Source of the DNA: a virus
Strand: one strand, 5' to 3'
IMG/VR virus record: IMGVR_UViG_3300031521_000088
Coordinates: 1-53,818 of that record
DNA length: 53,818 bases
This document shows positions 1 to 53,818 of this stretch, piece after piece. The position numbers and the translations under genes are program-made. The notes under the pieces are model-generated. The model was given only the letters and a program-made list of their open reading frames with translations, had not been told where the DNA came from and searched no databases. How positions within the stretch are numbered: the stretch's first letter is position 1; the number at the start of each line of letters is the position of its first letter.

Positions 1-262
1 AGTCAGGCTCGTCACTCATGTGTCGCATTGCCCTGCTCTTGCCAGAAGCAAATCCCTTATCCCATACCGGAGCAACCAGCCAAGGGTAGAGATAAGTCAG
101 TCCAGCATAGAACGACTGGCTTGCAGCAATGAATTCATCCTTGGTGAACGTGTCACCGGGTTCAACCATCATTGAAGCTAGGACAGCCTCACCGTAATGG
201 ATGGTACCCTCATCGTCATCAAGACCAATGGGTTCCAGAAGTGTTGCTACATCATCTTTCAT
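1..262 (-). CDS. Hypothetical protein, 3' part outside window
   Basis: The frame begins at an ATG at 262 (MKDDVATLLEP...) and stays open to base 1, so the C-terminus lies outside the window. A GGAGAAACA Shine-Dalgarno precedes the ATG. The visible 87 residues are acidic at the start and rich in aromatic residues later (FYAGLTYLYPWL). I do not recognise a family. It is the last visible gene of a run of small genes read from the promoter near 2.53 kb. Confidence 0.75.
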   Translation of the reverse strand, partial: MKDDVATLLEPIGLDDDEGTIHYGEAVLASMMVEPGDTFTKDEFIAASQSFYAGLTYLYPWLVAPVWDKGFASGKSRAMRHMSDEPD

Positions 263-270
263 TGTTTCTC

Positions 271-663
271 CTAGTGCATGTACACGCCTGACCAAATGGC
301 AATTTCTGCCGCAAGGTCAAACTTGATCATGAATTGCTTAATGTCGTCTTCGGCATCTGCCATATCTGGCAAGGTGATCTTCTGTGCAACCTCATTCCAG
401 TCAGCAGACCAGCACTTGCCGACAATGAAACCACCCTCACCACCGTAAGGCTCTGATCCAACAGCGACATAACTGAGATTGGTTTCCTTCAACAGGTATT
501 CCATAACCTCGTATGCGCCATCTTCCAGAAGCTCATCTACAGAGTCGTAGTAGGTGTTCTCAGGAAGGATGATCTTGTCCTTATGATTCTCGGCAATCTC
601 CATTACCTGCTCTGAGGTCAGGAAGATTCCATACCCGCCATTAGCGGAGTAGTCTACACCCAT
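271..663 (-). CDS. Hypothetical acidic protein (130 aa)
   Basis: Starts MGVDYSANGGYGIF at 663 with AAGGA six bases upstream. Its first codons overlap the end of the preceding gene by 10 bases, typical of translational coupling. No signal peptide, membrane segment or recognised motif. The protein is rich in Asp/Glu and Tyr. Function unknown. Confidence 0.8.
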   Translation of the reverse strand: MGVDYSANGGYGIFLTSEQVMEIAENHKDKIILPENTYYDSVDELLEDGAYEVMEYLLKETNLSYVAVGSEPYGGEGGFIVGKCWSADWNEVAQKITLPDMADAEDDIKQFMIKFDLAAEIAIWSGVYMH

Positions 664-923
664 GCGTCATCCTTGAGAAGAACGCTCATCATCTTCATTG
701 AAGTTCCGTCGTAGGTCATGTAAGCCTTGTTGGCGTCTTCACCTACCTTGATGTCAACGAGAGTGCCACGCTCATAAGTCATGGAGTCACCAACGAGGTA
801 AGCTCCGAAGCCGAACTTGACTTCGCCATCACGCTCTGACTTCCACTTGACGGTCTTACGCGGTCCACCCATCGAGATTTCGTCTCCGATGTGGACTTCC
901 TCAACTGCAACTGTAACGTTCAC
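654..923 (-). CDS. Hypothetical protein (89 aa)
   Basis: Probably starts with GTG at 923; the GTGA overlaps the stop of the upstream gene. The AAGGATAA spacing is short, so the start is a little uncertain. The sequence alternates hydrophobic and charged residues, as in a small beta-rich protein. No family recognised. Confidence 0.75.
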   Translation of the reverse strand: MNVTVAVEEVHIGDEISMGGPRKTVKWKSERDGEVKFGFGAYLVGDSMTYERGTLVDIKVGEDANKAYMTYDGTSMKMMSVLLKDDAWV

Positions 924-1180
924 TTATCCTTCTTCCATGGTAGTTCGCTGACCATTGTGCCAGCTTTGATATCGTACAACAGGAACCACTGGTTGTCAAC
1001 AATGGTGTAAATCTGTGCCTCTGGAACCCTATCTAAGTTGAAGGCTTCTCTGCGCCAGTCATTGTACTTCTGGGCCAGCACTGCTTTCTTGGCTTCGAAC
1101 AAAGCCATATGGATTTTGACGGTCTGCATCCTACTGGGGATGACACTAATTGCTACCGTCCCAACATCAGGGAGCTTCAT
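920..1180 (-). CDS. Hypothetical protein (86 aa)
   Basis: The open frame extends further upstream, but the ATG at 1180 (MKLPDVGTVAISVIPS) is preferred: AAAGG lies six bases before it and it overlaps the previous gene by only 14 bases. Basic C-terminus ending PWKKDK. No recognised domain. Confidence 0.75.
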   Translation of the reverse strand: MKLPDVGTVAISVIPSRMQTVKIHMALFEAKKAVLAQKYNDWRREAFNLDRVPEAQIYTIVDNQWFLLYDIKAGTMVSELPWKKDK

Positions 1181-1457
1181 TGGCTGCCTTTCTCTTAGCT
1201 CTGGACTCACGCATCTTGCGGGACGCAATGTCCTCGTACGGGAACGTAAGCTTACCGTTGACCTTGTACTGGAAGAGATACATGTCCCAGCTAGGCTGTT
1301 GCATGTTGTGGCTGTCTGGACAAAGACCCGCTTGCCAAAAACTCACATGTTCCTTCTTGGTTCCATCAACACTTGCCTGTTCCCAGCCAAGCTTAATTGT
1401 CTTGTGCAAACCGTTGGGGTATCCACAGCGGTCGCATAGTTCGTCATAACTGATCAT
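1167..1457 (-). CDS. Hypothetical protein with N-terminal Cys pair (96 aa)
   Basis: Start chosen at ATG 1457 (MISYDELCDRCGYPNG), because GGAGG sits five bases upstream and the upstream extension would lie inside the neighbouring gene. A CDRCG motif plus a later CPDSH suggests a small zinc-binding fold. The C-terminus is strongly basic (SRAKRKAANEAP). No function can be assigned. Confidence 0.75.
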   Translation of the reverse strand: MISYDELCDRCGYPNGLHKTIKLGWEQASVDGTKKEHVSFWQAGLCPDSHNMQQPSWDMYLFQYKVNGKLTFPYEDIASRKMRESRAKRKAANEAP

Positions 1458-1851
1458 ACTTCCTCCAAAATTCATCCCAAGTCTCGAAGAGGTAACCCTT
1501 CGTATCCTTGGAGTATGTGTTGATGTGGTCGATGATATCACTTCTGTCGTCAATCATCAAGTCCAGCTTCAAGTTGTCGCACACGACAGTCTTGTCTTCT
1601 CTGTGCAAGACAAAGAACTTGTTCCTGTCACTGATCCACATATTGAATCCATTAGCGTACAGCCAGTCCTTAGACTTGATCTGATTACGGGGGTAAGCCT
1701 TGGAGACAATGAATAGCTCATGGCCGAGGTTATACAACCTGACTACCGCCTCATATCCACCCGTAACGATAGGAGCATTGAGGAAGTCAGAGCCAAACCA
1801 TTCGGTGTCCCCACCAATGAGGACATTACCTAGGTCAATTCCGATTCTCAT
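1444..1851 (-). CDS. HAD-like phosphatase / 5'-nucleotidase family protein (135 aa)
   Basis: From ATG 1851 (MRIGIDLGNVLIGGDTEW), with GGAG six bases upstream. Motif I is GIDLGNVL with the nucleophile Asp. A central VSKAYPRNQIKSK stretch could supply the motif II/III Ser and Lys. LMIDDRSDII supplies the acidic motif IV pair. This arrangement fits small HAD-superfamily hydrolases, which dephosphorylate nucleotides or nucleic-acid ends in phages. The second Asp of the usual DxD is replaced by Gly, as in some 5'(3')-deoxyribonucleotidase-like members, so activity is uncertain. It is ATGA-coupled to the gene upstream. Confidence 0.7.
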   Translation of the reverse strand: MRIGIDLGNVLIGGDTEWFGSDFLNAPIVTGGYEAVVRLYNLGHELFIVSKAYPRNQIKSKDWLYANGFNMWISDRNKFFVLHREDKTVVCDNLKLDLMIDDRSDIIDHINTYSKDTKGYLFETWDEFWRKYDQL

Positions 1852-2015
1852 TCTAGCTCCAACATGTGTGCGGGGTAGTAGCGGGTATTGTGGAAGTCGT
1901 CCCTGATTTCCCAAGTGTCGAATTCGTGATCGTACTCGACCAACACGGCATGGAAGTCTCCCCTACCCCTTGCAAGGGTGACGTTACGGACAACTACGCG
2001 GTCACCAATCTTCAT
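1848..2015 (-). CDS. Small hypothetical protein (55 aa)
   Basis: ATG at 2015, reading MKIGDRVVVRNVTLARGRGDF and ending in HMLELE. The stop overlaps the HAD gene start (ATGA) and the start overlaps the preceding stop (ATGA), so it sits exactly in a coupled gene chain. The KIGDRVVVRN opening resembles small SH3/KOW-like beta barrels, but this is only a resemblance. Confidence 0.75.
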   Translation of the reverse strand: MKIGDRVVVRNVTLARGRGDFHAVLVEYDHEFDTWEIRDDFHNTRYYPAHMLELE

Positions 2016-2191
2016 CGGAGGTCATCTGGGTTAGCGAGTTCCTGAGATACTTCCAGAGCATCCCAGTTGAGCGTCAGGGTCTCAGTGTCGTAGTCAATAC
2101 CGACAATGGCAGTCAGTGGGAATGTTCCCAGAGCCATAATCAATTGAGCAACAGTGAAGGTCTTTACGTCCAGTTGTGCATCCACGTTCAT
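2012..2191 (-). CDS. Small hypothetical protein (59 aa)
   Basis: ATG at 2191 (MNVDAQLDVKTFTVAQLIMAL), ending NPDDLR. Starts in a TAATG overlap with the preceding gene and ends in an ATGA overlap with the next. Its ending NPDDLR is shared with the unrelated-looking protein at 22471-22824, probably by chance. No recognised domain. Confidence 0.75.
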   Translation of the reverse strand: MNVDAQLDVKTFTVAQLIMALGTFPLTAIVGIDYDTETLTLNWDALEVSQELANPDDLR

Positions 2192-2484
2192 TACGCATCC
2201 TCTCCGTGGTAGACAATGTCAGCCTTGCCGAAGTTGGTGAAGACAAGGGTATCGCACTCACGATCCTGAGGAACGATGTCGGTCTTCAAGTCCCAAGGGT
2301 TGATGAACCGGAGGAAGCAGGCAGTCTCCCACAGTGCGGGAAGCTGAGCGATGTGATAGATCGTGTAGCCGTAGCTCTTGACCTCATCATACTCAGCGTG
2401 GTCAGCGAGCACGTAGAACTTGTGGCAACCATCGTAGGCAACAAAGTCGCCCAAGTCGTTGCGGTCAATGGTAAGCGTGTTCAT
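2191..2484 (-). CDS. Hypothetical protein, first gene of a small-gene operon (97 aa)
   Basis: ATG at 2484 (MNTLTIDRNDLGDFVAYDG) with a strong AAGGAG six bases upstream. It is the first gene after the TTGACA/TAGGCT promoter at 2518-2546 and probably leads the operon down to position 1. Soluble, aromatic-rich, no recognised motif. Confidence 0.8.
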   Translation of the reverse strand: MNTLTIDRNDLGDFVAYDGCHKFYVLADHAEYDEVKSYGYTIYHIAQLPALWETACFLRFINPWDLKTDIVPQDRECDTLVFTNFGKADIVYHGEDA

Positions 2485-2517
2485 GTCTACTCCTTGTTCG
2501 TGTTTGGATATAGCAAG

Positions 2518-2546
2518 AGCCTACCATGTTTCAGGTAGGCTGTCAA
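2518..2546 (-). promoter_or_regulatory. Sigma-70-type promoter with spacer dyad
   Basis: Reads TTGACA, a 17-base spacer, then TAGGCT on the minus strand, 30-odd bases upstream of the gene at 2484. The spacer and -10 box carry an 8-base inverted repeat (AGCCTACC ... GGTAGGCT) that would suit an operator. A near-identical arrangement occurs at 17915-17943. Confidence 0.7.
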
Positions 2547-2691
2547 GTGGACCATTGGAGTGCTTACCGAGGGCACCCACTGAACGTGGCGTCGAGTTGC
2601 TTATGTCTCGCTCACAACAGCCCTATTGTGTACTACTAGAAGACGTTAGCAACACTATCTTGCTTCGTAACTTGTAGGCTAGGGCAATGGG

Positions 2692-2763
2692 TGCGCCCAG
2701 AGAATTACGATATCTCGACCCACTGATTAAAAGTCAGTTGCTCTTCCTCTGAGCTACGGGCGC
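2692..2763 (-). tRNA. tRNA-Lys(TTT)
   Basis: Acceptor GCGCCCG/TGGGCGC, D-arm GCTC...GAGC, anticodon stem ACTGA/TCAGT with loop CTTTTAA. The T-arm is weakened: the loop reads ATCGTAA instead of TTCGAAT. CCA is not encoded as such. One of three lysine tRNAs within 1.2 kb. Confidence 0.8.
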
Positions 2764-2948
2764 ATGGTCACGGCTTGTCACACCGTTGACTCTGCATATC
2801 TCTTGACCCATGCAGTAGGTCTTTGATTGATCGGCAATCACCCGGCAGATTCTTTCTTATCCGCAAAATATCCAGACTTTTTCTGAGCCTGAAACAACAT
2901 ACCCAATATGTGGTGTTGGGTTACCTTTGAGGGTGACGCCCTCAAGAC

Positions 2949-3263
2949 TTAGACATTAAGGAAGCCGTGCGAACCCGGCCAGTCAACGTCTTCGATGATT
3001 TCAACGATCTTGGTACTAGCATACCATTCATCTTTACCGCTGATGAAAAGGTGCCTACCGACTACCGGCAGTGGTGCGTCTTCCCAACCATCAGGGAATG
3101 CCCACGGCCATACAAGACTTTCAAGCTTGTCTGTGCTGATCTTCAATGCCCAGATACGATTGGTCTGGGACTCGGGGTATCCATTGCGCATCTTTACCCA
3201 GAAGCTGTTCTCACGATCAATCCTGTAAATTGCGCCTGTTGCTGTGACTGCATCAATAACCAT
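2949..3263 (-). CDS. Hypothetical protein (104 aa)
   Basis: Start taken at ATG 3263 (MVIDAVTATGAIYRIDRENS) with AAGGAA upstream; the longer frame would run into a tRNA-like element. Contains several Trp and a GRHLFISGKDEW stretch. Two hairpins follow its stop (arms TTGAGGG/CCCTCAA and ACCCAA/TTGGGT), perhaps ending transcription. The 2764-2948 gap otherwise shows nothing. Function unknown. Confidence 0.7.
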   Translation of the reverse strand: MVIDAVTATGAIYRIDRENSFWVKMRNGYPESQTNRIWALKISTDKLESLVWPWAFPDGWEDAPLPVVGRHLFISGKDEWYASTKIVEIIEDVDWPGSHGFLNV

Positions 3264-3280
3264 TGTGTTCCTTGTCGTAG

Positions 3281-3387
3281 AAAGGGATGTGGGAGTTGAA
3301 CCCACTGTGCTCGTCTTAAGCTTTTCTAGCTAGCCTATATTATGCTACCGACTGGGAGCGACCCAGAGCATTGTCCGATAATCCCCC
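3281..3387 (-). ncRNA. tRNA-like element, degenerate or unusual
   Basis: A perfect T-arm (GTGGG TTCAACT CCCAC) is followed by ATCCCTT, which can pair with GGGGGAT about 100 bases 5' (two G.U pairs). Between them are short hairpins (CTGGG/CCCAG, TAGC/GCTA, GCT/AGC), but no stem with a valid 7-base anticodon loop. It may be a decayed tRNA or another tRNA mimic. Not assigned to an amino acid. Confidence 0.4.
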
Positions 3388-3388
3388 A

Positions 3389-3462
3389 GTGATGTTTCGT
3401 ATGCCTGCCCAAGCCTGACAATTATGAGTCGTCACGCACCCACGGTTAGCCCAGTACATCAC
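3389..3462 (-). ncRNA. Possible structured RNA closed by a 7-bp stem
   Basis: GTGATGT and ACATCAC, 60 bases apart, form a perfect 7-bp outer stem; a small TGAC/GTCA hairpin lies inside. No ORF. It lies between the tRNA-like element and tRNA-Lys. Weak evidence taken alone. Confidence 0.3.
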
Positions 3463-3486
3463 AACTGCCGTGTTTCCTTCGGGTAG

Positions 3487-3557
3487 TGGGTCCACAGGGA
3501 ATCGAACCCTGATCCACGGAGTAAGAGTCCGCTGTTCTACCGTTATACTATAGACCC
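3487..3557 (-). tRNA. tRNA-Lys(CTT), copy 1
   Basis: Acceptor GGGTCTA/TGGACCC, anticodon stem GCGGA/TCCGT with loop CTCTTAC (anticodon CTT), T-arm CAGGG TTCGATT CCCTG, discriminator A. A second CTT tRNA of different sequence lies at 3792. Confidence 0.9.
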
Positions 3558-3561
3558 AAGT

Positions 3562-3691
3562 GAGTTGATCGTATCCCCATTATTTTACGGTTGCTATCCA
3601 ACCCTGTTCCCCAGCCGTTGCCTGCTTGGGCATCATTTAACTGGTTTATGGATGACGACGATTAAGCACAAAGCGACGTGCCGATCAACTC
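3562..3691 (-). ncRNA. Candidate ncRNA with 10-bp closing stem
   Basis: GAGTTGATCG and CGATCAACTC form a perfect 10-bp stem around about 110 bases, with inner hairpins GCAC/GTGC, TGCC/GGCA and GGTTG/CAACC. There is no ORF or T-loop. It lies between two tRNA-Lys genes and would be released by tRNA processing. No family recognised. Confidence 0.5.
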
Positions 3692-3791
3692 TTTGTTTGC
3701 CTTATTTTGCATGAACAACTGGCAGGAAGTTCGTGCTTACCGCACCCTTAAGTACGGAGGAAAGGCATTACCCGTCTGACTGCCATCAGCG

Positions 3792-3864
3792 TACTCCCAA
3801 AGGGACTCGAACCCTTGACCCGAACATTAAGAGTGTCCTGCTCTGCCAACTGAGCTACGGAAGC
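3792..3864 (-). tRNA. tRNA-Lys(CTT), copy 2
   Basis: Acceptor GCTTCCG/TGGGAGT, D-arm GCTC/GAGC, anticodon stem GGACA/TGTTC with loop CTCTTAA, T-arm AAGGG TTCGAGT CCCTT, discriminator A. Standard cloverleaf, clearly not a duplicate of the 3487 copy. Confidence 0.92.
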
Positions 3865-3920
3865 ATAAGCTGGTAGGATGCTTGGGCTTTCTTGCCTGCC
3901 TTGTCCCACCAACAACATCT

Positions 3921-3949
3921 AGTATACACTACTTAGAGGACTACGTCAA
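3921..3949 (-). promoter_or_regulatory. Promoter inside the 3' end of the nicotinamidase gene
   Basis: TTGACG, 17 bases, TATACT on the minus strand. The -35 box lies within the last codons of the gene at 3933-4532, and the start would fall just before the tRNA-Lys cluster. The same placement recurs at other tRNA blocks. Confidence 0.65.
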
Positions 3950-4532
3950 CTCCAACACCGTGAAGCTGACAGATCGTTTCAGCATCGTTAGCTGGATCAA
4001 CACTGGCAGTGTAGTGCTTGAGAACCTTGACATTGAAGCCTAGGTTAGCAAGATCAACTGCCGTTGCGATGACGCAGTAGTCGAACGCTAGTCCAACTAC
4101 GTGAACATCCTCTACATTATGCTCTTTCAACCATGTTACCAGACCGATACCGTACCCGTCAACTCCCTCTACACCACTGTAGCTTGCAGAGTAGTGACCC
4201 TTGTTGAACACAGCCACTTGGTACAGCATGTCTGCCAGCTTGTCAATGTACTTCACGAAGAAGCTCGCAACCAGTGCCATGTTAAGTCTTGCACCGGGAG
4301 TGTCTGCCTTGCAGTGTACGGGCCAACTATGCACGTAGTCAGGCTTGTCAGACCAATGCTCACCGGGATCGATGTGCCAGTCCTTCGTGATGCCGAACAC
4401 GTCATAGGTGTCAGAGTTAACAAGATACTTAGCGATCCTGTTAGCTACTGTAAGTCCACCTTGGACAGCCAGAGCACCGCCCTCACAGAAGTCATTCTGC
4501 ACATCTACGATGACGAGAGCAGTCTTAGCCAT
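3933..4532 (-). CDS. pncA: Nicotinamidase / isochorismatase-family hydrolase (199 aa)
   Basis: Would hydrolyse nicotinamide to nicotinic acid in NAD salvage. The catalytic triad is visible: Asp in VDVQNDF (about residue 10), Lys in FNKGH (about 111) and the nucleophile Cys in FDYCV (about 156). Metal-site residues fit DWHIDPGEHW. Length is right for PncA. Starts MAKTALVIVDVQNDF at 4532. Lies between tRNA-Lys and tRNA-Arg genes. In phages such enzymes are thought to help maintain NAD; a role against NAD-depleting defence is only inference. Confidence 0.9.
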   Translation of the reverse strand: MAKTALVIVDVQNDFCEGGALAVQGGLTVANRIAKYLVNSDTYDVFGITKDWHIDPGEHWSDKPDYVHSWPVHCKADTPGARLNMALVASFFVKYIDKLADMLYQVAVFNKGHYSASYSGVEGVDGYGIGLVTWLKEHNVEDVHVVGLAFDYCVIATAVDLANLGFNVKVLKHYTASVDPANDAETICQLHGVGVDVVL

Positions 4533-4557
4533 GGTTCCCCCAAATTTTTGAAATGAG

Positions 4558-4626
4558 CAGTCCCAGACGGAGTCGAGCCGTCCATCAGAGTTTCGTAGAC
4601 TCCGTGCCTAATCCCTAGGTGAGACC
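4558..4626 (-). tRNA. tRNA-Arg(ACG), overlapping an HNH gene
   Basis: Anticodon stem GGAGT/ACTCT with loop CTACGAA, T-arm GACGG CTCGACT CCGTC (loop starts C rather than T), acceptor GGTCTCA/TGGGACT. The D region is short. The 5' acceptor and D-arm are encoded by the last six codons of the endonuclease at 4608-5039. Confidence 0.65.
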
Positions 4627-5039
4627 ATAGCGACATATGCTGCCGCTTTGATAAGTGTATCAGAACTGTCTTTAGCGAAACCAATCATCGAATTACAGTG
4701 ACCGCAAAGCAATCCTCTAACACACTTACCACACGATTTTGGACCTGAGCAACAATTGTGGTCATGATCGATCACCGTTGCCCCGTCTCCACAAATAGAA
4801 CATAGACCATTCGACTTGGCTGCGATCTTTGTGTAAGCCTCAAGTGTTAGTCCGTGCTGTTCCCAGATTGGCTTACGGTTTCTCTTGGCCTTATCTTTGT
4901 AATACTGTGTGTTCTGTGCGTAATGGTCCTTAGAGTACTCTCTCCAACACACCTTGCACTTGGAGTATAGGTACTTGCCCTTCTTATGGAAGTCATCAAC
5001 TGGCTTCTCTGTCTTACACACTGAACACACTTTTGTCAT
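4608..5039 (-). CDS. Recombination endonuclease VII-like HNH protein (143 aa)
   Basis: N-terminal zinc knuckle CSVCKTEK with a partner pair CKVCW, then an endonuclease VII-type core: CSICGDGATVIDHDH, a CCSGPKSCGKC insertion, and RGLLCGHCNSMIGFAKDS. This family resolves branched DNA in T4; many phage members behave as homing endonucleases. It stands alone among RNA genes and its 3' end overlaps tRNA-Arg. No good ribosome site is visible before the ATG. Three other HNH genes lie in the tRNA region. Confidence 0.85.
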   Translation of the reverse strand: MTKVCSVCKTEKPVDDFHKKGKYLYSKCKVCWREYSKDHYAQNTQYYKDKAKRNRKPIWEQHGLTLEAYTKIAAKSNGLCSICGDGATVIDHDHNCCSGPKSCGKCVRGLLCGHCNSMIGFAKDSSDTLIKAAAYVAMVSPRD

Positions 5040-5074
5040 ACGAACACTATACCATATTCGTAGCCTTGTTTAAT

Positions 5075-5148
5075 ACCGACTGTTTTCCCTGTAAACTACG
5101 TCCTGCTTTCGCAAGACGGGTGGGGATCGAACCCAACCGTTTGTCAGT
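5075..5148 (-). ncRNA. Permuted tRNA-like module (YrlA-type mimic)
   Basis: In transcript order: stem strand ACTGAC; T-arm with loop TTCGATC; a hairpin-closed acceptor-like stem GTCTTGC-GAAA-GCAGGAC; a GTA linker; D-arm GTTT-ACAGGGA-AAAC; and stem strand GTCGGT, which pairs with the first strand (6 bp, one G.U). This is a tRNA fold with 3' half before 5' half and a GNRA loop in place of free ends, as in YrlA Y RNAs. I could not find its Ro-binding stem. Confidence 0.6.
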
Positions 5149-5327
5149 TCGTGAATGAGCAGGTACCGATCCCTGCATCTCTGAGGTAGCCAACTAGTCG
5201 GTCCTTGCCGCTAGGAAGCGAATGCTCAGTGTTCTAACTTGAACTACCATCCTCCATCAGGACTTTGTGCTATTGTCCCTGATATAACCGCTCAGTTGCA
5301 ACATTTATCTTGCGGTTTTCACTACAG

Positions 5328-5356
5328 CACTGGGGTAGGCGGGAGCCATCCCAGTG
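5328..5356 (-). terminator. Hairpin after the 34-aa ORF
   Basis: A 7-bp perfect stem (CACTGGG/CCCAGTG) a few bases downstream of the stop of the small ORF at 5363-5467. There is no T-run, so it may be a processing or stability element rather than a true terminator. Confidence 0.35.
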
Positions 5357-5362
5357 TCGTCA

Positions 5363-5467
5363 TCACTCCGCTACGGGAGCTTCCTCAGCCTCTTCGGCCT
5401 CGGGGACTTCTACGGTCTCGGTCTCTTCCAGAGACAAAACCGGCTCTGCATAAATAACGCCGCCCAT
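5363..5467 (-). CDS. Small very acidic peptide (34 aa)
   Basis: ATG at 5467 with GGAG six bases upstream. Translates as MGGVIYAEPVLSLEETETVE and continues with Glu/Ala/Pro-rich sequence to a TGATGA double stop; about a third of residues are Glu. It sits alone between the 5075 tRNA-like RNA and tRNA-His. A short acidic peptide of this kind could be a DNA mimic or inhibitor, but nothing proves a function. Confidence 0.5.
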   Translation of the reverse strand: MGGVIYAEPVLSLEETETVEVPEAEEAEEAPVAE

Positions 5468-5504
5468 AATACTCCAATCATCGTGGTATACCAATTTGGT
5501 ACCG

Positions 5505-5576
5505 TGTGACTAGGGAGAATCGAACCCCCTACACCTGTTCCACAGACAGGCGGCTCACCAATTGCCTTTAGTCACC
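5505..5576 (-). tRNA. tRNA-His(GTG)
   Basis: Acceptor GTGACTA/TAGTCAC with an extra 5' G (the -1 G of histidine tRNAs), anticodon stem CCTGT/ACAGG with loop CTGTGGA, T-loop TTCGATT. One base separates it from tRNA-Phe. Confidence 0.93.
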
Positions 5577-5577
5577 G

Positions 5578-5650
5578 TGGGCTAGTTGGGAATCGAACCC
5601 AAATCTCTAGGACTTCAATCTAGCGCATTGTCCTACTCTGCCACTAGCCC
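5578..5650 (-). tRNA. tRNA-Phe(GAA)
   Basis: Acceptor GGGCTAG/CTAGCCC, anticodon loop TTGAAGT (anticodon GAA) on stem CTAGA/CCTAG with one A.C mismatch next to the loop, T-arm TTGGG TTCGATT CCCAA. Confidence 0.88.
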
Positions 5651-5731
5651 ATATGGTGTGTGTCTTACATCTTAGACGACGGCTACTCTGAGTCGCTGGG
5701 TCTCTACTCCCACATCTCACACCTGATTTTG

Positions 5732-6169
5732 TTATGTAATGTCCACAAGCAATGGACGGTATGGCTGGTACTTCAATTCCATACCGGCTTGCTTTGGCGT
5801 CCTGTTACGCTTCTTCTGATTACAGGAGAAACATGCAGCTACACCGTTAAGCCATTCAGACTGACCACCTTGCGACTGTGGGTGAATGTGGTCGAACGTG
5901 TCGGCCTCTCCCTCACAGTATGCACAAACGTAGTTGTCTCGCTTGAGTACATTCTTGCGACTGAACTTAGGTTCCTTCTGGTAAAGCCAGTGAGGGAACC
6001 TGTACTTCGTCAATTCTAGTGCCAACGGTAGTGGGAAAGGACCATAGAATTCATTTTCCACGATTTCAATGGCCTTAGCCACACCGCGACAAATCATTTC
6101 AATGGCGTGTCTCACACTAACACGATTGGTAATTTCCCCTCTACCGAAGTTGTAAACAATTACATCCAT
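5732..6169 (-). CDS. HNH endonuclease (145 aa)
   Basis: Starts MDVIVYNFGRGEITNRV at 6169 with AAAGGG upstream. The C-terminal half is a classic HNH: VLKRDNYVCAYCEGEADTFDHIHPQSQGGQSEWLNGVAACFSCNQKKRNRTP, with two CxxC zinc pairs, the DH catalytic pair and the downstream Asn. The N-terminal half resembles other phage homing endonucleases. It is free-standing between tRNA-Phe and tRNA-Asp, so a selfish homing gene is the simplest reading. Confidence 0.88.
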   Translation of the reverse strand: MDVIVYNFGRGEITNRVSVRHAIEMICRGVAKAIEIVENEFYGPFPLPLALELTKYRFPHWLYQKEPKFSRKNVLKRDNYVCAYCEGEADTFDHIHPQSQGGQSEWLNGVAACFSCNQKKRNRTPKQAGMELKYQPYRPLLVDIT

Positions 6170-6202
6170 TGTTCTACCCTTTCGATATTGAGTTTAATTG
6201 CG

Positions 6203-6273
6203 CCACTCGTACGGGACTCGAACCCGTTTTATCACCGTGACAGGGTGACGTTTTACCCATATACTAACGAGCG
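6203..6273 (-). tRNA. tRNA-Asp(GTC)
   Basis: Acceptor CGCTCGT/ACGAGTG, anticodon stem TCACC/GGTGA with loop CTGTCAC, T-arm ACGGG TTCGAGT CCCGT, discriminator G as usual for Asp. The spacer before it contains TTCACGAACTG, also found in the 5075-5148 element. Confidence 0.92.
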
Positions 6274-6292
6274 TTAATCAGTTCGTGAAATA

Positions 6293-6381
6293 GGCGGACT
6301 AAGTTGTTTTTGTTTGATCAGGTTCTCCCTGACCTTTTTGATACCCATTATCATTTGGAAGTAACTCAACCCTAGCGCATC
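6293..6381 (-). ncRNA. Y RNA-like element 1
   Basis: Terminal helix GGGTTGAGTT/AACTTAGTCC (10 bp with G.U pairs), flanked by GATGCGCTA 5' and GCC 3'. The conserved GTTACTTCC follows the 5' strand. Inside are hairpins TGATA/TATCA and GGTCAGG/CCTGATC. It shares the helix and flanks with the elements at 6481, 11629 and 14624. Lies between tRNA-Gly and tRNA-Asp, 1.8 kb from the Ro60 gene. Confidence 0.65.
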
Positions 6382-6389
6382 GAACTGCG

Positions 6390-6460
6390 TGCGAGTACGG
6401 AGGATCGAACTCCGACGACCTGCTTGGAAGGCAGGGATGCAGCCATAACATCTCACTCGC
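6390..6460 (-). tRNA. tRNA-Gly(TCC)
   Basis: Acceptor GCGAGTG/TACTCGC, anticodon stem CCTGC/GCAGG with loop CTTCCAA, T-arm CGGAG TTCGATC CTCCG, discriminator A. Flanked on both sides by Y RNA-like elements. Confidence 0.93.
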
Positions 6461-6480
6461 ATAAACATAGCTGGGTAAAA

Positions 6481-6596
6481 AGCGGACTAAGTGTTTTTTA
6501 AATCGCCTCCACGGCGACCCGGCATGAATTGTGCCGGGTGATTGAATCGAACAATCTGATTTCCTTTGAATGGGAAGTAACTCACTCCTAGCGCAT
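6481..6596 (-). ncRNA. Y RNA-like element 2 with permuted tRNA-like domain (YrlA-type)
   Basis: Terminal helix GGAGTGAGT/ACTTAGTCC (8 of 9 pairs), 5' flank GATGCGCTA, conserved GTTACTTCC, 3' flank GC then TTTTT. Within it: T-arm GATTG TTCGATT CAATC, acceptor-like stem ACCCGGC/GCCGGGT closed by a 9-base loop, D-arm CGCC-GTGGA-GGCG, and an AAAT/ATTT stem joining it to the helix. This is tRNA mimicry in permuted order, as published for YrlA RNAs that bind Ro60. Confidence 0.72.
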
Positions 6597-6631
6597 CAGC
6601 TATGCGTTGTCTCTATTTATTTGTAAGTCTA

Positions 6632-6660
6632 ATTGTAGCACACTTGCTACGACACGTCAA
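6632..6660 (-). promoter_or_regulatory. Promoter inside the 3' end of the 66-aa gene
   Basis: TTGACG, 17 bases, TACAAT on the minus strand, with a GTAGC/GCTAC dyad in the spacer. The -35 box encodes the last codons of the gene at 6647-6847. It would drive the Y RNA / tRNA-Gly / tRNA-Asp block. Confidence 0.65.
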
Positions 6661-6847
6661 CCCAACGTACTGCTGTGCGCAACAGATGATCGTAGTCATC
6701 GCTCATGGATTCCTTGAGGTAAGCGTCAATCTCTTCCTTGGGAACACCGTTCTTGCGAAGAGCTTCTGAGACCTTGCCCATGATGGCGAAGGCGTTTCCG
6801 TCATGCCCAACGAGCTTGACGTGAATGTCGGGGTATTGAATGTCCAT
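6647..6847 (-). CDS. Conserved phage hypothetical protein (66 aa)
   Basis: ATG at 6847 (MDIQYPDIHVKLVGHDGNAF) with AAGGA seven bases upstream; a longer upstream frame lacks a ribosome site. The pattern HVKLVGxDGNAFAIMGKVSEALRK...YDHLLRTAVRWV is one I recognise from many phage and plasmid genomes, but it has no assigned function. A promoter lies just upstream (6877-6905). Confidence 0.8.
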   Translation of the reverse strand: MDIQYPDIHVKLVGHDGNAFAIMGKVSEALRKNGVPKEEIDAYLKESMSDDYDHLLRTAVRWVDVS

Positions 6848-6876
6848 TATGTGTCCTTGTTTGTCGTGGTGTATCC

Positions 6877-6905
6877 AGCGTAGCATGTCAGCTACTCTTT
6901 GTCAA
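6877..6905 (-). promoter_or_regulatory. Promoter with GTAGC/GCTAC dyad
   Basis: TTGACA, 17 bases, TACGCT on the minus strand, about 30 bases upstream of the 66-aa gene. The inverted repeat GTAGC-N6-GCTAC overlaps the -10 box and spacer. Confidence 0.65.
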
Positions 6906-7075
6906 GCGTTCACGTAGATGAGGTAATCTTCCAGCTTGTCCTTGAGCCAGCCCCAACCGAACCAGTCGATGCAAGCAACCACAAGCACGAGGATTTCCTT
7001 CTTCTTGAGCACAATCGTAGCACCATTTTTGGTGATTGTCAACTTGGTGCCCTTGTTGTTAGCCTTGAGTTCCAT
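6902..7075 (-). CDS. Hypothetical protein with hydrophobic C-terminal half (57 aa)
   Basis: ATG at 7075 (MELKANNKGTKLTITKNGAT), AAGGA eight bases upstream, overlapping the end of the previous gene. Basic, beta-like N-terminus followed by ILVLVVACIDWFGWGWLKD, which may be an amphipathic or membrane-associated helix. Family unknown. Confidence 0.65.
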   Translation of the reverse strand: MELKANNKGTKLTITKNGATIVLKKKEILVLVVACIDWFGWGWLKDKLEDYLIYVNA

Positions 7076-7304
7076 AGTAAGCATCCTTCATTGGTTGGGT
7101 CATCTCTGACATTGCTCGATCATTCCATGTACCGCGCCATTTGCCGCAGTACGGATCACAGCACCAGCAAGCGAAGTGATGGAAGTCATCACCATCTGCT
7201 GGGCCTTCTCCATTGACTGTTAAGCCAATCATCAGGTGGACTTGTCCGTGCCCGCTAATAAAGCACTCTTCACACCAGATGTTGGCGTTGAACGTGTGTC
7301 CCAT
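7059..7304 (-). CDS. Cys/His-rich small protein (81 aa)
   Basis: ATG at 7304 in a TGATG overlap with the previous gene. Contains NIWCEECFISGHGQVH and FACWCCDPYCGKW: six Cys plus several His in zinc-binding spacing. Possibly a zinc-ribbon adaptor. No named family recognised. Confidence 0.72.
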   Translation of the reverse strand: MGHTFNANIWCEECFISGHGQVHLMIGLTVNGEGPADGDDFHHFACWCCDPYCGKWRGTWNDRAMSEMTQPMKDAYYGTQG

Positions 7305-7552
7305 CAGCGTGCGACCAGCAAACCCTCAAGCTGCTCATGCACCCAAATTGCCTGTGCGTTGATGGCAGTGTAGTACTTGGTGTAGTGGTGCTGGCAGAAG
7401 AACAGGTCACCCTCCATGAAAGATGCACGGATGAAAGCCTGTGCTCCACAAGGGCCAGCATCACAGCGGTCTGCGAGGGAAAGCGGGTCAATTACCTCAA
7501 AGTCCCTGCGGTCAAAAGCGTAGGGGATGCCGGGATTCGGTTCGATTTCCAT
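7304..7552 (-). CDS. DUF7455-like zinc protein (82 aa)
   Basis: Start at ATG 7552 (MEIEPNPGIPYAFDRRDFEV) with AGAGG six bases upstream. The core LADRCDAGPCGAQAFIRASF...GDLFFCQHHYTKY matches the actinobacterial/actinophage small family with two Cys, then CxHH, that I know as DUF7455; role unknown. First gene after the promoter at 7579-7607. Confidence 0.75.
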   Translation of the reverse strand: MEIEPNPGIPYAFDRRDFEVIDPLSLADRCDAGPCGAQAFIRASFMEGDLFFCQHHYTKYYTAINAQAIWVHEQLEGLLVAR

Positions 7553-7578
7553 GATTACCTCTCGTTGATGTTGGCTAG

Positions 7579-7607
7579 AGCCTAGCACGTCAGTCAAGAC
7601 GTGTCAA
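7579..7607 (-). promoter_or_regulatory. Promoter with CACGTC/GACGTG dyad
   Basis: TTGACA, 17 bases, TAGGCT on the minus strand, upstream of the DUF7455-like gene. CACGTC-TTGACT-GACGTG forms a dyad inside the spacer. The promoter overlaps the end of the gene at 7590. Confidence 0.68.
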
Positions 7608-7802
7608 GCTGTCCTTGAAGATCACACCAACCATAGGATTAAGTTCAGCAGTTGCCATCTCTTGTGCCCTGTCCTTATCCACGTTGAATTGCTCAAAAGG
7701 GAGCATGGCACATCTGAACCATACCGCGACTACCTTACCCTTATAGACCTCTACGTCAAGCTGTTCTGTTTGATGAATTGTTCCGTTAAGTCCGTAAATC
7801 AT
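7590..7802 (-). CDS. Hypothetical protein (70 aa)
   Basis: ATG at 7802 (MIYGLNGTIHQTEQLDVEVY) in an ATGA overlap with the endonuclease stop. Beta-rich start then a helical middle (DKDRAQEMATAEL). No recognised motif. Confidence 0.72.
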   Translation of the reverse strand: MIYGLNGTIHQTEQLDVEVYKGKVVAVWFRCAMLPFEQFNVDKDRAQEMATAELNPMVGVIFKDSLTRLD

Positions 7803-8209
7803 GTCTCGTCTTTCCATTCTGGATCAAGATACAGGATTGCACTCAAGAGGCGTTCTGGTGAATCACCAAGTAGTCCAATACCTGTGTTGCAATTTGAGCA
7901 GAGCAATCCTCTGACTGCTCCGGTGGAATGATTGTGGTCGATGTGCGGTGACCACATCTTGCGATTGCAAATAGCACAGCGATTGTTCTGGCTCTCAATG
8001 AGTTCATTGAACTCTCCTGCCTTGAGTCCATACCGTGCAGCTTTCTCTGATGTTGTGCAACGCCATCTCTTGTTATCTGAACGAAGCCTAATCTTTGTGT
8101 GCCCGCAGATTATGCAATGCGCTGTTCGTGCGCCTGTGTCAACTTTAGTGAGGATGTGAAGGGAGGGAACCGAAGTCCCCTCCCCTACAATCACTTGAGC
8201 CAAGGCCAC
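7799..8209 (-). CDS. Endonuclease VII-like HNH protein (start uncertain)
   Basis: The C-terminal core CAICNRKMWSPHIDHNHSTGAVRGLLCSNCNTGIGLLGDSPERLL is a clear recombination endonuclease VII/HNH domain with two CxxC pairs and the DH-N catalytic set. An N-terminal CIICGHTK knuckle precedes it. The longest frame starts with GTG at 8209, inside the Ro60 gene end, and would run through a strong UUCG hairpin at 8161-8184; the GTG at 8194 is an alternative. The real start is unclear. Probably a homing-type gene. Confidence 0.8.
   Translation of the reverse strand: MALAQVIVGEGTSVPSLHILTKVDTGARTAHCIICGHTKIRLRSDNKRWRCTTSEKAARYGLKAGEFNELIESQNNRCAICNRKMWSPHIDHNHSTGAVRGLLCSNCNTGIGLLGDSPERLLSAILYLDPEWKDET
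8161..8184 (-). terminator. UUCG-loop hairpin after Ro60 gene
   Basis: A 10-bp stem (GGGAGGGGAC/GTTCCCTCCC, one G.U) capped by TTCG, a few bases after the Ro60 stop. A similar hairpin follows the ssDNA-binding protein gene (32463-32486). No long T-run follows. Confidence 0.6.
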
Positions 8210-9702
8210 TTTTCAGTGACACCCGCAGTGATCAAATCGATGTAGCCGAAGCTTGCATCGCTCAAACCACCCTGAGTGTACACATTGGACTGGTTGGATG
8301 CCGCCGCAGCGTATCCACCCAAGTTCCAAACAAATACGGGCACATTGCTTGGGACAGGTGCGAACACTCGTCCACCATTGTGCTGTTCGTCAGTCAATAC
8401 AACGACACGGTCGAAACCAGCCTTGTACCAACGAGCGACAGCAGCGTCAAGCGAGGTCCATCCACCGCAGTTCGGAATAGCCTTCTTGATTTCGAGGGCC
8501 GAAGCCTTCTTGTCAAAGTTAACTTGTCCCGAGCTACCGTCGAACCAGACCAAAGTTGCATCGTTGGCGCGAGAAGCGAGGACACCAGCAAACAATGCCG
8601 CAGCATCGTAGCGAGAAACCTCAGACTGAGCGGACAACTTAGCTCCCATGGAACCAGACACGTCAACGAGGATCAAGGTCTTACCCTTGAGAGCAGGAAC
8701 GTTGCTTGCGCTAGCGTTCAATGCGTCATCAATAGCAAGCTTGAAAACGTTGTTGCCGCCGATTGCGTTATACGCAGACCAGAAGCGGAATGGAAGTTGC
8801 TTGGACTTTGCTACCTCAAGAGGATCAGCAATCTTAGCTGCGACTGCGTTGAGAACCTTACGGTCCACACCAGCCTCAACAAAGTTGCGGAGGTTCTTGA
8901 GCAAAGCCATGTAGCCCATGGTTGGGATAACTGCTTCCCATGCTGCCGCGTCCATCTTGGTCTTGCTCGAAAGCTGTTCCCAAGTTGCACCCTTGATGTT
9001 GTCAAGGTCAAGGTCAGCAGTCTTGAACTCAGAGTTCGACTTAACGAACTTCAAAGCCTCAGGGACAGCAACCTTAGCGTTGTAACGACGATCAAGTGCG
9101 TGCTTGAACAAAACAGACTGGATTGCAGTCTTTGGTAGTGGGTGGGTCAACTGGATAACGTCAGCGAAACGAACAGCCTTGCTGTCAGAGTCATACTTGA
9201 CGAGAGAACGCTCAGTGTAAAGGTTCTGTGCAGCATCAGCGATACCACGCTTTACGGACTGAGGAATGCGACGACCATAGTTGGCGTGCCAGTAAGCAAC
9301 TGCCTCAGCAGGCTCATCGGCACGATCCATTGCAGCCGCAACGATTGCACGTCCACCAGTGATCTTTGCATCATTCAAGACCTTTGCAGCATCAAGAGCG
9401 ATGGAAAGAGAAACCGAACGCATGTTTGCGGTGTGGCGAAGCCAGAACACGAAGTCCTGAATCCACTTGGCATCTTCAACAGCGACGGTCTTTACGAGAC
9501 CACGGATGCGAGAAGCAGTCGTAGCTGCCTTCTCATAGAAGTTGTCTTCAACAAGCGAGCTAACGCCTGCAAGGAACAACTCGGACTTTGGGGTACGGAC
9601 GAAACCGATACCACCCTCGGCAGTGCGAACTGCCACATTGGTGTTTTGGATTACACCAGAACCACGCGCAACCGATACAGTTGCGCCATTGTACTTGGAC
9701 AT
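8191..9702 (-). CDS. rsr: Ro60/Rsr orthologue, TROVE plus vWA domain (503 aa)
   Basis: N-terminal two-thirds is a helical TROVE-type repeat region (FVFWLRHTANMRSVSLSIALDAA...YWHANYGRRIPQSVKRGIADA...LDRRYNAKVAVPEALKF), the ring that binds Y RNA and misfolded RNA. The C-terminus is a vWA domain with an intact MIDAS (ILVDVSGSMG, then TSLDA and LTDEQ). Length matches bacterial Rsr. Start at ATG 9702 (MSKYNGATVSVARGSGV) with AAAGGGG seven bases upstream. In Deinococcus the Y RNA tethers Ro60 to polynucleotide phosphorylase. Here Y RNA-like elements lie on both sides, which supports a working ribonucleoprotein. Confidence 0.92.
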   Translation of the reverse strand: MSKYNGATVSVARGSGVIQNTNVAVRTAEGGIGFVRTPKSELFLAGVSSLVEDNFYEKAATTASRIRGLVKTVAVEDAKWIQDFVFWLRHTANMRSVSLSIALDAAKVLNDAKITGGRAIVAAAMDRADEPAEAVAYWHANYGRRIPQSVKRGIADAAQNLYTERSLVKYDSDSKAVRFADVIQLTHPLPKTAIQSVLFKHALDRRYNAKVAVPEALKFVKSNSEFKTADLDLDNIKGATWEQLSSKTKMDAAAWEAVIPTMGYMALLKNLRNFVEAGVDRKVLNAVAAKIADPLEVAKSKQLPFRFWSAYNAIGGNNVFKLAIDDALNASASNVPALKGKTLILVDVSGSMGAKLSAQSEVSRYDAAALFAGVLASRANDATLVWFDGSSGQVNFDKKASALEIKKAIPNCGGWTSLDAAVARWYKAGFDRVVVLTDEQHNGGRVFAPVPSNVPVFVWNLGGYAAAASNQSNVYTQGGLSDASFGYIDLITAGVTEKWPWLK

Positions 9703-9769
9703 AAAAGTCCCCTTTCGTGAATACATCGAATGGTTAAATGAGCAGGTTTCTACTCATAAGAAGAGCATA

Positions 9770-9985
9770 TCACTCTTCGGTGTCGTTGTCAACTTCCTCG
9801 TCGGTAACTTCAACGACCTCAACGGGCTTGGCAAAAGACTTCTTTGCTTCCGTCAGTGACTTGGCAATACGCTTGACTGCCGCAATGGCATTCTCGATCT
9901 GTTCCTGTGAGAACAGGTCAATGGACTCGACAGTGGTATCAGCAATCTGATCCAGCTTTGCGAGATTCTTGTCATGTACTAGCAT
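9770..9985 (-). CDS. Hypothetical helical acidic-tail protein (71 aa)
   Basis: ATG at 9985 (MLVHDKNLAKLDQIADTTVE), AAAGGA six bases upstream. A predicted helix (EQIENAIAAVKRIAKSLTEAKKSFA) is followed by a tail of mostly Glu/Asp. Immediately precedes the Ro60 gene in transcription and may be cotranscribed; no link to it is proven. Confidence 0.72.
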   Translation of the reverse strand: MLVHDKNLAKLDQIADTTVESIDLFSQEQIENAIAAVKRIAKSLTEAKKSFAKPVEVVEVTDEEVDNDTEE

Positions 9986-10002
9986 TGTTTTCCTTTCGTA
10001 GA

Positions 10003-10071
10003 AGTCCCTGCGAGAGTCGAACTCGCTATGAACAGGGTTGCAATCTGCTTCCAGACCGTCTGGACAGGGAC
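10003..10071 (-). tRNA. tRNA-Cys(GCA)
   Basis: Acceptor GTCCCTG/CAGGGAC with discriminator T (typical of Cys), very strong D-arm CCAGA/TCTGG, anticodon loop TTGCAAC, T-arm GCGAG TTCGACT CTCGC. One A.C mismatch next to the anticodon loop. Confidence 0.88.
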
Positions 10072-10097
10072 CACGGCGAACTTGCGTTCGCTTTAAA

Positions 10098-10367
10098 TCA
10101 GTAAGAAGACTTAGCTGCTGTCTTCAAGTCTACAACAAGTGGCTCGATTGCGTCAAGCGTTGCCTTGAGTGTCTTGATCCATGCATCGATACCCGAATGA
10201 CGGAAGACCTCATATGCTGCGTCTACATCTGGCATGTCGTCAGGTGCGTTGAGTGCTGCCTCTAGGTCAGTGAACTGACCGGCTAGGTCCGTAAGTCTAG
10301 TTGCGAGGCTATCAAAGTCTGTACGATCTGACAGTACTTTCAATACCGCAATGTTAGCTGGTCCCAT
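10098..10367 (-). CDS. Hypothetical helical protein (89 aa)
   Basis: ATG at 10367 (MGPANIAVLKVLSDRTDFDS), strong AAAGGGG ribosome site. Leucine/alanine-rich, apparently all helical with heptad-like spacing (LATRLTDLAGQFTDLEAAL). No recognised family. An extended -10 (TGCTATAAT, 10393-10401) lies just upstream. Confidence 0.75.
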   Translation of the reverse strand: MGPANIAVLKVLSDRTDFDSLATRLTDLAGQFTDLEAALNAPDDMPDVDAAYEVFRHSGIDAWIKTLKATLDAIEPLVVDLKTAAKSSY

Positions 10368-10392
10368 AATGGTCCCCTTTCATGTCAGAACC

Positions 10393-10401
10393 ATTATAGC
10401 A
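10393..10401 (-). promoter_or_regulatory. Extended -10 promoter element
   Basis: TGCTATAAT on the minus strand about 25 bases before the gene at 10367; the best -35 candidate (CTGACA) is 20 bases away, so this would act as an extended -10 promoter. It overlaps the stop region of the next gene. Confidence 0.4.
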
Positions 10402-10785
10402 TCAGATTGGGGCAGACGTGTCAGGGGGAACCGGAGGAACATCCTTGACACGGTGGAGAAACCAGTTGACCTTCAAGTCATTGTACCAGAAAATCCACGA
10501 ATCCACACGGGACTGCAAGTGGTCAATCTTGGTGTCTTGGGCTTCAAGCTTACCTTCCCACACAACTTCCTTGACTCCGATGCGATCCTCAAAATTCTTC
10601 TGGCGATCAGTAAGGGTCTTGATAAGCTCTGACGCTGCATTGGAAAGAACCATTGCATCAGCTACCTGAGCGGTTTGGTGCTCTACCGGACCTTGCCTTG
10701 CGTCTTTTCTCCATGCTACGATAGCTGTAATCAAACCACCCCCACCGAAGACAATTGTCAACAGCGGTAGAATCCAATCAGGCAT
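10402..10785 (-). CDS. Single-pass membrane protein with coiled coil (127 aa)
   Basis: ATG at 10785 (MPDWILPLLTIVFGGGGLIT) with GGGGAGG upstream, overlapping the previous gene. One N-terminal membrane segment (residues 4-23), then a helical region (ELIKTLTDRQKNFEDRIGVKE...LEAQDTKIDHLQSRVDSW) and a Pro-rich end. With the four-pass protein before it, a holin/lysis or envelope role is possible but unproven. Confidence 0.7.
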   Translation of the reverse strand: MPDWILPLLTIVFGGGGLITAIVAWRKDARQGPVEHQTAQVADAMVLSNAASELIKTLTDRQKNFEDRIGVKEVVWEGKLEAQDTKIDHLQSRVDSWIFWYNDLKVNWFLHRVKDVPPVPPDTSAPI

Positions 10786-11257
10786 TAGCTTCCTCCCCTT
10801 CGCGTTGTTGTGTTTCAAACGCGGAGACGTTTCGGCGTGCCCTTCTAATGTGACCCTTTACTTCAAGGAACCTCTGCACACTTGCAGCAGCGAATGCTAG
10901 CCCCAGACATAGGGGGAATAGCGAGGTCCAGCTTGTAATAAGGACCAACGCAGTATAGAGCATCCATGCTGCCGCTAAGATCGGGAATCCCACCAGTTCA
11001 AGTTGCCATGCTGTGGATTCTCTCTTCCACCGCAAAGCTGACAAACTGATACAGGATGCTCCAAATACCAACATCATACCAAGTACCCACTCGGTAGAGT
11101 TAACGTTAATGGCGGGGTTAACATCAATAGGAAAGACAGTACCTAGAACTAGCGTGATACCGCCCAGCAACCAACCCATTACAATCAGCAAAACAGGTCG
11201 TGAGGGAGTTCTCTCTACACGAAAGAATCTGAACCCCTCAGGCGTCATGCTTGCCAA
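10778..11257 (-). CDS. Four-pass membrane protein (159 aa)
   Basis: Start assigned to TTG at 11257 because AGGAG lies five bases before it, while the longer frame has no ribosome site. Four hydrophobic segments are visible (LLIVMGWLLGGITLVLGTVF, WVLGMMLVFGASCISL, LVGFPILAAAWMLYTAL, WTSLFPLCLGLAFAAAS), then a basic/acidic tail. Coupled to the single-pass protein. A TATAAT (11284-11289) lies just upstream. Possibly a lysis-related membrane protein; not certain. Confidence 0.72.
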   Translation of the reverse strand: MASMTPEGFRFFRVERTPSRPVLLIVMGWLLGGITLVLGTVFPIDVNPAINVNSTEWVLGMMLVFGASCISLSALRWKRESTAWQLELVGFPILAAAWMLYTALVLITSWTSLFPLCLGLAFAAASVQRFLEVKGHIRRARRNVSAFETQQREGEEANA

Positions 11258-11331
11258 TTGTTCTCCTAAGTTGAATACAGTCAATTATAACATAGATTTG
11301 AGGTTGTCTTAGTATAATTGCTGATCAAACG

Positions 11332-11414
11332 CGGAAGAAGGAGGAATCGAACCCCAACGTGTTACCGTCCAACATGGTTCCAGCATGTGTTGTTCCCAGA
11401 ACAAATCGTCTTCC
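11332..11414 (-). tRNA. tRNA-Ser(GGA)
   Basis: Class II tRNA: acceptor GGAAGA/TCTTCC, D-arm TTGTT/AACAA, anticodon stem ACATG/CATGT with loop CTGGAAC, long variable region, T-loop TTCGATT, discriminator G. One T-stem mismatch. Confidence 0.82.
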
Positions 11415-11524
11415 ATTGAGGACCATGGTAAATGCATTCGGTGTATACCCCTAGCGCACATGATGACTGATTACTTCCGCCCATAGTCTCATACGGAGCA
11501 AGTATGCCTACCTGTCAGTCCAGC

Positions 11525-11606
11525 GGAGAGCAGAGAACACGATTCCCAGTGCTTACGCACCCATCTGTTTTCGAAGCAGCGCCTGTACCTTACAGGTTTA
11601 CTCTCC
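11525..11606 (-). ncRNA. Structured non-coding stretch
   Basis: GGAGAG/CTCTCC can close an 80-base domain holding two strong hairpins, CCTGTA-AGG-TACAGG and GTGC-GTAA-GCAC (GNRA loop). No ORF. Lies between tRNA-Ser and the Y RNA-like element at 11629 and may belong with it. The rest of 11415-11524 shows only a TGCGCTAGGG motif also seen in Y RNA-like flanks. Confidence 0.4.
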
Positions 11607-11628
11607 ATAATACGCCAGTGAAAGAATC

Positions 11629-11680
11629 GGAATAGGTGGTTTCGCTTTTGGATGAAAGAAGTAACCCATTCCTGCGCATC
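11629..11680 (-). ncRNA. Y RNA-like element 3 (short)
   Basis: Terminal helix GGAATGGGT/ACCTATTCC (9 of 9 pairs), preceded by GATGCGCA and followed inside by GTTACTTC, as in the elements at 6293, 6481 and 14624. Base pairs differ from the others in a compensatory way and the G.U at position 6 is kept. The interior is only 26 bases with a TTTC/GAAA stem. Confidence 0.6.
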
Positions 11681-11700
11681 TAGCGTATCTAACAATCATA

Positions 11701-12813
11701 TCACATGACCATGCGATCTTCTCTGGCTGGTCCCCATGCCTTCAACCTAATCGGCTTACCGAATGTGTCAAGTGGGAATAGCCCATCGTGAGTCATGAAT
11801 CCATCAAAGACATCCAAGTGCCCGACTGCCAATGAATCAACATCGGTCATATCAATAGCCCATTGAATAGTCTCTACATCGTGCGGAGCAATCCTGAACT
11901 CACCAGCCATACTGGATTCAGTAGTATTATGAGGTTCGTCGGGAGTGAACCCAATCTCTCCCTCATGAGGTAGCGGTCCTGCACCGTGCCTAGTTGCGTA
12001 GGAGCGAAGGCAACCGGTTGTGTGTACATCTGTTACCCCTGCCTCACGCAAGATTGCCCTAGCGTTAGATGGTGTAGTCGTAGACCATGTGGTGTAAGGG
12101 TTGAACCCGAAGTTCTCATCAAGGACGAATCCCTGTGCCCCCTCGAATACCGTATGACCATGCCTCAACTCTTCAAACAGATCAACAGTAGTGACAACAT
12201 TGAAATGGTTAAACATTGGAAGCATTGACCACACCAACGACTGCATCTTGGAATCCTTGAGGTTGGGATGATCAGGAATGATCATACCGTCACTGATGTA
12301 GAAGTCCCTGAGGGCCAGCATCTTTGGGTATACCGCGCTGAATCCAAGCTTGAAGTCTTCTGCTCGCAGTGCAAGCTCTGGGAACCTCAGGGAGTAATCA
12401 ATGGTCTCGCCAAAGCCATTCCCAGTTGTTCCATGGTTGTCCTTGCCGCGTGCTTCCTCACGAATAACATTGACCAAGACGTGAAGAGCAGTGGTGACAA
12501 GAGCCTTACCGTCCACATTCAAGACAGGATTGAATCCCTTCTTGATGAGTGCGGACTTCTCATTGAAGATGTTTACGGGGTTGATCGTGCAGTAGGAACT
12601 AATCCAAGTAGGAACTCCTGACATCGTACCCGAGCCATAGCTGGCAAAGGTGTGGTGAATTCCCTTAGCGATCACATTATGGGCAGCTTGCTGTCCACCA
12701 TTGAACCTGACAACACGATCAGCATTGGAATGAGCAACGAGGGCATCGACTGTTGCGCCTTTACCCTCGTCACCCCATCCAAGACCTACAACGATATCAG
12801 CGGAGGGCTGCAC
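11701..12813 (-). CDS. purA: Adenylosuccinate synthetase-like protein (about 370 aa)
   Basis: Would join IMP and aspartate using GTP, the first step towards AMP. GLGWGDEGKGATVD is the PurA P-loop with the catalytic Asp kept; FNGGQQAAHNV is a variant of the GGHNAGH site; RSYATRHGAGPLPHEG matches the IMP/Asp region; the C-terminus is GPAREDR. The shorter length resembles archaeal-type and phage PurZ enzymes more than E. coli PurA. PurZ makes a 2-aminoadenine precursor and usually lacks the Asp seen here, so PurA activity is the better guess. Start uncertain (GTG 12813, overlapping the vWA gene by 17 bases). Confidence 0.85.
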   Translation of the reverse strand: MQPSADIVVGLGWGDEGKGATVDALVAHSNADRVVRFNGGQQAAHNVIAKGIHHTFASYGSGTMSGVPTWISSYCTINPVNIFNEKSALIKKGFNPVLNVDGKALVTTALHVLVNVIREEARGKDNHGTTGNGFGETIDYSLRFPELALRAEDFKLGFSAVYPKMLALRDFYISDGMIIPDHPNLKDSKMQSLVWSMLPMFNHFNVVTTVDLFEELRHGHTVFEGAQGFVLDENFGFNPYTTWSTTTPSNARAILREAGVTDVHTTGCLRSYATRHGAGPLPHEGEIGFTPDEPHNTTESSMAGEFRIAPHDVETIQWAIDMTDVDSLAVGHLDVFDGFMTHDGLFPLDTFGKPIRLKAWGPAREDRMVM

Positions 12814-13735
12814 TCTTCGTACCCGAGCGCTTGACAATGGCATCCGTAACACGGACTGCGATTGCGTTTCCGACAGTTGCGGACAGATCAGCCTTGATGT
12901 CATCAATGCTACGACCAAGATCGTAAGCGAAGAGACCGGCGATCATCTCAGGAATTGCCGAGACATCCTGAACGATAACCACATTGTCAGGTCCGAAGAG
13001 ATTTCCGTAGAACTCTTCCGAACGCTGGTACTTGGCTGCGGAGTTGTTGATCAGGAGGATTGTGACATCCCACTTCTCTGTAGCTGCCGCTGCGATACCC
13101 TCGAAGGACAGGTCACCGAGAGGCTGCTCACCGATGTACTTCTCGATGTGTGCGGCTGTAATCGGAATCTGCTTCTCATCAGCGATGAGGTAGACCTTGC
13201 CCTTGACACCACGCTTGTCGAAAGCGTCAGTGCGGGTGTGGTATGCGAGGTAGTAGAACAACAGGTTGGAGGTCTCTCCACTGTTTCCACCACCATGACC
13301 CTCAAGGAACAGAACGTCCAGCGCCTCATCGATCTTGATACCAGATTCGAACTGGCTCATCTGCAACGGAACACGCTCATCATTCGCAGCGTCACCGTAA
13401 GCGGCAACTGCGATCTGAACGTCCTCAACGCCCTTTGCAGTGGTCAGATCGAAGACAGTGTTGAGCTTCTTCTGCATCTCACCGGGAATCGAACCCATGG
13501 AGCCGGTCTGGTCAAAACCAATGACCATCGGCTTCGTGAAGGGATGCTCCACGGTGTCAAGGGACTCACGAATGTTCTCGCCAGCCTTGTTGAGCTTCTT
13601 TACGTCAACAAGCTCATGTGCCTCATAGCGACCAGTAGCCTTGACGGTCCTGTCGTATGCGAATGCACTTCCTGTTGCGGCTCGCGTTGCGCTCACTGCG
13701 CTGTAGGCCGCTGCCGACCAACTTCCACCACCCAT
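12797..13735 (-). CDS. vWA-domain protein, TerY-like (312 aa)
   Basis: ATG at 13735 with AAGGAG upstream. After a 65-residue N-terminal region comes a vWA fold with MIDAS VIGFDQTGSMGSIPGE, a Gly-rich EGHGGGNSGETSN metal-loop region and VYLIADEKQIPIT. Such proteins bind metal and partner proteins. It is directly coupled to a J-domain/kinase-like protein, recalling the TerY/kinase/phosphatase sets; no phosphatase is visible. Role in the phage unknown. Confidence 0.8.
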   Translation of the reverse strand: MGGGSWSAAAYSAVSATRAATGSAFAYDRTVKATGRYEAHELVDVKKLNKAGENIRESLDTVEHPFTKPMVIGFDQTGSMGSIPGEMQKKLNTVFDLTTAKGVEDVQIAVAAYGDAANDERVPLQMSQFESGIKIDEALDVLFLEGHGGGNSGETSNLLFYYLAYHTRTDAFDKRGVKGKVYLIADEKQIPITAAHIEKYIGEQPLGDLSFEGIAAAATEKWDVTILLINNSAAKYQRSEEFYGNLFGPDNVVIVQDVSAIPEMIAGLFAYDLGRSIDDIKADLSATVGNAIAVRVTDAIVKRSGTKSAALR

Positions 13736-13746
13736 TATGTTTCTCC

Positions 13747-14580
13747 TTAAATCATCGGTACGGCTGGGACATCAAGTGGATGCCACTTCGCAGGTCCGTA
13801 CAACTTGGTTGCTACATCATTAACTTCATTGAAGAAGTCTCTTGCATTGGCTACGCCAAACGAGTGCTTCTTGAACGTTTCTAAGAGGAGCTTATCAGGG
13901 ACTGAGGTCTTTGTCAACATGGCTGCCAGTTGGGCAACCATCATCTTCTCATCTGCCCCCGCTCCACCGAAGTACCTTGCAGGAGTAGGTGCGTCAGGCT
14001 TCAATGCCAGACGACTATCCAATTCAACGCTGTGCCACCATCCATCAAGCATGAGGCCATGCTCACTTGGGAGTAGTGCGACTGTTCGAGGGTTGATATC
14101 TCCATGAACGATTCCAGACTCAGCAGCTTTCTTGATTGCCGCCGCTCCACGCTTAGCGATCCATACCGCAGTGCGGGAATCAAACTTGGGGAAGTCCTCG
14201 ACAAACCACCAACCTTCTCCGTAATTCAGGGTCAGGTGGTCAGGTCCAAAGGAATGAATCTTAGGAAAGAACCTATTGAATTCAGCAGGCAGCTTGGCAA
14301 GTTGCTCAAGCGCACGCACAGCGACGATCTTACGATCATCGAAATCTTTTTCCATGCTCCATGCGATTGCATGTGCTGTCGTTGCGGTGCCATTGGCTAC
14401 ACGCAGTTGGTAATCTGGACCTTCAAAGAGAGGTACCAGTTTCACGAATGCCTCATGAGCATTGGGATCGGTATTCACGTCAGGGTGAAATTCACGCTGT
14501 AAGTCCCTAAGAGCATCCTTGGTCTTGGGAATGTTCAATGCCCGCCAAGTTTTGGCAGTCATGATCTTGGTGATATCCAT
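13747..14580 (-). CDS. J-domain fused to a protein kinase-like domain (277 aa)
   Basis: ATG at 14580 (MDITKIMTAKTWRALNI), AAGGA six bases upstream. Residues 1-60 look like a J-domain with its HPD signature (LQREFHPDVNTDPNAHEAFVKL). From about 90 a kinase-like fold follows: GIVHGDINPRTVALLPSEHGLMLDGWW aligns with the catalytic HGDxxxxN loop and the DFG segment. The Asn and DFG Phe/Gly are altered, so it may be a pseudokinase. Paired with the vWA gene 11 bases downstream. Confidence 0.75.
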   Translation of the reverse strand: MDITKIMTAKTWRALNIPKTKDALRDLQREFHPDVNTDPNAHEAFVKLVPLFEGPDYQLRVANGTATTAHAIAWSMEKDFDDRKIVAVRALEQLAKLPAEFNRFFPKIHSFGPDHLTLNYGEGWWFVEDFPKFDSRTAVWIAKRGAAAIKKAAESGIVHGDINPRTVALLPSEHGLMLDGWWHSVELDSRLALKPDAPTPARYFGGAGADEKMMVAQLAAMLTKTSVPDKLLLETFKKHSFGVANARDFFNEVNDVATKLYGPAKWHPLDVPAVPMI

Positions 14581-14623
14581 AGTGATCCTTCGTCGTGGTG
14601 GAAGTTAAGAGCTAGAGAAAAGG

Positions 14624-14720
14624 GCGACCTAAGTGTTTACTGTCGGAATCGAACCGACTTTATCTCATTCATTATATGGGTGGCCCGCCATGGGCCGAAG
14701 TAACTCAAGTCTATCGCATC
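14624..14720 (-). ncRNA. Y RNA-like element 4 with T-arm
   Basis: Terminal helix GACTTGAGT/ACTTAGGTC (9 pairs with two G.U), 5' flank GATGCGATA, 3' flank GCCC then TTTT, conserved GTTACTTC strand. Inside: GGCCC/GGGCC hairpin, CCCAT/ATGAG partial stem and a T-arm GTCGG TTCGATT CCGAC in ordinary tRNA order. It does not make a valid tRNA acceptor. It follows tRNA-Leu(GAG) by eight bases. Confidence 0.6.
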
Positions 14721-14728
14721 TAGCTCAG

Positions 14729-14801
14729 TGCGTCTGACGGGGGTCGAACCCGTGCTGTACACGTCCTCAACGTGTTTCCTCTGCCTTTGGGATACAGACG
14801 C
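14729..14801 (-). tRNA. tRNA-Leu(GAG), class I
   Basis: Acceptor GCGTCTG/CAGACGC, D-arm TCC/GGA, anticodon stem ACACG/CGTGT with loop TTGAGGA, T-arm ACGGG TTCGACC CCCGT, discriminator A. The variable loop is only five bases, unlike normal bacterial leucine tRNAs. Confidence 0.88.
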
Positions 14802-14905
14802 ATTGATTGGGAGAGTCAGAAAGACAGATTTGAAAGTGTGGTATCTAAGCTTCGTGTACACTCAGCTTCGACCTGCAAAATCTTATAGTGTCAAGCACTT
14901 CCCAG

Positions 14906-14979
14906 TAGTCCATATGGGAGTCGAACCCACAACCTCTAGAACCTAAATCTAGCGCCTCTGCCAATTGGGCTAATGGACC
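14906..14979 (-). tRNA. tRNA-Leu(TAG), class I
   Basis: Acceptor GGTCCAT/ATGGACT, anticodon stem CTAGA/TCTAG with loop TTTAGGT, T-arm GTGGG TTCGACT CCCAT (one mismatch), discriminator A, five-base variable loop. The permuted tRNA-like module at 14984 begins four bases upstream of its 5' end. Confidence 0.88.
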
Positions 14980-14983
14980 ATTA

Positions 14984-15062
14984 AGGAGTACTTTTCCACT
15001 AAGCTAATGTACACTCAACTAAATGGCCGCATACATACCGGATTCGAACCGGTGACTCTCCT
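14984..15062 (-). ncRNA. Permuted tRNA-like module B of a tandem pair
   Basis: Order in transcript: AGGAG, AGTC, T-arm ACCGG TTCGAAT CCGGT, ATGTATG, 16-base loop, TGTACAT, TA, D-arm GCTT-AGTGGAA-AAGT, A, CTCCT. ATGTATG/TGTACAT gives a 7-bp acceptor-like stem and AGGAG/CTCCT a 5-bp anticodon-like stem, with correct linker lengths. Read as a normal tRNA (with the D-arm at 15072-15086) neither stem pairs. Confidence 0.65.
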
Positions 15063-15065
15063 GTT

Positions 15066-15140
15066 GAAGACGTTCTTCCGCTGAACTATCGACTTGCCTT
15101 GTGAGCCTGACGAATGGGATTCGAACCCATGACTTTCTTC
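15066..15140 (-). ncRNA. Permuted tRNA-like module A of a tandem pair
   Basis: Order: GAAGA, AAGTC, T-arm ATGGG TTCGAAT CCCAT, an imperfect hairpin-closed stem (TCG/CGA and GCT/GGC with mismatches between), TA, D-arm GTTC-AGCGGAA-GAAC, G, TCTTC. GAAGA/TCTTC forms the anticodon-like stem. It starts two bases after the 3' end of tRNA-Val and is followed by AAC and module B. Confidence 0.6.
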
Positions 15141-15142
15141 CG

Positions 15143-15213
15143 TAGTCCGTAACAGAATTGAACTGTTGTAGCCTCGGTGTAAACGAGGAAGTCTACCATT
15201 GACCTAACGGACC
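15143..15213 (-). tRNA. tRNA-Val(TAC)
   Basis: Acceptor GGTCCGT/ACGGACT, anticodon stem CCTCG/CGAGG with loop TTTACAC, T-arm AACAG TTCAATT CTGTT, discriminator A. Confidence 0.92.
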
Positions 15214-15266
15214 ATGACCTCACTTGGTCTAGAACCGTGTGAGGGTTGTTAACGACTTTGCATGTC

Positions 15267-15478
15267 CACAACATTCATAGTGTTGTGCGCAAACTTTCAC
15301 AGCGCTACCTGCGATAGCCATGGATCGATGGATAGCTAGTCCATCGCCTTGCTACTTATATTTGGTGACCAACAGGTTTGCTCCATCCCTGTTGCTGTGG
15401 CTAATTGTTCACTTAGCAGCTTTCTTATGGGCTGCACCTTATTACAGGCTGGGGTTTACAATCACCAATACTAGTGAT
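15267..15478 (-). ncRNA. Candidate ncRNA: chain of hairpins
   Basis: In 210 ORF-poor bases there are perfect hairpins CACAACA-CTATGAA-TGTTGTG, GCGC/GCGC, GATGGA-CTAGCTA-TCCATC, CAACAGG/CCTGTTG, GCTAA/TTAGC or GCAGC/GCTGC, and ATCAC/GTGAT. It lies between tRNA-Leu(CAA) and tRNA-Val, so processing would release it. No known RNA family recognised. The remaining bases to 15620 show nothing convincing. Confidence 0.5.
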
Positions 15479-15620
15479 ACACACAGGCGGAAATTCATGA
15501 ACGGAGATTCTATCTCTTTGACGAACGACTTGCCATGTGTGTTTTGTCGGGGCGGATTGGATACCGCACAACACACTTCAAGTTCATCTTATTGCAGATT
15601 GCAACCTGTATGCACCAGAG

Positions 15621-15695
15621 TAGTCCACACGGGGTTCGAACCCGTAACCTTCAATGTTTGAAACTGACGCCTCTACCGGATTGGGCTAGTGGACC
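15621..15695 (-). tRNA. tRNA-Leu(CAA), class I
   Basis: Acceptor GGTCCAC/GTGGACT, anticodon stem TCAGT/ATTGA with loop TTCAAAC, T-arm ACGGG TTCGAAC CCCGT, five-base variable loop, discriminator A. Closely resembles tRNA-Leu(TAG) at 14906. Confidence 0.9.
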
Positions 15696-15726
15696 ATCTG
15701 TGTTTTCGCTATTCACTTGTATGAGT

Positions 15727-15755
15727 AGCTTAGCAGACTATCCTCAGCGTGTCAA
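15727..15755 (-). promoter_or_regulatory. Promoter before tRNA-Leu(CAA)
   Basis: TTGACA, 17 bases, TAAGCT on the minus strand, 30 bases upstream of the tRNA 5' end and directly after the stop of the 44-aa membrane protein gene. Confidence 0.65.
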
Positions 15756-15756
15756 G

Positions 15757-15891
15757 CTACCAGACACGGCGATTCATTAGATTCAGGACGAGTCCCACGA
15801 TGACCAAGGCTCCACCAACATACAGGAGCGTCTGACCACCGAGGCCAAAGACGAATCCCAGTACTAACAGGATGATTCCTAGTGCTACCAT
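15757..15891 (-). CDS. Small two-pass membrane protein (44 aa)
   Basis: ATG at 15891 with GGGAAG upstream. Translates to two hydrophobic stretches (ALGIILLVLGFVFGL and LLYVGGALVIVGLVLNL) joined by a GGQT turn and ending in NRRVW. A tiny membrane hairpin protein; similar small proteins are common in actinophages and have no assigned role. It lies just downstream of tRNA-Trp. Confidence 0.7.
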   Translation of the reverse strand: MVALGIILLVLGFVFGLGGQTLLYVGGALVIVGLVLNLMNRRVW

Positions 15892-15908
15892 GTTACTTCC
15901 CTTCTAAG

Positions 15909-15982
15909 CACAAGTGTAGGGAATCGAACCCTAGCTGACAGAAGTTTTGGAGGCTTCCCGGCTTACCCACAGTGGCACTTGC
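15909..15982 (-). tRNA. tRNA-Trp(CCA)
   Basis: Acceptor GCAAGTG/CACTTGT, anticodon loop CTCCAAA on stem GAAGC/ACTTC (one C.A mismatch by the loop), T-arm TAGGG TTCGATT CCCTA, discriminator G as expected for Trp. The D-arm is irregular. Confidence 0.82.
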
Positions 15983-16019
15983 TTGGGGGTAGTTTAGAGT
16001 CTTCCCGAGACTGTAATCC

Positions 16020-16048
16020 AGTATAGCACATCATTCCCCGTAGATCAA
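16020..16048 (-). promoter_or_regulatory. Possible promoter before tRNA-Trp
   Basis: TTGATC, 17 bases, TATACT on the minus strand, overlapping the last codons of the 45-aa membrane protein gene. The -35 is imperfect. Confidence 0.5.
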
Positions 16049-16168
16049 GTAGAGGATGAAGCTCCATACCGTCCAGATTCCGAAGATTGCTAGTGCAATG
16101 AGCATAGCAGAGATTCCGACGACAATCAAGATCACCCAAAACAAGATGAACAGGAATAAGGCGTCCAT
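16031..16168 (-). CDS. Small membrane protein (45 aa)
   Basis: ATG at 16168, overlapping the upstream stop as TGATG. Almost entirely hydrophobic (LFLFILFWVILIVVGISAM, then LAIFGIWTVWSFILYLI), giving one long or two short membrane segments, ending YGE. Function unknown; coupled to the 90-aa gene upstream. Confidence 0.72.
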   Translation of the reverse strand: MDALFLFILFWVILIVVGISAMLIALAIFGIWTVWSFILYLIYGE

Positions 16169-16440
16169 CAGTAGAGAACGCTTACGTTGCGGTAGAACGT
16201 GTCTTCGAACTCTTCTGGATTGTAGACTACCACAGTACCGAACTGTGGGTCAACTACGAGCCAGTCTCCTACCTTCACGGGGAAATGAAGGCTTTCATCG
16301 CGGTAGAACATGATGTCATCACGGTCGCTGAACATGTACCACATATAGTCGGCATTTTCCAGCACCGAGCATACGGCATCATTATTCTTCCCTGTCACAT
16401 GGATTGCGTGACAAGGTTCCTTGTAGCGAACGTCAATCAT
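16168..16440 (-). CDS. Hypothetical protein (90 aa)
   Basis: ATG at 16440 in an ATGA overlap with the preceding gene. Aromatic-rich middle (DYMWYMFSDRDDIMFYRDES) and a beta-like HFPVKVGDWLVVDPQFGTVVVYN segment. No family recognised. Confidence 0.75.
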   Translation of the reverse strand: MIDVRYKEPCHAIHVTGKNNDAVCSVLENADYMWYMFSDRDDIMFYRDESLHFPVKVGDWLVVDPQFGTVVVYNPEEFEDTFYRNVSVLY

Positions 16441-16814
16441 CCGTAGCTCACCGTAACCATGTGTCCTAGGTGCTTCTCACCATCAGGGTAGAAGTAGCCT
16501 AGAACAGAAGATAGTGCAGCGATTTCATCCATGGTGGGAACACCAAACGTGTCAGTGCTGACTTCCATGGCTCCATCCCAAGAGTATCCCTCAGTGGAAG
16601 CTGCGTAGATCATGTAACCATAGCAGTAGTCATAGTGACCATAGCTGGCTACTTCAACACCGGGGAACTTCTTGATGATTGCGTAGTACGCCTCAGACGG
16701 ATCGTCCTCATCGAATTCAATACCCATTGCCTCAAAGGCAAGGGAGTTGTCCTCTTCCTGAGGATCACCAGTGATGAATCCGAATCCGTAGTGCATGTCC
16801 AGACTAGCGCCCAT
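16437..16814 (-). CDS. Hypothetical acidic protein (125 aa)
   Basis: Start chosen at ATG 16814 (MGASLDMHYGFGFITGDPQE), GGAGG six bases upstream; the longer frame lies inside the previous gene. Tyr/Asp/Glu-rich (IEFDEDDPSEAYYAIIKKFP, YGHYDYCYGYMIYAA). The MHYGFGF opening resembles the gene at 271-663 in general style. No domain recognised. Confidence 0.75.
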   Translation of the reverse strand: MGASLDMHYGFGFITGDPQEEDNSLAFEAMGIEFDEDDPSEAYYAIIKKFPGVEVASYGHYDYCYGYMIYAASTEGYSWDGAMEVSTDTFGVPTMDEIAALSSVLGYFYPDGEKHLGHMVTVSYG

Positions 16815-16998
16815 TGCTGGCCTCCAATACGGATACGCGCTTTCCGATTTCATCAATCTCAAGCACAACCTCACCCATCATAGCCATCAATAGCTCAGTG
16901 TTGGAACCCTTAGCATTAAGGACATCAACAACTGCCTTAGCCATGCGCTGAGCAAACTCGCTCACGATTACTCCGTCCATTGGCTCTACCGTGATCAT
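16804..16998 (-). CDS. Hypothetical helical protein (64 aa)
   Basis: ATG at 16998 (MITVEPMDGVIVSEFAQRMA) with AAGGAG upstream, ATGA-coupled to the zinc protein before it. The C-terminal half looks like a helix (MGEVVLEIDEIGKRVSVLEAS). Unknown function. Confidence 0.72.
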   Translation of the reverse strand: MITVEPMDGVIVSEFAQRMAKAVVDVLNAKGSNTELLMAMMGEVVLEIDEIGKRVSVLEASNGR

Positions 16999-17144
16999 CG
17001 GTGCTCCTTGCAGACGTATCCCTTGTCTGTTGCGTAAAGAGCCTTGAACTCTCCACCGCAGACCTTGCATACCGTGATACCCGCGTCGTTGCGACGAATC
17101 AAATCGTCAAGCGTAACGACCTTAGTTCCGAACATGTTTTCCAT
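16995..17144 (-). CDS. Small zinc-ribbon protein (49 aa)
   Basis: ATG at 17144 with GAAAGGA upstream. Translates MENMFGTKVVTLDDLIRR then TVCKVCGGEFKALYATDKGYVCKEH: a CxxC pair followed by CxxH about 17 residues on, a single zinc ribbon. ATGA overlap with the next gene. Likely a small nucleic-acid or protein-binding accessory. Confidence 0.75.
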   Translation of the reverse strand: MENMFGTKVVTLDDLIRRNDAGITVCKVCGGEFKALYATDKGYVCKEHR

Positions 17145-17154
17145 TGTGATCCTT

Positions 17155-17583
17155 TCACGGACTCTTAGAGATTACTTTGCCTTTGATGCAGTAGTAGCTG
17201 TATAAATTGCCATTGACGTTCCTTGCTGTGTACCCGCCTTGAGCGGTACAGGCAACGGTATCGAATGAACCCCACGTATCTGTCTTTGGCTGAGGAAGCA
17301 CCTGAGTCTCAGACATGCAGTAGGTGACATCAGAAGTCATTCCGATGACCTGATTGCCTGCCTTGCGGCATTCCAGTGCCCAGTCTTCTGCTACCTTGGA
17401 TTGTGACGTACAGCTTGTGATGCCGAAAGCGATCAGTCCAATAATGCCTAGGATGACTCCTGTACCAGAAGCCCATCCGATGACAGAGCCGAATCCAATA
17501 GCAAAGTTCTCCCTGATCCGCTGCCAGTTGATCTTGGGCTTGGGTGCGGGCTGAGGGTAGCTGTCAAACTCTGCGGGCTTCAC
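17155..17583 (-). CDS. Membrane-anchored protein with Cys-rich exposed domain (142 aa)
   Basis: Begins with GTG at 17583 (GTGA overlap, GAGG five bases upstream). Pro/Lys-rich N-terminus, then a long hydrophobic region (IGFGSVIGWASGTGVILGIIGLIAFGI) followed by TSCTSQ, which could be a lipobox-like or simple membrane anchor. The rest has four spaced Cys, suggesting disulfides in an exposed domain. Function unknown. Confidence 0.72.
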   Translation of the reverse strand: MKPAEFDSYPQPAPKPKINWQRIRENFAIGFGSVIGWASGTGVILGIIGLIAFGITSCTSQSKVAEDWALECRKAGNQVIGMTSDVTYCMSETQVLPQPKTDTWGSFDTVACTAQGGYTARNVNGNLYSYYCIKGKVISKSP

Positions 17584-17786
17584 TTGGACCTCGTTGTGTA
17601 AGACTTGACGACGTTCATATTATCGCTGCAAATGACGCTTTCGTCATCCCATTCGTAGACGAGCCATCCATCAGCCTGAGTAACCCAGTTGACTTCCATC
17701 TCATCGGTGTGCTCGGGCCAGTGTGCTCGACTGTAAGCAGGAGCAACACGGGAGAACTGTTCCTTGTACGTGACTGCGAGAATCAT
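17580..17786 (-). CDS. Hypothetical protein (68 aa)
   Basis: ATG at 17786 (MILAVTYKEQFSRVAPAYSR), AAAGG six bases upstream, first gene after the promoter at 17815-17843. Trp-rich (EVNWVTQADGWLVYEWDDE). No recognised motif. Confidence 0.75.
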   Translation of the reverse strand: MILAVTYKEQFSRVAPAYSRAHWPEHTDEMEVNWVTQADGWLVYEWDDESVICSDNMNVVKSYTTRSK

Positions 17787-17814
17787 GTCTAACCTTTCCT
17801 TGTCGTGTAGGAAG

Positions 17815-17843
17815 ACTCTATCAGGTCAGGTCTTCGTTGTCAA
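17815..17843 (-). promoter_or_regulatory. Promoter for the 17.8-15.8 kb operon
   Basis: TTGACA, 17 bases, TAGAGT on the minus strand, about 30 bases upstream of the gene at 17786. A second promoter (17915-17943) lies 100 bases further upstream. Confidence 0.65.
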
Positions 17844-17892
17844 CCCACCTACCGTTGACCTTGGTTTCTGTCTTGATGTTATTGGGGTCCAT
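17821..17892 (-). CDS. Possible 23-aa leader peptide
   Basis: Between the two promoters there is an ORF from ATG 17892, reading MDPNNIKTETKVNGRWVDNE and ending DLT. A weak AAGAAAG site precedes it. It could be a leader peptide or chance. Confidence 0.3.
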   Translation of the reverse strand: MDPNNIKTETKVNGRWVDNEDLT

Positions 17893-17914
17893 CTTTCTTG
17901 TCGCTCATGACAAA

Positions 17915-17943
17915 AGCCTACCATCTCTGATAGGCTCTGTCAA
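17915..17943 (-). promoter_or_regulatory. Promoter with AGCCTA/TAGGCT dyad
   Basis: TTGACA, 17 bases, TAGGCT on the minus strand; AGCCTA and TAGGCT form an inverted repeat spanning the spacer and -10. It closely matches the promoter at 2518-2546, suggesting shared control. Confidence 0.65.
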
Positions 17944-18055
17944 GTTAGGGATTGCTCAGCTAGTCGTCACCCAAGTCGTAAGCTTTATTGCACTCCCCCG
18001 CTTCGTCTCTCATCTGACGGACTTGGGGCAAACCCACCATGAGACTCTGCGTTTG

Positions 18056-18402
18056 TGGACCATGCGGGAGTCGAACCCGCGTCCAAATATGTTCCAGCTA
18101 AACAGTTATACGGCCATTGTAATACGGGGTAGCTTCCGCCACACTCCACCAGTCCATTTAGGTTGGACAACCTTTTACTGCACCTTAGACATTTGATTGA
18201 CTAGGGCTGCCTTTACCCTTGGCTTGTCAGACGAGCGCTAGCTGGTCCGCACCGGAGAGTACTGACTCAATGAATGCGTCAACACCCTTCATAGCCTCTG
18301 TTACCTCATCGGTAGCATTTATTTGTTTGACCACTTTATAGAATGTGATCCGTTTCTGGCCGCTATTTAGATTTTCCATACCTGTCAAAACCGGGATGGC
18401 CC
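18056..18402 (-). ncRNA. ssrA: tmRNA (transfer-messenger RNA)
   Basis: The 5' end GGGCCAT pairs with 3' ATGGTCC, giving a 7-bp acceptor with the G3.U70 pair that marks alanine charging. The 5' part continues with CCCGGTTTTGACAGG, like the tmRNA D-loop, and the 3' part has T-arm GCGGG TTCGACT CCCGC and discriminator A. In between, a reading frame starting at GCT encodes ATDEVT...DQLALV followed by TGA (29 codons). From memory, a mycobacteriophage tmRNA tag also begins ATD and ends ALV. About 347 nt, normal for tmRNA. It would rescue stalled ribosomes with a phage-specific tag. Confidence 0.85.
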
Positions 18403-18508
18403 ATTATCGCATGTGGGGTACTGCTAGGCAATCCCACATACTTGTCACAGGGTATACCTACGCCCATTAAACACCCTAGCGCAATTCGTAGCGTAATCCT
18501 GCCGACCG

Positions 18509-18579
18509 TACCCTATAGGGGAGTTGAACCCCTGTTGATGATCTGAGAAACCATCGTCCTGCCGTTGAACGAATAGGGC
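18509..18579 (-). tRNA. tRNA-Glu(CTC)
   Basis: Acceptor GCCCTAT/ATAGGGT, anticodon stem ATGGT/ATCAT with loop TTCTCAG, T-arm AGGGG TTCAACT CCCCT, discriminator A. Between it and the tmRNA (18403-18508) lies a perfect hairpin ATGTGGG/CCCACAT and a TGCGCTAGGG motif. Confidence 0.85.
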
Positions 18580-18734
18580 ATATGAGGATCACTTTGGTAA
18601 GCGGAGCCTCGCAATTTCCTAGCATTGCTGCTATCACAGTAGAATCAGGATGTGAACCCTTGGCAAGCATCTGGTCCTTGCCATCACCGCATGATTAAGG
18701 AATCATACTACCTGTGGGATTACCAGTCCCAACG
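18580..18734 (-). ncRNA. Structured non-coding stretch between two tRNA-Glu genes
   Basis: Four hairpins follow each other: GGGA-CTGGTAA-TCCC, ATGATT-CCTT-AATCAT, GGCAAG/CTTGCC and GCAAT/ATTGC. A weak T-arm-like AAGGG TTCACAT CCT is present but no acceptor or anticodon loop can be made. It may be a ncRNA or a decayed class II tRNA. Confidence 0.35.
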
Positions 18735-18806
18735 TGACCTAGCGGAGAATCGAACTCCGATTAAGAGATTGAAAGCCTCTGTTCCTAACCATTGAAAGAC
18801 TAGGCC
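18735..18806 (-). tRNA. tRNA-Glu(TTC)
   Basis: Acceptor GGCCTAG/CTAGGTC, anticodon stem AGAGG/TCTCT with loop CTTTCAA, T-arm CGGAG TTCGATT CTCCG, discriminator A. Confidence 0.92.
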
Positions 18807-18882
18807 ATTGATCCGTTATCGTCCGTTGGTGGATCATTCCCTTGGAAAGCTATGGGGCGTCTTAGGTTTCCCTTAGCAGGAC

Positions 18883-19248
18883 TCAGGAGAAGTCGTCTAG
18901 ACCATCCACATCTATTGCAGTTACGCCCACCCGCGACGCATCTAGCGACTTCTTCTTACTGTAAGTATACACTACCTTTTCGTTCCTGTCAACCTCGTAT
19001 ACCGTTGAAGTATCAGGCTCGAACGTGTCGTCTTGGTCCTCTGTGAGTCCCCTTGACCACTCGATACCCCAGAGCTTACCACCATACTGAACGATTGTCA
19101 ACATGTGGGTTGCCCAGCGTCCTTCGCCAAGCTCTTCTTCGTCCATGTAGATGATTCCGGTATCGGTGTAGTCTCCGTAATCTAGGTCTCTAGGGGTGAA
19201 GTAGGACGATTCGTCCTTGAGCTTTTCAAGCTGATCAATCAGGTCCAT
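18883..19248 (-). CDS. Hypothetical acidic protein (121 aa)
   Basis: ATG at 19248 (MDLIDQLEKLKDESSYFTPR), overlapping the previous gene by 10 bases. Acidic, with a beta-rich middle (HMLTIVQYGGKLWGIEWSRG). Its 3' part contains a strong promoter (18964-18992). No family recognised. Confidence 0.78.
   Translation of the reverse strand: MDLIDQLEKLKDESSYFTPRDLDYGDYTDTGIIYMDEEELGEGRWATHMLTIVQYGGKLWGIEWSRGLTEDQDDTFEPDTSTVYEVDRNEKVVYTYSKKKSLDASRVGVTAIDVDGLDDFS
18964..18992 (-). promoter_or_regulatory. Strong promoter inside a CDS, before tRNA-Glu/tmRNA
   Basis: TTGACA, 17 bases, TATACT on the minus strand, embedded in the 3' quarter of the gene at 18883-19248. It would drive the tRNA-Glu, tmRNA block independently of the upstream operon. 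Confidence 0.7.
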
Positions 19249-19661
19249 CGTGATACCGTCTTTCCATTGTGGTCTGTCTCTCCGTCAAAGCGGAGTTCCT
19301 TGTAAGAGGACCAGAAGCCATTCTGCCATGGTCCACGTCGTTCTACGATTGTTACCAAGCACTCGATTGTGCGGGAAGGTGTCTTACCCCATGCCCTCTT
19401 GTCTAGCCCGCAGAGCAGGCAGAAGACGTTGAAGTGATGGTAGACCTCTCGCTGATATGCGCTACGGTCTAGGTACTGAGTGATGCGCTTATTGCATACC
19501 CAGAAATGAGGGCCGTGTTCGTTGTTGGGGCACCCTCTTGGTGCGTGAGGCTTCTTTGGCTTCTTGTGACGGATGCTGTGAATGTAACGGTCACCCATCA
19601 TTGGGCGATCACCGTACTTATCTTCTTCATTCCAACGAGACATCGAGTAAACTTCTGGCAC
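19239..19661 (-). CDS. Hypothetical basic protein with Cys/His pairs (140 aa)
   Basis: GTG start at 19661, because GGAGG lies a few bases upstream; the ATG at 19643 has no ribosome site. Basic N-terminus (IRHKKPKKPHAPRG) with CPNNEHGPHFWVC and FCLLCG pairs that could bind zinc. The ribosome site lies inside a 21-base tandem repeat (19664-19705), so expression may be controlled there. Confidence 0.78.
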   Translation of the reverse strand: MPEVYSMSRWNEEDKYGDRPMMGDRYIHSIRHKKPKKPHAPRGCPNNEHGPHFWVCNKRITQYLDRSAYQREVYHHFNVFCLLCGLDKRAWGKTPSRTIECLVTIVERRGPWQNGFWSSYKELRFDGETDHNGKTVSRWT

Positions 19662-19663
19662 GT

Positions 19664-19705
19664 ATCCTCCGTTAAATGGATGATATCATCCGTTTAAGGG
19701 ATGAT
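19664..19705. repeat. Tandem 21-base repeat over a ribosome binding site
   Basis: Two adjacent 21-base units differ at only a few positions. Their junction makes a perfect 14-base palindrome (GGATGATATCATCC). The downstream unit contains the GGAGG site of the gene at 19239-19661. Looks like a double operator or a translational hairpin. The next 94 bases to tRNA-Gly show nothing else. Confidence 0.65.
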
Positions 19706-19799
19706 AGAAAGTGGTTTAGGCACAATGCGCCCGACGAAAGATCATGACTCTAACGCCGTCCCTGTCAGCCTAGGATCGAGGGTGGACATCCTACCTAAG

Positions 19800-19870
19800 T
19801 GCGGATACGGGGAATCGAACCCCGGCCCCCTGCATGGCAAGCAGGGATTCTACCTCTGAACTACATCCAC
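19800..19870 (-). tRNA. tRNA-Gly(GCC)
   Basis: Acceptor GTGGATG/TATCCGC, anticodon stem CCTGC/GCAGG with loop TTGCCAT, T-arm CGGGG TTCGATT CCCCG, discriminator A. The 163 bases upstream to the HNH gene show only weak dyads. Confidence 0.92.
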
Positions 19871-20033
19871 ATGTTGCTGCAATGGAGCATCCGTTGACGC
19901 CTCCCTATTCCGGTATGGCGCAGGTTCAAGGTTTAAGCCCTGACCTTTCGGCATTACAGCAGTGCATTCTGTATTTGTGCAGGATGGAGAGATTGCTCTT
20001 TCCTCTCGTCGTACACAGGTCACAGACCCTTAG

Positions 20034-20420
20034 CTATATCTTACCATATCTGAACCCTCTTGCAGACGTGTGGCCTGCATTTCCGAAGTTCCAAGTAAGA
20101 GAGTGACAGTTTGGACAAAGAAGCCTTAAGTTGTCAACGGCGTTGTTAGAAGAGTCCCCATCGATATGGTCAATTTGCACTGGCACGTCTCCGGTCCTTA
20201 GGTTCTTCCCAGACCAGCCGCATTGCCAACACATCTTTCCTCGTACCGAATAGATGTACCTTCTCACAAACTCAGAAATGTCTCTCTCTGTACCACCAGT
20301 CTCAGCACCAACTAACCATCTTGCGATGTATTTGTCGTACTGACTAACCTGCTGACACGCATGACTACAAAACTTGGCTCTGTTTCTTCCAAGCTTCTCA
20401 CCACACACTAGGCATTTCAT
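20034..20420 (-). CDS. HNH homing-type endonuclease (128 aa)
   Basis: ATG at 20420 (MKCLVCGEKLGRNRAKFCSH). N-terminal CLVCG...CSHAC zinc knuckle, middle YDKYIARWLVG, then CWQCGWSGKNLRTGDVPVQIDHIDGDSSNNAVDNLRLLCPNCHSLT, a textbook HNH with DH, Asn and two CxxC pairs. Stands alone between tRNA-Thr and tRNA-Gly. Confidence 0.9.
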   Translation of the reverse strand: MKCLVCGEKLGRNRAKFCSHACQQVSQYDKYIARWLVGAETGGTERDISEFVRRYIYSVRGKMCWQCGWSGKNLRTGDVPVQIDHIDGDSSNNAVDNLRLLCPNCHSLTWNFGNAGHTSARGFRYGKI

Positions 20421-20424
20421 TTCG

Positions 20425-20496
20425 ATCCTCCAAAGGGAATTGAACCCTTACCAATACCATACCAAGGTACCGTGCTGCCGTTATCACTATAGAGGA
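20425..20496 (-). tRNA. tRNA-Thr(GGT)
   Basis: Acceptor TCCTCTA/TGGAGGA, anticodon stem GTACC/GGTAT with loop TTGGTAT, T-arm AAGGG TTCAATT CCCTT, discriminator T. Its 3' end is only a few bases from the HNH start codon. Confidence 0.86.
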
Positions 20497-20509
20497 ATGT
20501 TTAAAGGGA

Positions 20510-20592
20510 ACGGAGGCGGGATTTGAACCACTTATGCGCGTATGAAAGCCTTCACCTTATGAGGGTGCTGAGATGCCAACTTCTCTACTCCG
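20510..20592 (-). tRNA. tRNA-Met/Ile-like (CAT), degenerate T region
   Basis: Good D-arm (GAGA-AGTTGGCA-TCTC) and anticodon arm CACC-CTCATAA-GGTG, acceptor CGGAG/CTCCG. The region before TTCAAAT is about 16 bases too long and the T-stem barely pairs. Either an unusual or a decaying tRNA. Confidence 0.45.
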
Positions 20593-20595
20593 AAG

Positions 20596-20666
20596 TCGAG
20601 ATACCCAGAATCGAACTGGTTTGGTGACATTATGAGTGTCGTCAGGAACCATTCCTGCCTACCTCG
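20596..20666 (-). tRNA. tRNA-Met (CAT)
   Basis: Acceptor CGAGGTA/TATCTCG, D-arm CAGG-AATGGTT-CCTG, anticodon loop CTCATAA on stem CGACA/TGTCA, T-arm CCAG TTCGATT CTGG, discriminator A. The 5' C is paired, so not an obvious initiator; it could also be Ile2 if modified. The 117 bases upstream hold no gene I can identify. Confidence 0.8.
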
Positions 20667-20783
20667 TTAAATGACAGAATCCATGCTGCCCTGTGCCCAT
20701 GCCCCGCTATTTCGCTGTGGGAAGCTCTTAAAAGACTCACACCCATGCTAACCGGAAGACCGTGTACTTTGGTGATCAATAGT

Positions 20784-20853
20784 TTTTTCAAGTAGGATTA
20801 GAACCTACACTTTAGGGCTTTCGACCCCGCCTCTGCCGTTGGGCTACCGAAAA
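20784..20853 (-). tRNA. tRNA, anticodon uncertain (CGA Ser or GAA Phe)
   Basis: Acceptor TTTTCGG/TTGAAAA, D-arm GCC/GGC, T-arm GTAGG TTCTAAT CCTAC with an odd T-loop. The anticodon arm GGG...CCC can be read as loop GTCGAAA (CGA, with T33) or TCGAAAG (GAA, without T33). Short variable loop, so if Ser it is class I. Confidence 0.6.
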
Positions 20854-20859
20854 ACTAAG

Positions 20860-20930
20860 CTCTCATAGCTGGATTTGAACCAACATTGAACGGGTAACAA
20901 CCGTTTGTCCTGCCATTGAACGATACGAGA
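20860..20930 (-). tRNA. tRNA-Asn(GTT)
   Basis: Acceptor TCTCGTA/TATGAGA, anticodon stem AACGG/CCGTT with loop TTGTTAC, T-arm with TTCAAAT, discriminator G as usual for Asn. Confidence 0.9.
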
Positions 20931-21044
20931 TTAAACAATCCTGCTTTCGTATGCCAACTAAAGCCCAGATTGCGGTCAAGATGTGGAGCTACAGGATGGT
21001 ATTACAACCAATGACCATGCACAGTCTTAGTTTTCCTGCTTGCG

Positions 21045-21126
21045 TGAGCCGTGAAAGAATCGAACTTCCAATGTACATAATGACGAGAGTTTTACAGACT
21101 CCCTGCTCTACCAAGAGCGACGACCC
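21045..21126 (-). tRNA. tRNA-Tyr(GTA)
   Basis: Class II: acceptor GGGTCGT/ACGGCTC, D-arm GCTC/GAGC, anticodon stem GGAGT/ACTCT with loop CTGTAAA, extended variable region, T-arm GGAAG TTCGATT CTTTC, discriminator A. The 227 bases upstream to tRNA-Ala contain a GGAAATC/GATTTCC hairpin and a CTATCC/GGATAG dyad but no gene. Confidence 0.86.
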
Positions 21127-21353
21127 ATTGTCGGGGTTCTTTCCCTTGATCTATCCCGAACCCCAAACTCGGATAGAGGGTGAATAAGTGGATTGGTCTT
21201 TACCACTACTGCCTAGGGAAAGTGTCTCATTGTACACCTTTGAGCAGACCAAGTGTTGACTCTCAATCGGGCGTTACCCCCACCTGTGCGTTACCAGACT
21301 CTCCCGAACTGGTGTTCCGCCATATTCTGGAAATCTTGCATGGATTTCCATTG

Positions 21354-21425
21354 TGGACAATAGGGGATTCGAACCCCTACGAACTGCGTGCAAGGCAGTC
21401 ATGCTCCCATTAACATCAATCGCCC
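21354..21425 (-). tRNA. tRNA-Ala(TGC)
   Basis: Acceptor GGGCGAT/ATTGTCC with the G3.U70 alanine identity pair, anticodon stem ACTGC/GCAGT with loop CTTGCAC, T-arm AGGGG TTCGAAT CCCCT, discriminator A. Confidence 0.93.
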
Positions 21426-21438
21426 ATTCGTGATCCTC

Positions 21439-21467
21439 ATACTATCACGACTGTTACTACTTGTCAA
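21439..21467 (-). promoter_or_regulatory. Promoter before tRNA-Ala
   Basis: TTGACA, 17 bases, TAGTAT on the minus strand, ending 14 bases before the tRNA-Ala 5' end. Confidence 0.68.
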
Positions 21468-21473
21468 GCTGCG

Positions 21474-21545
21474 TTGGGTGACTGGGAATCGAACCCAGTT
21501 TAGTTCCGTATCAGAGAACTGTTCTAACCAGTCTACTATCACCCA
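21474..21545 (-). tRNA. tRNA-Ile(GAT)
   Basis: Acceptor TGGGTGA/TCACCCA, anticodon stem GTTCT/GGAAC with loop CTGATAC, T-arm CTGGG TTCGATT CCCAG, discriminator A. Confidence 0.93.
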
Positions 21546-21581
21546 TTGATAAGTGACAAGTCTTTAAGTCCCTGTCACTAG

Positions 21582-21657
21582 TCGGGATAGTGGGACTCGA
21601 ACCCACGAAGATGTCCTGTCCCCAAAACAGGCGGCCTAGCCACTGGCCCATATCCCG
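21582..21657 (-). tRNA. tRNA-Pro(TGG)
   Basis: Acceptor CGGGATA/TATCCCG (C1-G72 as in proline tRNAs), anticodon stem CCTGT/ACAGG with loop TTTGGGG, T-arm GTGGG TTCGAGT CCCAC, discriminator A. The variable loop is slightly long. Confidence 0.92.
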
Positions 21658-21745
21658 AAGCTACGCTGGTGGATGAACTTACGACCTATGTGTGCTCATA
21701 CGCACTAGGATCATCTCTTGTCGGTCAACTGACCAGCGTTATACC

Positions 21746-21774
21746 ATTGTATCATACAGTCTGATACGTGTCAA
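21746..21774 (-). promoter_or_regulatory. Promoter inside the 3' end of a CDS, before tRNA-Pro
   Basis: TTGACA, 17 bases, TACAAT on the minus strand, with a GTATCA/TGATAC dyad in the spacer. It overlaps the last codons of the gene at 21752-21940. Confidence 0.68.
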
Positions 21775-21940
21775 GCACCACGTACTCATCAACTGAGTAG
21801 CGAGGCCAAGGCTCATACTCGGGGCGTGTTGGGTACATACCCCCAGCCTTCTGATGTTCCAGAGCAGCAACCTCATTGGAGTAAACTCCATGGATGATGT
21901 CTCCGTCGTAGTCACGTTCCGTTACCAAGTAAATGTTCAT
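21752..21940 (-). CDS. Hypothetical protein (62 aa)
   Basis: ATG at 21940 (MNIYLVTERDYDGDIIHGVY), directly after the promoter at 21947-21975, so possibly leaderless or nearly so. The pattern IYLVTERDYDGDIIHGVYSNEVAALEHQKA is seen in several small phage proteins of unknown role. No zinc or membrane motif. Confidence 0.75.
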   Translation of the reverse strand: MNIYLVTERDYDGDIIHGVYSNEVAALEHQKAGGMYPTRPEYEPWPRYSVDEYVVLDTYQTV

Positions 21941-21946
21941 GGCTAG

Positions 21947-21975
21947 AGACTAGCACGTCTTGGATTATCTGTCAA
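21947..21975 (-). promoter_or_regulatory. Promoter for the 62-aa gene
   Basis: TTGACA, 17 bases, TAGTCT on the minus strand, with its -10 only seven bases from the ATG; this suggests a leaderless or very short-leader transcript. Confidence 0.6.
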
Positions 21976-21978
21976 CCG

Positions 21979-22052
21979 AGGTACCTGTGAGGCTCGAACT
22001 CACAACATCGACGTTACAAAGGTCGCGCTCTACCAATTGGAGCTAAGGTACC
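21979..22052 (-). tRNA. tRNA-Thr(TGT)
   Basis: Acceptor GGTACCT/AGGTACC, D-arm GCTC/GAGC, anticodon loop TTTGTAA on stem CGACC/CGTCG (one C.C mismatch by the loop), T-arm GTGAG TTCGAGC CTCAC, discriminator T. Confidence 0.88.
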
Positions 22053-22130
22053 ATTGCAGTCACGTCCAAATACCACCGACTGGACTACCTGCTCTATAGG
22101 GCCGGATTGTGGCTTTTTCCCTACAGCTAG

Positions 22131-22201
22131 ATCCTCCTAAGGGAATCGAACCCTCATCACTGCATTACGAAAGCAGCATCTTACCATTAGACCAAAGAGG
22201 C
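22131..22201 (-). tRNA. tRNA-Thr(CGT)
   Basis: Acceptor CCTCTT/AGGAGG with a G.A end mismatch, anticodon loop TTCGTAA on stem CTGCT/TGCAG (one T.T mismatch), T-arm GAGGG TTCGATT CCCTT, discriminator T. With GGT and TGT tRNAs the phage covers all Thr codons. Confidence 0.84.
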
Positions 22202-22240
22202 ATTGTGGTAGAGCGGAGTCGTGCCCTACCAACAACTACG

Positions 22241-22268
22241 ATTATACACTATCCTGTGAGTTTGTCAA
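22241..22268 (-). promoter_or_regulatory. Promoter inside the 3' end of a CDS, heading the tRNA array
   Basis: TTGACA, 16 bases, TATAAT on the minus strand, overlapping the final codons of the gene at 22242-22484. It would start the tRNA array at tRNA-Thr(CGT). Confidence 0.68.
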
Positions 22269-22484
22269 CTCGGTATCTTGTACCGGCGTATACTTGACCA
22301 ACCTGAATGTGATTGTTCCATCGCAGAGCGTCTTCCGTGCCGCTGCAATTGCGGCCTTGGGAGATGTAAACATCCAAGGAACTCCTGTGACTTTACCATC
22401 TCTTGTCCATACATGCTCGTATCTGAAACTAGAGTCTGGACGAGCCTTGCTCCAAACTACAACCCAGTATTCATCTAAGGTCAT
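22242..22484 (-). CDS. Hypothetical protein (80 aa)
   Basis: ATG at 22484 (MTLDEYWVVVWSKARPDSSF), AGGA six bases upstream, overlapping the previous gene by 14 bases. Beta-strand-like WVVVWSK and a MFTSPKAAIAAARKTL helix. Last protein gene before the tRNA array; function unknown. Confidence 0.78.
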   Translation of the reverse strand: MTLDEYWVVVWSKARPDSSFRYEHVWTRDGKVTGVPWMFTSPKAAIAAARKTLCDGTITFRLVKYTPVQDTELTNSQDSV

Positions 22485-22824
22485 CTGGATTCCTAGAGCT
22501 TGGTGGGGTCCATCCTTCTGTATCAGCTACACCCTTGGCATAAGCTGCGTCTACAGCTTTCTGGATTGAAGCCTTGAGAGCCTTTAGGTCAGGAACAATA
22601 TAAGTCCATGCCCTGAATTCAACAGTGTTGGTGATGAAATCATTCGGCCCTTTACTGGTGCCCATGTGCCTTTGAAGTTCTTGTCCAATAGCCAAAGCCA
22701 TATCCTTGTAGATATATTCCTCAGCATCCAAATTAGTAAACTCAAGCATTTCTTCGCTTACAACATACCTGCTGGAAACACGAACGATGCCGTCCATGAT
22801 TTCATTTTTGTTCGGAATATCCAT
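22471..22824 (-). CDS. Hypothetical protein after terminase (117 aa)
   Basis: ATG at 22824 (MDIPNKNEIMDGIVRVSSRY), AAGGAGG upstream. Mostly helical and acidic; GQELQRHMGTSKGPNDFITNTVEFRAWTYIV in the middle. Follows the terminase gene by 16 bases and may be cotranscribed with it. No domain recognised. Confidence 0.78.
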   Translation of the reverse strand: MDIPNKNEIMDGIVRVSSRYVVSEEMLEFTNLDAEEYIYKDMALAIGQELQRHMGTSKGPNDFITNTVEFRAWTYIVPDLKALKASIQKAVDAAYAKGVADTEGWTPPSSRNPDDLR

Positions 22825-22840
22825 AGTCCTCCTTAATTAG

Positions 22841-24631
22841 TTAAAGAGCACCAATACTCGATAGATACTCTTCAATTTCAGAAGGCATTGGAGGTTTTGT
22901 TTGAATACTATCATTCCCCCCAACCCCCATCTTTCGCTTCAAGCGTACATCATCATAGTCCACGATGTCAACTGTGTCGTTAACCTGCTTCGGACTACGG
23001 GTAATGCAGTTGTAGACTGCACCAGCCACGGCGTCAGCCAAGTCCTTGCTTCCCTTGCGAGGGTGGTCAACCTGTGTGTTCGACACAATACGTAGTTGAC
23101 TAAGCTCATCGAAGAGGATGTCGTTGGCTGGCATCTTGACACGATGCTCATAGACCAGCATAGCAAGATCGTCGTAATGTTTCAAGGCGACACTCAAGGT
23201 CTCAGTATTGACTCCAAGTCTGTTGAGTTCCATCTGCGTATCGAGAGAGTTCCAACGGTCGAAGGTGACAATTCCGATGTTCACCCCACGTCTACGTAGG
23301 CCCACGATCCAACTACGTACTTGCTTCAAATCGATTGGCTGCCCCGGCTTAGGCTCCCAGTAAGCAACCATGTCTACGACAACCTCAGGGACAACCTGTT
23401 CGTAGTCATTGAACTGTCCAGTCTTGACCCACTTGTTCACATGGGCTACCGCCACCGCTGCACGGTCCTGCTTCTGGGCAAGGTCGGCATGGAGGAAGTA
23501 CTTGATATCTGGATTAGGTACCCATGACTGGTCAACACGATTGACGCCGTCAATTGGATTACGAATGACCATAGAATCTCGCAGGGCTGGGATGTTCTTG
23601 ATGAACGCATCCGTGTAGGACTGTCCCATACAAGCGAAACGCTGTAGCGCGTCACCGGGGTCTTCTAGGAAGTTACGCTTGTACGAATTGATCGTCTTGG
23701 TGGGGTTAACCTTCCACGAAGGTGCCTTCAATGCGAACACTCCGTCAATGGCGTAGCTGACTACCTCATCCTCTTCCCACGCAATTGTGAAGGTGTTTCC
23801 CTCAGTGTCGTCTGGCAGTTCCTCATTGACCTTAAATGTGTGTGTGAATTCGTAAGTCTTCTTCTCACGCACTACCTTGTCGTAACGCTCGGAAATGAAG
23901 TCACCCTTGTAACGAGGGAAGGAAAGTAGAATGACCTTTCCAATCTCATCGAAACGGGAGTCTACAGAAGCGCGGAACATCTTGTAGATAGCATCACCAG
24001 TCTTGGCCTGCTCATTGCCTGTATTGGATGTCTGGGCGAAACCAGAAATCTCGTCAAGGATTGCGAGGATGAGGTTCAGTCCCTCATGGCTCTCACGCTC
24101 GGAGTGTCCAGAGTATACCGTGACATTCTTGATGAATTCAACAGCGATGATGGTGGGGTTGTACTTGCCAGCGAACCATGGACAACGCTTGATCAAGTCC
24201 TTGAAGCGCTTGAAGAAAACGTTCTTCGCCTGCTCTGCATTGATAGCGATGTTGATAAGGTCAATGGCGTCACCGGGAGGCTTGCCGAAGTACTTTGCTG
24301 GGTCTTTCAGACACAACAGCTTGTATACCATGTAAGCACAGCCAATTGTGGACGTATAGTCCTTACCGCTACCCTTGCCCAATGCGAGGACGATTTCGTT
24401 CTTGGTGTACTTCTTGTAGTGTGCCCTGCCTCTTTCACGTCCCATAAGGCGCTCTAGGTCTTGGACACGATAAATCTGGGACATGGCCTCAACCATATCT
24501 CGTTGAATTTCTGACAGGGGTGGTTGGTTCAGGAAGTTCGGTCCCAAGAACGTATCTAGTTCTACGGGGTCTTCCTCAAAAGGGTTGTCGTCAAGAGCGA
24601 CAAAGAACTCTGAGAAGTCCATGTCACTCAT
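22841..24631 (-). CDS. terL: Terminase large subunit (596 aa)
   Basis: ATP-driven DNA packaging motor and nuclease. ATPase: Walker A ALGKGSGKDYTST (about residue 84), Walker B LILAILDEISG (about 187), and a VILLSFPRYKGDF coupling segment. Nuclease: FLHADLAQKQDRAAVAV (about 380) and HPRKGSKDLADAVAGAVYN near the C-terminus supply the acidic residues. Length normal for TerL. Overlaps the small subunit gene by 8 bases. Unusually it lies beside recombination genes rather than a visible portal/capsid module. Confidence 0.93.
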   Translation of the reverse strand: MSDMDFSEFFVALDDNPFEEDPVELDTFLGPNFLNQPPLSEIQRDMVEAMSQIYRVQDLERLMGRERGRAHYKKYTKNEIVLALGKGSGKDYTSTIGCAYMVYKLLCLKDPAKYFGKPPGDAIDLINIAINAEQAKNVFFKRFKDLIKRCPWFAGKYNPTIIAVEFIKNVTVYSGHSERESHEGLNLILAILDEISGFAQTSNTGNEQAKTGDAIYKMFRASVDSRFDEIGKVILLSFPRYKGDFISERYDKVVREKKTYEFTHTFKVNEELPDDTEGNTFTIAWEEDEVVSYAIDGVFALKAPSWKVNPTKTINSYKRNFLEDPGDALQRFACMGQSYTDAFIKNIPALRDSMVIRNPIDGVNRVDQSWVPNPDIKYFLHADLAQKQDRAAVAVAHVNKWVKTGQFNDYEQVVPEVVVDMVAYWEPKPGQPIDLKQVRSWIVGLRRRGVNIGIVTFDRWNSLDTQMELNRLGVNTETLSVALKHYDDLAMLVYEHRVKMPANDILFDELSQLRIVSNTQVDHPRKGSKDLADAVAGAVYNCITRSPKQVNDTVDIVDYDDVRLKRKMGVGGNDSIQTKPPMPSEIEEYLSSIGAL

Positions 24632-25136
24632 CGATGATCACAGCTTCCTTACCGATACCCGCCATGCGCTGCAATACCTTTGGCTTACAGTGAGCACACT
24701 CGCTAACGACCTCTGTGATGATCCTCATGATGGCTGCCTGCTTGGCTTCCGTTTCCAGCATCTTCTCAGCTAGCTCACGGTTCTCAAGTAGTCCTGCCTT
24801 CTGCAACATCTCAATACGAGACTTCTCAATGTCAAGGATCAGTTTCAATGCACCAGTACGGGCACCAAGGGCGTCTGCATTCTTAGCATCCTCCATGATG
24901 TCGTATGCTTCCTTGATCAACTGGGAGTAGTGCTGATCGGCACCAGCCAGTGCTTCTCTTGCCCTGACCCGTACAGCATCAGAGTTGGAAGCCATGACCT
25001 TCCATTCCTTGACGAGGGTGACAACCCTGTGCCTTGGAATATCTAGTTCAGTGGAAATCTGTGTCTCACTCTTTCCCTTGAGGTATTCTGCGGCAACTGT
25101 GTTGACTTCATCCAAGTGTTCTGCGAGGTCTGTCAT
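24624..25136 (-). CDS. Terminase small subunit-like DNA-binding protein (170 aa)
   Basis: Immediately upstream of the large subunit. Residues 15-48 form a helix-turn-helix (YLKGKSETQISTELDIPRHRVVTLVKEWK), then a long helical region (REALAGADQHYSQLIKEAYDIMEDAK...LKLILDIEKSRIEMLQKAG) typical of oligomerising small subunits. No exact family named; position and HTH make TerS the best call. Confidence 0.75.
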   Translation of the reverse strand: MTDLAEHLDEVNTVAAEYLKGKSETQISTELDIPRHRVVTLVKEWKVMASNSDAVRVRAREALAGADQHYSQLIKEAYDIMEDAKNADALGARTGALKLILDIEKSRIEMLQKAGLLENRELAEKMLETEAKQAAIMRIITEVVSECAHCKPKVLQRMAGIGKEAVIIDE

Positions 25137-25276
25137 CGTAGCCCTGCTTCCTTGAGCTTGCGACTAATCGTCTGAATGCTTGTGTCGCATTCCTCAGCAA
25201 TATCCTTCAACGTACGACGCTCCATTACATAGCGACGACGGAGGAACGCTGGGCTGTCATATAGCTTTGCTACCAT
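25133..25276 (-). CDS. Small helix-turn-helix protein (47 aa)
   Basis: ATG at 25276 in a TGATG overlap; its stop overlaps the terminase small subunit start (ATGA). Translates MVAKLYDSPAFLRRRYVMER, then RTLKDIAEECDTSIQTISRKLKEAGLR, a compact HTH. It shares an HTH theme with the TerS-like gene next to it; may help recognise the packaging site or act as a regulator. Confidence 0.8.
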   Translation of the reverse strand: MVAKLYDSPAFLRRRYVMERRTLKDIAEECDTSIQTISRKLKEAGLR

Positions 25277-25866
25277 CACTTCTCCTTGATTACCTTGCCC
25301 CAATTGCTTGCGGCGAATGTTGCGATTCCCATTGCATCAGCAACGTCATCGTCATCCACGTTAGTCCCGTAGGTCTTGTTCATGGTGTCGATTGTCCTGT
25401 GCTTACGAATGTCACGTTCCTTGGCCTTGTACCAAGCGGCAGACTTATTGGGAGTTGCCTTCTTGATGGCTGCTTTCTCTGCCGCTGTCAAAAGGCGTGT
25501 ACCAATGAATGACTGCCACGCAATAGGGCTAACGCAATGCGATTCCTTGGCCCCACCCAAGAATGCTCCACCCAGCAATGCTCCCTGAGCCTTTGCCAAT
25601 TGTGCAGCAGTATTGTGTGAGTTCGTATAAATCGTATCTTCGATCACAATAATTGTACCATTAGGCAGCTTGTCAAAGAATGCCTTTGTTTTGTTCGAGA
25701 TGTCTTTCATCTTCTCGTTGATGTTATTGCCATTGAACTTGATCTTGCCGTAGCGAATGATCTTACCGTCCGTATAAATAGCAAATGCCATCGAGTTAGT
25801 GCTAGCGTCAATACTAACAAAACTCGATGGCGGTGCTACGTTGAGAATCTTTGTGATTCTAGGCAT
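25276..25866 (-). CDS. RuvC-like Holliday junction resolvase (196 aa)
   Basis: RNase H-fold nuclease. Acidic residues visible: Asp in SFVSIDASTNSMAFAI (about 20), Glu in GTIIVIEDTIYTNSHNTA (about 73), and the Asp cluster NVDDDDVADAMGIATFAA near the C-terminus. Layout and length match phage RuvC-type resolvases, which cut branched DNA before packaging. AGAGGAG ribosome site. Followed directly by packaging genes. Confidence 0.85.
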   Translation of the reverse strand: MPRITKILNVAPPSSFVSIDASTNSMAFAIYTDGKIIRYGKIKFNGNNINEKMKDISNKTKAFFDKLPNGTIIVIEDTIYTNSHNTAAQLAKAQGALLGGAFLGGAKESHCVSPIAWQSFIGTRLLTAAEKAAIKKATPNKSAAWYKAKERDIRKHRTIDTMNKTYGTNVDDDDVADAMGIATFAASNWGKVIKEK

Positions 25867-26143
25867 TGTGTCTCCTCTTTAGGTTCTCTACTTCACGGAG
25901 GACGACATGCTCTGAGAAATAGCAAGAAGCGCAATACTTAGATTCGTTGTAGACAGAAAGCACATTTGTACAATCGCTATTTGCACAAATGCGTTTCTTT
26001 GTCTTACGTCGATTAAGCTTGCGCTCTTTGCTCTTTATAGCTTGGTTGTGTTTGGTTGCCGCTGTACGGCATTCTTCCGAACAATAAATTTGAAAGCTCA
26101 CTGTCGGGGAGAATGGGGTGTGGCACCAATCACATTGCTTCAT
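25859..26143 (-). CDS. Zinc-finger protein (94 aa)
   Basis: Start chosen at ATG 26143 (MKQCDWCHTPFSPTVSFQIY) because it makes an ATGA overlap with the Cas4-like gene. Two zinc knuckles (CDWC...CSEEC and CANSDC...CASCYF) separated by a Lys/Arg-rich helix (KSKERKLNRRKTKKR). DNA- or RNA-binding is likely. The first knuckle resembles those on HNH proteins, but no HNH core is present. Confidence 0.78.
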   Translation of the reverse strand: MKQCDWCHTPFSPTVSFQIYCSEECRTAATKHNQAIKSKERKLNRRKTKKRICANSDCTNVLSVYNESKYCASCYFSEHVVLREVENLKRRHNA

Positions 26144-26919
26144 CCAAGCTTCTCCAAAGCTGGCAGTGCGATATCGCCTTCGAGGGGCAATGTTGCACAT
26201 ACCTTTGATAGAGGACATGACTTGCAAATCTTGGAATTGGCACGGTAATTCTTCTTGGGCAACTTGCGGTCAACCCAAGCCTTATGCACAGTACGCATCC
26301 ATCCAAATGCACTCTCGACCCACGCCTTGTTCTCTGGGGTCATTTCCAGAGGAATAGCGAGGAGTTCATGAGTATCCTTGTTCTCATAAAGGATTACACC
26401 AAGGTCAAAGCCTTGAATGTACATGTAGATCAATAGCTGCGAACGGTGATAAGGGAGCGCATTACCTGCGTCCTTCCTTCGCTGAAAGGCGATATCTCTT
26501 GTCGTCTTAATCTCGACAGGGAGGTTGCCATCATTCCAGAACAGTTCAAGGTCTTGGTAACCGAAGATAGGAGGATCACTGTTGATGATCTTCTTCTCAA
26601 TGGAAGCGACAATTGCCGTCTTCGCTACTGCCTTCTGGATTCTCTCATGGCTGTAAGAGCCATTTTGCATGTTAGCAATTTCCTGCGGAGAATTATCCGA
26701 TTCGAACTCTCCACCATCAAATGCTAGGTACCAATAACGGGGGCATTCACCTGAACCGTATACTAGCGATGATGGAGCGAACGTCTTCTTCTTCTTGTAC
26801 TCGATGGGATTCTCTGGGAGATATCCCTGTTCGATTGCTGCGATCAGAGCCTTGGTATCAACCAGACCCTTTGCAGTTCTTGCTTCCCCAATTAGATTCT
26901 TGAGTAAGTTCTTAGCCAT
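26140..26919 (-). CDS. Cas4/RecB-like PD-(D/E)XK exonuclease (259 aa)
   Basis: Iron-sulfur-type Cas4-like nuclease: first Cys in GECPRYWYLAF (about 55), nuclease core DLELFWNDGNLPVEIKTTR (D ... ExK), HRSQLLIYMYIQG motif, and a C-terminal cysteine set SKICKSCPLSKVC. These residues match phage Cas4-family 5'-3' exonucleases used in recombination. No cas genes or CRISPR are nearby, so a recombination role is the better reading. Confidence 0.85.
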   Translation of the reverse strand: MAKNLLKNLIGEARTAKGLVDTKALIAAIEQGYLPENPIEYKKKKTFAPSSLVYGSGECPRYWYLAFDGGEFESDNSPQEIANMQNGSYSHERIQKAVAKTAIVASIEKKIINSDPPIFGYQDLELFWNDGNLPVEIKTTRDIAFQRRKDAGNALPYHRSQLLIYMYIQGFDLGVILYENKDTHELLAIPLEMTPENKAWVESAFGWMRTVHKAWVDRKLPKKNYRANSKICKSCPLSKVCATLPLEGDIALPALEKLG

Positions 26920-27232
26920 ATACCTTATCTTTCGCCATGTATTTCAGTGCATCACAAAGTCTACGAGTAGCTTCGGTCAGGCTGTAATACAGATTCTTTT
27001 TGTCTCGCTTCGTCTTATCGACGTTGGTGTAGTAGCTGGCAAGCATCGAGAACTTAGCTGCGAATGCTTCCAAGCGAACAATCGTTGTCGCCACCTTGTT
27101 CGGTGGGATATCGGGATTCACCATCATCTTGACGATCACTGCGAGAACTTCGTTCAGGTCATCGTCTACCATCAGATCACTGATCTTCTGGAATTCGTCT
27201 ACCTGTTGCACCAGTTCAAGAGTGGTGGACAT
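26912..27232 (-). CDS. Hypothetical helical protein (106 aa)
   Basis: ATG at 27232 (MSTTLELVQQVDEFQKISDL), overlapping neighbours on both sides. Helical throughout; the pattern EAFAAKFSMLASYYTNVDKTKRDKKNLYYSLTEATRRLCDALKYMAK is one I recall as a conserved actinophage protein found beside Cas4-like genes. Function unknown. Confidence 0.78.
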   Translation of the reverse strand: MSTTLELVQQVDEFQKISDLMVDDDLNEVLAVIVKMMVNPDIPPNKVATTIVRLEAFAAKFSMLASYYTNVDKTKRDKKNLYYSLTEATRRLCDALKYMAKDKVYG

Positions 27233-27546
27233 TATTTGTTTCCTTCTAGTAGATATTCTAGCATATCGTACTCTATCACCGCTAGTCGGACCTTTCTGTC
27301 CCCTTCACCGATGATGAGGTACAACAGGGGAGACTTACCCTTGTCTACCCTCATGGTATCTGTGCAAAGCTTGGCCCAGATATCTTGGTTGAGCGTGAAT
27401 GACTTCTTGGCGAACTTGGCATCGATGACGAACTCTTCTGTGGACATATCTGCCTTTTCCAAGTTTCTACCGCTGTTCTTGTGCTGCCGTGCGCCAATGC
27501 GCTTTGCCTCAGCCTTTTCCAGCTTGTTATAGTCAGCCCCCTGCAT
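27232..27546 (-). CDS. Hjc-like PD-(D/E)XK nuclease (104 aa)
   Basis: Start at ATG 27546 (MQGADYNKLEKAEAKRIGAR) with AAGG six bases upstream. KRIGARQHKNSGRNLEKADM...EEFVIDAKFAKKSFTLNQDIWAKLC...KSPLLYLII follows the Holliday junction resolvase/VRR-type layout: RxGxR, SGR, D, then (E/D)xK and a Lys-rich follow-up. The DAK replaces the commoner ECK. Fits the recombination cluster, though a second resolvase (RuvC-like) is nearby. Confidence 0.65.
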   Translation of the reverse strand: MQGADYNKLEKAEAKRIGARQHKNSGRNLEKADMSTEEFVIDAKFAKKSFTLNQDIWAKLCTDTMRVDKGKSPLLYLIIGEGDRKVRLAVIEYDMLEYLLEGNK

Positions 27547-27727
27547 ATCTGGCCTTAACCTCTGCCTTGGTTGGCTTACGCAAAGACACACTGGACGTAT
27601 GTCCGCACGAACAGCGCCAAGTCATTTCCTTGATGTCGTTGTACCAGAACCTAGCCTTACGAACCTCAAGTCCGCATTCTTGGCAAATGTACTTACCTGA
27701 ATACTCTGCGTACTCTGGCTTAGACAA
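27533..27727 (-). CDS. Zinc-ribbon protein (64 aa)
   Basis: ATG at 27727, overlapping the recA-like stop. YICQECGLEVRKARFWYNDIKEMTWRCSCGHTS is a CxxC / CxCGH zinc ribbon. Basic C-terminus (RKPTKAEVKARY). Likely a nucleic-acid-binding accessory in the recombination operon. Confidence 0.8.
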   Translation of the reverse strand: MSKPEYAEYSGKYICQECGLEVRKARFWYNDIKEMTWRCSCGHTSSVSLRKPTKAEVKARYAGG

Positions 27728-28718
27728 GACGCGCCTCTAGTTCCTTGAGCCTGTCAGGACTTTCCCTGAACCACTTGACCACATTGTCCTTTCCCTGAAT
27801 CTTCAATTCATCTCCATAGTAGTACCAGCCCTTGCCGGTGATGATTCCTTCTTCAATCGCAAGGTCCACTGCGTCATTCACTGTATCTACACCAATGTGG
27901 CTACCGTCGAAGTAGAAGTGGTATTCCCCAGACCTGAACCCTGCGCCCGTCTTATTGAAAGTGATGTCCCAGTTGACCTTTCGACCAATGGTACGCTGCA
28001 CGATCTTGTCTCCGATGAAGGTGTCACCCTTAATAGCTTGGTTTTCAGACTCGGAGCTAAACAACTTGATGATTGTGGAACTGTAGAACTGGACAGCCTT
28101 TCCACCTGTTGGGATGAGGCTTGCGTGCATGGAACCGAAACTGTTTCGAGTCTGGCTAATTAGGATCAGGAGCGTGTGTCCCTGATTCGCATAGTTCAGC
28201 ATCTTGACAGCGTTCGTCATATCCCTTGCCTCAGCACCAATCTGCTTGGTATCGACAAGGTCTTTCAGATCGTTGCTATCCTTGTCGAAGTACACTGCGG
28301 GTAGTAGCGAGGAGATTGAGTCCACTACGATGATGTCTACACCAGCCTGCATTAGGTGAGTGCCAACGTCCACCATATTGTTGACTGTTTGCGCCTTCGA
28401 AACGATCAATTTGGTCGTATCCACACCTAGGGTTGTAGCCCACTTTGGGTCGAAACTCGACTCCGCATCGATCCATGCACACACCTTTCCTACTGCCTGT
28501 GCCAGTGCAATCAATTGAAGCATTGTGCTGGACTTGCTTGCTGACTTGTTTCCCCAGATCAAAACCTGACGACCGTAAACCAATCCTCCACCTAGCGCCT
28601 TGTTCAGGCTAGGGCTTGGGGTCTTTGCGTATTCAGGCTCTGGGAAGTCTGAACCCATGATGATCTGCTTGCGTAGTGCTGGACTGAGTCCTGCGATAAT
28701 CTGTTCTAGCTCCATCAT
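27720..28718 (-). CDS. recA: RecA-like recombinase (332 aa)
   Basis: Strand-exchange protein. Contains SLNKALGGGLVYGRQVLIWGNKSASKSSTMLQL (Walker A region), WIDAESSFDP, GVDIIVVDSISSLLP (Walker B), LLILISQTRNSFG and GGKAVQFYSSTIIKL, all in RecA order. The Walker A is odd: GNKSASKSS keeps Lys but has Ser where the usual GKT glycine sits. Length close to RecA. ATGA-coupled to the dUTPase gene. Confidence 0.9.
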   Translation of the reverse strand: MMELEQIIAGLSPALRKQIIMGSDFPEPEYAKTPSPSLNKALGGGLVYGRQVLIWGNKSASKSSTMLQLIALAQAVGKVCAWIDAESSFDPKWATTLGVDTTKLIVSKAQTVNNMVDVGTHLMQAGVDIIVVDSISSLLPAVYFDKDSNDLKDLVDTKQIGAEARDMTNAVKMLNYANQGHTLLILISQTRNSFGSMHASLIPTGGKAVQFYSSTIIKLFSSESENQAIKGDTFIGDKIVQRTIGRKVNWDITFNKTGAGFRSGEYHFYFDGSHIGVDTVNDAVDLAIEEGIITGKGWYYYGDELKIQGKDNVVKWFRESPDRLKELEARLV

Positions 28719-29155
28719 AGACCTGTCGATCCCAGTCCCATTTCACCACGAAGGGTTTCAGGGATTTCTGACACTGTAATCAGGTTGGCCTTTGTGTAAC
28801 GCTGGATTACCAGTTGAGCAATCCTGTCACCAGCTTCCCATGAATAGTACTTGCCATTGGCATTGTACAGGATTACCTTGAGTTCTCCACGATACCCGCT
28901 GTCAATGGTACCCGGCGCGTTGAGCACGGTGATTCCGTACTTTGCAGCGAGTCCTGACCTTGGGTGTACAAGTCCTACATAGCCCTCAGGAATTGCAATG
29001 GAAATCCCAGTGCCGACAACGGCAACGCTGCCAGCACCGAGACCACCACGTTCCAGAGCATGTAGGTCCATGCCTGCATCATCTTCATGTGCGTACAGTG
29101 GAGTCCAAGCTCGTTCATCCAAATACGCAATCATCACATCTACTTTGTCAATCAT
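28715..29155 (-). CDS. dut: dUTPase (146 aa)
   Basis: Hydrolyses dUTP to dUMP, keeping uracil out of phage DNA and feeding dTMP synthesis. All five trimeric dUTPase motifs are present: DAGMDL, HPRSGLAAK, NAPGTIDSGYRGE, GDRIAQLVI and RGEMGLGSTG. Normal length. Overlaps recA-like and polymerase genes by 4 bases each. Confidence 0.95.
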   Translation of the reverse strand: MIDKVDVMIAYLDERAWTPLYAHEDDAGMDLHALERGGLGAGSVAVVGTGISIAIPEGYVGLVHPRSGLAAKYGITVLNAPGTIDSGYRGELKVILYNANGKYYSWEAGDRIAQLVIQRYTKANLITVSEIPETLRGEMGLGSTGL

Positions 29156-32100
29156 CGTTCAACACTCCTATAGATCATTTCGCCACCGCGTCCCTCAGAC
29201 CATTCGATCTTCTTGGCTCTACCCGGCTGTAGACGGATAAAGGCTTGGCTGTAATTGCTGGGGAATACGATCATGGAATCCAATTCCCTAGCGCTGTTCG
29301 CAACAATGACTGTTGCCATACGCTCACGCTTCTTTGTCCATCTGGACGAGAAGTCGATAACGAATAGCTCGTCATCTTCACAAAGCTTACCCTCATGGTT
29401 CAGGAACTCCACAATGGGAGACTCGGAGAACTGAGTGGTCAAGTCGAATGGGACAAAGTCCACGATCCTGTTGTTGCCAATCAGGAGAACGTAGGCGTGA
29501 CCCTTTTCGATTGTTGTATCTGGCGAGCAGAATACCGACGCAGCACCGTGCTTGTCCATGAAGGTAGCACGCGCCCATGTTGGCTTCTTGGCAACCTCAG
29601 TAACGATTCCAAGAATGATGTACGCACCAGTCTCATCAACGTCCTGTGTAGTTGACAGGAATGCAGGCCAATGGTCAGGAACCCTAGCAGACATCTCAGG
29701 AAGATTAAGGAACTCGTAAAGATTCGCCTTGATCCTCGCCATTGTGGTTGGGTTGTCATCGAACAGGCAAGCACCGATGTTATTCAATGCTCCCAAGGAA
29801 CGAACGTTCACACCGCTGCCCTTGGTTCCTACGAACTCCTCAACCTGCTTGTATGACAAGAATGGACGCTGATCGATGTACTTCTGTGCAGAAGTATCCG
29901 ACAGGAACTTCACAGGAGAAAGACCGATGCGAATTGCATCACCCTCAATCGTGAAGCTGACACCAGACTCATTGACGTGCGGGAGCTTGATCTGGATACC
30001 CAGACGCTTTGCCTCAATGAGGTACTGCGTACGAATGTCCTTGTCATTCTCATTGCAGAGAATTGCCCACATGAACTCCAATGGGTAGTGCAGCTTCAAG
30101 TAGGCTGTCCAGTATCCGATCAACGAGTATGCGTAAGCGTGTGACTTGTTGAAGGAATATCCTGCGTGAGCCTCGAAGTCGTGCCAAAGCTTCCAAGCTG
30201 TCTCTTCGCCTACGAACTCTGTCGCATTCTTGATGAACTTGTCTTCGAAAGGCTTAAACTCTTTCGAGTCCTTCTTCTTACCGATGATTCGACGGACCTT
30301 GTCTGCTTCTGCCATTGACATACCGCCGATGGTGAAGCAGGTACGCATAACCTGTTCCTGATAGAGAACACAACCGTAGGTGTCGGAGAGGTAAGGCTGT
30401 AGCTCCACACAGGGATACTCAGTCATCTCTTCGCCATGCATCCTAGCGATGTACGATTTACCAATCGTATTTGCAGCACCGGGCCTAACGAGGGCGTTGG
30501 TGGCCGCTAGCTCCTCGAAGGTCTTTACCTTGATCTTACGCAACAATGATGTGTAAGGGGCAGCCTCACACTGGAACACGCCCAGAGTGTGACCATCTGA
30601 CAGCATCTTATAGACATCCCTGTCGTCAAGCCTGAGCCTGTCCAAATCAAGTTTGATTCCGCGTAGCTCCGCAATCTTATCAACCGCATCGTGCAATACC
30701 GACAACGCCTTGAGTCCGAGGAAGTCGAGCTTGATCAATCCGATGTCGGCAGCTTCGTCCATGTCAACAGCTACGATGTGTAGCTCTTCCTTGGTCGCTG
30801 CAATCTTGCGCATCTCGATTGGTGCAACACGGTTCAACGGGATATTGGATGCAACAATACCAGAAGCGTGAACTCCCGTACCCTTGATCCTACCGCGAAG
30901 CTGTTCACCGTACTTGATGACCTCAGGGTAATTGTCCCTGAACTCGACTACGTTCTTGATATCGGACAACAAGAAGTCTTCCCAGCCATCAATCTGCTTG
31001 TTGACACGGTTGACCTCTACCAGAGGAATACCGAATACACGGGAAACATCCTTGATGATGTTCTTGCCGCTGAACTCTTGGAACGTCGCAATGGACGCAA
31101 CGTGCTTGTACTCCTCAGCGAAGTAAGCCTTTACCTCCGCACGACGCTTATCCTCAATGTCGATATCGAAGTCGGGGAATCCATCACGCTCAGGGTTGAT
31201 GAATCGGAAGAACTCAAGCTTGTCCTTGATAGGATCAAGGTTCGTGATGCCCATTCCGAAAGCGATCAAACAGCCTGCACCAGAACCACGACCGGGTCCA
31301 ACCCAGATGTTGTTCTTGTGGCAGAAGTCGATTGCGTTACCAACCAATAGGAAGTACGGGGAGAAGTGCTTGCTAGAAATTACAGGCATTTCCTCTTCAA
31401 GGATTCGTGCCTGATATTCTGGGTGGTTGTCCCACAATCCCTTTGCCCTCAGTCCAGCAATGGTACGTTCCAGAACTACCTCATCTGGGTTATCGAACCG
31501 TACCGGCAAAAGGTCGAGACCCTTGGGCACAACGTAATCACCGATCTGTTCGTAAACCTTGAAGGTGTTGTCGAACATATCCTCGCGGGCGTCATCGCCC
31601 ATTGCATCCCACATCTCCTGACCCGAAAGCAAATGGATGTCGAACTTATTGAAGGTCAGCATACGATCCTCAGCGTAAAGGTGGTCCAGACGCTTCATCG
31701 GGTCTTCAATCTGAATCGAAGACTCGTAGTCCGTATCCTTTACCTGCTTGGGATGCGTGTTGGCAATCAGCATGATTTCCTGAATTACCTTCTGGTCCTT
31801 CGTTGCATGGTGGCAGTCAGGAGTTACTAGAGTAGGAATACCCATGGAATCAGCAAGCTCGATAAGCTTCCTATTCATACCGGGAACGTTGTGAGGCATT
31901 ACCTCGATGAAGTAGTCATCACCCTTGAGTTCCTTGAAGTAGGAAGCGACTTCCTTTGCCCTTGCAAAGTCGCCATTCTCGATAGCCTGATTGATCAGAC
32001 CACCCATGCAGCCAGAACCGATGATGATTCCCTCATGGTATTGCTCTAGGAGGTCGTAGTCCATACGAGGCTTGTAGTGGAACCCTGTGGTCCATGCAAG

Positions 32101-32436
32101 CTCGTTCATCTTGTTCAAGTTGTCGTAGCCAGCCTGATCCTTGGCAACCATCAGCAAGTGGTGGTAAATCTTGTCAAGGGGACCAACGCGCTCTTCCTTC
32201 TTGCGCCTGTCAGTCCTGTCAGCAGTGAAATAAGCTTCGATTGCAAAGATTGGCTTGATACCGCCAGCTAGCGCTGCACGATGGAAGTCACGGTGACCTG
32301 TCAACGTGCCATGGTCGGAGACAGCAAGTCCCGGCATTTCAAGCTCCACTGCGCGTTCTACATATTCGGTCGGTGTTGCTACACCATCCATAAGACTAAA
32401 GTGTGTGTGGACGTGCAGAGGTACGTAGTTAATCAA
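29152..32436 (-). CDS. dnaE: DNA polymerase III alpha subunit (1094 aa)
   Basis: Replicative polymerase of the bacterial C family. N-terminal PHP domain (VPLHVHTHFSLMDG, SDHGTLTGH), palm with PDFDIDIEDKRR catalytic aspartates and GPGRGSGAGCL, finger GDGHTLGVFQCE-type helix, VLYQEQVM and NKSHAYAYSLIGYWTAYLK. Slightly shorter than E. coli DnaE; the C-terminal OB and tau-binding parts look reduced. Probably starts with TTG at 32436, AAGGAAA eight bases upstream. Confidence 0.96.
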   Translation of the reverse strand: MINYVPLHVHTHFSLMDGVATPTEYVERAVELEMPGLAVSDHGTLTGHRDFHRAALAGGIKPIFAIEAYFTADRTDRRKKEERVGPLDKIYHHLLMVAKDQAGYDNLNKMNELAWTTGFHYKPRMDYDLLEQYHEGIIIGSGCMGGLINQAIENGDFARAKEVASYFKELKGDDYFIEVMPHNVPGMNRKLIELADSMGIPTLVTPDCHHATKDQKVIQEIMLIANTHPKQVKDTDYESSIQIEDPMKRLDHLYAEDRMLTFNKFDIHLLSGQEMWDAMGDDAREDMFDNTFKVYEQIGDYVVPKGLDLLPVRFDNPDEVVLERTIAGLRAKGLWDNHPEYQARILEEEMPVISSKHFSPYFLLVGNAIDFCHKNNIWVGPGRGSGAGCLIAFGMGITNLDPIKDKLEFFRFINPERDGFPDFDIDIEDKRRAEVKAYFAEEYKHVASIATFQEFSGKNIIKDVSRVFGIPLVEVNRVNKQIDGWEDFLLSDIKNVVEFRDNYPEVIKYGEQLRGRIKGTGVHASGIVASNIPLNRVAPIEMRKIAATKEELHIVAVDMDEAADIGLIKLDFLGLKALSVLHDAVDKIAELRGIKLDLDRLRLDDRDVYKMLSDGHTLGVFQCEAAPYTSLLRKIKVKTFEELAATNALVRPGAANTIGKSYIARMHGEEMTEYPCVELQPYLSDTYGCVLYQEQVMRTCFTIGGMSMAEADKVRRIIGKKKDSKEFKPFEDKFIKNATEFVGEETAWKLWHDFEAHAGYSFNKSHAYAYSLIGYWTAYLKLHYPLEFMWAILCNENDKDIRTQYLIEAKRLGIQIKLPHVNESGVSFTIEGDAIRIGLSPVKFLSDTSAQKYIDQRPFLSYKQVEEFVGTKGSGVNVRSLGALNNIGACLFDDNPTTMARIKANLYEFLNLPEMSARVPDHWPAFLSTTQDVDETGAYIILGIVTEVAKKPTWARATFMDKHGAASVFCSPDTTIEKGHAYVLLIGNNRIVDFVPFDLTTQFSESPIVEFLNHEGKLCEDDELFVIDFSSRWTKKRERMATVIVANSARELDSMIVFPSNYSQAFIRLQPGRAKKIEWSEGRGGEMIYRSVER

Positions 32437-32462
32437 GATTTGGTTTCCTTAGAAGTTAGAAG

Positions 32463-32486
32463 GGCTGGGGACCGAAGCCCCCAGCC
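32463..32486 (-). terminator. UUCG-loop hairpin after ssDNA-binding protein gene
   Basis: GGCTGGGGGC-TTCG-GTCCCCAGCC, a 10-bp stem eleven bases downstream of the gene at 32497. Same design as 8161-8184. It may attenuate between the abundant ssDNA-binding protein and the polymerase. Confidence 0.65.
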
Positions 32487-32496
32487 ACTTAGTTTG

Positions 32497-33165
32497 TTAC
32501 CACTCTACGTTAGCAGAACCCTTGAGTTCGCCTTCCGGTGCTACGGAATTCGAGAATCCATAGAAGCGAGACTGCTCAGCGTAAGGCACGTCACGAAGGA
32601 CTGCCTCGATATCAAATGGCTCTACTGCGGGCCACTTGAAAGGCTTTGCGTCAACAGCCTTTGGGTAGAACTGGTAGGTTGTGTTGTCCTTGCCAGTACC
32701 CGTACGCTTGAGGCGGAAGGTCAGGTTCGAAATGGAATCATTCTCGATGAAGTGATCCTTGATCATTGCGAACTTGTCGTTGCGGTAAACACCCATGGAC
32801 CAAAGAGCCACATAGGGATCGTTCTTGCCATCGTCAACGAGGACATTGATGTAGAACTTCTGCTTGGAGCGCCAAGCCTTATCGAATTCTACCTGCTCAC
32901 ATGCCCAGCACTTTCCCTGAGAATCCATGGAGCACAGAGCGTGACGCTTGTATCCTTCTGGTCCCGGTGGCTGGTGCTCGTCAACTACAGCGGCTGTACC
33001 ACGACCAAGATCGTAGTTGGGGGAGTTAACGTCAAGCTCATTGACGAAACGGAGAGTAACGTCATCTCCGTCCTTGAGTGAAAGCCACTTCGCCTTCACA
33101 TAATCTACCGTCTCGCGTGGAGCGGTCTTCTCTTGAATTGCCTTGATACCTCTTGCAATACCCAT
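32497..33165 (-). CDS. Single-stranded DNA-binding protein-like (222 aa)
   Basis: ATG at 33165 (MGIARGIKAIQEKTAPRETV), AGGAG upstream. Contains KWLSLKDGDDVTLRFVNELD, then a zinc-type HALCSMDSQGKCWACE, QKFYINVLVDDG, and an FRLKRTGTGKDNTTYQFYPK strand, resembling phage gp32/gp2.5-like ssDNA-binding proteins with a zinc insertion. It lies between primase and polymerase, followed by a hairpin, as expected for a highly expressed replication protein. Assignment by motif and context, not certain. Confidence 0.75.
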   Translation of the reverse strand: MGIARGIKAIQEKTAPRETVDYVKAKWLSLKDGDDVTLRFVNELDVNSPNYDLGRGTAAVVDEHQPPGPEGYKRHALCSMDSQGKCWACEQVEFDKAWRSKQKFYINVLVDDGKNDPYVALWSMGVYRNDKFAMIKDHFIENDSISNLTFRLKRTGTGKDNTTYQFYPKAVDAKPFKWPAVEPFDIEAVLRDVPYAEQSRFYGFSNSVAPEGELKGSANVEW

Positions 33166-34095
33166 TTACTTTTCTCCTAATAGTATATTCACTGGATTCT
33201 TCACATAGTCAGCCCACTGAGGAATGTCACTGTACGGCATCTCACCGATGTCCTTGTAACCCTCGGGCGGTACTACCATTATACCACGTCCCTCTAGCTT
33301 TTCGCAAAGCTTGAACGCTGCTGCCTTACCGGGAGAGTCATTGTCAGCTACCACGAAGATAGACTTATAATGGCTAGTCAGCAAGGTAATTTGCGTCTTT
33401 GAAGGGTTGGCTCCCATGGTTGAAATCGCTGGGATTCCGTGCTGGTGAGCCAAGATGGAATCGATTGGAGACTCGAACAAAAAGATGTCTGAGTCCCACT
33501 TGTGAAGGTTGATTCCAAACAACGTCTGGGACTTCTTGGTTCCCGTTGAGTTCTTGAATTCCTTGCCTTCGATACTACGTGCCTGAAAGCCGACGATAAA
33601 TCGACCATCAGGTTCGTAGTAGGGGAAGATGACCATGTCCATGTTGCGACTGTAGCCAAGGTTGTATTCCAAGATACTCTTGCCATTGATACCGCGACTG
33701 TCGAGATAGCTCTGTGCCCTACCGCTGGTGAGCAGTTCGGATGTGAGCTTGTCTGTGACAACAGAATCAAATGGCTCGTACTTGTTTTCCTGATCAAGTT
33801 TCGACCTGATCGATTCAACGATGCTGGTCTCTGACTTGTAGGTGTCAATGAGACGGAGAGCTTCGAAGAAGGTCATGCCAGTCTCATGTCGAACCAAGTC
33901 TACCAGACTTGCGTGCTTAGTGCAAGCGAAGCAGTAGAACACTCCCGTGTCCTTACTTACCTCTGCCGCAGGAGTACGGTGGTTGGAGTGGTAAGGGCAG
34001 AAAACGATCACGTCATTAGGAGCCTCAGCCGCAGCATCAAGTCCGATAACTTCGAGAACCTTCTCTACCTGTCCCTCAGAGTACTCAATCACCAT
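33166..34095 (-). CDS. dnaG: DnaG-like primase (309 aa)
   Basis: Makes RNA primers. N-terminal zinc finger (IVFCPYHSNHRTPAAEVS...FYCFACTKHASLVDLV), RNA polymerase domain with TOPRIM motifs FLFESPIDSILAHQHG and FVVADNDSPGKAA, and FQARSIEGKEFKNS. Shorter than bacterial DnaG, lacking the helicase-binding domain, as in many phages. Start at ATG 34095 (or GTG 34092) chosen over the longer frame; it overlaps the helicase gene by 11 bases. Confidence 0.9.
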   Translation of the reverse strand: MVIEYSEGQVEKVLEVIGLDAAAEAPNDVIVFCPYHSNHRTPAAEVSKDTGVFYCFACTKHASLVDLVRHETGMTFFEALRLIDTYKSETSIVESIRSKLDQENKYEPFDSVVTDKLTSELLTSGRAQSYLDSRGINGKSILEYNLGYSRNMDMVIFPYYEPDGRFIVGFQARSIEGKEFKNSTGTKKSQTLFGINLHKWDSDIFLFESPIDSILAHQHGIPAISTMGANPSKTQITLLTSHYKSIFVVADNDSPGKAAAFKLCEKLEGRGIMVVPPEGYKDIGEMPYSDIPQWADYVKNPVNILLGEK

Positions 34096-35302
34096 ATTCC
34101 TTGTAGATAAACATGCCCTTGTCAAAGTCAACAACCAACAGGAACTCTCCCAAGAATCCATTGCGGTTCTTACGGAATACACATTCCATGATGTTGTCAC
34201 CGGGCTGCCTACCGAATGCGATCAGCCAGTCAGCATCATACGCGATCTGCTTCGACCATGCAACTTGACCAAGCTGAGGAACAGAGTTCATGTCAGTAGC
34301 GTCGTCAGGTGTTGCAGACGAGATAGCCACAATGGCAATGTTCTTGTTGAGAGCAAGCTGCTTGAGTTCCCTCGACAATGCCTTCATCTTCTGGGTTTCC
34401 CCCTCAACCTTTGCGTTGGGGTCCATAAGGTTCAAGTAGTCGATGAACACAATGTCAGGTCGATACTGGTCAATCTTTGCACTGACTGTTGATGGCTTAA
34501 CCGTTCCATCCATGCCGTCCGTTGAGACGATGTGAATAGGAGGGCGTCCATCAAACTTCTTGCCAGCCCAAAGTGTGAAATCTTCTGGCTCGACATATCC
34601 GCCAGAAAGCTTACGGTGAGACCATACGCCTTCGCCTTGGATTGTGAAGAGCCTTGTCCTTACCTCAGCCTCAGTCATTTCCAGACTGATGATGAGAGGA
34701 GTCTTGCCATTCTTCCATGCCTGTACCGCGAAGTACTGCATCATCCAAGACTTACCGATGGATGGGTAGGCAAGGAATACACCGAACTGTCCCGGTGTGA
34801 TACCGGACGGCAGGCAAGCGTCGAAACCCTTGAGACCTGTCGTGATGCCGTAGGAACCACTGTCACGCAAGTCACGTACTTGCTTGAAATGGGCTAGGGC
34901 GCTGTCGATGTTGGTAGCGTCTAGGTCACGTACTGTAGACGTTGCACGGGTAATCTCCGATGCTGCCACTGTCATAGTTGTCAGGGCGTCACCAGCCTTA
35001 CCGTCCTGTACCTGTTCTGCTGCCTTACGCAGCGTTGAGCGAACAGAGTCGTTCAGGAATTCGTTGCGGAGTTCGTCAAGATGATACTTGGTCGCTCCTG
35101 TATCTGTCGTGTATTCAAAACTGGGATATCTTTCCTTCACCAAGCCTACAGCCGGAACGCTCTGGTTCTGGTCGTAGTAGTTCCTGATGAAGTCCCAGAT
35201 ATCGGTGTGCGTCTTGAGTAGCGAAGAAACATTTGCCTGCATGAGGACGTGCATTTGCTTGTCATTCAATACTGCGGAAAGCGTTCTAGCTTCAAGATTC
35301 AT
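34085..35302 (-). CDS. dnaB: DnaB-like replicative helicase (405 aa)
   Basis: RecA-fold hexameric helicase. Small N-terminal domain, then GLKGFDACLPSGITPGQFGVFLAYPSIGKSWM (Walker A AYPSIGKS), LIISLEMTEAEVRTR (H1a), DIVFIDYLNLM (Walker B), KALSRELKQLAL and QIAYDADWLIAF. Slightly shorter than bacterial DnaB. Directly followed by primase and preceded by a possible loader gene. Confidence 0.93.
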   Translation of the reverse strand: MNLEARTLSAVLNDKQMHVLMQANVSSLLKTHTDIWDFIRNYYDQNQSVPAVGLVKERYPSFEYTTDTGATKYHLDELRNEFLNDSVRSTLRKAAEQVQDGKAGDALTTMTVAASEITRATSTVRDLDATNIDSALAHFKQVRDLRDSGSYGITTGLKGFDACLPSGITPGQFGVFLAYPSIGKSWMMQYFAVQAWKNGKTPLIISLEMTEAEVRTRLFTIQGEGVWSHRKLSGGYVEPEDFTLWAGKKFDGRPPIHIVSTDGMDGTVKPSTVSAKIDQYRPDIVFIDYLNLMDPNAKVEGETQKMKALSRELKQLALNKNIAIVAISSATPDDATDMNSVPQLGQVAWSKQIAYDADWLIAFGRQPGDNIMECVFRKNRNGFLGEFLLVVDFDKGMFIYKEYGD

Positions 35303-35606
35303 CTAGTAGCTCCTTCATTTTGGCTCGCTGCGCTTTGCGAAACTCGTCGTCTTGCTGCTTCATGAGCATCGCCATATGGATATCAGTAGCCTTGAAGGCA
35401 AAGTTCTTCCATTGTGGATTGGTTTGGATTGAGAAGTAATAGTCCATCATCTCGTAAATGCGGTTCAAACCGAATGATTGAATCAACGCATCTGCCGCCC
35501 ATTGTTCGGCATACTTATTGAGAGGAGGACGAACAAAGCCGTGGGACTTAGTTAGGTTCTCAAACTTTGAGATGACCGCGTACTTGTCTTTGTTCGTAGC
35601 TGCCAT
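35292..35606 (-). CDS. Hypothetical protein, possible helicase loader (104 aa)
   Basis: ATG at 35606 (MAATNKDKYAVISKFENLTK), overlapping the dnaB-like gene by 11 bases. Helical, with WAADALIQSFGLNRIYEMMDYYFSIQTNPQWKNFAFKATDI and a charged C-terminus. The W...MMDYYF...NPxW pattern resembles helicase-loader-like small replication proteins. Position supports this; evidence is modest. Confidence 0.6.
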   Translation of the reverse strand: MAATNKDKYAVISKFENLTKSHGFVRPPLNKYAEQWAADALIQSFGLNRIYEMMDYYFSIQTNPQWKNFAFKATDIHMAMLMKQQDDEFRKAQRAKMKELLDES

Positions 35607-35842
35607 TACTTGCCTGAGAGGCGCTTTGCCATATCAGTAGTTTCCTTGATCGCATTCGAGAGGTCTTCCTTTGTTTCAGTGATCTTCTCGTCTAGCTGAT
35701 CCTCGGCAAACTTCGCAACTCGCGTGCTTGCTGCTTCCTTCGACTCACCTTCGCGGGAGTCGTCTGAGATTTCTACCTCGTACTTGACATTGCTGAAATC
35801 ACCAATGTTGATCGTGGTACCAACTCTCCATGTTACCTTCAT
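35606..35842 (-). CDS. Hypothetical protein, first of replication operon (78 aa)
   Basis: Start taken at ATG 35842 (MKVTWRVGTTINIGDFSNVK) because AAAGG has better spacing to it than to the ATG at 35848. N-terminal beta strands, then a long helix with KFAEDQLDEKITETKEDLSNAIKE. First gene after the 35885-35913 promoter. Function unknown. Confidence 0.75.
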   Translation of the reverse strand: MKVTWRVGTTINIGDFSNVKYEVEISDDSREGESKEAASTRVAKFAEDQLDEKITETKEDLSNAIKETTDMAKRLSGK

Positions 35843-35856
35843 AAGCATACCTTTCT

Positions 35857-35946
35857 AGTAGGCACGAACGTGCCGCTGCATCATAATATAGCACCAAAAG
35901 TGCCCTGTGTCAAATCGTTTCGGGGAAAGTAGGCACGAACGTGCCG
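35857..35946. repeat. Repeated palindrome flanking a promoter
   Basis: The 19-base sequence AGTAGGCACGAACGTGCCG occurs twice in the same orientation, at 35857-35875 and 35928-35946. Each copy holds the perfect palindrome GGCACG-AA-CGTGCC. They flank the promoter at 35885-35913: one in the leader, one in the 3' end of the HTH gene. Strong candidate for paired operator sites. Confidence 0.75.
35885..35913 (-). promoter_or_regulatory. Replication operon promoter
   Basis: TTGACA, 17 bases, TATATT on the minus strand, with a GCAC/GTGC dyad in the spacer. The stop codon of the HTH gene lies within the -35 box. It would drive the genes from 35842 down through helicase, primase and polymerase. Confidence 0.75.
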
Positions 35947-36410
35947 TCTTCTGTCTTCAAATAAACTACATATGCCTTGTTCAATTTTGCCGATAGCTCT
36001 GACTCTGTGGGCACTTGGTTGTTGATTTTGAGTCCATCCTTGCGAGGTCTACCCCTGTGAATTCCTGCCAAGATTTCACGCATTGTATAGATGGTCTCTT
36101 CTTTGTAATATGTACAAATCCCATTTGGGTCTTCATTAACTGGCATCCTTGGAATTGGGCGAGGCAATAATCCCTTGCGGGTCAAATTGCCCAAGGATTC
36201 CCTTGAGTAATTCAAGAGTTCCCCAGCCTCTGTTCTGGTGAATGCCTTCTTACGAACACGCTTAAATTCAGGAATTGACATAAACATGAACTTGTCCTTC
36301 GACCAATTCTTGATCTTTACAATTCCCTGCGTTGGAACCTTTACTTCAACCGATACAAGATCGTCGCCAAGAAAATACACCTTGCGCTTCTTGTAAAGAT
36401 AGGCGGTCAT
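35910..36410 (-). CDS. HTH DNA-binding protein (166 aa)
   Basis: ATG at 36410, overlapping the tail gene upstream (4 bases). A central MerR/Xis-like HTH is visible: KAFTRTEAGELLNYSRESLGNLTRKGLLPRPIPRM (about residues 55-90), with a later RGRPRKDGL AT-hook-like segment. It lies at the border of tail and replication modules, just upstream of the palindrome-flanked promoter, so it is the obvious candidate to bind those palindromes. This is inference. Confidence 0.75.
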   Translation of the reverse strand: MTAYLYKKRKVYFLGDDLVSVEVKVPTQGIVKIKNWSKDKFMFMSIPEFKRVRKKAFTRTEAGELLNYSRESLGNLTRKGLLPRPIPRMPVNEDPNGICTYYKEETIYTMREILAGIHRGRPRKDGLKINNQVPTESELSAKLNKAYVVYLKTEDGTFVPTFPETI

Positions 36411-36865
36411 CCTGCTGCTCCGATTGCAATAACGGATACGAGCAAGGTGACGTTCTCACCTTCCTTTGGGAAGTTGATTGTACCTGATGCTCCTGTAGCC
36501 GATACGGAGGTAATGATAACATTGGCTTCCTGTGCTGCCGCTGGACTTGCTGCATCCTGAGGAATCATCAGAGTTGCCGTTACTGCTGGGATTGTACCAG
36601 ACGCGAAGACAGGGTTGAACAACACACTCCACTTCTCGGGAGTAGCCGTTGATACCTTGGAGTTTGTGAGAACAGCAACCGTCTCGCCGTAGAACTGTCC
36701 CTGAGTCACACGTACGGGAGTCTGCTTGATTCCCTTGGTGACAACCGTGACGCCTGCTGCTTGACTGAAAATCTGTTCGTGCATTTCGTTGATTGCAGCG
36801 GCGTGCTCCTGCAAAACCTCCGATGAAATCGGGGTTCCCTGTGAGATAGTTCTTACCTTAGCCAT
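36407..36865 (-). CDS. Tail-associated protein (152 aa)
   Basis: ATG at 36865 (MAKVRTISQGTPISSEVLQE). Helical start with INEMHEQIFSQAA, then beta-rich, small-residue-rich sequence (SATGASGTINFPKEGENVTLLVSVIAIGAAG), typical of minor structural or fibre-tip proteins. Last gene of the tail block. No named family. Confidence 0.6.
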   Translation of the reverse strand: MAKVRTISQGTPISSEVLQEHAAAINEMHEQIFSQAAGVTVVTKGIKQTPVRVTQGQFYGETVAVLTNSKVSTATPEKWSVLFNPVFASGTIPAVTATLMIPQDAASPAAAQEANVIITSVSATGASGTINFPKEGENVTLLVSVIAIGAAG

Positions 36866-36872
36866 AGTCTAA

Positions 36873-37424
36873 TTATACCATTGTCAGATCGTGTTCGTGA
36901 CCAACAGTGTTGAAAACTGTCAGTGGCGTCTTGGTAAGAGGTAGCTCAGGCAAGACGTAGCGCTTGATGTAAGTTGATCTTGTTACTGCGATGTCTACCG
37001 CTGTCGGTACCGTCTGGATCAAGCCAGTCACATCATACACCATCGGAGAGTCGAACGCATACGACTTGGTTGCGAGGGAGTCCATGAAAGTCCAGTCTGT
37101 TACTGTTGCTCCGAAGTACCATCTCACGTAGAGGTCATACTGGGGGAGTCCGTAGCTGTCTTGCCAGTTGAGAGCGATGTTCCAACGTACGGGATCATCA
37201 GCTACTCTAGCAGACACGATAGACATGGATGAAACCTCACCCTGATCGTAGAAGCTGTTTCCATCATAGTCTTCTGGATCATACACGGGTGGATAGATGT
37301 GGAACGCAGGAGACCATTCCGACATGGAGTTACGGCTGTTGGATACAATCTTGAATCTAACAACAAGTGCTCCGTCTAGAGTAGCTGCTGGAAGATCAGC
37401 TTGCTTGACTACAATCCTTGGCAT
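36873..37424 (-). CDS. Minor tail protein-like (183 aa)
   Basis: ATG at 37424 (MPRIVVKQADLPAATLDGAL). Fibronectin III-like features: VVRFKIVSNSRNSMSEWSPAFHI and RWNIALNWQDSYGLPQYDLYVRW, with alternating strands. It lies in the tail block, abutting the next tail gene. Probably an adhesion or decorating tail component. Confidence 0.68.
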   Translation of the reverse strand: MPRIVVKQADLPAATLDGALVVRFKIVSNSRNSMSEWSPAFHIYPPVYDPEDYDGNSFYDQGEVSSMSIVSARVADDPVRWNIALNWQDSYGLPQYDLYVRWYFGATVTDWTFMDSLATKSYAFDSPMVYDVTGLIQTVPTAVDIAVTRSTYIKRYVLPELPLTKTPLTVFNTVGHEHDLTMV

Positions 37425-38779
37425 TAAAGAACCTCGACATTAAGACGGAACTCAATGTATCCCGGCTCACCCTCATCGCTTACGATTGGCATTGGTGGAG
37501 CAAGAGAACCGTTACGCACGATACTATAACCAGTCATTCCATAGAGAGGATTGTTACTGGACAAGTTCTCGAACCTCATGCCGTCCAAGAATACGAAGTA
37601 GTCTTCTGCGAGCAGTCCTGAAATCACGGTTGGCTCAACCTGCACGGAAATCTTTACGGTCCTTACGTTGGACCATGAGAAGTTGGACGAATATGCTAGG
37701 TTGGATAGGGGAACGGAGACAACCTTATATCTGTTGCCACCTAGCTCTGTGTCTGGGATTTCTGTATACAGCTTTGCATACCCGCTGGAATCAGACTCGG
37801 AGTAAAGGAACTCAACGAGAAGCTTAACGTTCTGGGGAGCTACGGTAATACTGTCGCTAGGTGCGGTAGACACTGACAGAGCAAGACGTAGCTCGTCTCC
37901 TGTGGAGTTGGCAGAGAAGTCCATGGCTCTTGTGTCAATGTGGATATGGGATGATCCTGCGTTGGCAGAACCATAATTTCCCACCCTTGTGATTGTAGCT
38001 GTATCTCCACGCATACCGATTGAAGTCTTTCCTAGCCTACCGCCCTCATATTGATTCTGGCGTGGCAGGGACTGGAACAATGAGTTGTTTGTCTCTACGG
38101 CAAAGATAGGATCGATAATGGCCTTATCAATTGACAGGGTTCCTTCCGACAAAGCGGATACCGTTTCTACAGAGGACATTCCTGTGGAGCTATGCACCAC
38201 CCATCCCTCTTCGGGAGACATGCCGAATAGCAAACGGCTTTGGCTGCCAAGAGCATTGGGGTCTGATGCTGCTGTCCATAGCGAAGCTTCGGAGATTACG
38301 AGTCGTTCATTGGACGGAATCTCTGCGGTGAATACCAGTTGGGTCTGATCCTCGTTGGCAAATCCTCTGGATACGATTGGGAGGCGCTTGGTCTCAAATG
38401 TCATTGCTGGATTGGAAGCATAGATGTTTCCTACGATCTGGGACACAAGTCCTTCAACGGCTGTTGCCGTGAGGTTAGCGTGTGTGAAGTCGAACGTGAC
38501 AGTTGATCCTGTTACTGAGTACACAAGATATTCTCCGCTGATGTCTGGTGTTCCTGCTGGAATGATTGTCTGAACGACCCTGATATCCATACCCGGCACG
38601 AACGTGTGTGATCCAAGATTAATAGTCGCACGATTGGACGTGATTGTCAGTTCGGTGAAGAACCTTCTGTAGCCCGTGTCTGGACTGGCACCACAGCCAA
38701 GTCCGATGTGTGTTGCATATGCGGAAGTGTGACCAAGCATATACTTGGCAATAATTTCCCTACCTGCACCTGTGATCAT
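37424..38779 (-). CDS. Minor tail protein-like (451 aa)
   Basis: ATG at 38779 (MITGAGREIIAKYMLGHTSA), GGAGG upstream. The N-terminus with MLGHTSAYATHIGLGCGA resembles phage tail proteins of similar order; the rest is beta-rich with many Ser/Thr and aromatic residues, including a jelly-roll-like EYFVFLDGMRFEN region. No lysin or protease motif seen. Tail role from context and composition. Confidence 0.7.
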   Translation of the reverse strand: MITGAGREIIAKYMLGHTSAYATHIGLGCGASPDTGYRRFFTELTITSNRATINLGSHTFVPGMDIRVVQTIIPAGTPDISGEYLVYSVTGSTVTFDFTHANLTATAVEGLVSQIVGNIYASNPAMTFETKRLPIVSRGFANEDQTQLVFTAEIPSNERLVISEASLWTAASDPNALGSQSRLLFGMSPEEGWVVHSSTGMSSVETVSALSEGTLSIDKAIIDPIFAVETNNSLFQSLPRQNQYEGGRLGKTSIGMRGDTATITRVGNYGSANAGSSHIHIDTRAMDFSANSTGDELRLALSVSTAPSDSITVAPQNVKLLVEFLYSESDSSGYAKLYTEIPDTELGGNRYKVVSVPLSNLAYSSNFSWSNVRTVKISVQVEPTVISGLLAEDYFVFLDGMRFENLSSNNPLYGMTGYSIVRNGSLAPPMPIVSDEGEPGYIEFRLNVEVL

Positions 38780-39262
38780 TCATTCCTCCATGCCATATGT
38801 CACTCTTACCATTGTTCCACCCGAAAGGGCTTGAACGTCTACCCCCTCATCCCCCTCAAGCTTAATGAGGTTGATGATCAAATCTCCGTTCTCATCGATC
38901 AGGATACCGGGAAGGGATGGGTCTGTCAAATCTACAGCCGAGATGTACTTCGAAATATCAATCGTCGTGACGCCCGCTGACCTTGGCGCACCGACCTTGA
39001 GGAACTTCGCTGTGATGTCCTTGGTGATGTCGTCAATCTCAGACGTGAGTTCGTAGTTGAGTCCGACTCCACCAACTGTATCATGCCTTGCGATGGAGGC
39101 TAGCTCAGCGCTGCCGAAGACTTCGAACAGAGGAGTGATTGTAGCACTCGCATCTTCGATTGTCAAATTCTCTGCTGCGAACGTATTAGCCTTCAGTTTC
39201 ACGGCAAGGGTGTTCTTAACTGGCTTGAAAAAGATAGTGTCGTATGGAACGGAATTAACCAT
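38780..39262 (-). CDS. Small tail-module protein (160 aa)
   Basis: ATG at 39262 in a TGATG overlap with the large tail gene, GGAGA upstream. Beta-rich protein (NTLAVKLKANTFAAENLTIED, GDLIINLIKLEGDEGVDV) ending VRVTYGMEE. No named family; sits between two tail proteins. Confidence 0.65.
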   Translation of the reverse strand: MVNSVPYDTIFFKPVKNTLAVKLKANTFAAENLTIEDASATITPLFEVFGSAELASIARHDTVGGVGLNYELTSEIDDITKDITAKFLKVGAPRSAGVTTIDISKYISAVDLTDPSLPGILIDENGDLIINLIKLEGDEGVDVQALSGGTMVRVTYGMEE

Positions 39263-42200
39263 CAGGTCTCCGTAGCGAATACTGTCATCTTGCTTCCACC
39301 GCTGTCCTTGTCATATGTAACATTATACACGACGAACTGCTTGTCGGCAGGAGCAATGACATCATGACCCTTTACCTTGTAGTCGATTGTAACCAAGTCA
39401 CCAAGCTGCAATGTTGGGGTTGGGAAGATTTCGAACCCTACGTTGTGGCGTGGACGAGAAGCCTTTTCCATAATCCAAGTCAATGTCTTTTCTGCCGTTG
39501 CAGAAGTCTGAATAAAATCGGACTGCAAAGAAAGCTTCTTGTCTCCGTGACGCATTCTATTGATACGCAAGCGATTGTAAAGGTTGGAGTTCTCCGTGAC
39601 GTTTGCAACGTCAACAAGATTAGCAACATTGGACTTACGCTCCAACAATTCATCAATCGTCAATGTGTGGGTTGCATTCTGTGTGAATGTAACTCCAAGA
39701 ATACGCAAGTAGTTTCCTGTCTCTGCATTCAAGGACAATAGGTTGTCTGTGCAGTTGAATACCATGAACTCTGCACCGTAGGCTGTTGGCTGGAATCCAC
39801 TGATTGTGTACCCACGGAATCCTGCTGGTGCTGGGGCGATCTGGGCAATCAATGCTGGGAAAGCCTGATCGTACTTGACGTTCATGTACGCGGCCTCGCG
39901 GAAGATTGTTCCAAACTCATCGTAGAACACGTTGTAGCCTGAGCTATCTCCAACTCCTGATAGGAAGCTGGACTGCAATACACCGGCTGCGCCAGACCTA
40001 CGTACCAAGTCGAAGCGGTTCTGGTTGCCCAAGACTGCTGCTCCACCAGCTTGTGATGGTGCTGGGAATCCTGCCTTGGCAGAGATAGCGTAAAGGTGCT
40101 CGAACATCACCTTTGCTCCACCACGGCTGAACAACGCTACGTGATCCTTTACTGGAAGAGGATCAGGGTCTGTTACTTCTCCGATCTTGCGGTCGTTGAG
40201 GAACAGGAAGAATGTTCTACCGTCTGCGGAATCAGAATATTCTACACCAATGTCGTATACGGAATCCTCGGAAGCTGTGAGGTTTGGCTTCTGTCCGTAG
40301 AACTTTCCTGAGTCAACAAGAATGGACTGTAGTCCTGCCCATAGACGGAATGGTGTGATGATGGGATCAACAAGACCTAGCCACCAGTCTGCGTTCCATC
40401 CTGTAGGGCTACCGCTCAAGACCACGCGAGTTCCAATCAAATTGGATACAGTGTATGTTGTGGAAGGTGCTCCGGTTCCTGTGATCTTTACCTTATCACC
40501 ACTCTTCAATGTATGTGTTGGAATTGTAAGAGAGGCTCCTTCTACAGCCTTGACCCTACCGCCACGATCATCGCTGACAGTCTTGTAGAAGAAGGTATTG
40601 AATAGCTGTTGGGTTTCTGTCCACGTCTTGGCTGTTGTAGCTGTCAAGAATGGATTGACGTAGTTGTGTGCTGTTTGTACGTGTGCAACAGTCACCATTC
40701 CAGTTTCATTGGTGTCAGAGATATTGTCAACTGCCAGAGGATACATAGGAACGTTTGTTCCAATTCCCGGCACTGTCACAATAACTGGATCAACAAAGAT
40801 AACCTTTGGGGAAGACGTGTCTCCCGGTACATCAGTTGTATCAATGGTGAACGTATTGGCAGCGACAGTCTTGACAAGGTATTGTCCATATAGCTGATTG
40901 ATGCCAGAGAATACGGCATACACGTCTGTCTGGGCCTTTGGGTTTGTTGCTTGGGTTGTGATGGTGTATCGGAAAACTCCTCCACCCTGAGCAACACCGG
41001 CAGAAACAGATGTAATTGCATTCCTTGTATCGATTCCCATTTCTGCCAAGTTCATGACAGACCTTGAGTCGTCAGCGGTTCCTTCCCAATCTGCACCGAA
41101 CTGTCCACCGTCAAAGAACGTGATGGAGTCTTCGTCTGCTGGGAGGATGTAGGCAGGAATACGCTCAAGGCCAATGTTGTCGTAGAACACAGTCTGTCCA
41201 ACGTCCTTTGTGGCAGGCAAGTAAAGATACGCTTCTCCTGAGCCAGTAACAGTTACAACCTGACGTAGCTCTTCACCCGAAGACCTTACCCCTGTATCTG
41301 TCTCACCGGGTTCTAGCTGCTTTGGGAATACCTTTGTTTCTGATGCTCCAACCACGAACTTTGGCTTGGTGCTTTCTGCCGTGTCCCAAGCAATGTCAGG
41401 GCTTGCTGAATTCATGACTGCGCTGACAACGTAACGTCCTGCGGTCACAGGTCCAAGATCAACAACAGCAAATGGGTTGGCTGCTGACCCATACCTGTCA
41501 ACACGTAGGGAATACCCATCAGTGTCACCGAAAGAAGTGCTTCGCATTGCGCGTACCTGAGCGGAAGGCTCAATATACTTCACCTTGTCATACGATAGGG
41601 TATGACGCTTGTTCGGAGTATCGTATCCAACGGAGTAAACGGATGAGTCCGTAGAGAAGTTCTGGTCGAAGAATGAATTGGAAGAGCCGTCCTTCGAGAT
41701 TACCAGTCCTGTTCCGTAGTATGTGATCTTGGAGCCTGACTTGGAGAACCTTGTACGCAAGTGGACCTGACCATTGAATGGGGTGATCTTGAATCCATAG
41801 TTTACCCATGTCCAGTCCGTACCCACGGAAACCGCTCCGCTGAATGTCTCTGAGGAGTACCACTTGCCCTTGGTCTTGTGACGCCACTCGTTGGAGCGAC
41901 GTAGACCAATCTGCATCTTTGTCTTGGAAGAAGCCTTAACCCATAGTCCTACACGGACGTAATTGTCTGCCATAGTCACAGGCAGTGAAGTGTTGTAGGC
42001 GTCACTTCCTAGTGTAGGAGCATTGTCACCATAAGAGCCATCACCAGCTAGGAGCCATCCTCTATCTGAGTAGGCCGTTCCCTTCATGTACGTACTCGAA
42101 GTGAAGGTCTTGATATTGGTTGTCTTCACATATGCGTCTTGGGAAACAAAGGCTTGGGTTGCCCTTCCTCCATGTGTCTTGGTAGTGGAATATACCTTTG

Positions 42201-45200
42201 GCTTCCAACGTCCTACCGCTGCCGCTGGGTCATTGATTGCCCTTGGGTTCTGGGCAAAGTTCGCAGAGAGAACAGACCTTGCGCCTGCGGTCTTCATACG
42301 AGGGTTCTTGAATTCATTCTTCCTATCAATGACAACAGTGCCACCGGCAAGAACGGCATCCAAATCCTTGAATGTCTTGTTTGTTCCGCTAAAAGTAAAG
42401 GTGATATCCTGCGCTGTTGATGTAGCAGACTTAATCTCGTCACTATTCAGGGTGACGGTTGCCCCAGCATCATCCTTGTAGGAGAAATGAATTGCGCTCA
42501 GATCATCAACAAAGGTATAAGTCGTCTTTCGAATATCGAACTTGAACTCATTATCTCCAACCCAAGAAACGCTCACAACTCCATTGATGTTTGGAATGGC
42601 GGTTGAAGTCTCGAAATTGACATTGGTCAACGTTGTTCCAATGGCGTAGCCGGGATTAGTTCCATCTACCAAGGTCACAAGAGCCACACCAGTTGAATCA
42701 ATACTGATGGACTTGATAGCCGCCAATGGCAATGGGGATGTTCCCGCTGACGCGGTGATAGCTGCGGTATCAGGATAAGGTGCCGAGAATGTATATGGAA
42801 CCGTGATAAGGTCATAGTAGACATCGTTGACATCTACACGCTTGACGGGGTATGACCCATTGATGTCAGCATTGTCTGTTGGGAACTCTGTAACAGTAAT
42901 GGTATCACCTACGGCAATGATCTTTGGTGTGTCTACTAGGGTAAGCTTTACCTCATTGGATGTGACTACCGCCGCAGAAACCTTACCCAAGGTAACCTCA
43001 TGGTTGACATCCTCGAATGAGTAATCCTCTGTTGCTCCGGTGAGAGCCTGTAGCTCCATGAAGTATCCGTGATTCTTCACTGGGTCAACAAGAATACCGA
43101 GGCCACCACCGCCACCAGAAATTGTCAAGTCAGCGTTTGGTGTAGTCATGTAAGGCTTGGTGAGAATTTCAGAACCAATTGGCTCCTGTGATCCCGTGCT
43201 CAGGATTTCACCAATGATACGCATACGTGTACCGAAACTTGTGGGCACGGCGTCTAGCTTCTTGTGTACATAACTAACATGGTCACGTCCCTGATTTGCA
43301 CCAGAGAGAATCATTGCAGAAGATTGTAGCTTATCAACATCATTTGCCGTAGTCACACGGGAAAGAGGGTTGTTGATTTCGCTGGACACGCTGCTGAAAG
43401 TGGAAGCTGTGGATTGTGCTGTGACACCATTGGACACGTAGCCTGCTCCATTGTCAGTTGACAAGGACTGTGGATAATTCACCACTGATGATAGTGTGAA
43501 GAGGTAGTTGCTGTTCTGGTACATTCCGTTGAGGCTGCTTACCCAATCCTCAGTGAGACCTTCGTGGTGGTCAACAATTTCAGTGTTGAACTTTCCACGA
43601 CCATGTTCGGAAACGGTACCTTCTACAAGTGAAGTGTTTCCATAATCATCCGTGTCTGTGTATGGTTGTGCGTAGATGCGCAACATTCCTGTTGGGTAAA
43701 TCTTGCCATTGAATGGCAATCCAAGGAAGTAGTTCTGGTACTCATCGGCAGACTGAATCCACACATCGCCTGTTCCGGTAACGCTGAACTGCACTGCATC
43801 ATAGTGAATGATTTCACCATTGGCCCAAAGATATCCATTGTATGAAGAGAAGTAGTTTGCGGACTCTCCCACGCTGATAAGGTTGTCCGTGACAACTCCA
43901 CCAACAACCTGTGGGACTGTTGTTGTCAGTGGTGCGCTCAATGGGAATGCACTGAGGGTGAACTCGGACTGCTTCTCTACCGCATCGTTCTGGGACTTTA
44001 CGTTATCCTGACCGGTTGCCTCCCATACCATGACGGGGGAGTAAATCCATTCCTTGTCCTTGTCACCATAAAGGCTCTGGGACAGTCTGCTTGTGCGCTG
44101 AATGTAACGCTTGGTGAAGGTTACCTCTCCATTGTTATAGAGTTCCCTTTCGGAAGAAGACACGTCCTTGATGTTTGCAAGGGCACCGTCCTTATCTGTA
44201 CCGCGCAAAACGAGGTCAGTGCTGCGAACATTTGCGTCAGGCAATACATATGCTGGGAATGCAATAACGAGAACATTGCGCTCATCAAAATACATTGCAG
44301 TTTGGGTTGCCTCTGACAATGCAGACATAACATCGGCAACAGACATGTCTGGCGAAACAAAGAAATAGGGAATGAATGGCTCATCCACATTTGGGATACG
44401 AAGGAATGAATACTTTTCATATCCGATGCTATCAAGCAATACCATGATTGCACGGCTGAGGGAAACATTCTCAAGGACTAGCTGTGGTGCAGTTGCACGC
44501 TCAAGGATGAAGAATTCATCACGAAGCTCAAAGCTTGTCGTCGTTGGCTCGTCAATGATCCTTGGTGCTTCTTCTGCATAAAGGGTCTTAATGGGAACAT
44601 TGTACTTGTACCCGCCAACATTATAGATGGTCTCAGAGAAGTCGAACTTGATTTCCTGACCAAGGTACTTGGCGATAACGCTTCCCTTGCCAGTTGACTG
44701 GTCAAGCGCGAAGGATTCTGAGAGAGCGAAGTCATTGTTGCTGAGGTCTACGCTGCCCGTGCCCGCACGGAGGGCACCTACTGGAAGTGGGGACTGGCTT
44801 AGGTCACCCATTGTCTTTGTCACAGAGAAGCTGATGGCTCTTTCTGTGAGGTCGAATACTAGCCTAGGGCTAAGCTCGATCAGATCAAAGGTTGTGTTGG
44901 GTAGGTTCATCGTGTCAACAACGATACGCATTCCCTTGAACCAGTCGAACTCACGGAATGCGATGTAGCTACCGTTGGTGAAGCTGGGAGGATCGATGAG
45001 ATTCTTGATGACGTGGCTTGAGTTTACGTCAGACCATCCGTAGGATACGTTGGAAATAAGGTTCCACTCTCCGTCCTTGAGAACGTAGAGGGTTCCCTTG
45101 TCGCTGCCCACGATAAATGCGTCACCATTATCGTGATCCGCAGGATTTGGCAAAAGAAACGCAGACTCAAGTTCTCCGATAAGTTCGAAGTTATCCGCAT

Positions 45201-45987
45201 AGCTTGAGTCAAGCATGAGTCCATAGCCAAGCTCGACATATCCGTCCGCTGGGACGTTGCCGTTAAACGTGTACACAGTTTCCCACATCTCGTCCCTAAG
45301 AACCTGAACCTTGAAAGACTTGGGGGTCTTGCTATTTGACGCACCGTAGAATGGGTCAACAACAATGCTGGGGTCAAGGCGCTCTGTTCCCACATGAGTC
45401 TGCATCTTAATTACGATACGATTGGCGCTCAATGTTTCGTTGTAGACAACGAACGGAGCAGTGTCATCAATATTACCGTCCGAACGTGAAACTCCATGAG
45501 CAATTGGAAGACCGGCAAGATCAAGTCCCTTTGTCCTGTAGCTCGTCCAGTACTTGAATGGGTCTCTACGGGAGGATACATAATACCTTGGGCGTAGGGC
45601 GCTGAGCTTGTCATCGATGAACTGACCGTCCATGAACATAAGCTTGTTGATTCCAGAGCGAGGACGGTGGTGTGCAAACACGTCCTGAATTGGGTAGAGC
45701 TTGGGTAGCTGGGAATCTACCTTGTGGAGAACTCGCTCTCCAACATCTTCTGCGTCACCAGACTGCAATACGTTTGTCTCGTAGCTTACAGTGGAGTCGA
45801 TTGTCTGCACATCAGATTCAGAGTAGAAAGAACTTGGCTGCACACCCTTCGCAGGGTCGCAAATGTAGTTTCCGATACGCTCAATACGACCAAGGTCATT
45901 CAGGTTGATTTCACCGATAACCTTTGGCAGTGACCTTACTGTATGAGCAGTTTCAAGGTGCTTCTGCAATGCTGGTGCTTTGAACAA
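39262..45987 (-). CDS. Very large tail protein (2241 aa)
   Basis: TTG start at 45987 (GAGG upstream, directly after the previous stop). Largely beta-structured with repeated carbohydrate-binding-like jelly rolls (for example ITYYGTGLVISKDGSS, VGASETKVFPKQ, KVMFEHLYAISAKAGF) and LamG/concanavalin-like stretches. The C-terminal part (LGDLVTIDYKVKGHDV) looks like baseplate hub sequence. Located where the tail-tip/receptor-binding protein normally sits, after the distal-tail gene. Probably combines tip and host-recognition functions. No catalytic residues recognised. Confidence 0.8.
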   Translation of the reverse strand: MFKAPALQKHLETAHTVRSLPKVIGEINLNDLGRIERIGNYICDPAKGVQPSSFYSESDVQTIDSTVSYETNVLQSGDAEDVGERVLHKVDSQLPKLYPIQDVFAHHRPRSGINKLMFMDGQFIDDKLSALRPRYYVSSRRDPFKYWTSYRTKGLDLAGLPIAHGVSRSDGNIDDTAPFVVYNETLSANRIVIKMQTHVGTERLDPSIVVDPFYGASNSKTPKSFKVQVLRDEMWETVYTFNGNVPADGYVELGYGLMLDSSYADNFELIGELESAFLLPNPADHDNGDAFIVGSDKGTLYVLKDGEWNLISNVSYGWSDVNSSHVIKNLIDPPSFTNGSYIAFREFDWFKGMRIVVDTMNLPNTTFDLIELSPRLVFDLTERAISFSVTKTMGDLSQSPLPVGALRAGTGSVDLSNNDFALSESFALDQSTGKGSVIAKYLGQEIKFDFSETIYNVGGYKYNVPIKTLYAEEAPRIIDEPTTTSFELRDEFFILERATAPQLVLENVSLSRAIMVLLDSIGYEKYSFLRIPNVDEPFIPYFFVSPDMSVADVMSALSEATQTAMYFDERNVLVIAFPAYVLPDANVRSTDLVLRGTDKDGALANIKDVSSSERELYNNGEVTFTKRYIQRTSRLSQSLYGDKDKEWIYSPVMVWEATGQDNVKSQNDAVEKQSEFTLSAFPLSAPLTTTVPQVVGGVVTDNLISVGESANYFSSYNGYLWANGEIIHYDAVQFSVTGTGDVWIQSADEYQNYFLGLPFNGKIYPTGMLRIYAQPYTDTDDYGNTSLVEGTVSEHGRGKFNTEIVDHHEGLTEDWVSSLNGMYQNSNYLFTLSSVVNYPQSLSTDNGAGYVSNGVTAQSTASTFSSVSSEINNPLSRVTTANDVDKLQSSAMILSGANQGRDHVSYVHKKLDAVPTSFGTRMRIIGEILSTGSQEPIGSEILTKPYMTTPNADLTISGGGGGLGILVDPVKNHGYFMELQALTGATEDYSFEDVNHEVTLGKVSAAVVTSNEVKLTLVDTPKIIAVGDTITVTEFPTDNADINGSYPVKRVDVNDVYYDLITVPYTFSAPYPDTAAITASAGTSPLPLAAIKSISIDSTGVALVTLVDGTNPGYAIGTTLTNVNFETSTAIPNINGVVSVSWVGDNEFKFDIRKTTYTFVDDLSAIHFSYKDDAGATVTLNSDEIKSATSTAQDITFTFSGTNKTFKDLDAVLAGGTVVIDRKNEFKNPRMKTAGARSVLSANFAQNPRAINDPAAAVGRWKPKVYSTTKTHGGRATQAFVSQDAYVKTTNIKTFTSSTYMKGTAYSDRGWLLAGDGSYGDNAPTLGSDAYNTSLPVTMADNYVRVGLWVKASSKTKMQIGLRRSNEWRHKTKGKWYSSETFSGAVSVGTDWTWVNYGFKITPFNGQVHLRTRFSKSGSKITYYGTGLVISKDGSSNSFFDQNFSTDSSVYSVGYDTPNKRHTLSYDKVKYIEPSAQVRAMRSTSFGDTDGYSLRVDRYGSAANPFAVVDLGPVTAGRYVVSAVMNSASPDIAWDTAESTKPKFVVGASETKVFPKQLEPGETDTGVRSSGEELRQVVTVTGSGEAYLYLPATKDVGQTVFYDNIGLERIPAYILPADEDSITFFDGGQFGADWEGTADDSRSVMNLAEMGIDTRNAITSVSAGVAQGGGVFRYTITTQATNPKAQTDVYAVFSGINQLYGQYLVKTVAANTFTIDTTDVPGDTSSPKVIFVDPVIVTVPGIGTNVPMYPLAVDNISDTNETGMVTVAHVQTAHNYVNPFLTATTAKTWTETQQLFNTFFYKTVSDDRGGRVKAVEGASLTIPTHTLKSGDKVKITGTGAPSTTYTVSNLIGTRVVLSGSPTGWNADWWLGLVDPIITPFRLWAGLQSILVDSGKFYGQKPNLTASEDSVYDIGVEYSDSADGRTFFLFLNDRKIGEVTDPDPLPVKDHVALFSRGGAKVMFEHLYAISAKAGFPAPSQAGGAAVLGNQNRFDLVRRSGAAGVLQSSFLSGVGDSSGYNVFYDEFGTIFREAAYMNVKYDQAFPALIAQIAPAPAGFRGYTISGFQPTAYGAEFMVFNCTDNLLSLNAETGNYLRILGVTFTQNATHTLTIDELLERKSNVANLVDVANVTENSNLYNRLRINRMRHGDKKLSLQSDFIQTSATAEKTLTWIMEKASRPRHNVGFEIFPTPTLQLGDLVTIDYKVKGHDVIAPADKQFVVYNVTYDKDSGGSKMTVFATET

Positions 45988-46560
45988 TTAAACTTCCTCC
46001 AACGCCAAATCAATGTCCCAGAAATCATAACGACCACGGTTGCCAAGCGTCATACCAAAGCTTGTGAAAGACATCAGCCTCTCTTCAACGTATCGTTGAC
46101 CAAGCCTTGCGTTGACAATACCATCGTCATATGACAGATAAACATAGAAAGGCTCTGGATGTCCATTATACCAGTCGCGCAAAAGCCATGCCGGTGCTGC
46201 ATTATCCGCAAGGAACATTGCTCCAATTGGTCTCTGCATACCGTTGGCATAATCCTGACCACCTTCTGCCAGACGTGATGGGAGGTTGTCCCACGATGTC
46301 TGCAAGGTGACCTTGTCTGCTGTCCAATACGACCTAGACGTTCCGTTGATCATTCGAGCCTTGGCTTCGATCCTATCAAATCCATACTGGATTGGCTTAC
46401 GTCCATGGTCTGGGAGAATGATGGCTTGCATCACTCCCTCATTCAAATCTGTTGGTGCGACATACTCATCGGTGCCGCTGTCAAAAGTGAACTTGCGGTC
46501 TGAAAAAATTGCAGCTTGGGGGCGCTGAAAAGTCTTCCTTGCTGCGAGTGTGTATGTCAT
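45988..46560 (-). CDS. Distal tail-like protein (190 aa)
   Basis: ATG at 46560, overlapping the tape measure stop by 4 bases. Contains RIEAKARMINGTSRSYWTADKVTLQTSWDNLPSRLAEGGQ and WYNGHPEPFYVYLSYDDG, a compact alpha/beta protein. Position right after the tape measure and before the giant tail protein matches the distal tail (Dit) gene in siphophages. Assigned by order more than by motif. Confidence 0.68.
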   Translation of the reverse strand: MTYTLAARKTFQRPQAAIFSDRKFTFDSGTDEYVAPTDLNEGVMQAIILPDHGRKPIQYGFDRIEAKARMINGTSRSYWTADKVTLQTSWDNLPSRLAEGGQDYANGMQRPIGAMFLADNAAPAWLLRDWYNGHPEPFYVYLSYDDGIVNARLGQRYVEERLMSFTSFGMTLGNRGRYDFWDIDLALEEV

Positions 46561-49500
46561 GACCTACTCCTAATCTGACCGCGCTGGGCTTCCTTAATAG
46601 TATACATTACCTTGCCAGCGATTTCATCTGCTGTTGCAGTTGAGCCGAATCCGCTTACAGTCAAGTTGTACTCATTGTAGGTGTCACCACTGGTGCTACC
46701 GTTTACGGCAGGAGCCATGACAGGAACTGCTGTTGTGATTTCTGGGGCTGACCAATCACGGTAGAAGCTTCCCATGTTTCCACTCAATGCTGCCTTGTTA
46801 AGAGCAAGCAGACGCTTTGTCTCATACTTGTTCTGGCTCAAAGCCTCACCAACAGTAACGCCTTCCCCAGAACGTAGCATGGCAGGAACATTGTCACCGT
46901 GAGTTACTCCACGGAATCCCGGTAGAATACCTCCTCTTGCAGCGGTGAAGGACTTGCCATTCAAGGTGTAGACCATCTCGCCCTTTACCTTCTTGGCTGT
47001 GATCTTAACCTGCTTGTGTTCTGGGTCAACGCTGATCTGGGTAATGATGTGCTTCTTTACGTCGTTGTCCAGTGCCTCGGAAATCTTGCGAGCGATAGTG
47101 GAGTAATCTCCCTTTACGTTCTTTCCGTTGATCTTGGAGGTTCCCTCAATGTCGTTCTTTGTTACTACCTTGGCATTTCCAAATGTCTCAGAGACGTACT
47201 GGGCTGCTTCACCGGGACTGTTGAAGACCTTGATTGCGCCATTCTTGTCCTTGGTGACCATACCCATTTCAATCTTCTTCTGGAACTTTGCCGCCTTGAG
47301 CTTAGCCTCAAGCTCCTTAAGGTCTGCTAGAGCCTTCTGTAGAGCCTTGCTGCTTGAACCAAGTGCCGTTCCAATTCCGCCTGCTGCGCCACCGGCTGCC
47401 TTTGACCTGTCGAACAATGTCTTCATTGCATTATTGATCTTGTTTGCATAGTCAAGCTGCTTGCGCTTCTGGTCAATGACTGCCTTCTCGCGGGCGATCT
47501 GCTGCTGGACATCTCCGAGGATGTCTGCAAGCAAGTCGCGCTGACGCTCAAGAGGCTTGATCTTCTCATCCTGAATCTTCTTGATCTTCTGCTCAATGTC
47601 GTAAATCTGGTTGTCAAGGTCACGCAACGCTGGTGCGTACTTGTCAATCTGATCCTGCCAGAACTGAACCCTTGTATCGCGCTCGAACGTAAGCTGACGA
47701 ATGCGCTCAGAGTTGTTTGCAATGCTGTTTGCAATTCCCTGTAGCTCAAGCTTGTAGTTGTCTTCAATGAGAGTGCGCTGTTGTGTCAAAGCTGCTAGCT
47801 GGCGATTAAGAGCGTCAACGCCCCTATCCATAGCGTCCTTGCGCTTTGAAAGCAAATCGTTCTGTGCGTTAAGGGCATCTGACTGTGCCTGTAGCTCGTC
47901 GCGCTGTCCCGTCATACCTGCGGTCTGTAGTTGACTTGCACCGCCTGCTGCACTGGACTGGGACTCAAGCATTGCTGCTGCGGCTGCGCCAGCATCACCG
48001 GAAGACAACGCAGAAGCTAGACCAAGCTGGGACTGCTTCTGTGCGGCAAGAATGTCATTGAGTGTCTTGACATCTTCAAGAGCAGAAATCTGGTCGTCAA
48101 TTGCCTGAACCTGCTTGTCGATAAGCTCAGCATTAAGAGAGTTCTTCTCCATCTGGTCATCGAGAAGCTTGCCCTGTACTTCTGCTGCATACTGGGCTAC
48201 ATCAATCTGGTTCTGTAGAGCAGAAGTCTGTAGGTCAATTCCCTGTAGTTGCTTGTCTCTTGTTGCTTCAAGGGTTGCCTGCTGTCCTTCGAGCAACGTG
48301 TTGGCACGCTCAAGTGGCTTTGTCTGGGCAGCGTATCCCTCATTGATCTTATCAATTTCCTGCTGCCATTCGGTGATCTGACGATTAATCTTATCCTGCT
48401 TGTCGTGTAGAACGTCAAGCCTGTCATTAAGAGGGTCAACCTGATTGCGGTTGATATCCTCAATCGTCTCATCGATCTGCTGCATTGCGTATTCAACGTC
48501 GGCAGAATTCTTGACAGTTACCTTGAGTCCGTTGATTTCAACAGTCTTGCCACCCCAACGCTGATCCATGGCGTGCTGAATCTTGGAATCCTCGGTGCGG
48601 TCAATCTTTACCTCTTGGATATCCAGACGTGCGTTAGCCTTGGCAATAGCGTCAGACTTCTTGTCATACTTGGACTTAGGTGCTGATCCTCCACCACCGC
48701 CGCCGCCTCCACCGGAGCCTGCCTTCTTCTTGGCTGGCTTCTTTGTAAGGCTTGTGATCTGATTCTTCTTGGCTGCAATCTGTGCCTCAATGGTTCCAAT
48801 GTTTGCGGTGCCATTAACGACAGGATTATTCTGTGCTGCTGCTGCAAGAACATTCAGTGCTGCTGTAGCAACGCCAGCGTTACCCGCTGCGCTCAATAGT
48901 GCATTGTTGATGTCAGTTGGGTCAGCGCCAGACATTACGGCATTAAGGGTAGCTGCCGCAACCGCTGCGTCATTAAGAACTGGAAGGTTGTACTGTAGTT
49001 GAACTCCCATTCCCTGAACTGCATTTGTGTATGCATCAGCCTGTGCCGCAGCATCCGTTGGGAATGCCTGCTGAACACTATTCTTGATTGCTAGGAATCC
49101 CTCTTGGAACTGCTGCTGATCAATAAGTCCAGCACCGAGGAACTTGTTGAGGTCTTCTGCGGACTGCTGAACAATAGAGCCTGAGCCAGCCTTGGTTTGA
49201 GCTTCCTCAGACCTGATAGCCTCAATGTTCTTCTTGTACTTTGCGATACTCTCAAGGGTCTTCTGATCGTATCCACCCTTGATCTTGATGCCATTCTTCT
49301 TGGCTTCCTCAATAAGCTTTTCCTGATCGGCAACCTTCTTGGCTGCCGTTGCTGCTGCCTCAAATCCCGGTGCCATGTTCTTCTGGATCAATTGAGCGAC
49401 AGACCTGATCTTGCCCTTTGGATCAAGGGCGGTGCCTAGATCGTCACCAATCTTCTTGAAGATGTTCTGACGGTTTACTTCGTTAGCCATCTGCTCAACA

Positions 49501-52500
49501 ATGGACTTAGCTACATCACCGGGAGCACCGGAAGCAAGAAGTGAGGTAAATGTCTGGCGAAGAACCTGCTCTGCCTGTGCGGCAGTTCCTGACTTGACAA
49601 CATCAAGCTTTGCACGGAACTTGTCTCCATTTTCTCCCTCAGCCTTTGCCTGATCCCTTACCCAAGACTGGGCAGTAACAGCGCGTGCCTGAGCACCCTT
49701 GTCAGTATCCTGAGTACGGGTGTTGATGGAAGAAACATTCTCGTTATATCCAAATGATGTTGCTGCACTTTGAAGAGTCTCTGTTGTTGTCTTGACGGCC
49801 TCACCGAATGCATGAAGCTTCTTCTCTTCTTCCTTGTAGTGGTTGTAGACCAACCATGCAATACCGCCCAAGGCCACAAGTGCTGCTACAGCAATACCGG
49901 CAGGGGAAGCAAGTGCTCCCAACGCTGTACCGGCCAGTGGCGCTGCACTTGCGATTGGTGCGAAGATTCCACCAAGCTTAGCTGCACCAGAAACTGCTGC
50001 CATTCCCTGTAGCATTCCAGTGAATGCCTGAACGCCCATGGATGCGAACATAAGCTTCTGAGAGAACTCTGCAAGCTGTCCCGGTAGGAACATTGATCCA
50101 GCCATGAACGCCATATCAAGTCCACCAAGAGCGCCCTGTAGCTTTCCTCCACCAATCTTCTTCCTAGCAAGAGGAGTACCAGAAGATGCTGACGTGAGTG
50201 CGGCGGCATTGATTTCAATTCCTGCTGCCTTGATTGCCCTAGCAACACTGTCACCAGCATTGACTGTTGACTTGGTTAGAGTCTTGGATGTAAGAGCGAT
50301 GCTTGTTCCGAATTCACCAAGTCCAAGCTTGAGGTCAGCCTTGCCCTTGCGCAATGCATCGACCGCCAAGATTGCACCCTGCTGGACACTATCTCCAATG
50401 AGAGTGATTTCCTTGGCTGGGGAGTGAATGCCTAGAGCCTTCTCTGCACCGCCCAAAGAAATGTTTGCACCCTGTAGGGATGTGACGAGACCCTGAGAGA
50501 ACTTGGTTGCCCAACGCTTGATGCGGGAAGACATATTGGCAGCTTCCTTGTCTGCTGCCGCGAATTCTGCACCTGACATTGCACGGAACTTTGTTCCCTC
50601 ACGAACCGTACCCATTGTCTTTGAGAAATACCCTGTACTCTTTGCAATCCTTGCAGGACCATTGTTGTCCAAGCTGAACTGCGCTGCCGTCTGTGCTGCG
50701 CGAGCCTTCCATGCTGATGTTGCACTAGTTCCCAGAGGAGTCCTACCTTGGAAGTTCTGTTCCTTGGCAAACTTGAGGTCTGTTGTCGCAATAGCCCTGA
50801 CGGCTGCGACTGCTCCCATTGTCTGGGGGTGCATATCCTGAGCAAGCAAAGCTAGCTCGTACTTGGCCTGCTCTGCTGAAAGCTTGAATGCGTTGAGGCT
50901 TCCATCTGCATTCTTTCCGCTTGTGGCAATCTGCATGAAGGTCTTGGCTGCCTTCTCCTCTTCCAAGGTGAAGTTCTTTCCACCCTTGTCCATTTCAACA
51001 AGAGTATTGACCATCTTCTTCATACCCGCCTGAGTAGCCTCGGTGTATGTGTTGATGTATCCTGAGTCAACGCCTACGCGCTTTGGAAGCCAGTTCTTGC
51101 CCTCTGCCTCTCCACCCTTGGTAAGGTGGGAGATGTGGGTACCGTAGTTTGCAGCATTGAGGGCACCGGAAGGAAGGGTCTGTCCATTCTTCTGTGCCCA
51201 CAACTTAAGGTCATCCTGAGTGGTCTTTAGCTGGTTGTTGAAGAATGTCTTTGTTCCGGTGTCAGCGTCTAGACCTTCCTTCTTTGCCTTGGCAAAATCG
51301 TTAGGTGCTCCCCATCCACTCTTAGAAGTATTCCTTGCTCCAATGTCGCTGAGAACAGGATTGCCTACCAAAGTCAACTTGTCAGCAATATTGTTTACGC
51401 TGACAGCGCTTCCTTCAAGCTTCTGGAACATGCGAATAAGCATCTGTGCATACTGGCTACCCTCGGCAACAACATCGTTGACCATAGCCTGCATCTTCTC
51501 AGGTGCGCCCTTACCCCATGGCTTGTACTCTACATTGGTTCCACCTACATTGACAGAGTGCATTCCTTCTGTCTTACCACCGGCATAACCCGGTAGCTTG
51601 CCCTGATTCATGAGAGCAAGGAGTGGAGCAAAACGCTTGGAGTCCTCAGCATTGATGACAGCTTCTCCCGGTGCCAGCATTGCTAGCTCGGTGTCCTTCT
51701 TTCCACTGCCCATACCGGGAACGATCTGGATGCGTCCCTTGGCAAAACCGGGAATCTTGGTGGTGCGGAAACCTGCTGGGTTCGAACGTAGAGCGGCTGA
51801 TGCTGCAATAGACATTCTTTCATAGGCCGCTACCAAACGTGCTACGGCAGATGCCTGTACGTTGAGCGATCCTGTGAGCGTTGTGACACGCCCCTCAAGG
51901 CTAGCCGTAGCTGCCTCGGTGTCAAGCTCTGCTGTTGCGAGATAGTTTGCAGACGCCCCAGCGTTCTTGAATCCGTTCACGATGAACATGATTGGGTTCT
52001 TCAAGAACTTGATGATCATACCGCCCATGTTGGCGAATAGACCTACAAGCATCGTAACTGTTGGCAGAACGATTCCACCAATAGCTGTACCGATTACGAG
52101 GAACTGCCTGAACTGAGGATTAAGACCATTGAATGCCTTGAGGATTCCTTCAACGGCATCCATGACTGGGAGGATGGCTGTAAGGAACTGCTCACCAATA
52201 GGCGCAACCTCAGCCTTGAGTCGTTCTAGGCTTCCTGCGAATTTGATCGAAACTGCCTGCTCGATCTTTGAAAGTTCCTTGTCGGAGATTGAGGCCAAAG
52301 TAGACATGGATGATCCCATAAGGTCGAGTACGCGAGAAGCCTGTCCACCTTCCTTATTGATGTTGGCGAACATTGCAGTCATACGTGCTACTTGGTACTT
52401 ACCGAATACCTTGCCCATAAGCTGCTGACGCTTAAGACCATCATCAATGGAAGCAAATGCTGCTCCGATTTCCTTGATCATTCCCGGTAGGTTACCAGCG

Positions 52501-53723
52501 TTACGTGAAACAATTCCCTCTAGGTCGATTCCTAGTTCCTTGGACTTGTCGATAGCTGCCTGTGTTGGGTTGATCAAAGACATCAAACCAGACTTAAGAG
52601 CGTTGGAACCCTGAGCGGCGTTAACTCCACCTTCACGCATAGCGGTAAGCATGTAGGTCAAGTCCTGTACGTTACCACCAAGAGCCTTGATAACAGGAGC
52701 TACCTTCGGGATAGCCTGTGTAACGTCATCGATGGACAGAACGGTCTGGTTTTCAACAGCGTTCAGGAAGTCAATGTTTGTGCCTAGGTCTGCTGACGAG
52801 ATACCGAAGGCAGTCTGCAAGCTGATGGTCGTGTCAAGAGCCTGCTGGTATTCAATCTGACCAAGTGTGGATAGTCGTGTTGCTTCCTTGGTCTGTGCAA
52901 TAAGGTCTGGACCCTGAGAACCCAAGGCAGCGGCCTTAGCTGCAAGTCCGATTGTGTCCTTGACAGCGATTCCGTACTTGGTGTATTCAGACGCAAGAGC
53001 CTTTACCTCATTAAGAGCCTTCTCTGTTTCTGGGGCAGAAGTGAATGCGTCACCATAAACACGACGGAAGGAAACGGAAGCCATTTCGATATCACGGAAT
53101 ACCTTGATAGCCATAGCTCCGAAGATTGCAAGAGGCATGGAGAAACCGACCATAAGCTGGCGTCCTGCCCACTGTGTATTCTTACCCCAGTTGACGAGGC
53201 TTGTGGAGCCATCAGTCATGAGCTTGTTGAAAATCTGCATACGCTGCGTACCAATTGCTGCGTCAGCGTTAAACAAATTGAGTGGACGCACAGCAAGAGC
53301 CTTGGTCATGCCGTTATGGGCTGTTCCAAGGCTTACGTACTGTGTTTGAAGCTTCTTGACTCTGTCTGTAGCCAAGTTCATGATTTCGGCTTGCTGCCTG
53401 CCGAATGCATTCTTGAACTTGCCACTGGCTGCTACGCCGTATCGAAAGTAATCTCCCAGCTTGAGCTTGCCTGTGTCGATTGACTTACCGAGACGATGGA
53501 CGGAGGATTCAACCTCTGTGAGTCCGGTGGTGAATTGCCTCGTTCCTTCTACCTGCTGGGAGAAGGTCTTGATGAGGTCTTGCTGCTTTGATACCGCAGC
53601 GGAATTGGAGGAGATAACCGACTGGTTGAATTGGGAAATACCAGCTTGTAGCTGGCGAAGCTGGGCTAGTGCGCCAGCCGAATCAATAGTAATACCAATG
53701 CCAGCGGTTACGTCAGTTGTCAT
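46557..53723 (-). CDS. Tail tape measure protein (2388 aa)
   Basis: Sets tail length; length implies a long flexible tail. ATG at 53723 with GGAG upstream. N-terminus carries TP901-type tape-measure features (YRFGVAASG-like start, VSFRRVYGDAFTSAPETEKALNEVKALA, AMREGGVNAAQGSNALKSGLMSL). Several hydrophobic segments follow (for example FGAMAIKVF, LPVMDAVEGIL, LASPAGIAVAALVALGGIAWLVY), and a very long coiled coil of Gln/Asp/Lys heptads fills about residues 1600-2150. Gly/Ser linker near 1670. No peptidase motif was recognised. Confidence 0.95.
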   Translation of the reverse strand: MTTDVTAGIGITIDSAGALAQLRQLQAGISQFNQSVISSNSAAVSKQQDLIKTFSQQVEGTRQFTTGLTEVESSVHRLGKSIDTGKLKLGDYFRYGVAASGKFKNAFGRQQAEIMNLATDRVKKLQTQYVSLGTAHNGMTKALAVRPLNLFNADAAIGTQRMQIFNKLMTDGSTSLVNWGKNTQWAGRQLMVGFSMPLAIFGAMAIKVFRDIEMASVSFRRVYGDAFTSAPETEKALNEVKALASEYTKYGIAVKDTIGLAAKAAALGSQGPDLIAQTKEATRLSTLGQIEYQQALDTTISLQTAFGISSADLGTNIDFLNAVENQTVLSIDDVTQAIPKVAPVIKALGGNVQDLTYMLTAMREGGVNAAQGSNALKSGLMSLINPTQAAIDKSKELGIDLEGIVSRNAGNLPGMIKEIGAAFASIDDGLKRQQLMGKVFGKYQVARMTAMFANINKEGGQASRVLDLMGSSMSTLASISDKELSKIEQAVSIKFAGSLERLKAEVAPIGEQFLTAILPVMDAVEGILKAFNGLNPQFRQFLVIGTAIGGIVLPTVTMLVGLFANMGGMIIKFLKNPIMFIVNGFKNAGASANYLATAELDTEAATASLEGRVTTLTGSLNVQASAVARLVAAYERMSIAASAALRSNPAGFRTTKIPGFAKGRIQIVPGMGSGKKDTELAMLAPGEAVINAEDSKRFAPLLALMNQGKLPGYAGGKTEGMHSVNVGGTNVEYKPWGKGAPEKMQAMVNDVVAEGSQYAQMLIRMFQKLEGSAVSVNNIADKLTLVGNPVLSDIGARNTSKSGWGAPNDFAKAKKEGLDADTGTKTFFNNQLKTTQDDLKLWAQKNGQTLPSGALNAANYGTHISHLTKGGEAEGKNWLPKRVGVDSGYINTYTEATQAGMKKMVNTLVEMDKGGKNFTLEEEKAAKTFMQIATSGKNADGSLNAFKLSAEQAKYELALLAQDMHPQTMGAVAAVRAIATTDLKFAKEQNFQGRTPLGTSATSAWKARAAQTAAQFSLDNNGPARIAKSTGYFSKTMGTVREGTKFRAMSGAEFAAADKEAANMSSRIKRWATKFSQGLVTSLQGANISLGGAEKALGIHSPAKEITLIGDSVQQGAILAVDALRKGKADLKLGLGEFGTSIALTSKTLTKSTVNAGDSVARAIKAAGIEINAAALTSASSGTPLARKKIGGGKLQGALGGLDMAFMAGSMFLPGQLAEFSQKLMFASMGVQAFTGMLQGMAAVSGAAKLGGIFAPIASAAPLAGTALGALASPAGIAVAALVALGGIAWLVYNHYKEEEKKLHAFGEAVKTTTETLQSAATSFGYNENVSSINTRTQDTDKGAQARAVTAQSWVRDQAKAEGENGDKFRAKLDVVKSGTAAQAEQVLRQTFTSLLASGAPGDVAKSIVEQMANEVNRQNIFKKIGDDLGTALDPKGKIRSVAQLIQKNMAPGFEAAATAAKKVADQEKLIEEAKKNGIKIKGGYDQKTLESIAKYKKNIEAIRSEEAQTKAGSGSIVQQSAEDLNKFLGAGLIDQQQFQEGFLAIKNSVQQAFPTDAAAQADAYTNAVQGMGVQLQYNLPVLNDAAVAAATLNAVMSGADPTDINNALLSAAGNAGVATAALNVLAAAAQNNPVVNGTANIGTIEAQIAAKKNQITSLTKKPAKKKAGSGGGGGGGGGSAPKSKYDKKSDAIAKANARLDIQEVKIDRTEDSKIQHAMDQRWGGKTVEINGLKVTVKNSADVEYAMQQIDETIEDINRNQVDPLNDRLDVLHDKQDKINRQITEWQQEIDKINEGYAAQTKPLERANTLLEGQQATLEATRDKQLQGIDLQTSALQNQIDVAQYAAEVQGKLLDDQMEKNSLNAELIDKQVQAIDDQISALEDVKTLNDILAAQKQSQLGLASALSSGDAGAAAAAMLESQSSAAGGASQLQTAGMTGQRDELQAQSDALNAQNDLLSKRKDAMDRGVDALNRQLAALTQQRTLIEDNYKLELQGIANSIANNSERIRQLTFERDTRVQFWQDQIDKYAPALRDLDNQIYDIEQKIKKIQDEKIKPLERQRDLLADILGDVQQQIAREKAVIDQKRKQLDYANKINNAMKTLFDRSKAAGGAAGGIGTALGSSSKALQKALADLKELEAKLKAAKFQKKIEMGMVTKDKNGAIKVFNSPGEAAQYVSETFGNAKVVTKNDIEGTSKINGKNVKGDYSTIARKISEALDNDVKKHIITQISVDPEHKQVKITAKKVKGEMVYTLNGKSFTAARGGILPGFRGVTHGDNVPAMLRSGEGVTVGEALSQNKYETKRLLALNKAALSGNMGSFYRDWSAPEITTAVPVMAPAVNGSTSGDTYNEYNLTVSGFGSTATADEIAGKVMYTIKEAQRGQIRSRS

Positions 53724-53755
53724 ATTTCTCCTAGCCCCAATTATAGCAGATGTAC

Positions 53756-53818
53756 TTATTCCACTATCTCGTAATCAAGGCCATTTCCAATACCAATTCC
53801 AGCGGACATTGCTTCTGC
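53756..53818 (-). CDS. C-terminus of gene before tape measure, probably tail assembly chaperone
   Basis: Open from the window edge to a TAA at 53756; visible end is AEAMSAGIGIGNGLDYEIVE. In siphophages the gene just upstream of the tape measure is the tail assembly chaperone, often made by frameshift, so this is the likely identity. Too little is visible to confirm. Confidence 0.5.
   Translation of the reverse strand, partial: AEAMSAGIGIGNGLDYEIVE

Follow-up and report, generated by a model that had tools for sequence, protein, structure and literature searches.

Organization of the locus

The DNA analyzed here (the window) is a virus record of 53,818 bases, whose minus strand holds all 26 tRNAs and the tmRNA called by ARAGORN. 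Two tandem units lie between tRNA-Val and tRNA-Leu (Table 1), each ordered as anticodon-stem 3' strand, T-arm, acceptor 3' strand, loop, acceptor 5' strand, UA, D-arm and anticodon-stem 5' strand, i.e. as a permuted tRNA-like module (TLM). This order and the positions coincide with those of an earlier, sequence-only reading of the locus, which had placed the units two and four bases from the flanking tRNAs; we find 1-2 nt between tRNA-Val and unit 1, depending on the caller, and 4 nt between unit 2 and tRNA-Leu, with 3 nt separating the units. A sigma-70 promoter scan for the tandem gave one match, versus a shuffle mean of 1.2, and such a promoter was discarded.

The contig also encodes a Ro60 protein, which shares 46% identity with the Ro-like protein of Arthrobacter phage Atuin and has matches in 103 phage records; its gene is 5 kb from the tandem and not adjacent to it. 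The phage-encoded tmRNA (18055-18402, minus) carries its own tag peptide. A likely tRNA-Cys (GCA) at 10002-10073 and a likely tRNA-Ser (GGA) at 11333-11414, both on the minus strand and with very short D-loops, were recognized by eye; ARAGORN misses both and they give weak tRNA-Sec matches.

Table 1. Features of the window discussed in the text.
Feature	Position	Strand	Basis or remark
TLM unit 1	15140-15066	minus	without Ro60-binding module
TLM unit 2	15062-14984	minus	without Ro60-binding module
tRNA-Val(tac), upstream neighbour	15213-15142	minus	ARAGORN; Rfam 60.3 bits
tRNA-Leu(tag), downstream neighbour	14979-14905	minus	ARAGORN; Rfam 58.3 bits
Ro60/Rsr (TROVE-domain) protein	8191-9726	minus	Pfam TROVE E 1.5e-15
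Third TLM-like module; Ro60-binding stem apparently absent	5076-5147	minus	R1 28.3 bits; R2 positions 34-123 only, 24.7 bits
Predicted Y RNA, Ro60-binding module and degenerate TLM	6459-6609	minus	R2 49.4 bits, full length
Predicted Ro60-binding-module RNA, short body, no TLM	11604-11692	minus	R2 42.7 bits, model 1-155, TLM deleted
Predicted Ro60-binding-module RNA, hairpin and T-arm body	14601-14732	minus	R2 32.1 bits, model 1-155
Candidate small RNA, GGTCGAAG motif and 6-bp closing stem	14822-14880	minus	read from sequence

Stems, core nucleotides and folding of the two units

On the minus strand, unit 1 reads GAAGA-AAGTC-ATGGG.TTCGAAT.CCCAT-TCGTCAG-loop-AAGTCGA-TA-GTTC.AGCGGAA.GAAC-G-TCTTC, and unit 2 reads AGGAG-AGTC-ACCGG.TTCGAAT.CCGGT-ATGTATG-loop-TGTACAT-TA-GCTT.AGTGGAA.AAGT-A-CTCCT. 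The anticodon-type stems, GAAGA/TCTTC and AGGAG/CTCCT, have 5/5 Watson-Crick pairs, in agreement with the exact pairing previously claimed for them, and the T-arms and D-arms are fully paired in both units, with a single G-U in the D-arm of unit 2. Exact pairing had also been attributed to ATGTATG/TGTACAT, but this acceptor-like stem of unit 2 contains five Watson-Crick and two G-U among its 7/7 pairs. In unit 1 the acceptor-like stem, on which no pairing claim had been made, is weak (4/7), and the total for this unit (18/21 pairs) is the same as the lowest value among 106 other TLMs. The linkers do have tRNA lengths, as had been stated, with a correction for unit 2, the variable loop of which has 4 nt. 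In both units the tRNA core is complete (U8, A9, A14, R15, G18-G19, Y48, T54-T55, C56, A58), although U8-A9 and the T-loop were scan criteria and are weak evidence taken alone. As encoded, neither unit has an anticodon loop or a free acceptor end.

All 18 possible permuted pairs are present in the minimum-energy fold of unit 1. That of unit 2 contains 48% of its permuted pairs, retaining the anticodon-type stem and the T-arm, and an alternative acceptor/D region is favoured by 8.3 kcal/mol over the permuted fold. For the 162-nt stretch the best fold has -41.7 kcal/mol, versus -25.9 kcal/mol when only the pairs of the two permuted cloverleaves are allowed, and fold energies are unremarkable with respect to shuffles (z -0.71 and -1.79 for the units, -1.36 for the whole stretch). 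The 106 other TLMs vary likewise (at least 80% of the permuted pairs are retained in 65 and less than 60% in 20) and energy folding leaves out the tertiary elbow, so the predicted fold preferences of unit 2 and of the 162-nt stretch are not decisive.

The absence of a normal tRNA fold, also part of the sequence-only reading, was confirmed: ARAGORN calls no tRNA within the tandem, and the best normal reading (15037-15088) reaches 24.7 bits, under the Rfam cut-off of 29, and an ordinary tRNA was consequently discarded. A normal tRNA fold of better energy, one of two observations that had been named as counting against the permuted modules, was not found, while the better fold that unit 2 does have is not of tRNA type.

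Relationship with YrlA and the Y RNAs of other phages

Bacterial YrlA is described as consisting of two modules, a Ro60-holding stem and a tRNA-like part, the latter being a substrate of DusA and TruB and a binder of PNPase, according to a review (PMC8394870). The comparison with YrlA RNAs drawn in the sequence-only reading proved sound: the Rfam YrlA model (RF02553) aligns to unit 1 only, over its tRNA-like part (model positions 23-86 of 114), Ro60 is encoded 5 kb away, and the same module is found in 71/87 Ro60 loci (see below). The match to unit 1 scores 21.8 bits against a gathering cut-off of 69 (E 0.099 in a stretch of 1,451 bases, 3.7 in the whole window); with this model the phage relatives are also below the cut-off (BRock 32.8 and 32.4, Myrna 40.3, Jay2Jay 39.8, Paradiddles 34.8 bits).

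Two covariance models were built, one of the TLM alone (R1, 36 modules) and one of the full Y RNA (R2, 31 sequences), neither with any sequence from the window. The modules of R1 (alignment A5) were retained from 50, several rows of which were misaligned in the acceptor; the 31 full-length sequences of R2 (alignment A4) were hand-picked. The window's species and near-duplicates were excluded. With R1, unit 1 scored 52.5 bits (E 1.8e-14) and unit 2 40.5 bits (E 1.1e-10), the E-values of both models being rough because calibration was shortened. The next-best matches in the window had 28.3 bits (5076-5147) and 23.4 bits (real-tRNA junction).

The survey covered stretches of 9 named phages and the best 80 of 263 virus contigs, two of which belong to the window's own species; the records include duplicates (e.g. 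L017/L043, L089/L090, L099/L101, L055/L255). A TLM of at least 52 bits in R1 was present in 71 of the 87 Ro60 loci from other phages. A cruder scanner located the module in 47 of the 80 virus contigs, 33 being without a match, and the pairing scanner gave 44 TLMs in 39/80 actinobacterial Ro60 loci. In the 31 aligned Y RNAs an outer and an inner stem surround the TLM, with changes on both sides at 7/7 pairs in each and 95% and 88% of the cells paired, respectively; pairing of these stems was not a selection criterion. As judged from the aligned sequences, the RNAs of the relatives are of Y RNA architecture, with a Ro60-type stem and a tRNA-like module, and the outer stem would be the Ro60 binder, a role carried over from the YrlA literature. 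Compensatory changes in the permuted stems, which the sequence-only reading had proposed to look for in homologues, are seen at the level of the family in all four helices of the other modules (A5), those in the D-arm being limited to one pair in one sequence; this covariation is biased, since the scanner through which the modules were obtained itself selects for pairing.

Dozens of phage loci in the survey thus combine Ro60 with Y RNAs, and some of these RNAs have been given tRNA annotations. TLMs overlap the annotated tRNA-Arg of VanLee (L019 19741-19810), tRNA-Pro of Frankenweenie (L020 19800-19870), tRNA-Asp of Myrna (L191 3188-3256), tRNA-Arg of GiJojo (L015 9835-9903) and tRNA-Ser of LuckySocke (L017 10776-10844). 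Bacillus jumbo phage G has a full-length Y RNA match of 83 bits (L192 687-858), about 3 kb from a TROVE match of 20.9 bits, which is under the family cut-off.

Comparison with junctions of real tRNA genes

A control with pairs of tRNAs made use of 671 tRNA calls from 88 sources (the window and the 87 Ro60 loci). A permuted anticodon stem with 5/5 Watson-Crick pairs arose in 77 of 15,740 ordered tRNA pairs and in three of 614 adjacent pairs, and in none of the 614 adjacent pairs did it coincide with a 7/7 acceptor. In the pairing scan of the same 88 sources, with 191 adjacent tRNA pairs within 60 nt, unit 1 scored 21.5 and unit 2 22.8; 11 junctions of real neighbouring tRNAs pass the threshold of 19.5, and the best of them, at 21.3, is surpassed by unit 1 only narrowly. 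Model R1 gave real-tRNA junctions in the loci up to 47 bits, e.g. tRNA-Ala/tRNA-Lys of GiJojo; both units are outscored by one such junction in phage Myrna, between real tRNA-Lys genes, which has 56.6 bits. The bit score as sole proof was dropped on account of this junction, and the case therefore rests on the orphan halves and the two exact anticodon-type stems. The outer neighbours of both units are complete tRNAs, and for this reason the units of the window are not tRNA junctions.

The missing Ro60-binding stem

Model R2 covers only positions 45-117 of 155 on unit 1 and 45-118 on unit 2 (the latter seen in the sister contigs described below). In the 87 loci, by contrast, R1 scores 52 bits or more 81 times, and every one of these hits sits within a full-length R2 match, that is, within a Ro60-type stem; the 52-bit cut corresponds to the score of unit 1 and leaves unit 2 below it, and part of the 81 hits were used to build the models. 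A model-free flank test, in which the 50 nt upstream were paired against the 50 nt downstream, gave median z values of -2.44 among phage TLMs (n = 62) and -2.67 among bacterial TLMs (n = 44), versus +0.57 for unit 1 and +1.98 for unit 2. Three real-tRNA junctions resembled the units (z 0.3, -0.4 and 0.6). Of the 106 TLMs, 11 had z > -1; the seven with z > -0.8 keep the Ro motif by eye. The fraction of shuffles pairing as well as the real flanks was 0 to 0.10 in 11/11 chosen Y RNAs and 0.675 for unit 1, 0.96 for unit 2 and 0.425 for the whole tandem. Jay2Jay and Paradiddles, at first sight TLMs without Ro module (R2 positions 33-123), were rejected as such: each has a divergent stem, with shuffle fractions of 0.015 in Jay2Jay, where R2 misses the stem, and 0.10 in Paradiddles. 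The claim that there is no room for a Ro-binding stem was confirmed: R2 recognizes just the TLM part and the flanks are not complementary. The absent Ro60 module is what sets the tandem apart.

Among 68 orphan hits in the pairing scan, 49 have a 5' Ro motif by pattern. The other 19, inspected by eye, comprise the two units of the window, six with a variant motif, nine with the motif inside an arm, which constitute another Y RNA body, and two chance-like hits (L071 minus, L075 20392). In another five motif-less hits the T-arm is also that of a real tRNA and, by eye, no TLM-like D-arm is present, and scanner hits in L056 and L075 (12406) were excluded as false or of another body type. Nine of the 87 loci (L028, L039, L051, L056, L057, L080, L081, L098, L100) have no full-length R2 match of at least 75 bits; a missing well-formed Y RNA is therefore not unique to the window, while the Ro-less tandem is.

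Other putative Ro60-related RNAs in the contig

The third TLM-like module (5076-5147) folds alone as a permuted cloverleaf (z -2.83) and has no flank complementarity (shuffle fraction 0.98). The fold around the predicted Y RNA 6459-6609 (6455-6615) has z -3.29, and R1 gives only 13.9 bits within it, at 6500-6562. For the two predicted RNAs with other bodies, z is -2.68 (11604-11692) and -2.86 (14601-14732), the latter lying about 250 nt downstream of the tandem. The ARAGORN 'tRNA-Ile(aat)' (14633-14705, minus), which falls inside 14601-14732, is not matched by the Rfam tRNA model at E values up to 5 and is probably a false tRNA call. The candidate RNA 14822-14880, located between two tRNA-Leu genes, folds weakly (-9.0 kcal/mol) and the surrounding sequence (14801-14968) reaches only 10.5 bits in R2; it is possibly a further small Ro60 RNA. 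According to the models, the contig is one in which Ro60-module RNAs have no intact TLM and the better TLMs have no Ro60 module.

Distribution of the tandem

Only one phage species was found to carry the tandem; it is represented by the window and two sister contigs, and the three are near-identical, with 9-10 differences in 20.8 kb and no variation in the tandem region. Seven differences between the window and the two sister contigs fall at every third base of 12839-12857, recoding seven codons of ORF 12797-13735 and leaving the protein unchanged. There was no second species with the tandem among the 87 Ro60 loci (genome stretches), and in 80 terminase-related loci (also genome stretches) it appeared only in contigs of the window's own species, L102 and L105; in L103, L104 and L106, with an identical terminase, the sequence ends before the tandem region. 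The remaining R1 hits in the terminase-related loci (six in one scan) were discarded as junctions of real tRNA genes. Single queries with the neighbouring 277-aa protein and with Ro60 returned, as homologues with the tandem, only two contigs of the same species, and blastn with the whole region merely short tRNA-sized matches among the 60 records listed out of 179. R1 searches of whole records comprised 19 and 10 records, with stretches of Jay2Jay, Paradiddles, Karimac, StarPlatinum, Myrna and phage G examined further. The nearest named phages are Streptomyces phages (Karimac, terminase 51.8%; Paradiddles, DnaE 47.8%), both filed under Stanwilliamsviridae. No report of a Ro-less tandem was found among openly licensed papers.

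Interpretation and alternative explanations

The reading we favour, to which we assign a probability of roughly 0.55, is that the tandem consists of two free-standing YrlA-type TLMs, split from the Ro60-binding stem and set in a tRNA operon. The free tandem tRNA-mimic RNA put forward in the sequence-only reading is thus the preferred interpretation, because the comparison with YrlA was right and there is no room for a Ro60 stem. The data suggest that the units are free-standing tRNA decoys rather than working tRNAs, and we infer that the tandem would be functional rather than a relic.

That the units are instead decaying Y RNAs (or a single one, duplicated) which have lost their Ro60 stems and have no present function is improbable, although it deserves serious attention: the acceptor-like stem of unit 1 has 4/7 pairs, unit 2 has an alternative fold, independent conservation is lacking, and the Y RNA at 6459-6609 of the same contig has a degenerate TLM too. 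Against decay, anticodon-type stems, T-arms and D-arms are paired and the core nucleotides intact in both units, yet the Ro60 stem is gone, and if decay were random, preservation of mainly the tRNA-like part in both units would be unexpected. Relics are also generally untypical of compact phage tRNA arrays. It is quite unlikely that recombination in the array left halves of former tRNAs in scrambled order, with no link to Y RNAs. The modules are indeed built of ordinary tRNA halves, real junctions reach 56.6 bits in R1 and behave alike in the flank test; nevertheless, 5/5 Watson-Crick pairs occur in just 77/15,740 ordered pairs and here twice in succession, and the same permuted module exists within Y RNAs of Ro60-encoding relatives. 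The halves of one duplicated tRNA would also pair, a case to which the count of 77/15,740 is blind.

Two further explanations have very little probability. One is that of true circularly permuted tRNA genes matured via a circular RNA, the second option raised in the sequence-only reading, which did not hold up. It would account for the order of 3' half, intervening sequence and 5' half, with a type II-like junction in the anticodon region, and the intervening 11 and 16 nt are within a range of at least 7-31 bp listed for algal genes (PMC3978253). However, position 33 is A in both units if the 5-bp stem is kept (TCTTC followed by AA, CTCCT followed by TA), instead of U33; flanks of 1-4 nt leave no bulge-helix-bulge (BHB) motif and there is no flank duplex; and the acceptor of unit 1 is weak (4/7), that of unit 2 having 7/7 with two G-U. 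A sister contig, moreover, has a tRNA-Gln pair about 1 kb past the edge of the window, so that glutamine, at least, has its tRNA; the sequences searched contained no recognized tRNA-Arg. The other is that the tandem has kept its Ro60 binding as a functional Y RNA, via sequences past the neighbouring tRNAs or an unrecognized stem. Three predicted Ro60-module RNAs in the same contig, one of them about 250 nt downstream, and the failure of R2 to detect divergent Ro60 stems such as that of Jay2Jay lend it something, but complete tRNAs fill both flanks, and the 50-nt flanks are uncomplementary (0.675, 0.96 and, for the tandem, 0.425, versus 0 to 0.10 in 11/11 Y RNAs).

If the tandem is made of free-standing TLMs, as we favour, it is probably released by tRNA processing: RNase Z-type maturation of the tRNA-Val 3' end and RNase P cleavage at the tRNA-Leu 5' end would excise an RNA of about 162 nt, containing two TLMs and having neither an anticodon loop nor a free acceptor end. 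With less certainty, this RNA might act in trans as a tRNA mimic occupying tRNA-elbow-binding enzymes. The tRNA-like domain of Salmonella YrlA was reported to be uncut by an anticodon nuclease, and that it could be a competitive inhibitor was suggested (PMC7790460). By analogy, the most plausible role would be to divert host anticodon nucleases, as a decoy that they cannot cleave and that accompanies the many tRNAs of the phage, and a free TLM in a tRNA-rich phage would fit such a role. Rather speculatively, the functions of a Y RNA could have been split in this contig between TLM-less Ro60-binding RNAs and a tandem tRNA mimic, independent of Ro60 and released by tRNA processing, that would be an uncleavable decoy of anticodon nucleases or of further enzymes that bind the tRNA elbow. 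If true, a natural RNA with the TLM only, and doubled, would allow the function of the tRNA-like part to be tested apart from Ro60, and the tandem would be a new type of element in the tRNA-centred conflict between phage and host.

Comparison with known systems

With phage tRNA arrays the tandem has in common its genomic position, the strand and its ordinary tRNA neighbours, but as encoded its units lack the anticodon loop and the free acceptor end. In algal and archaeal permuted tRNA genes, of which a 2014 review counts 34, from six algae and one archaeon and linked to BHB motifs (PMC3978253), the 3' half likewise precedes the 5' half and the split is in the anticodon region; unlike them, the units of the window have neither the BHB motif nor U33, and the acceptor of unit 1 is weak. 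Ten named Ro60 phages (Atuin, pSt2308, GiJojo, BRock, LuckySocke, VanLee, Frankenweenie, Kradal, Jay2Jay and Myrna) have the same TLM according to R1 and, like the phage of the window, bear tRNAs and encode Ro60; theirs, however, has a flanking Ro60-type stem (as deduced from full-length R2 matches for nine and from the flank duplex for Jay2Jay), with one TLM per RNA. From YrlA the units differ by the absence of a Ro60-binding basal stem, by being in tandem, 3 nt apart, by their location 1-4 nt from tRNA genes and 5 kb from Ro60, and by the score of unit 1 under the Rfam cut-off. They share with it the permuted T-arm, the acceptor-like stem-loop, U8-A9 and the D-arm, with closure where a tRNA has its anticodon stem, and the association of the family with Ro60, the gene for which is also present in the contig of the window.
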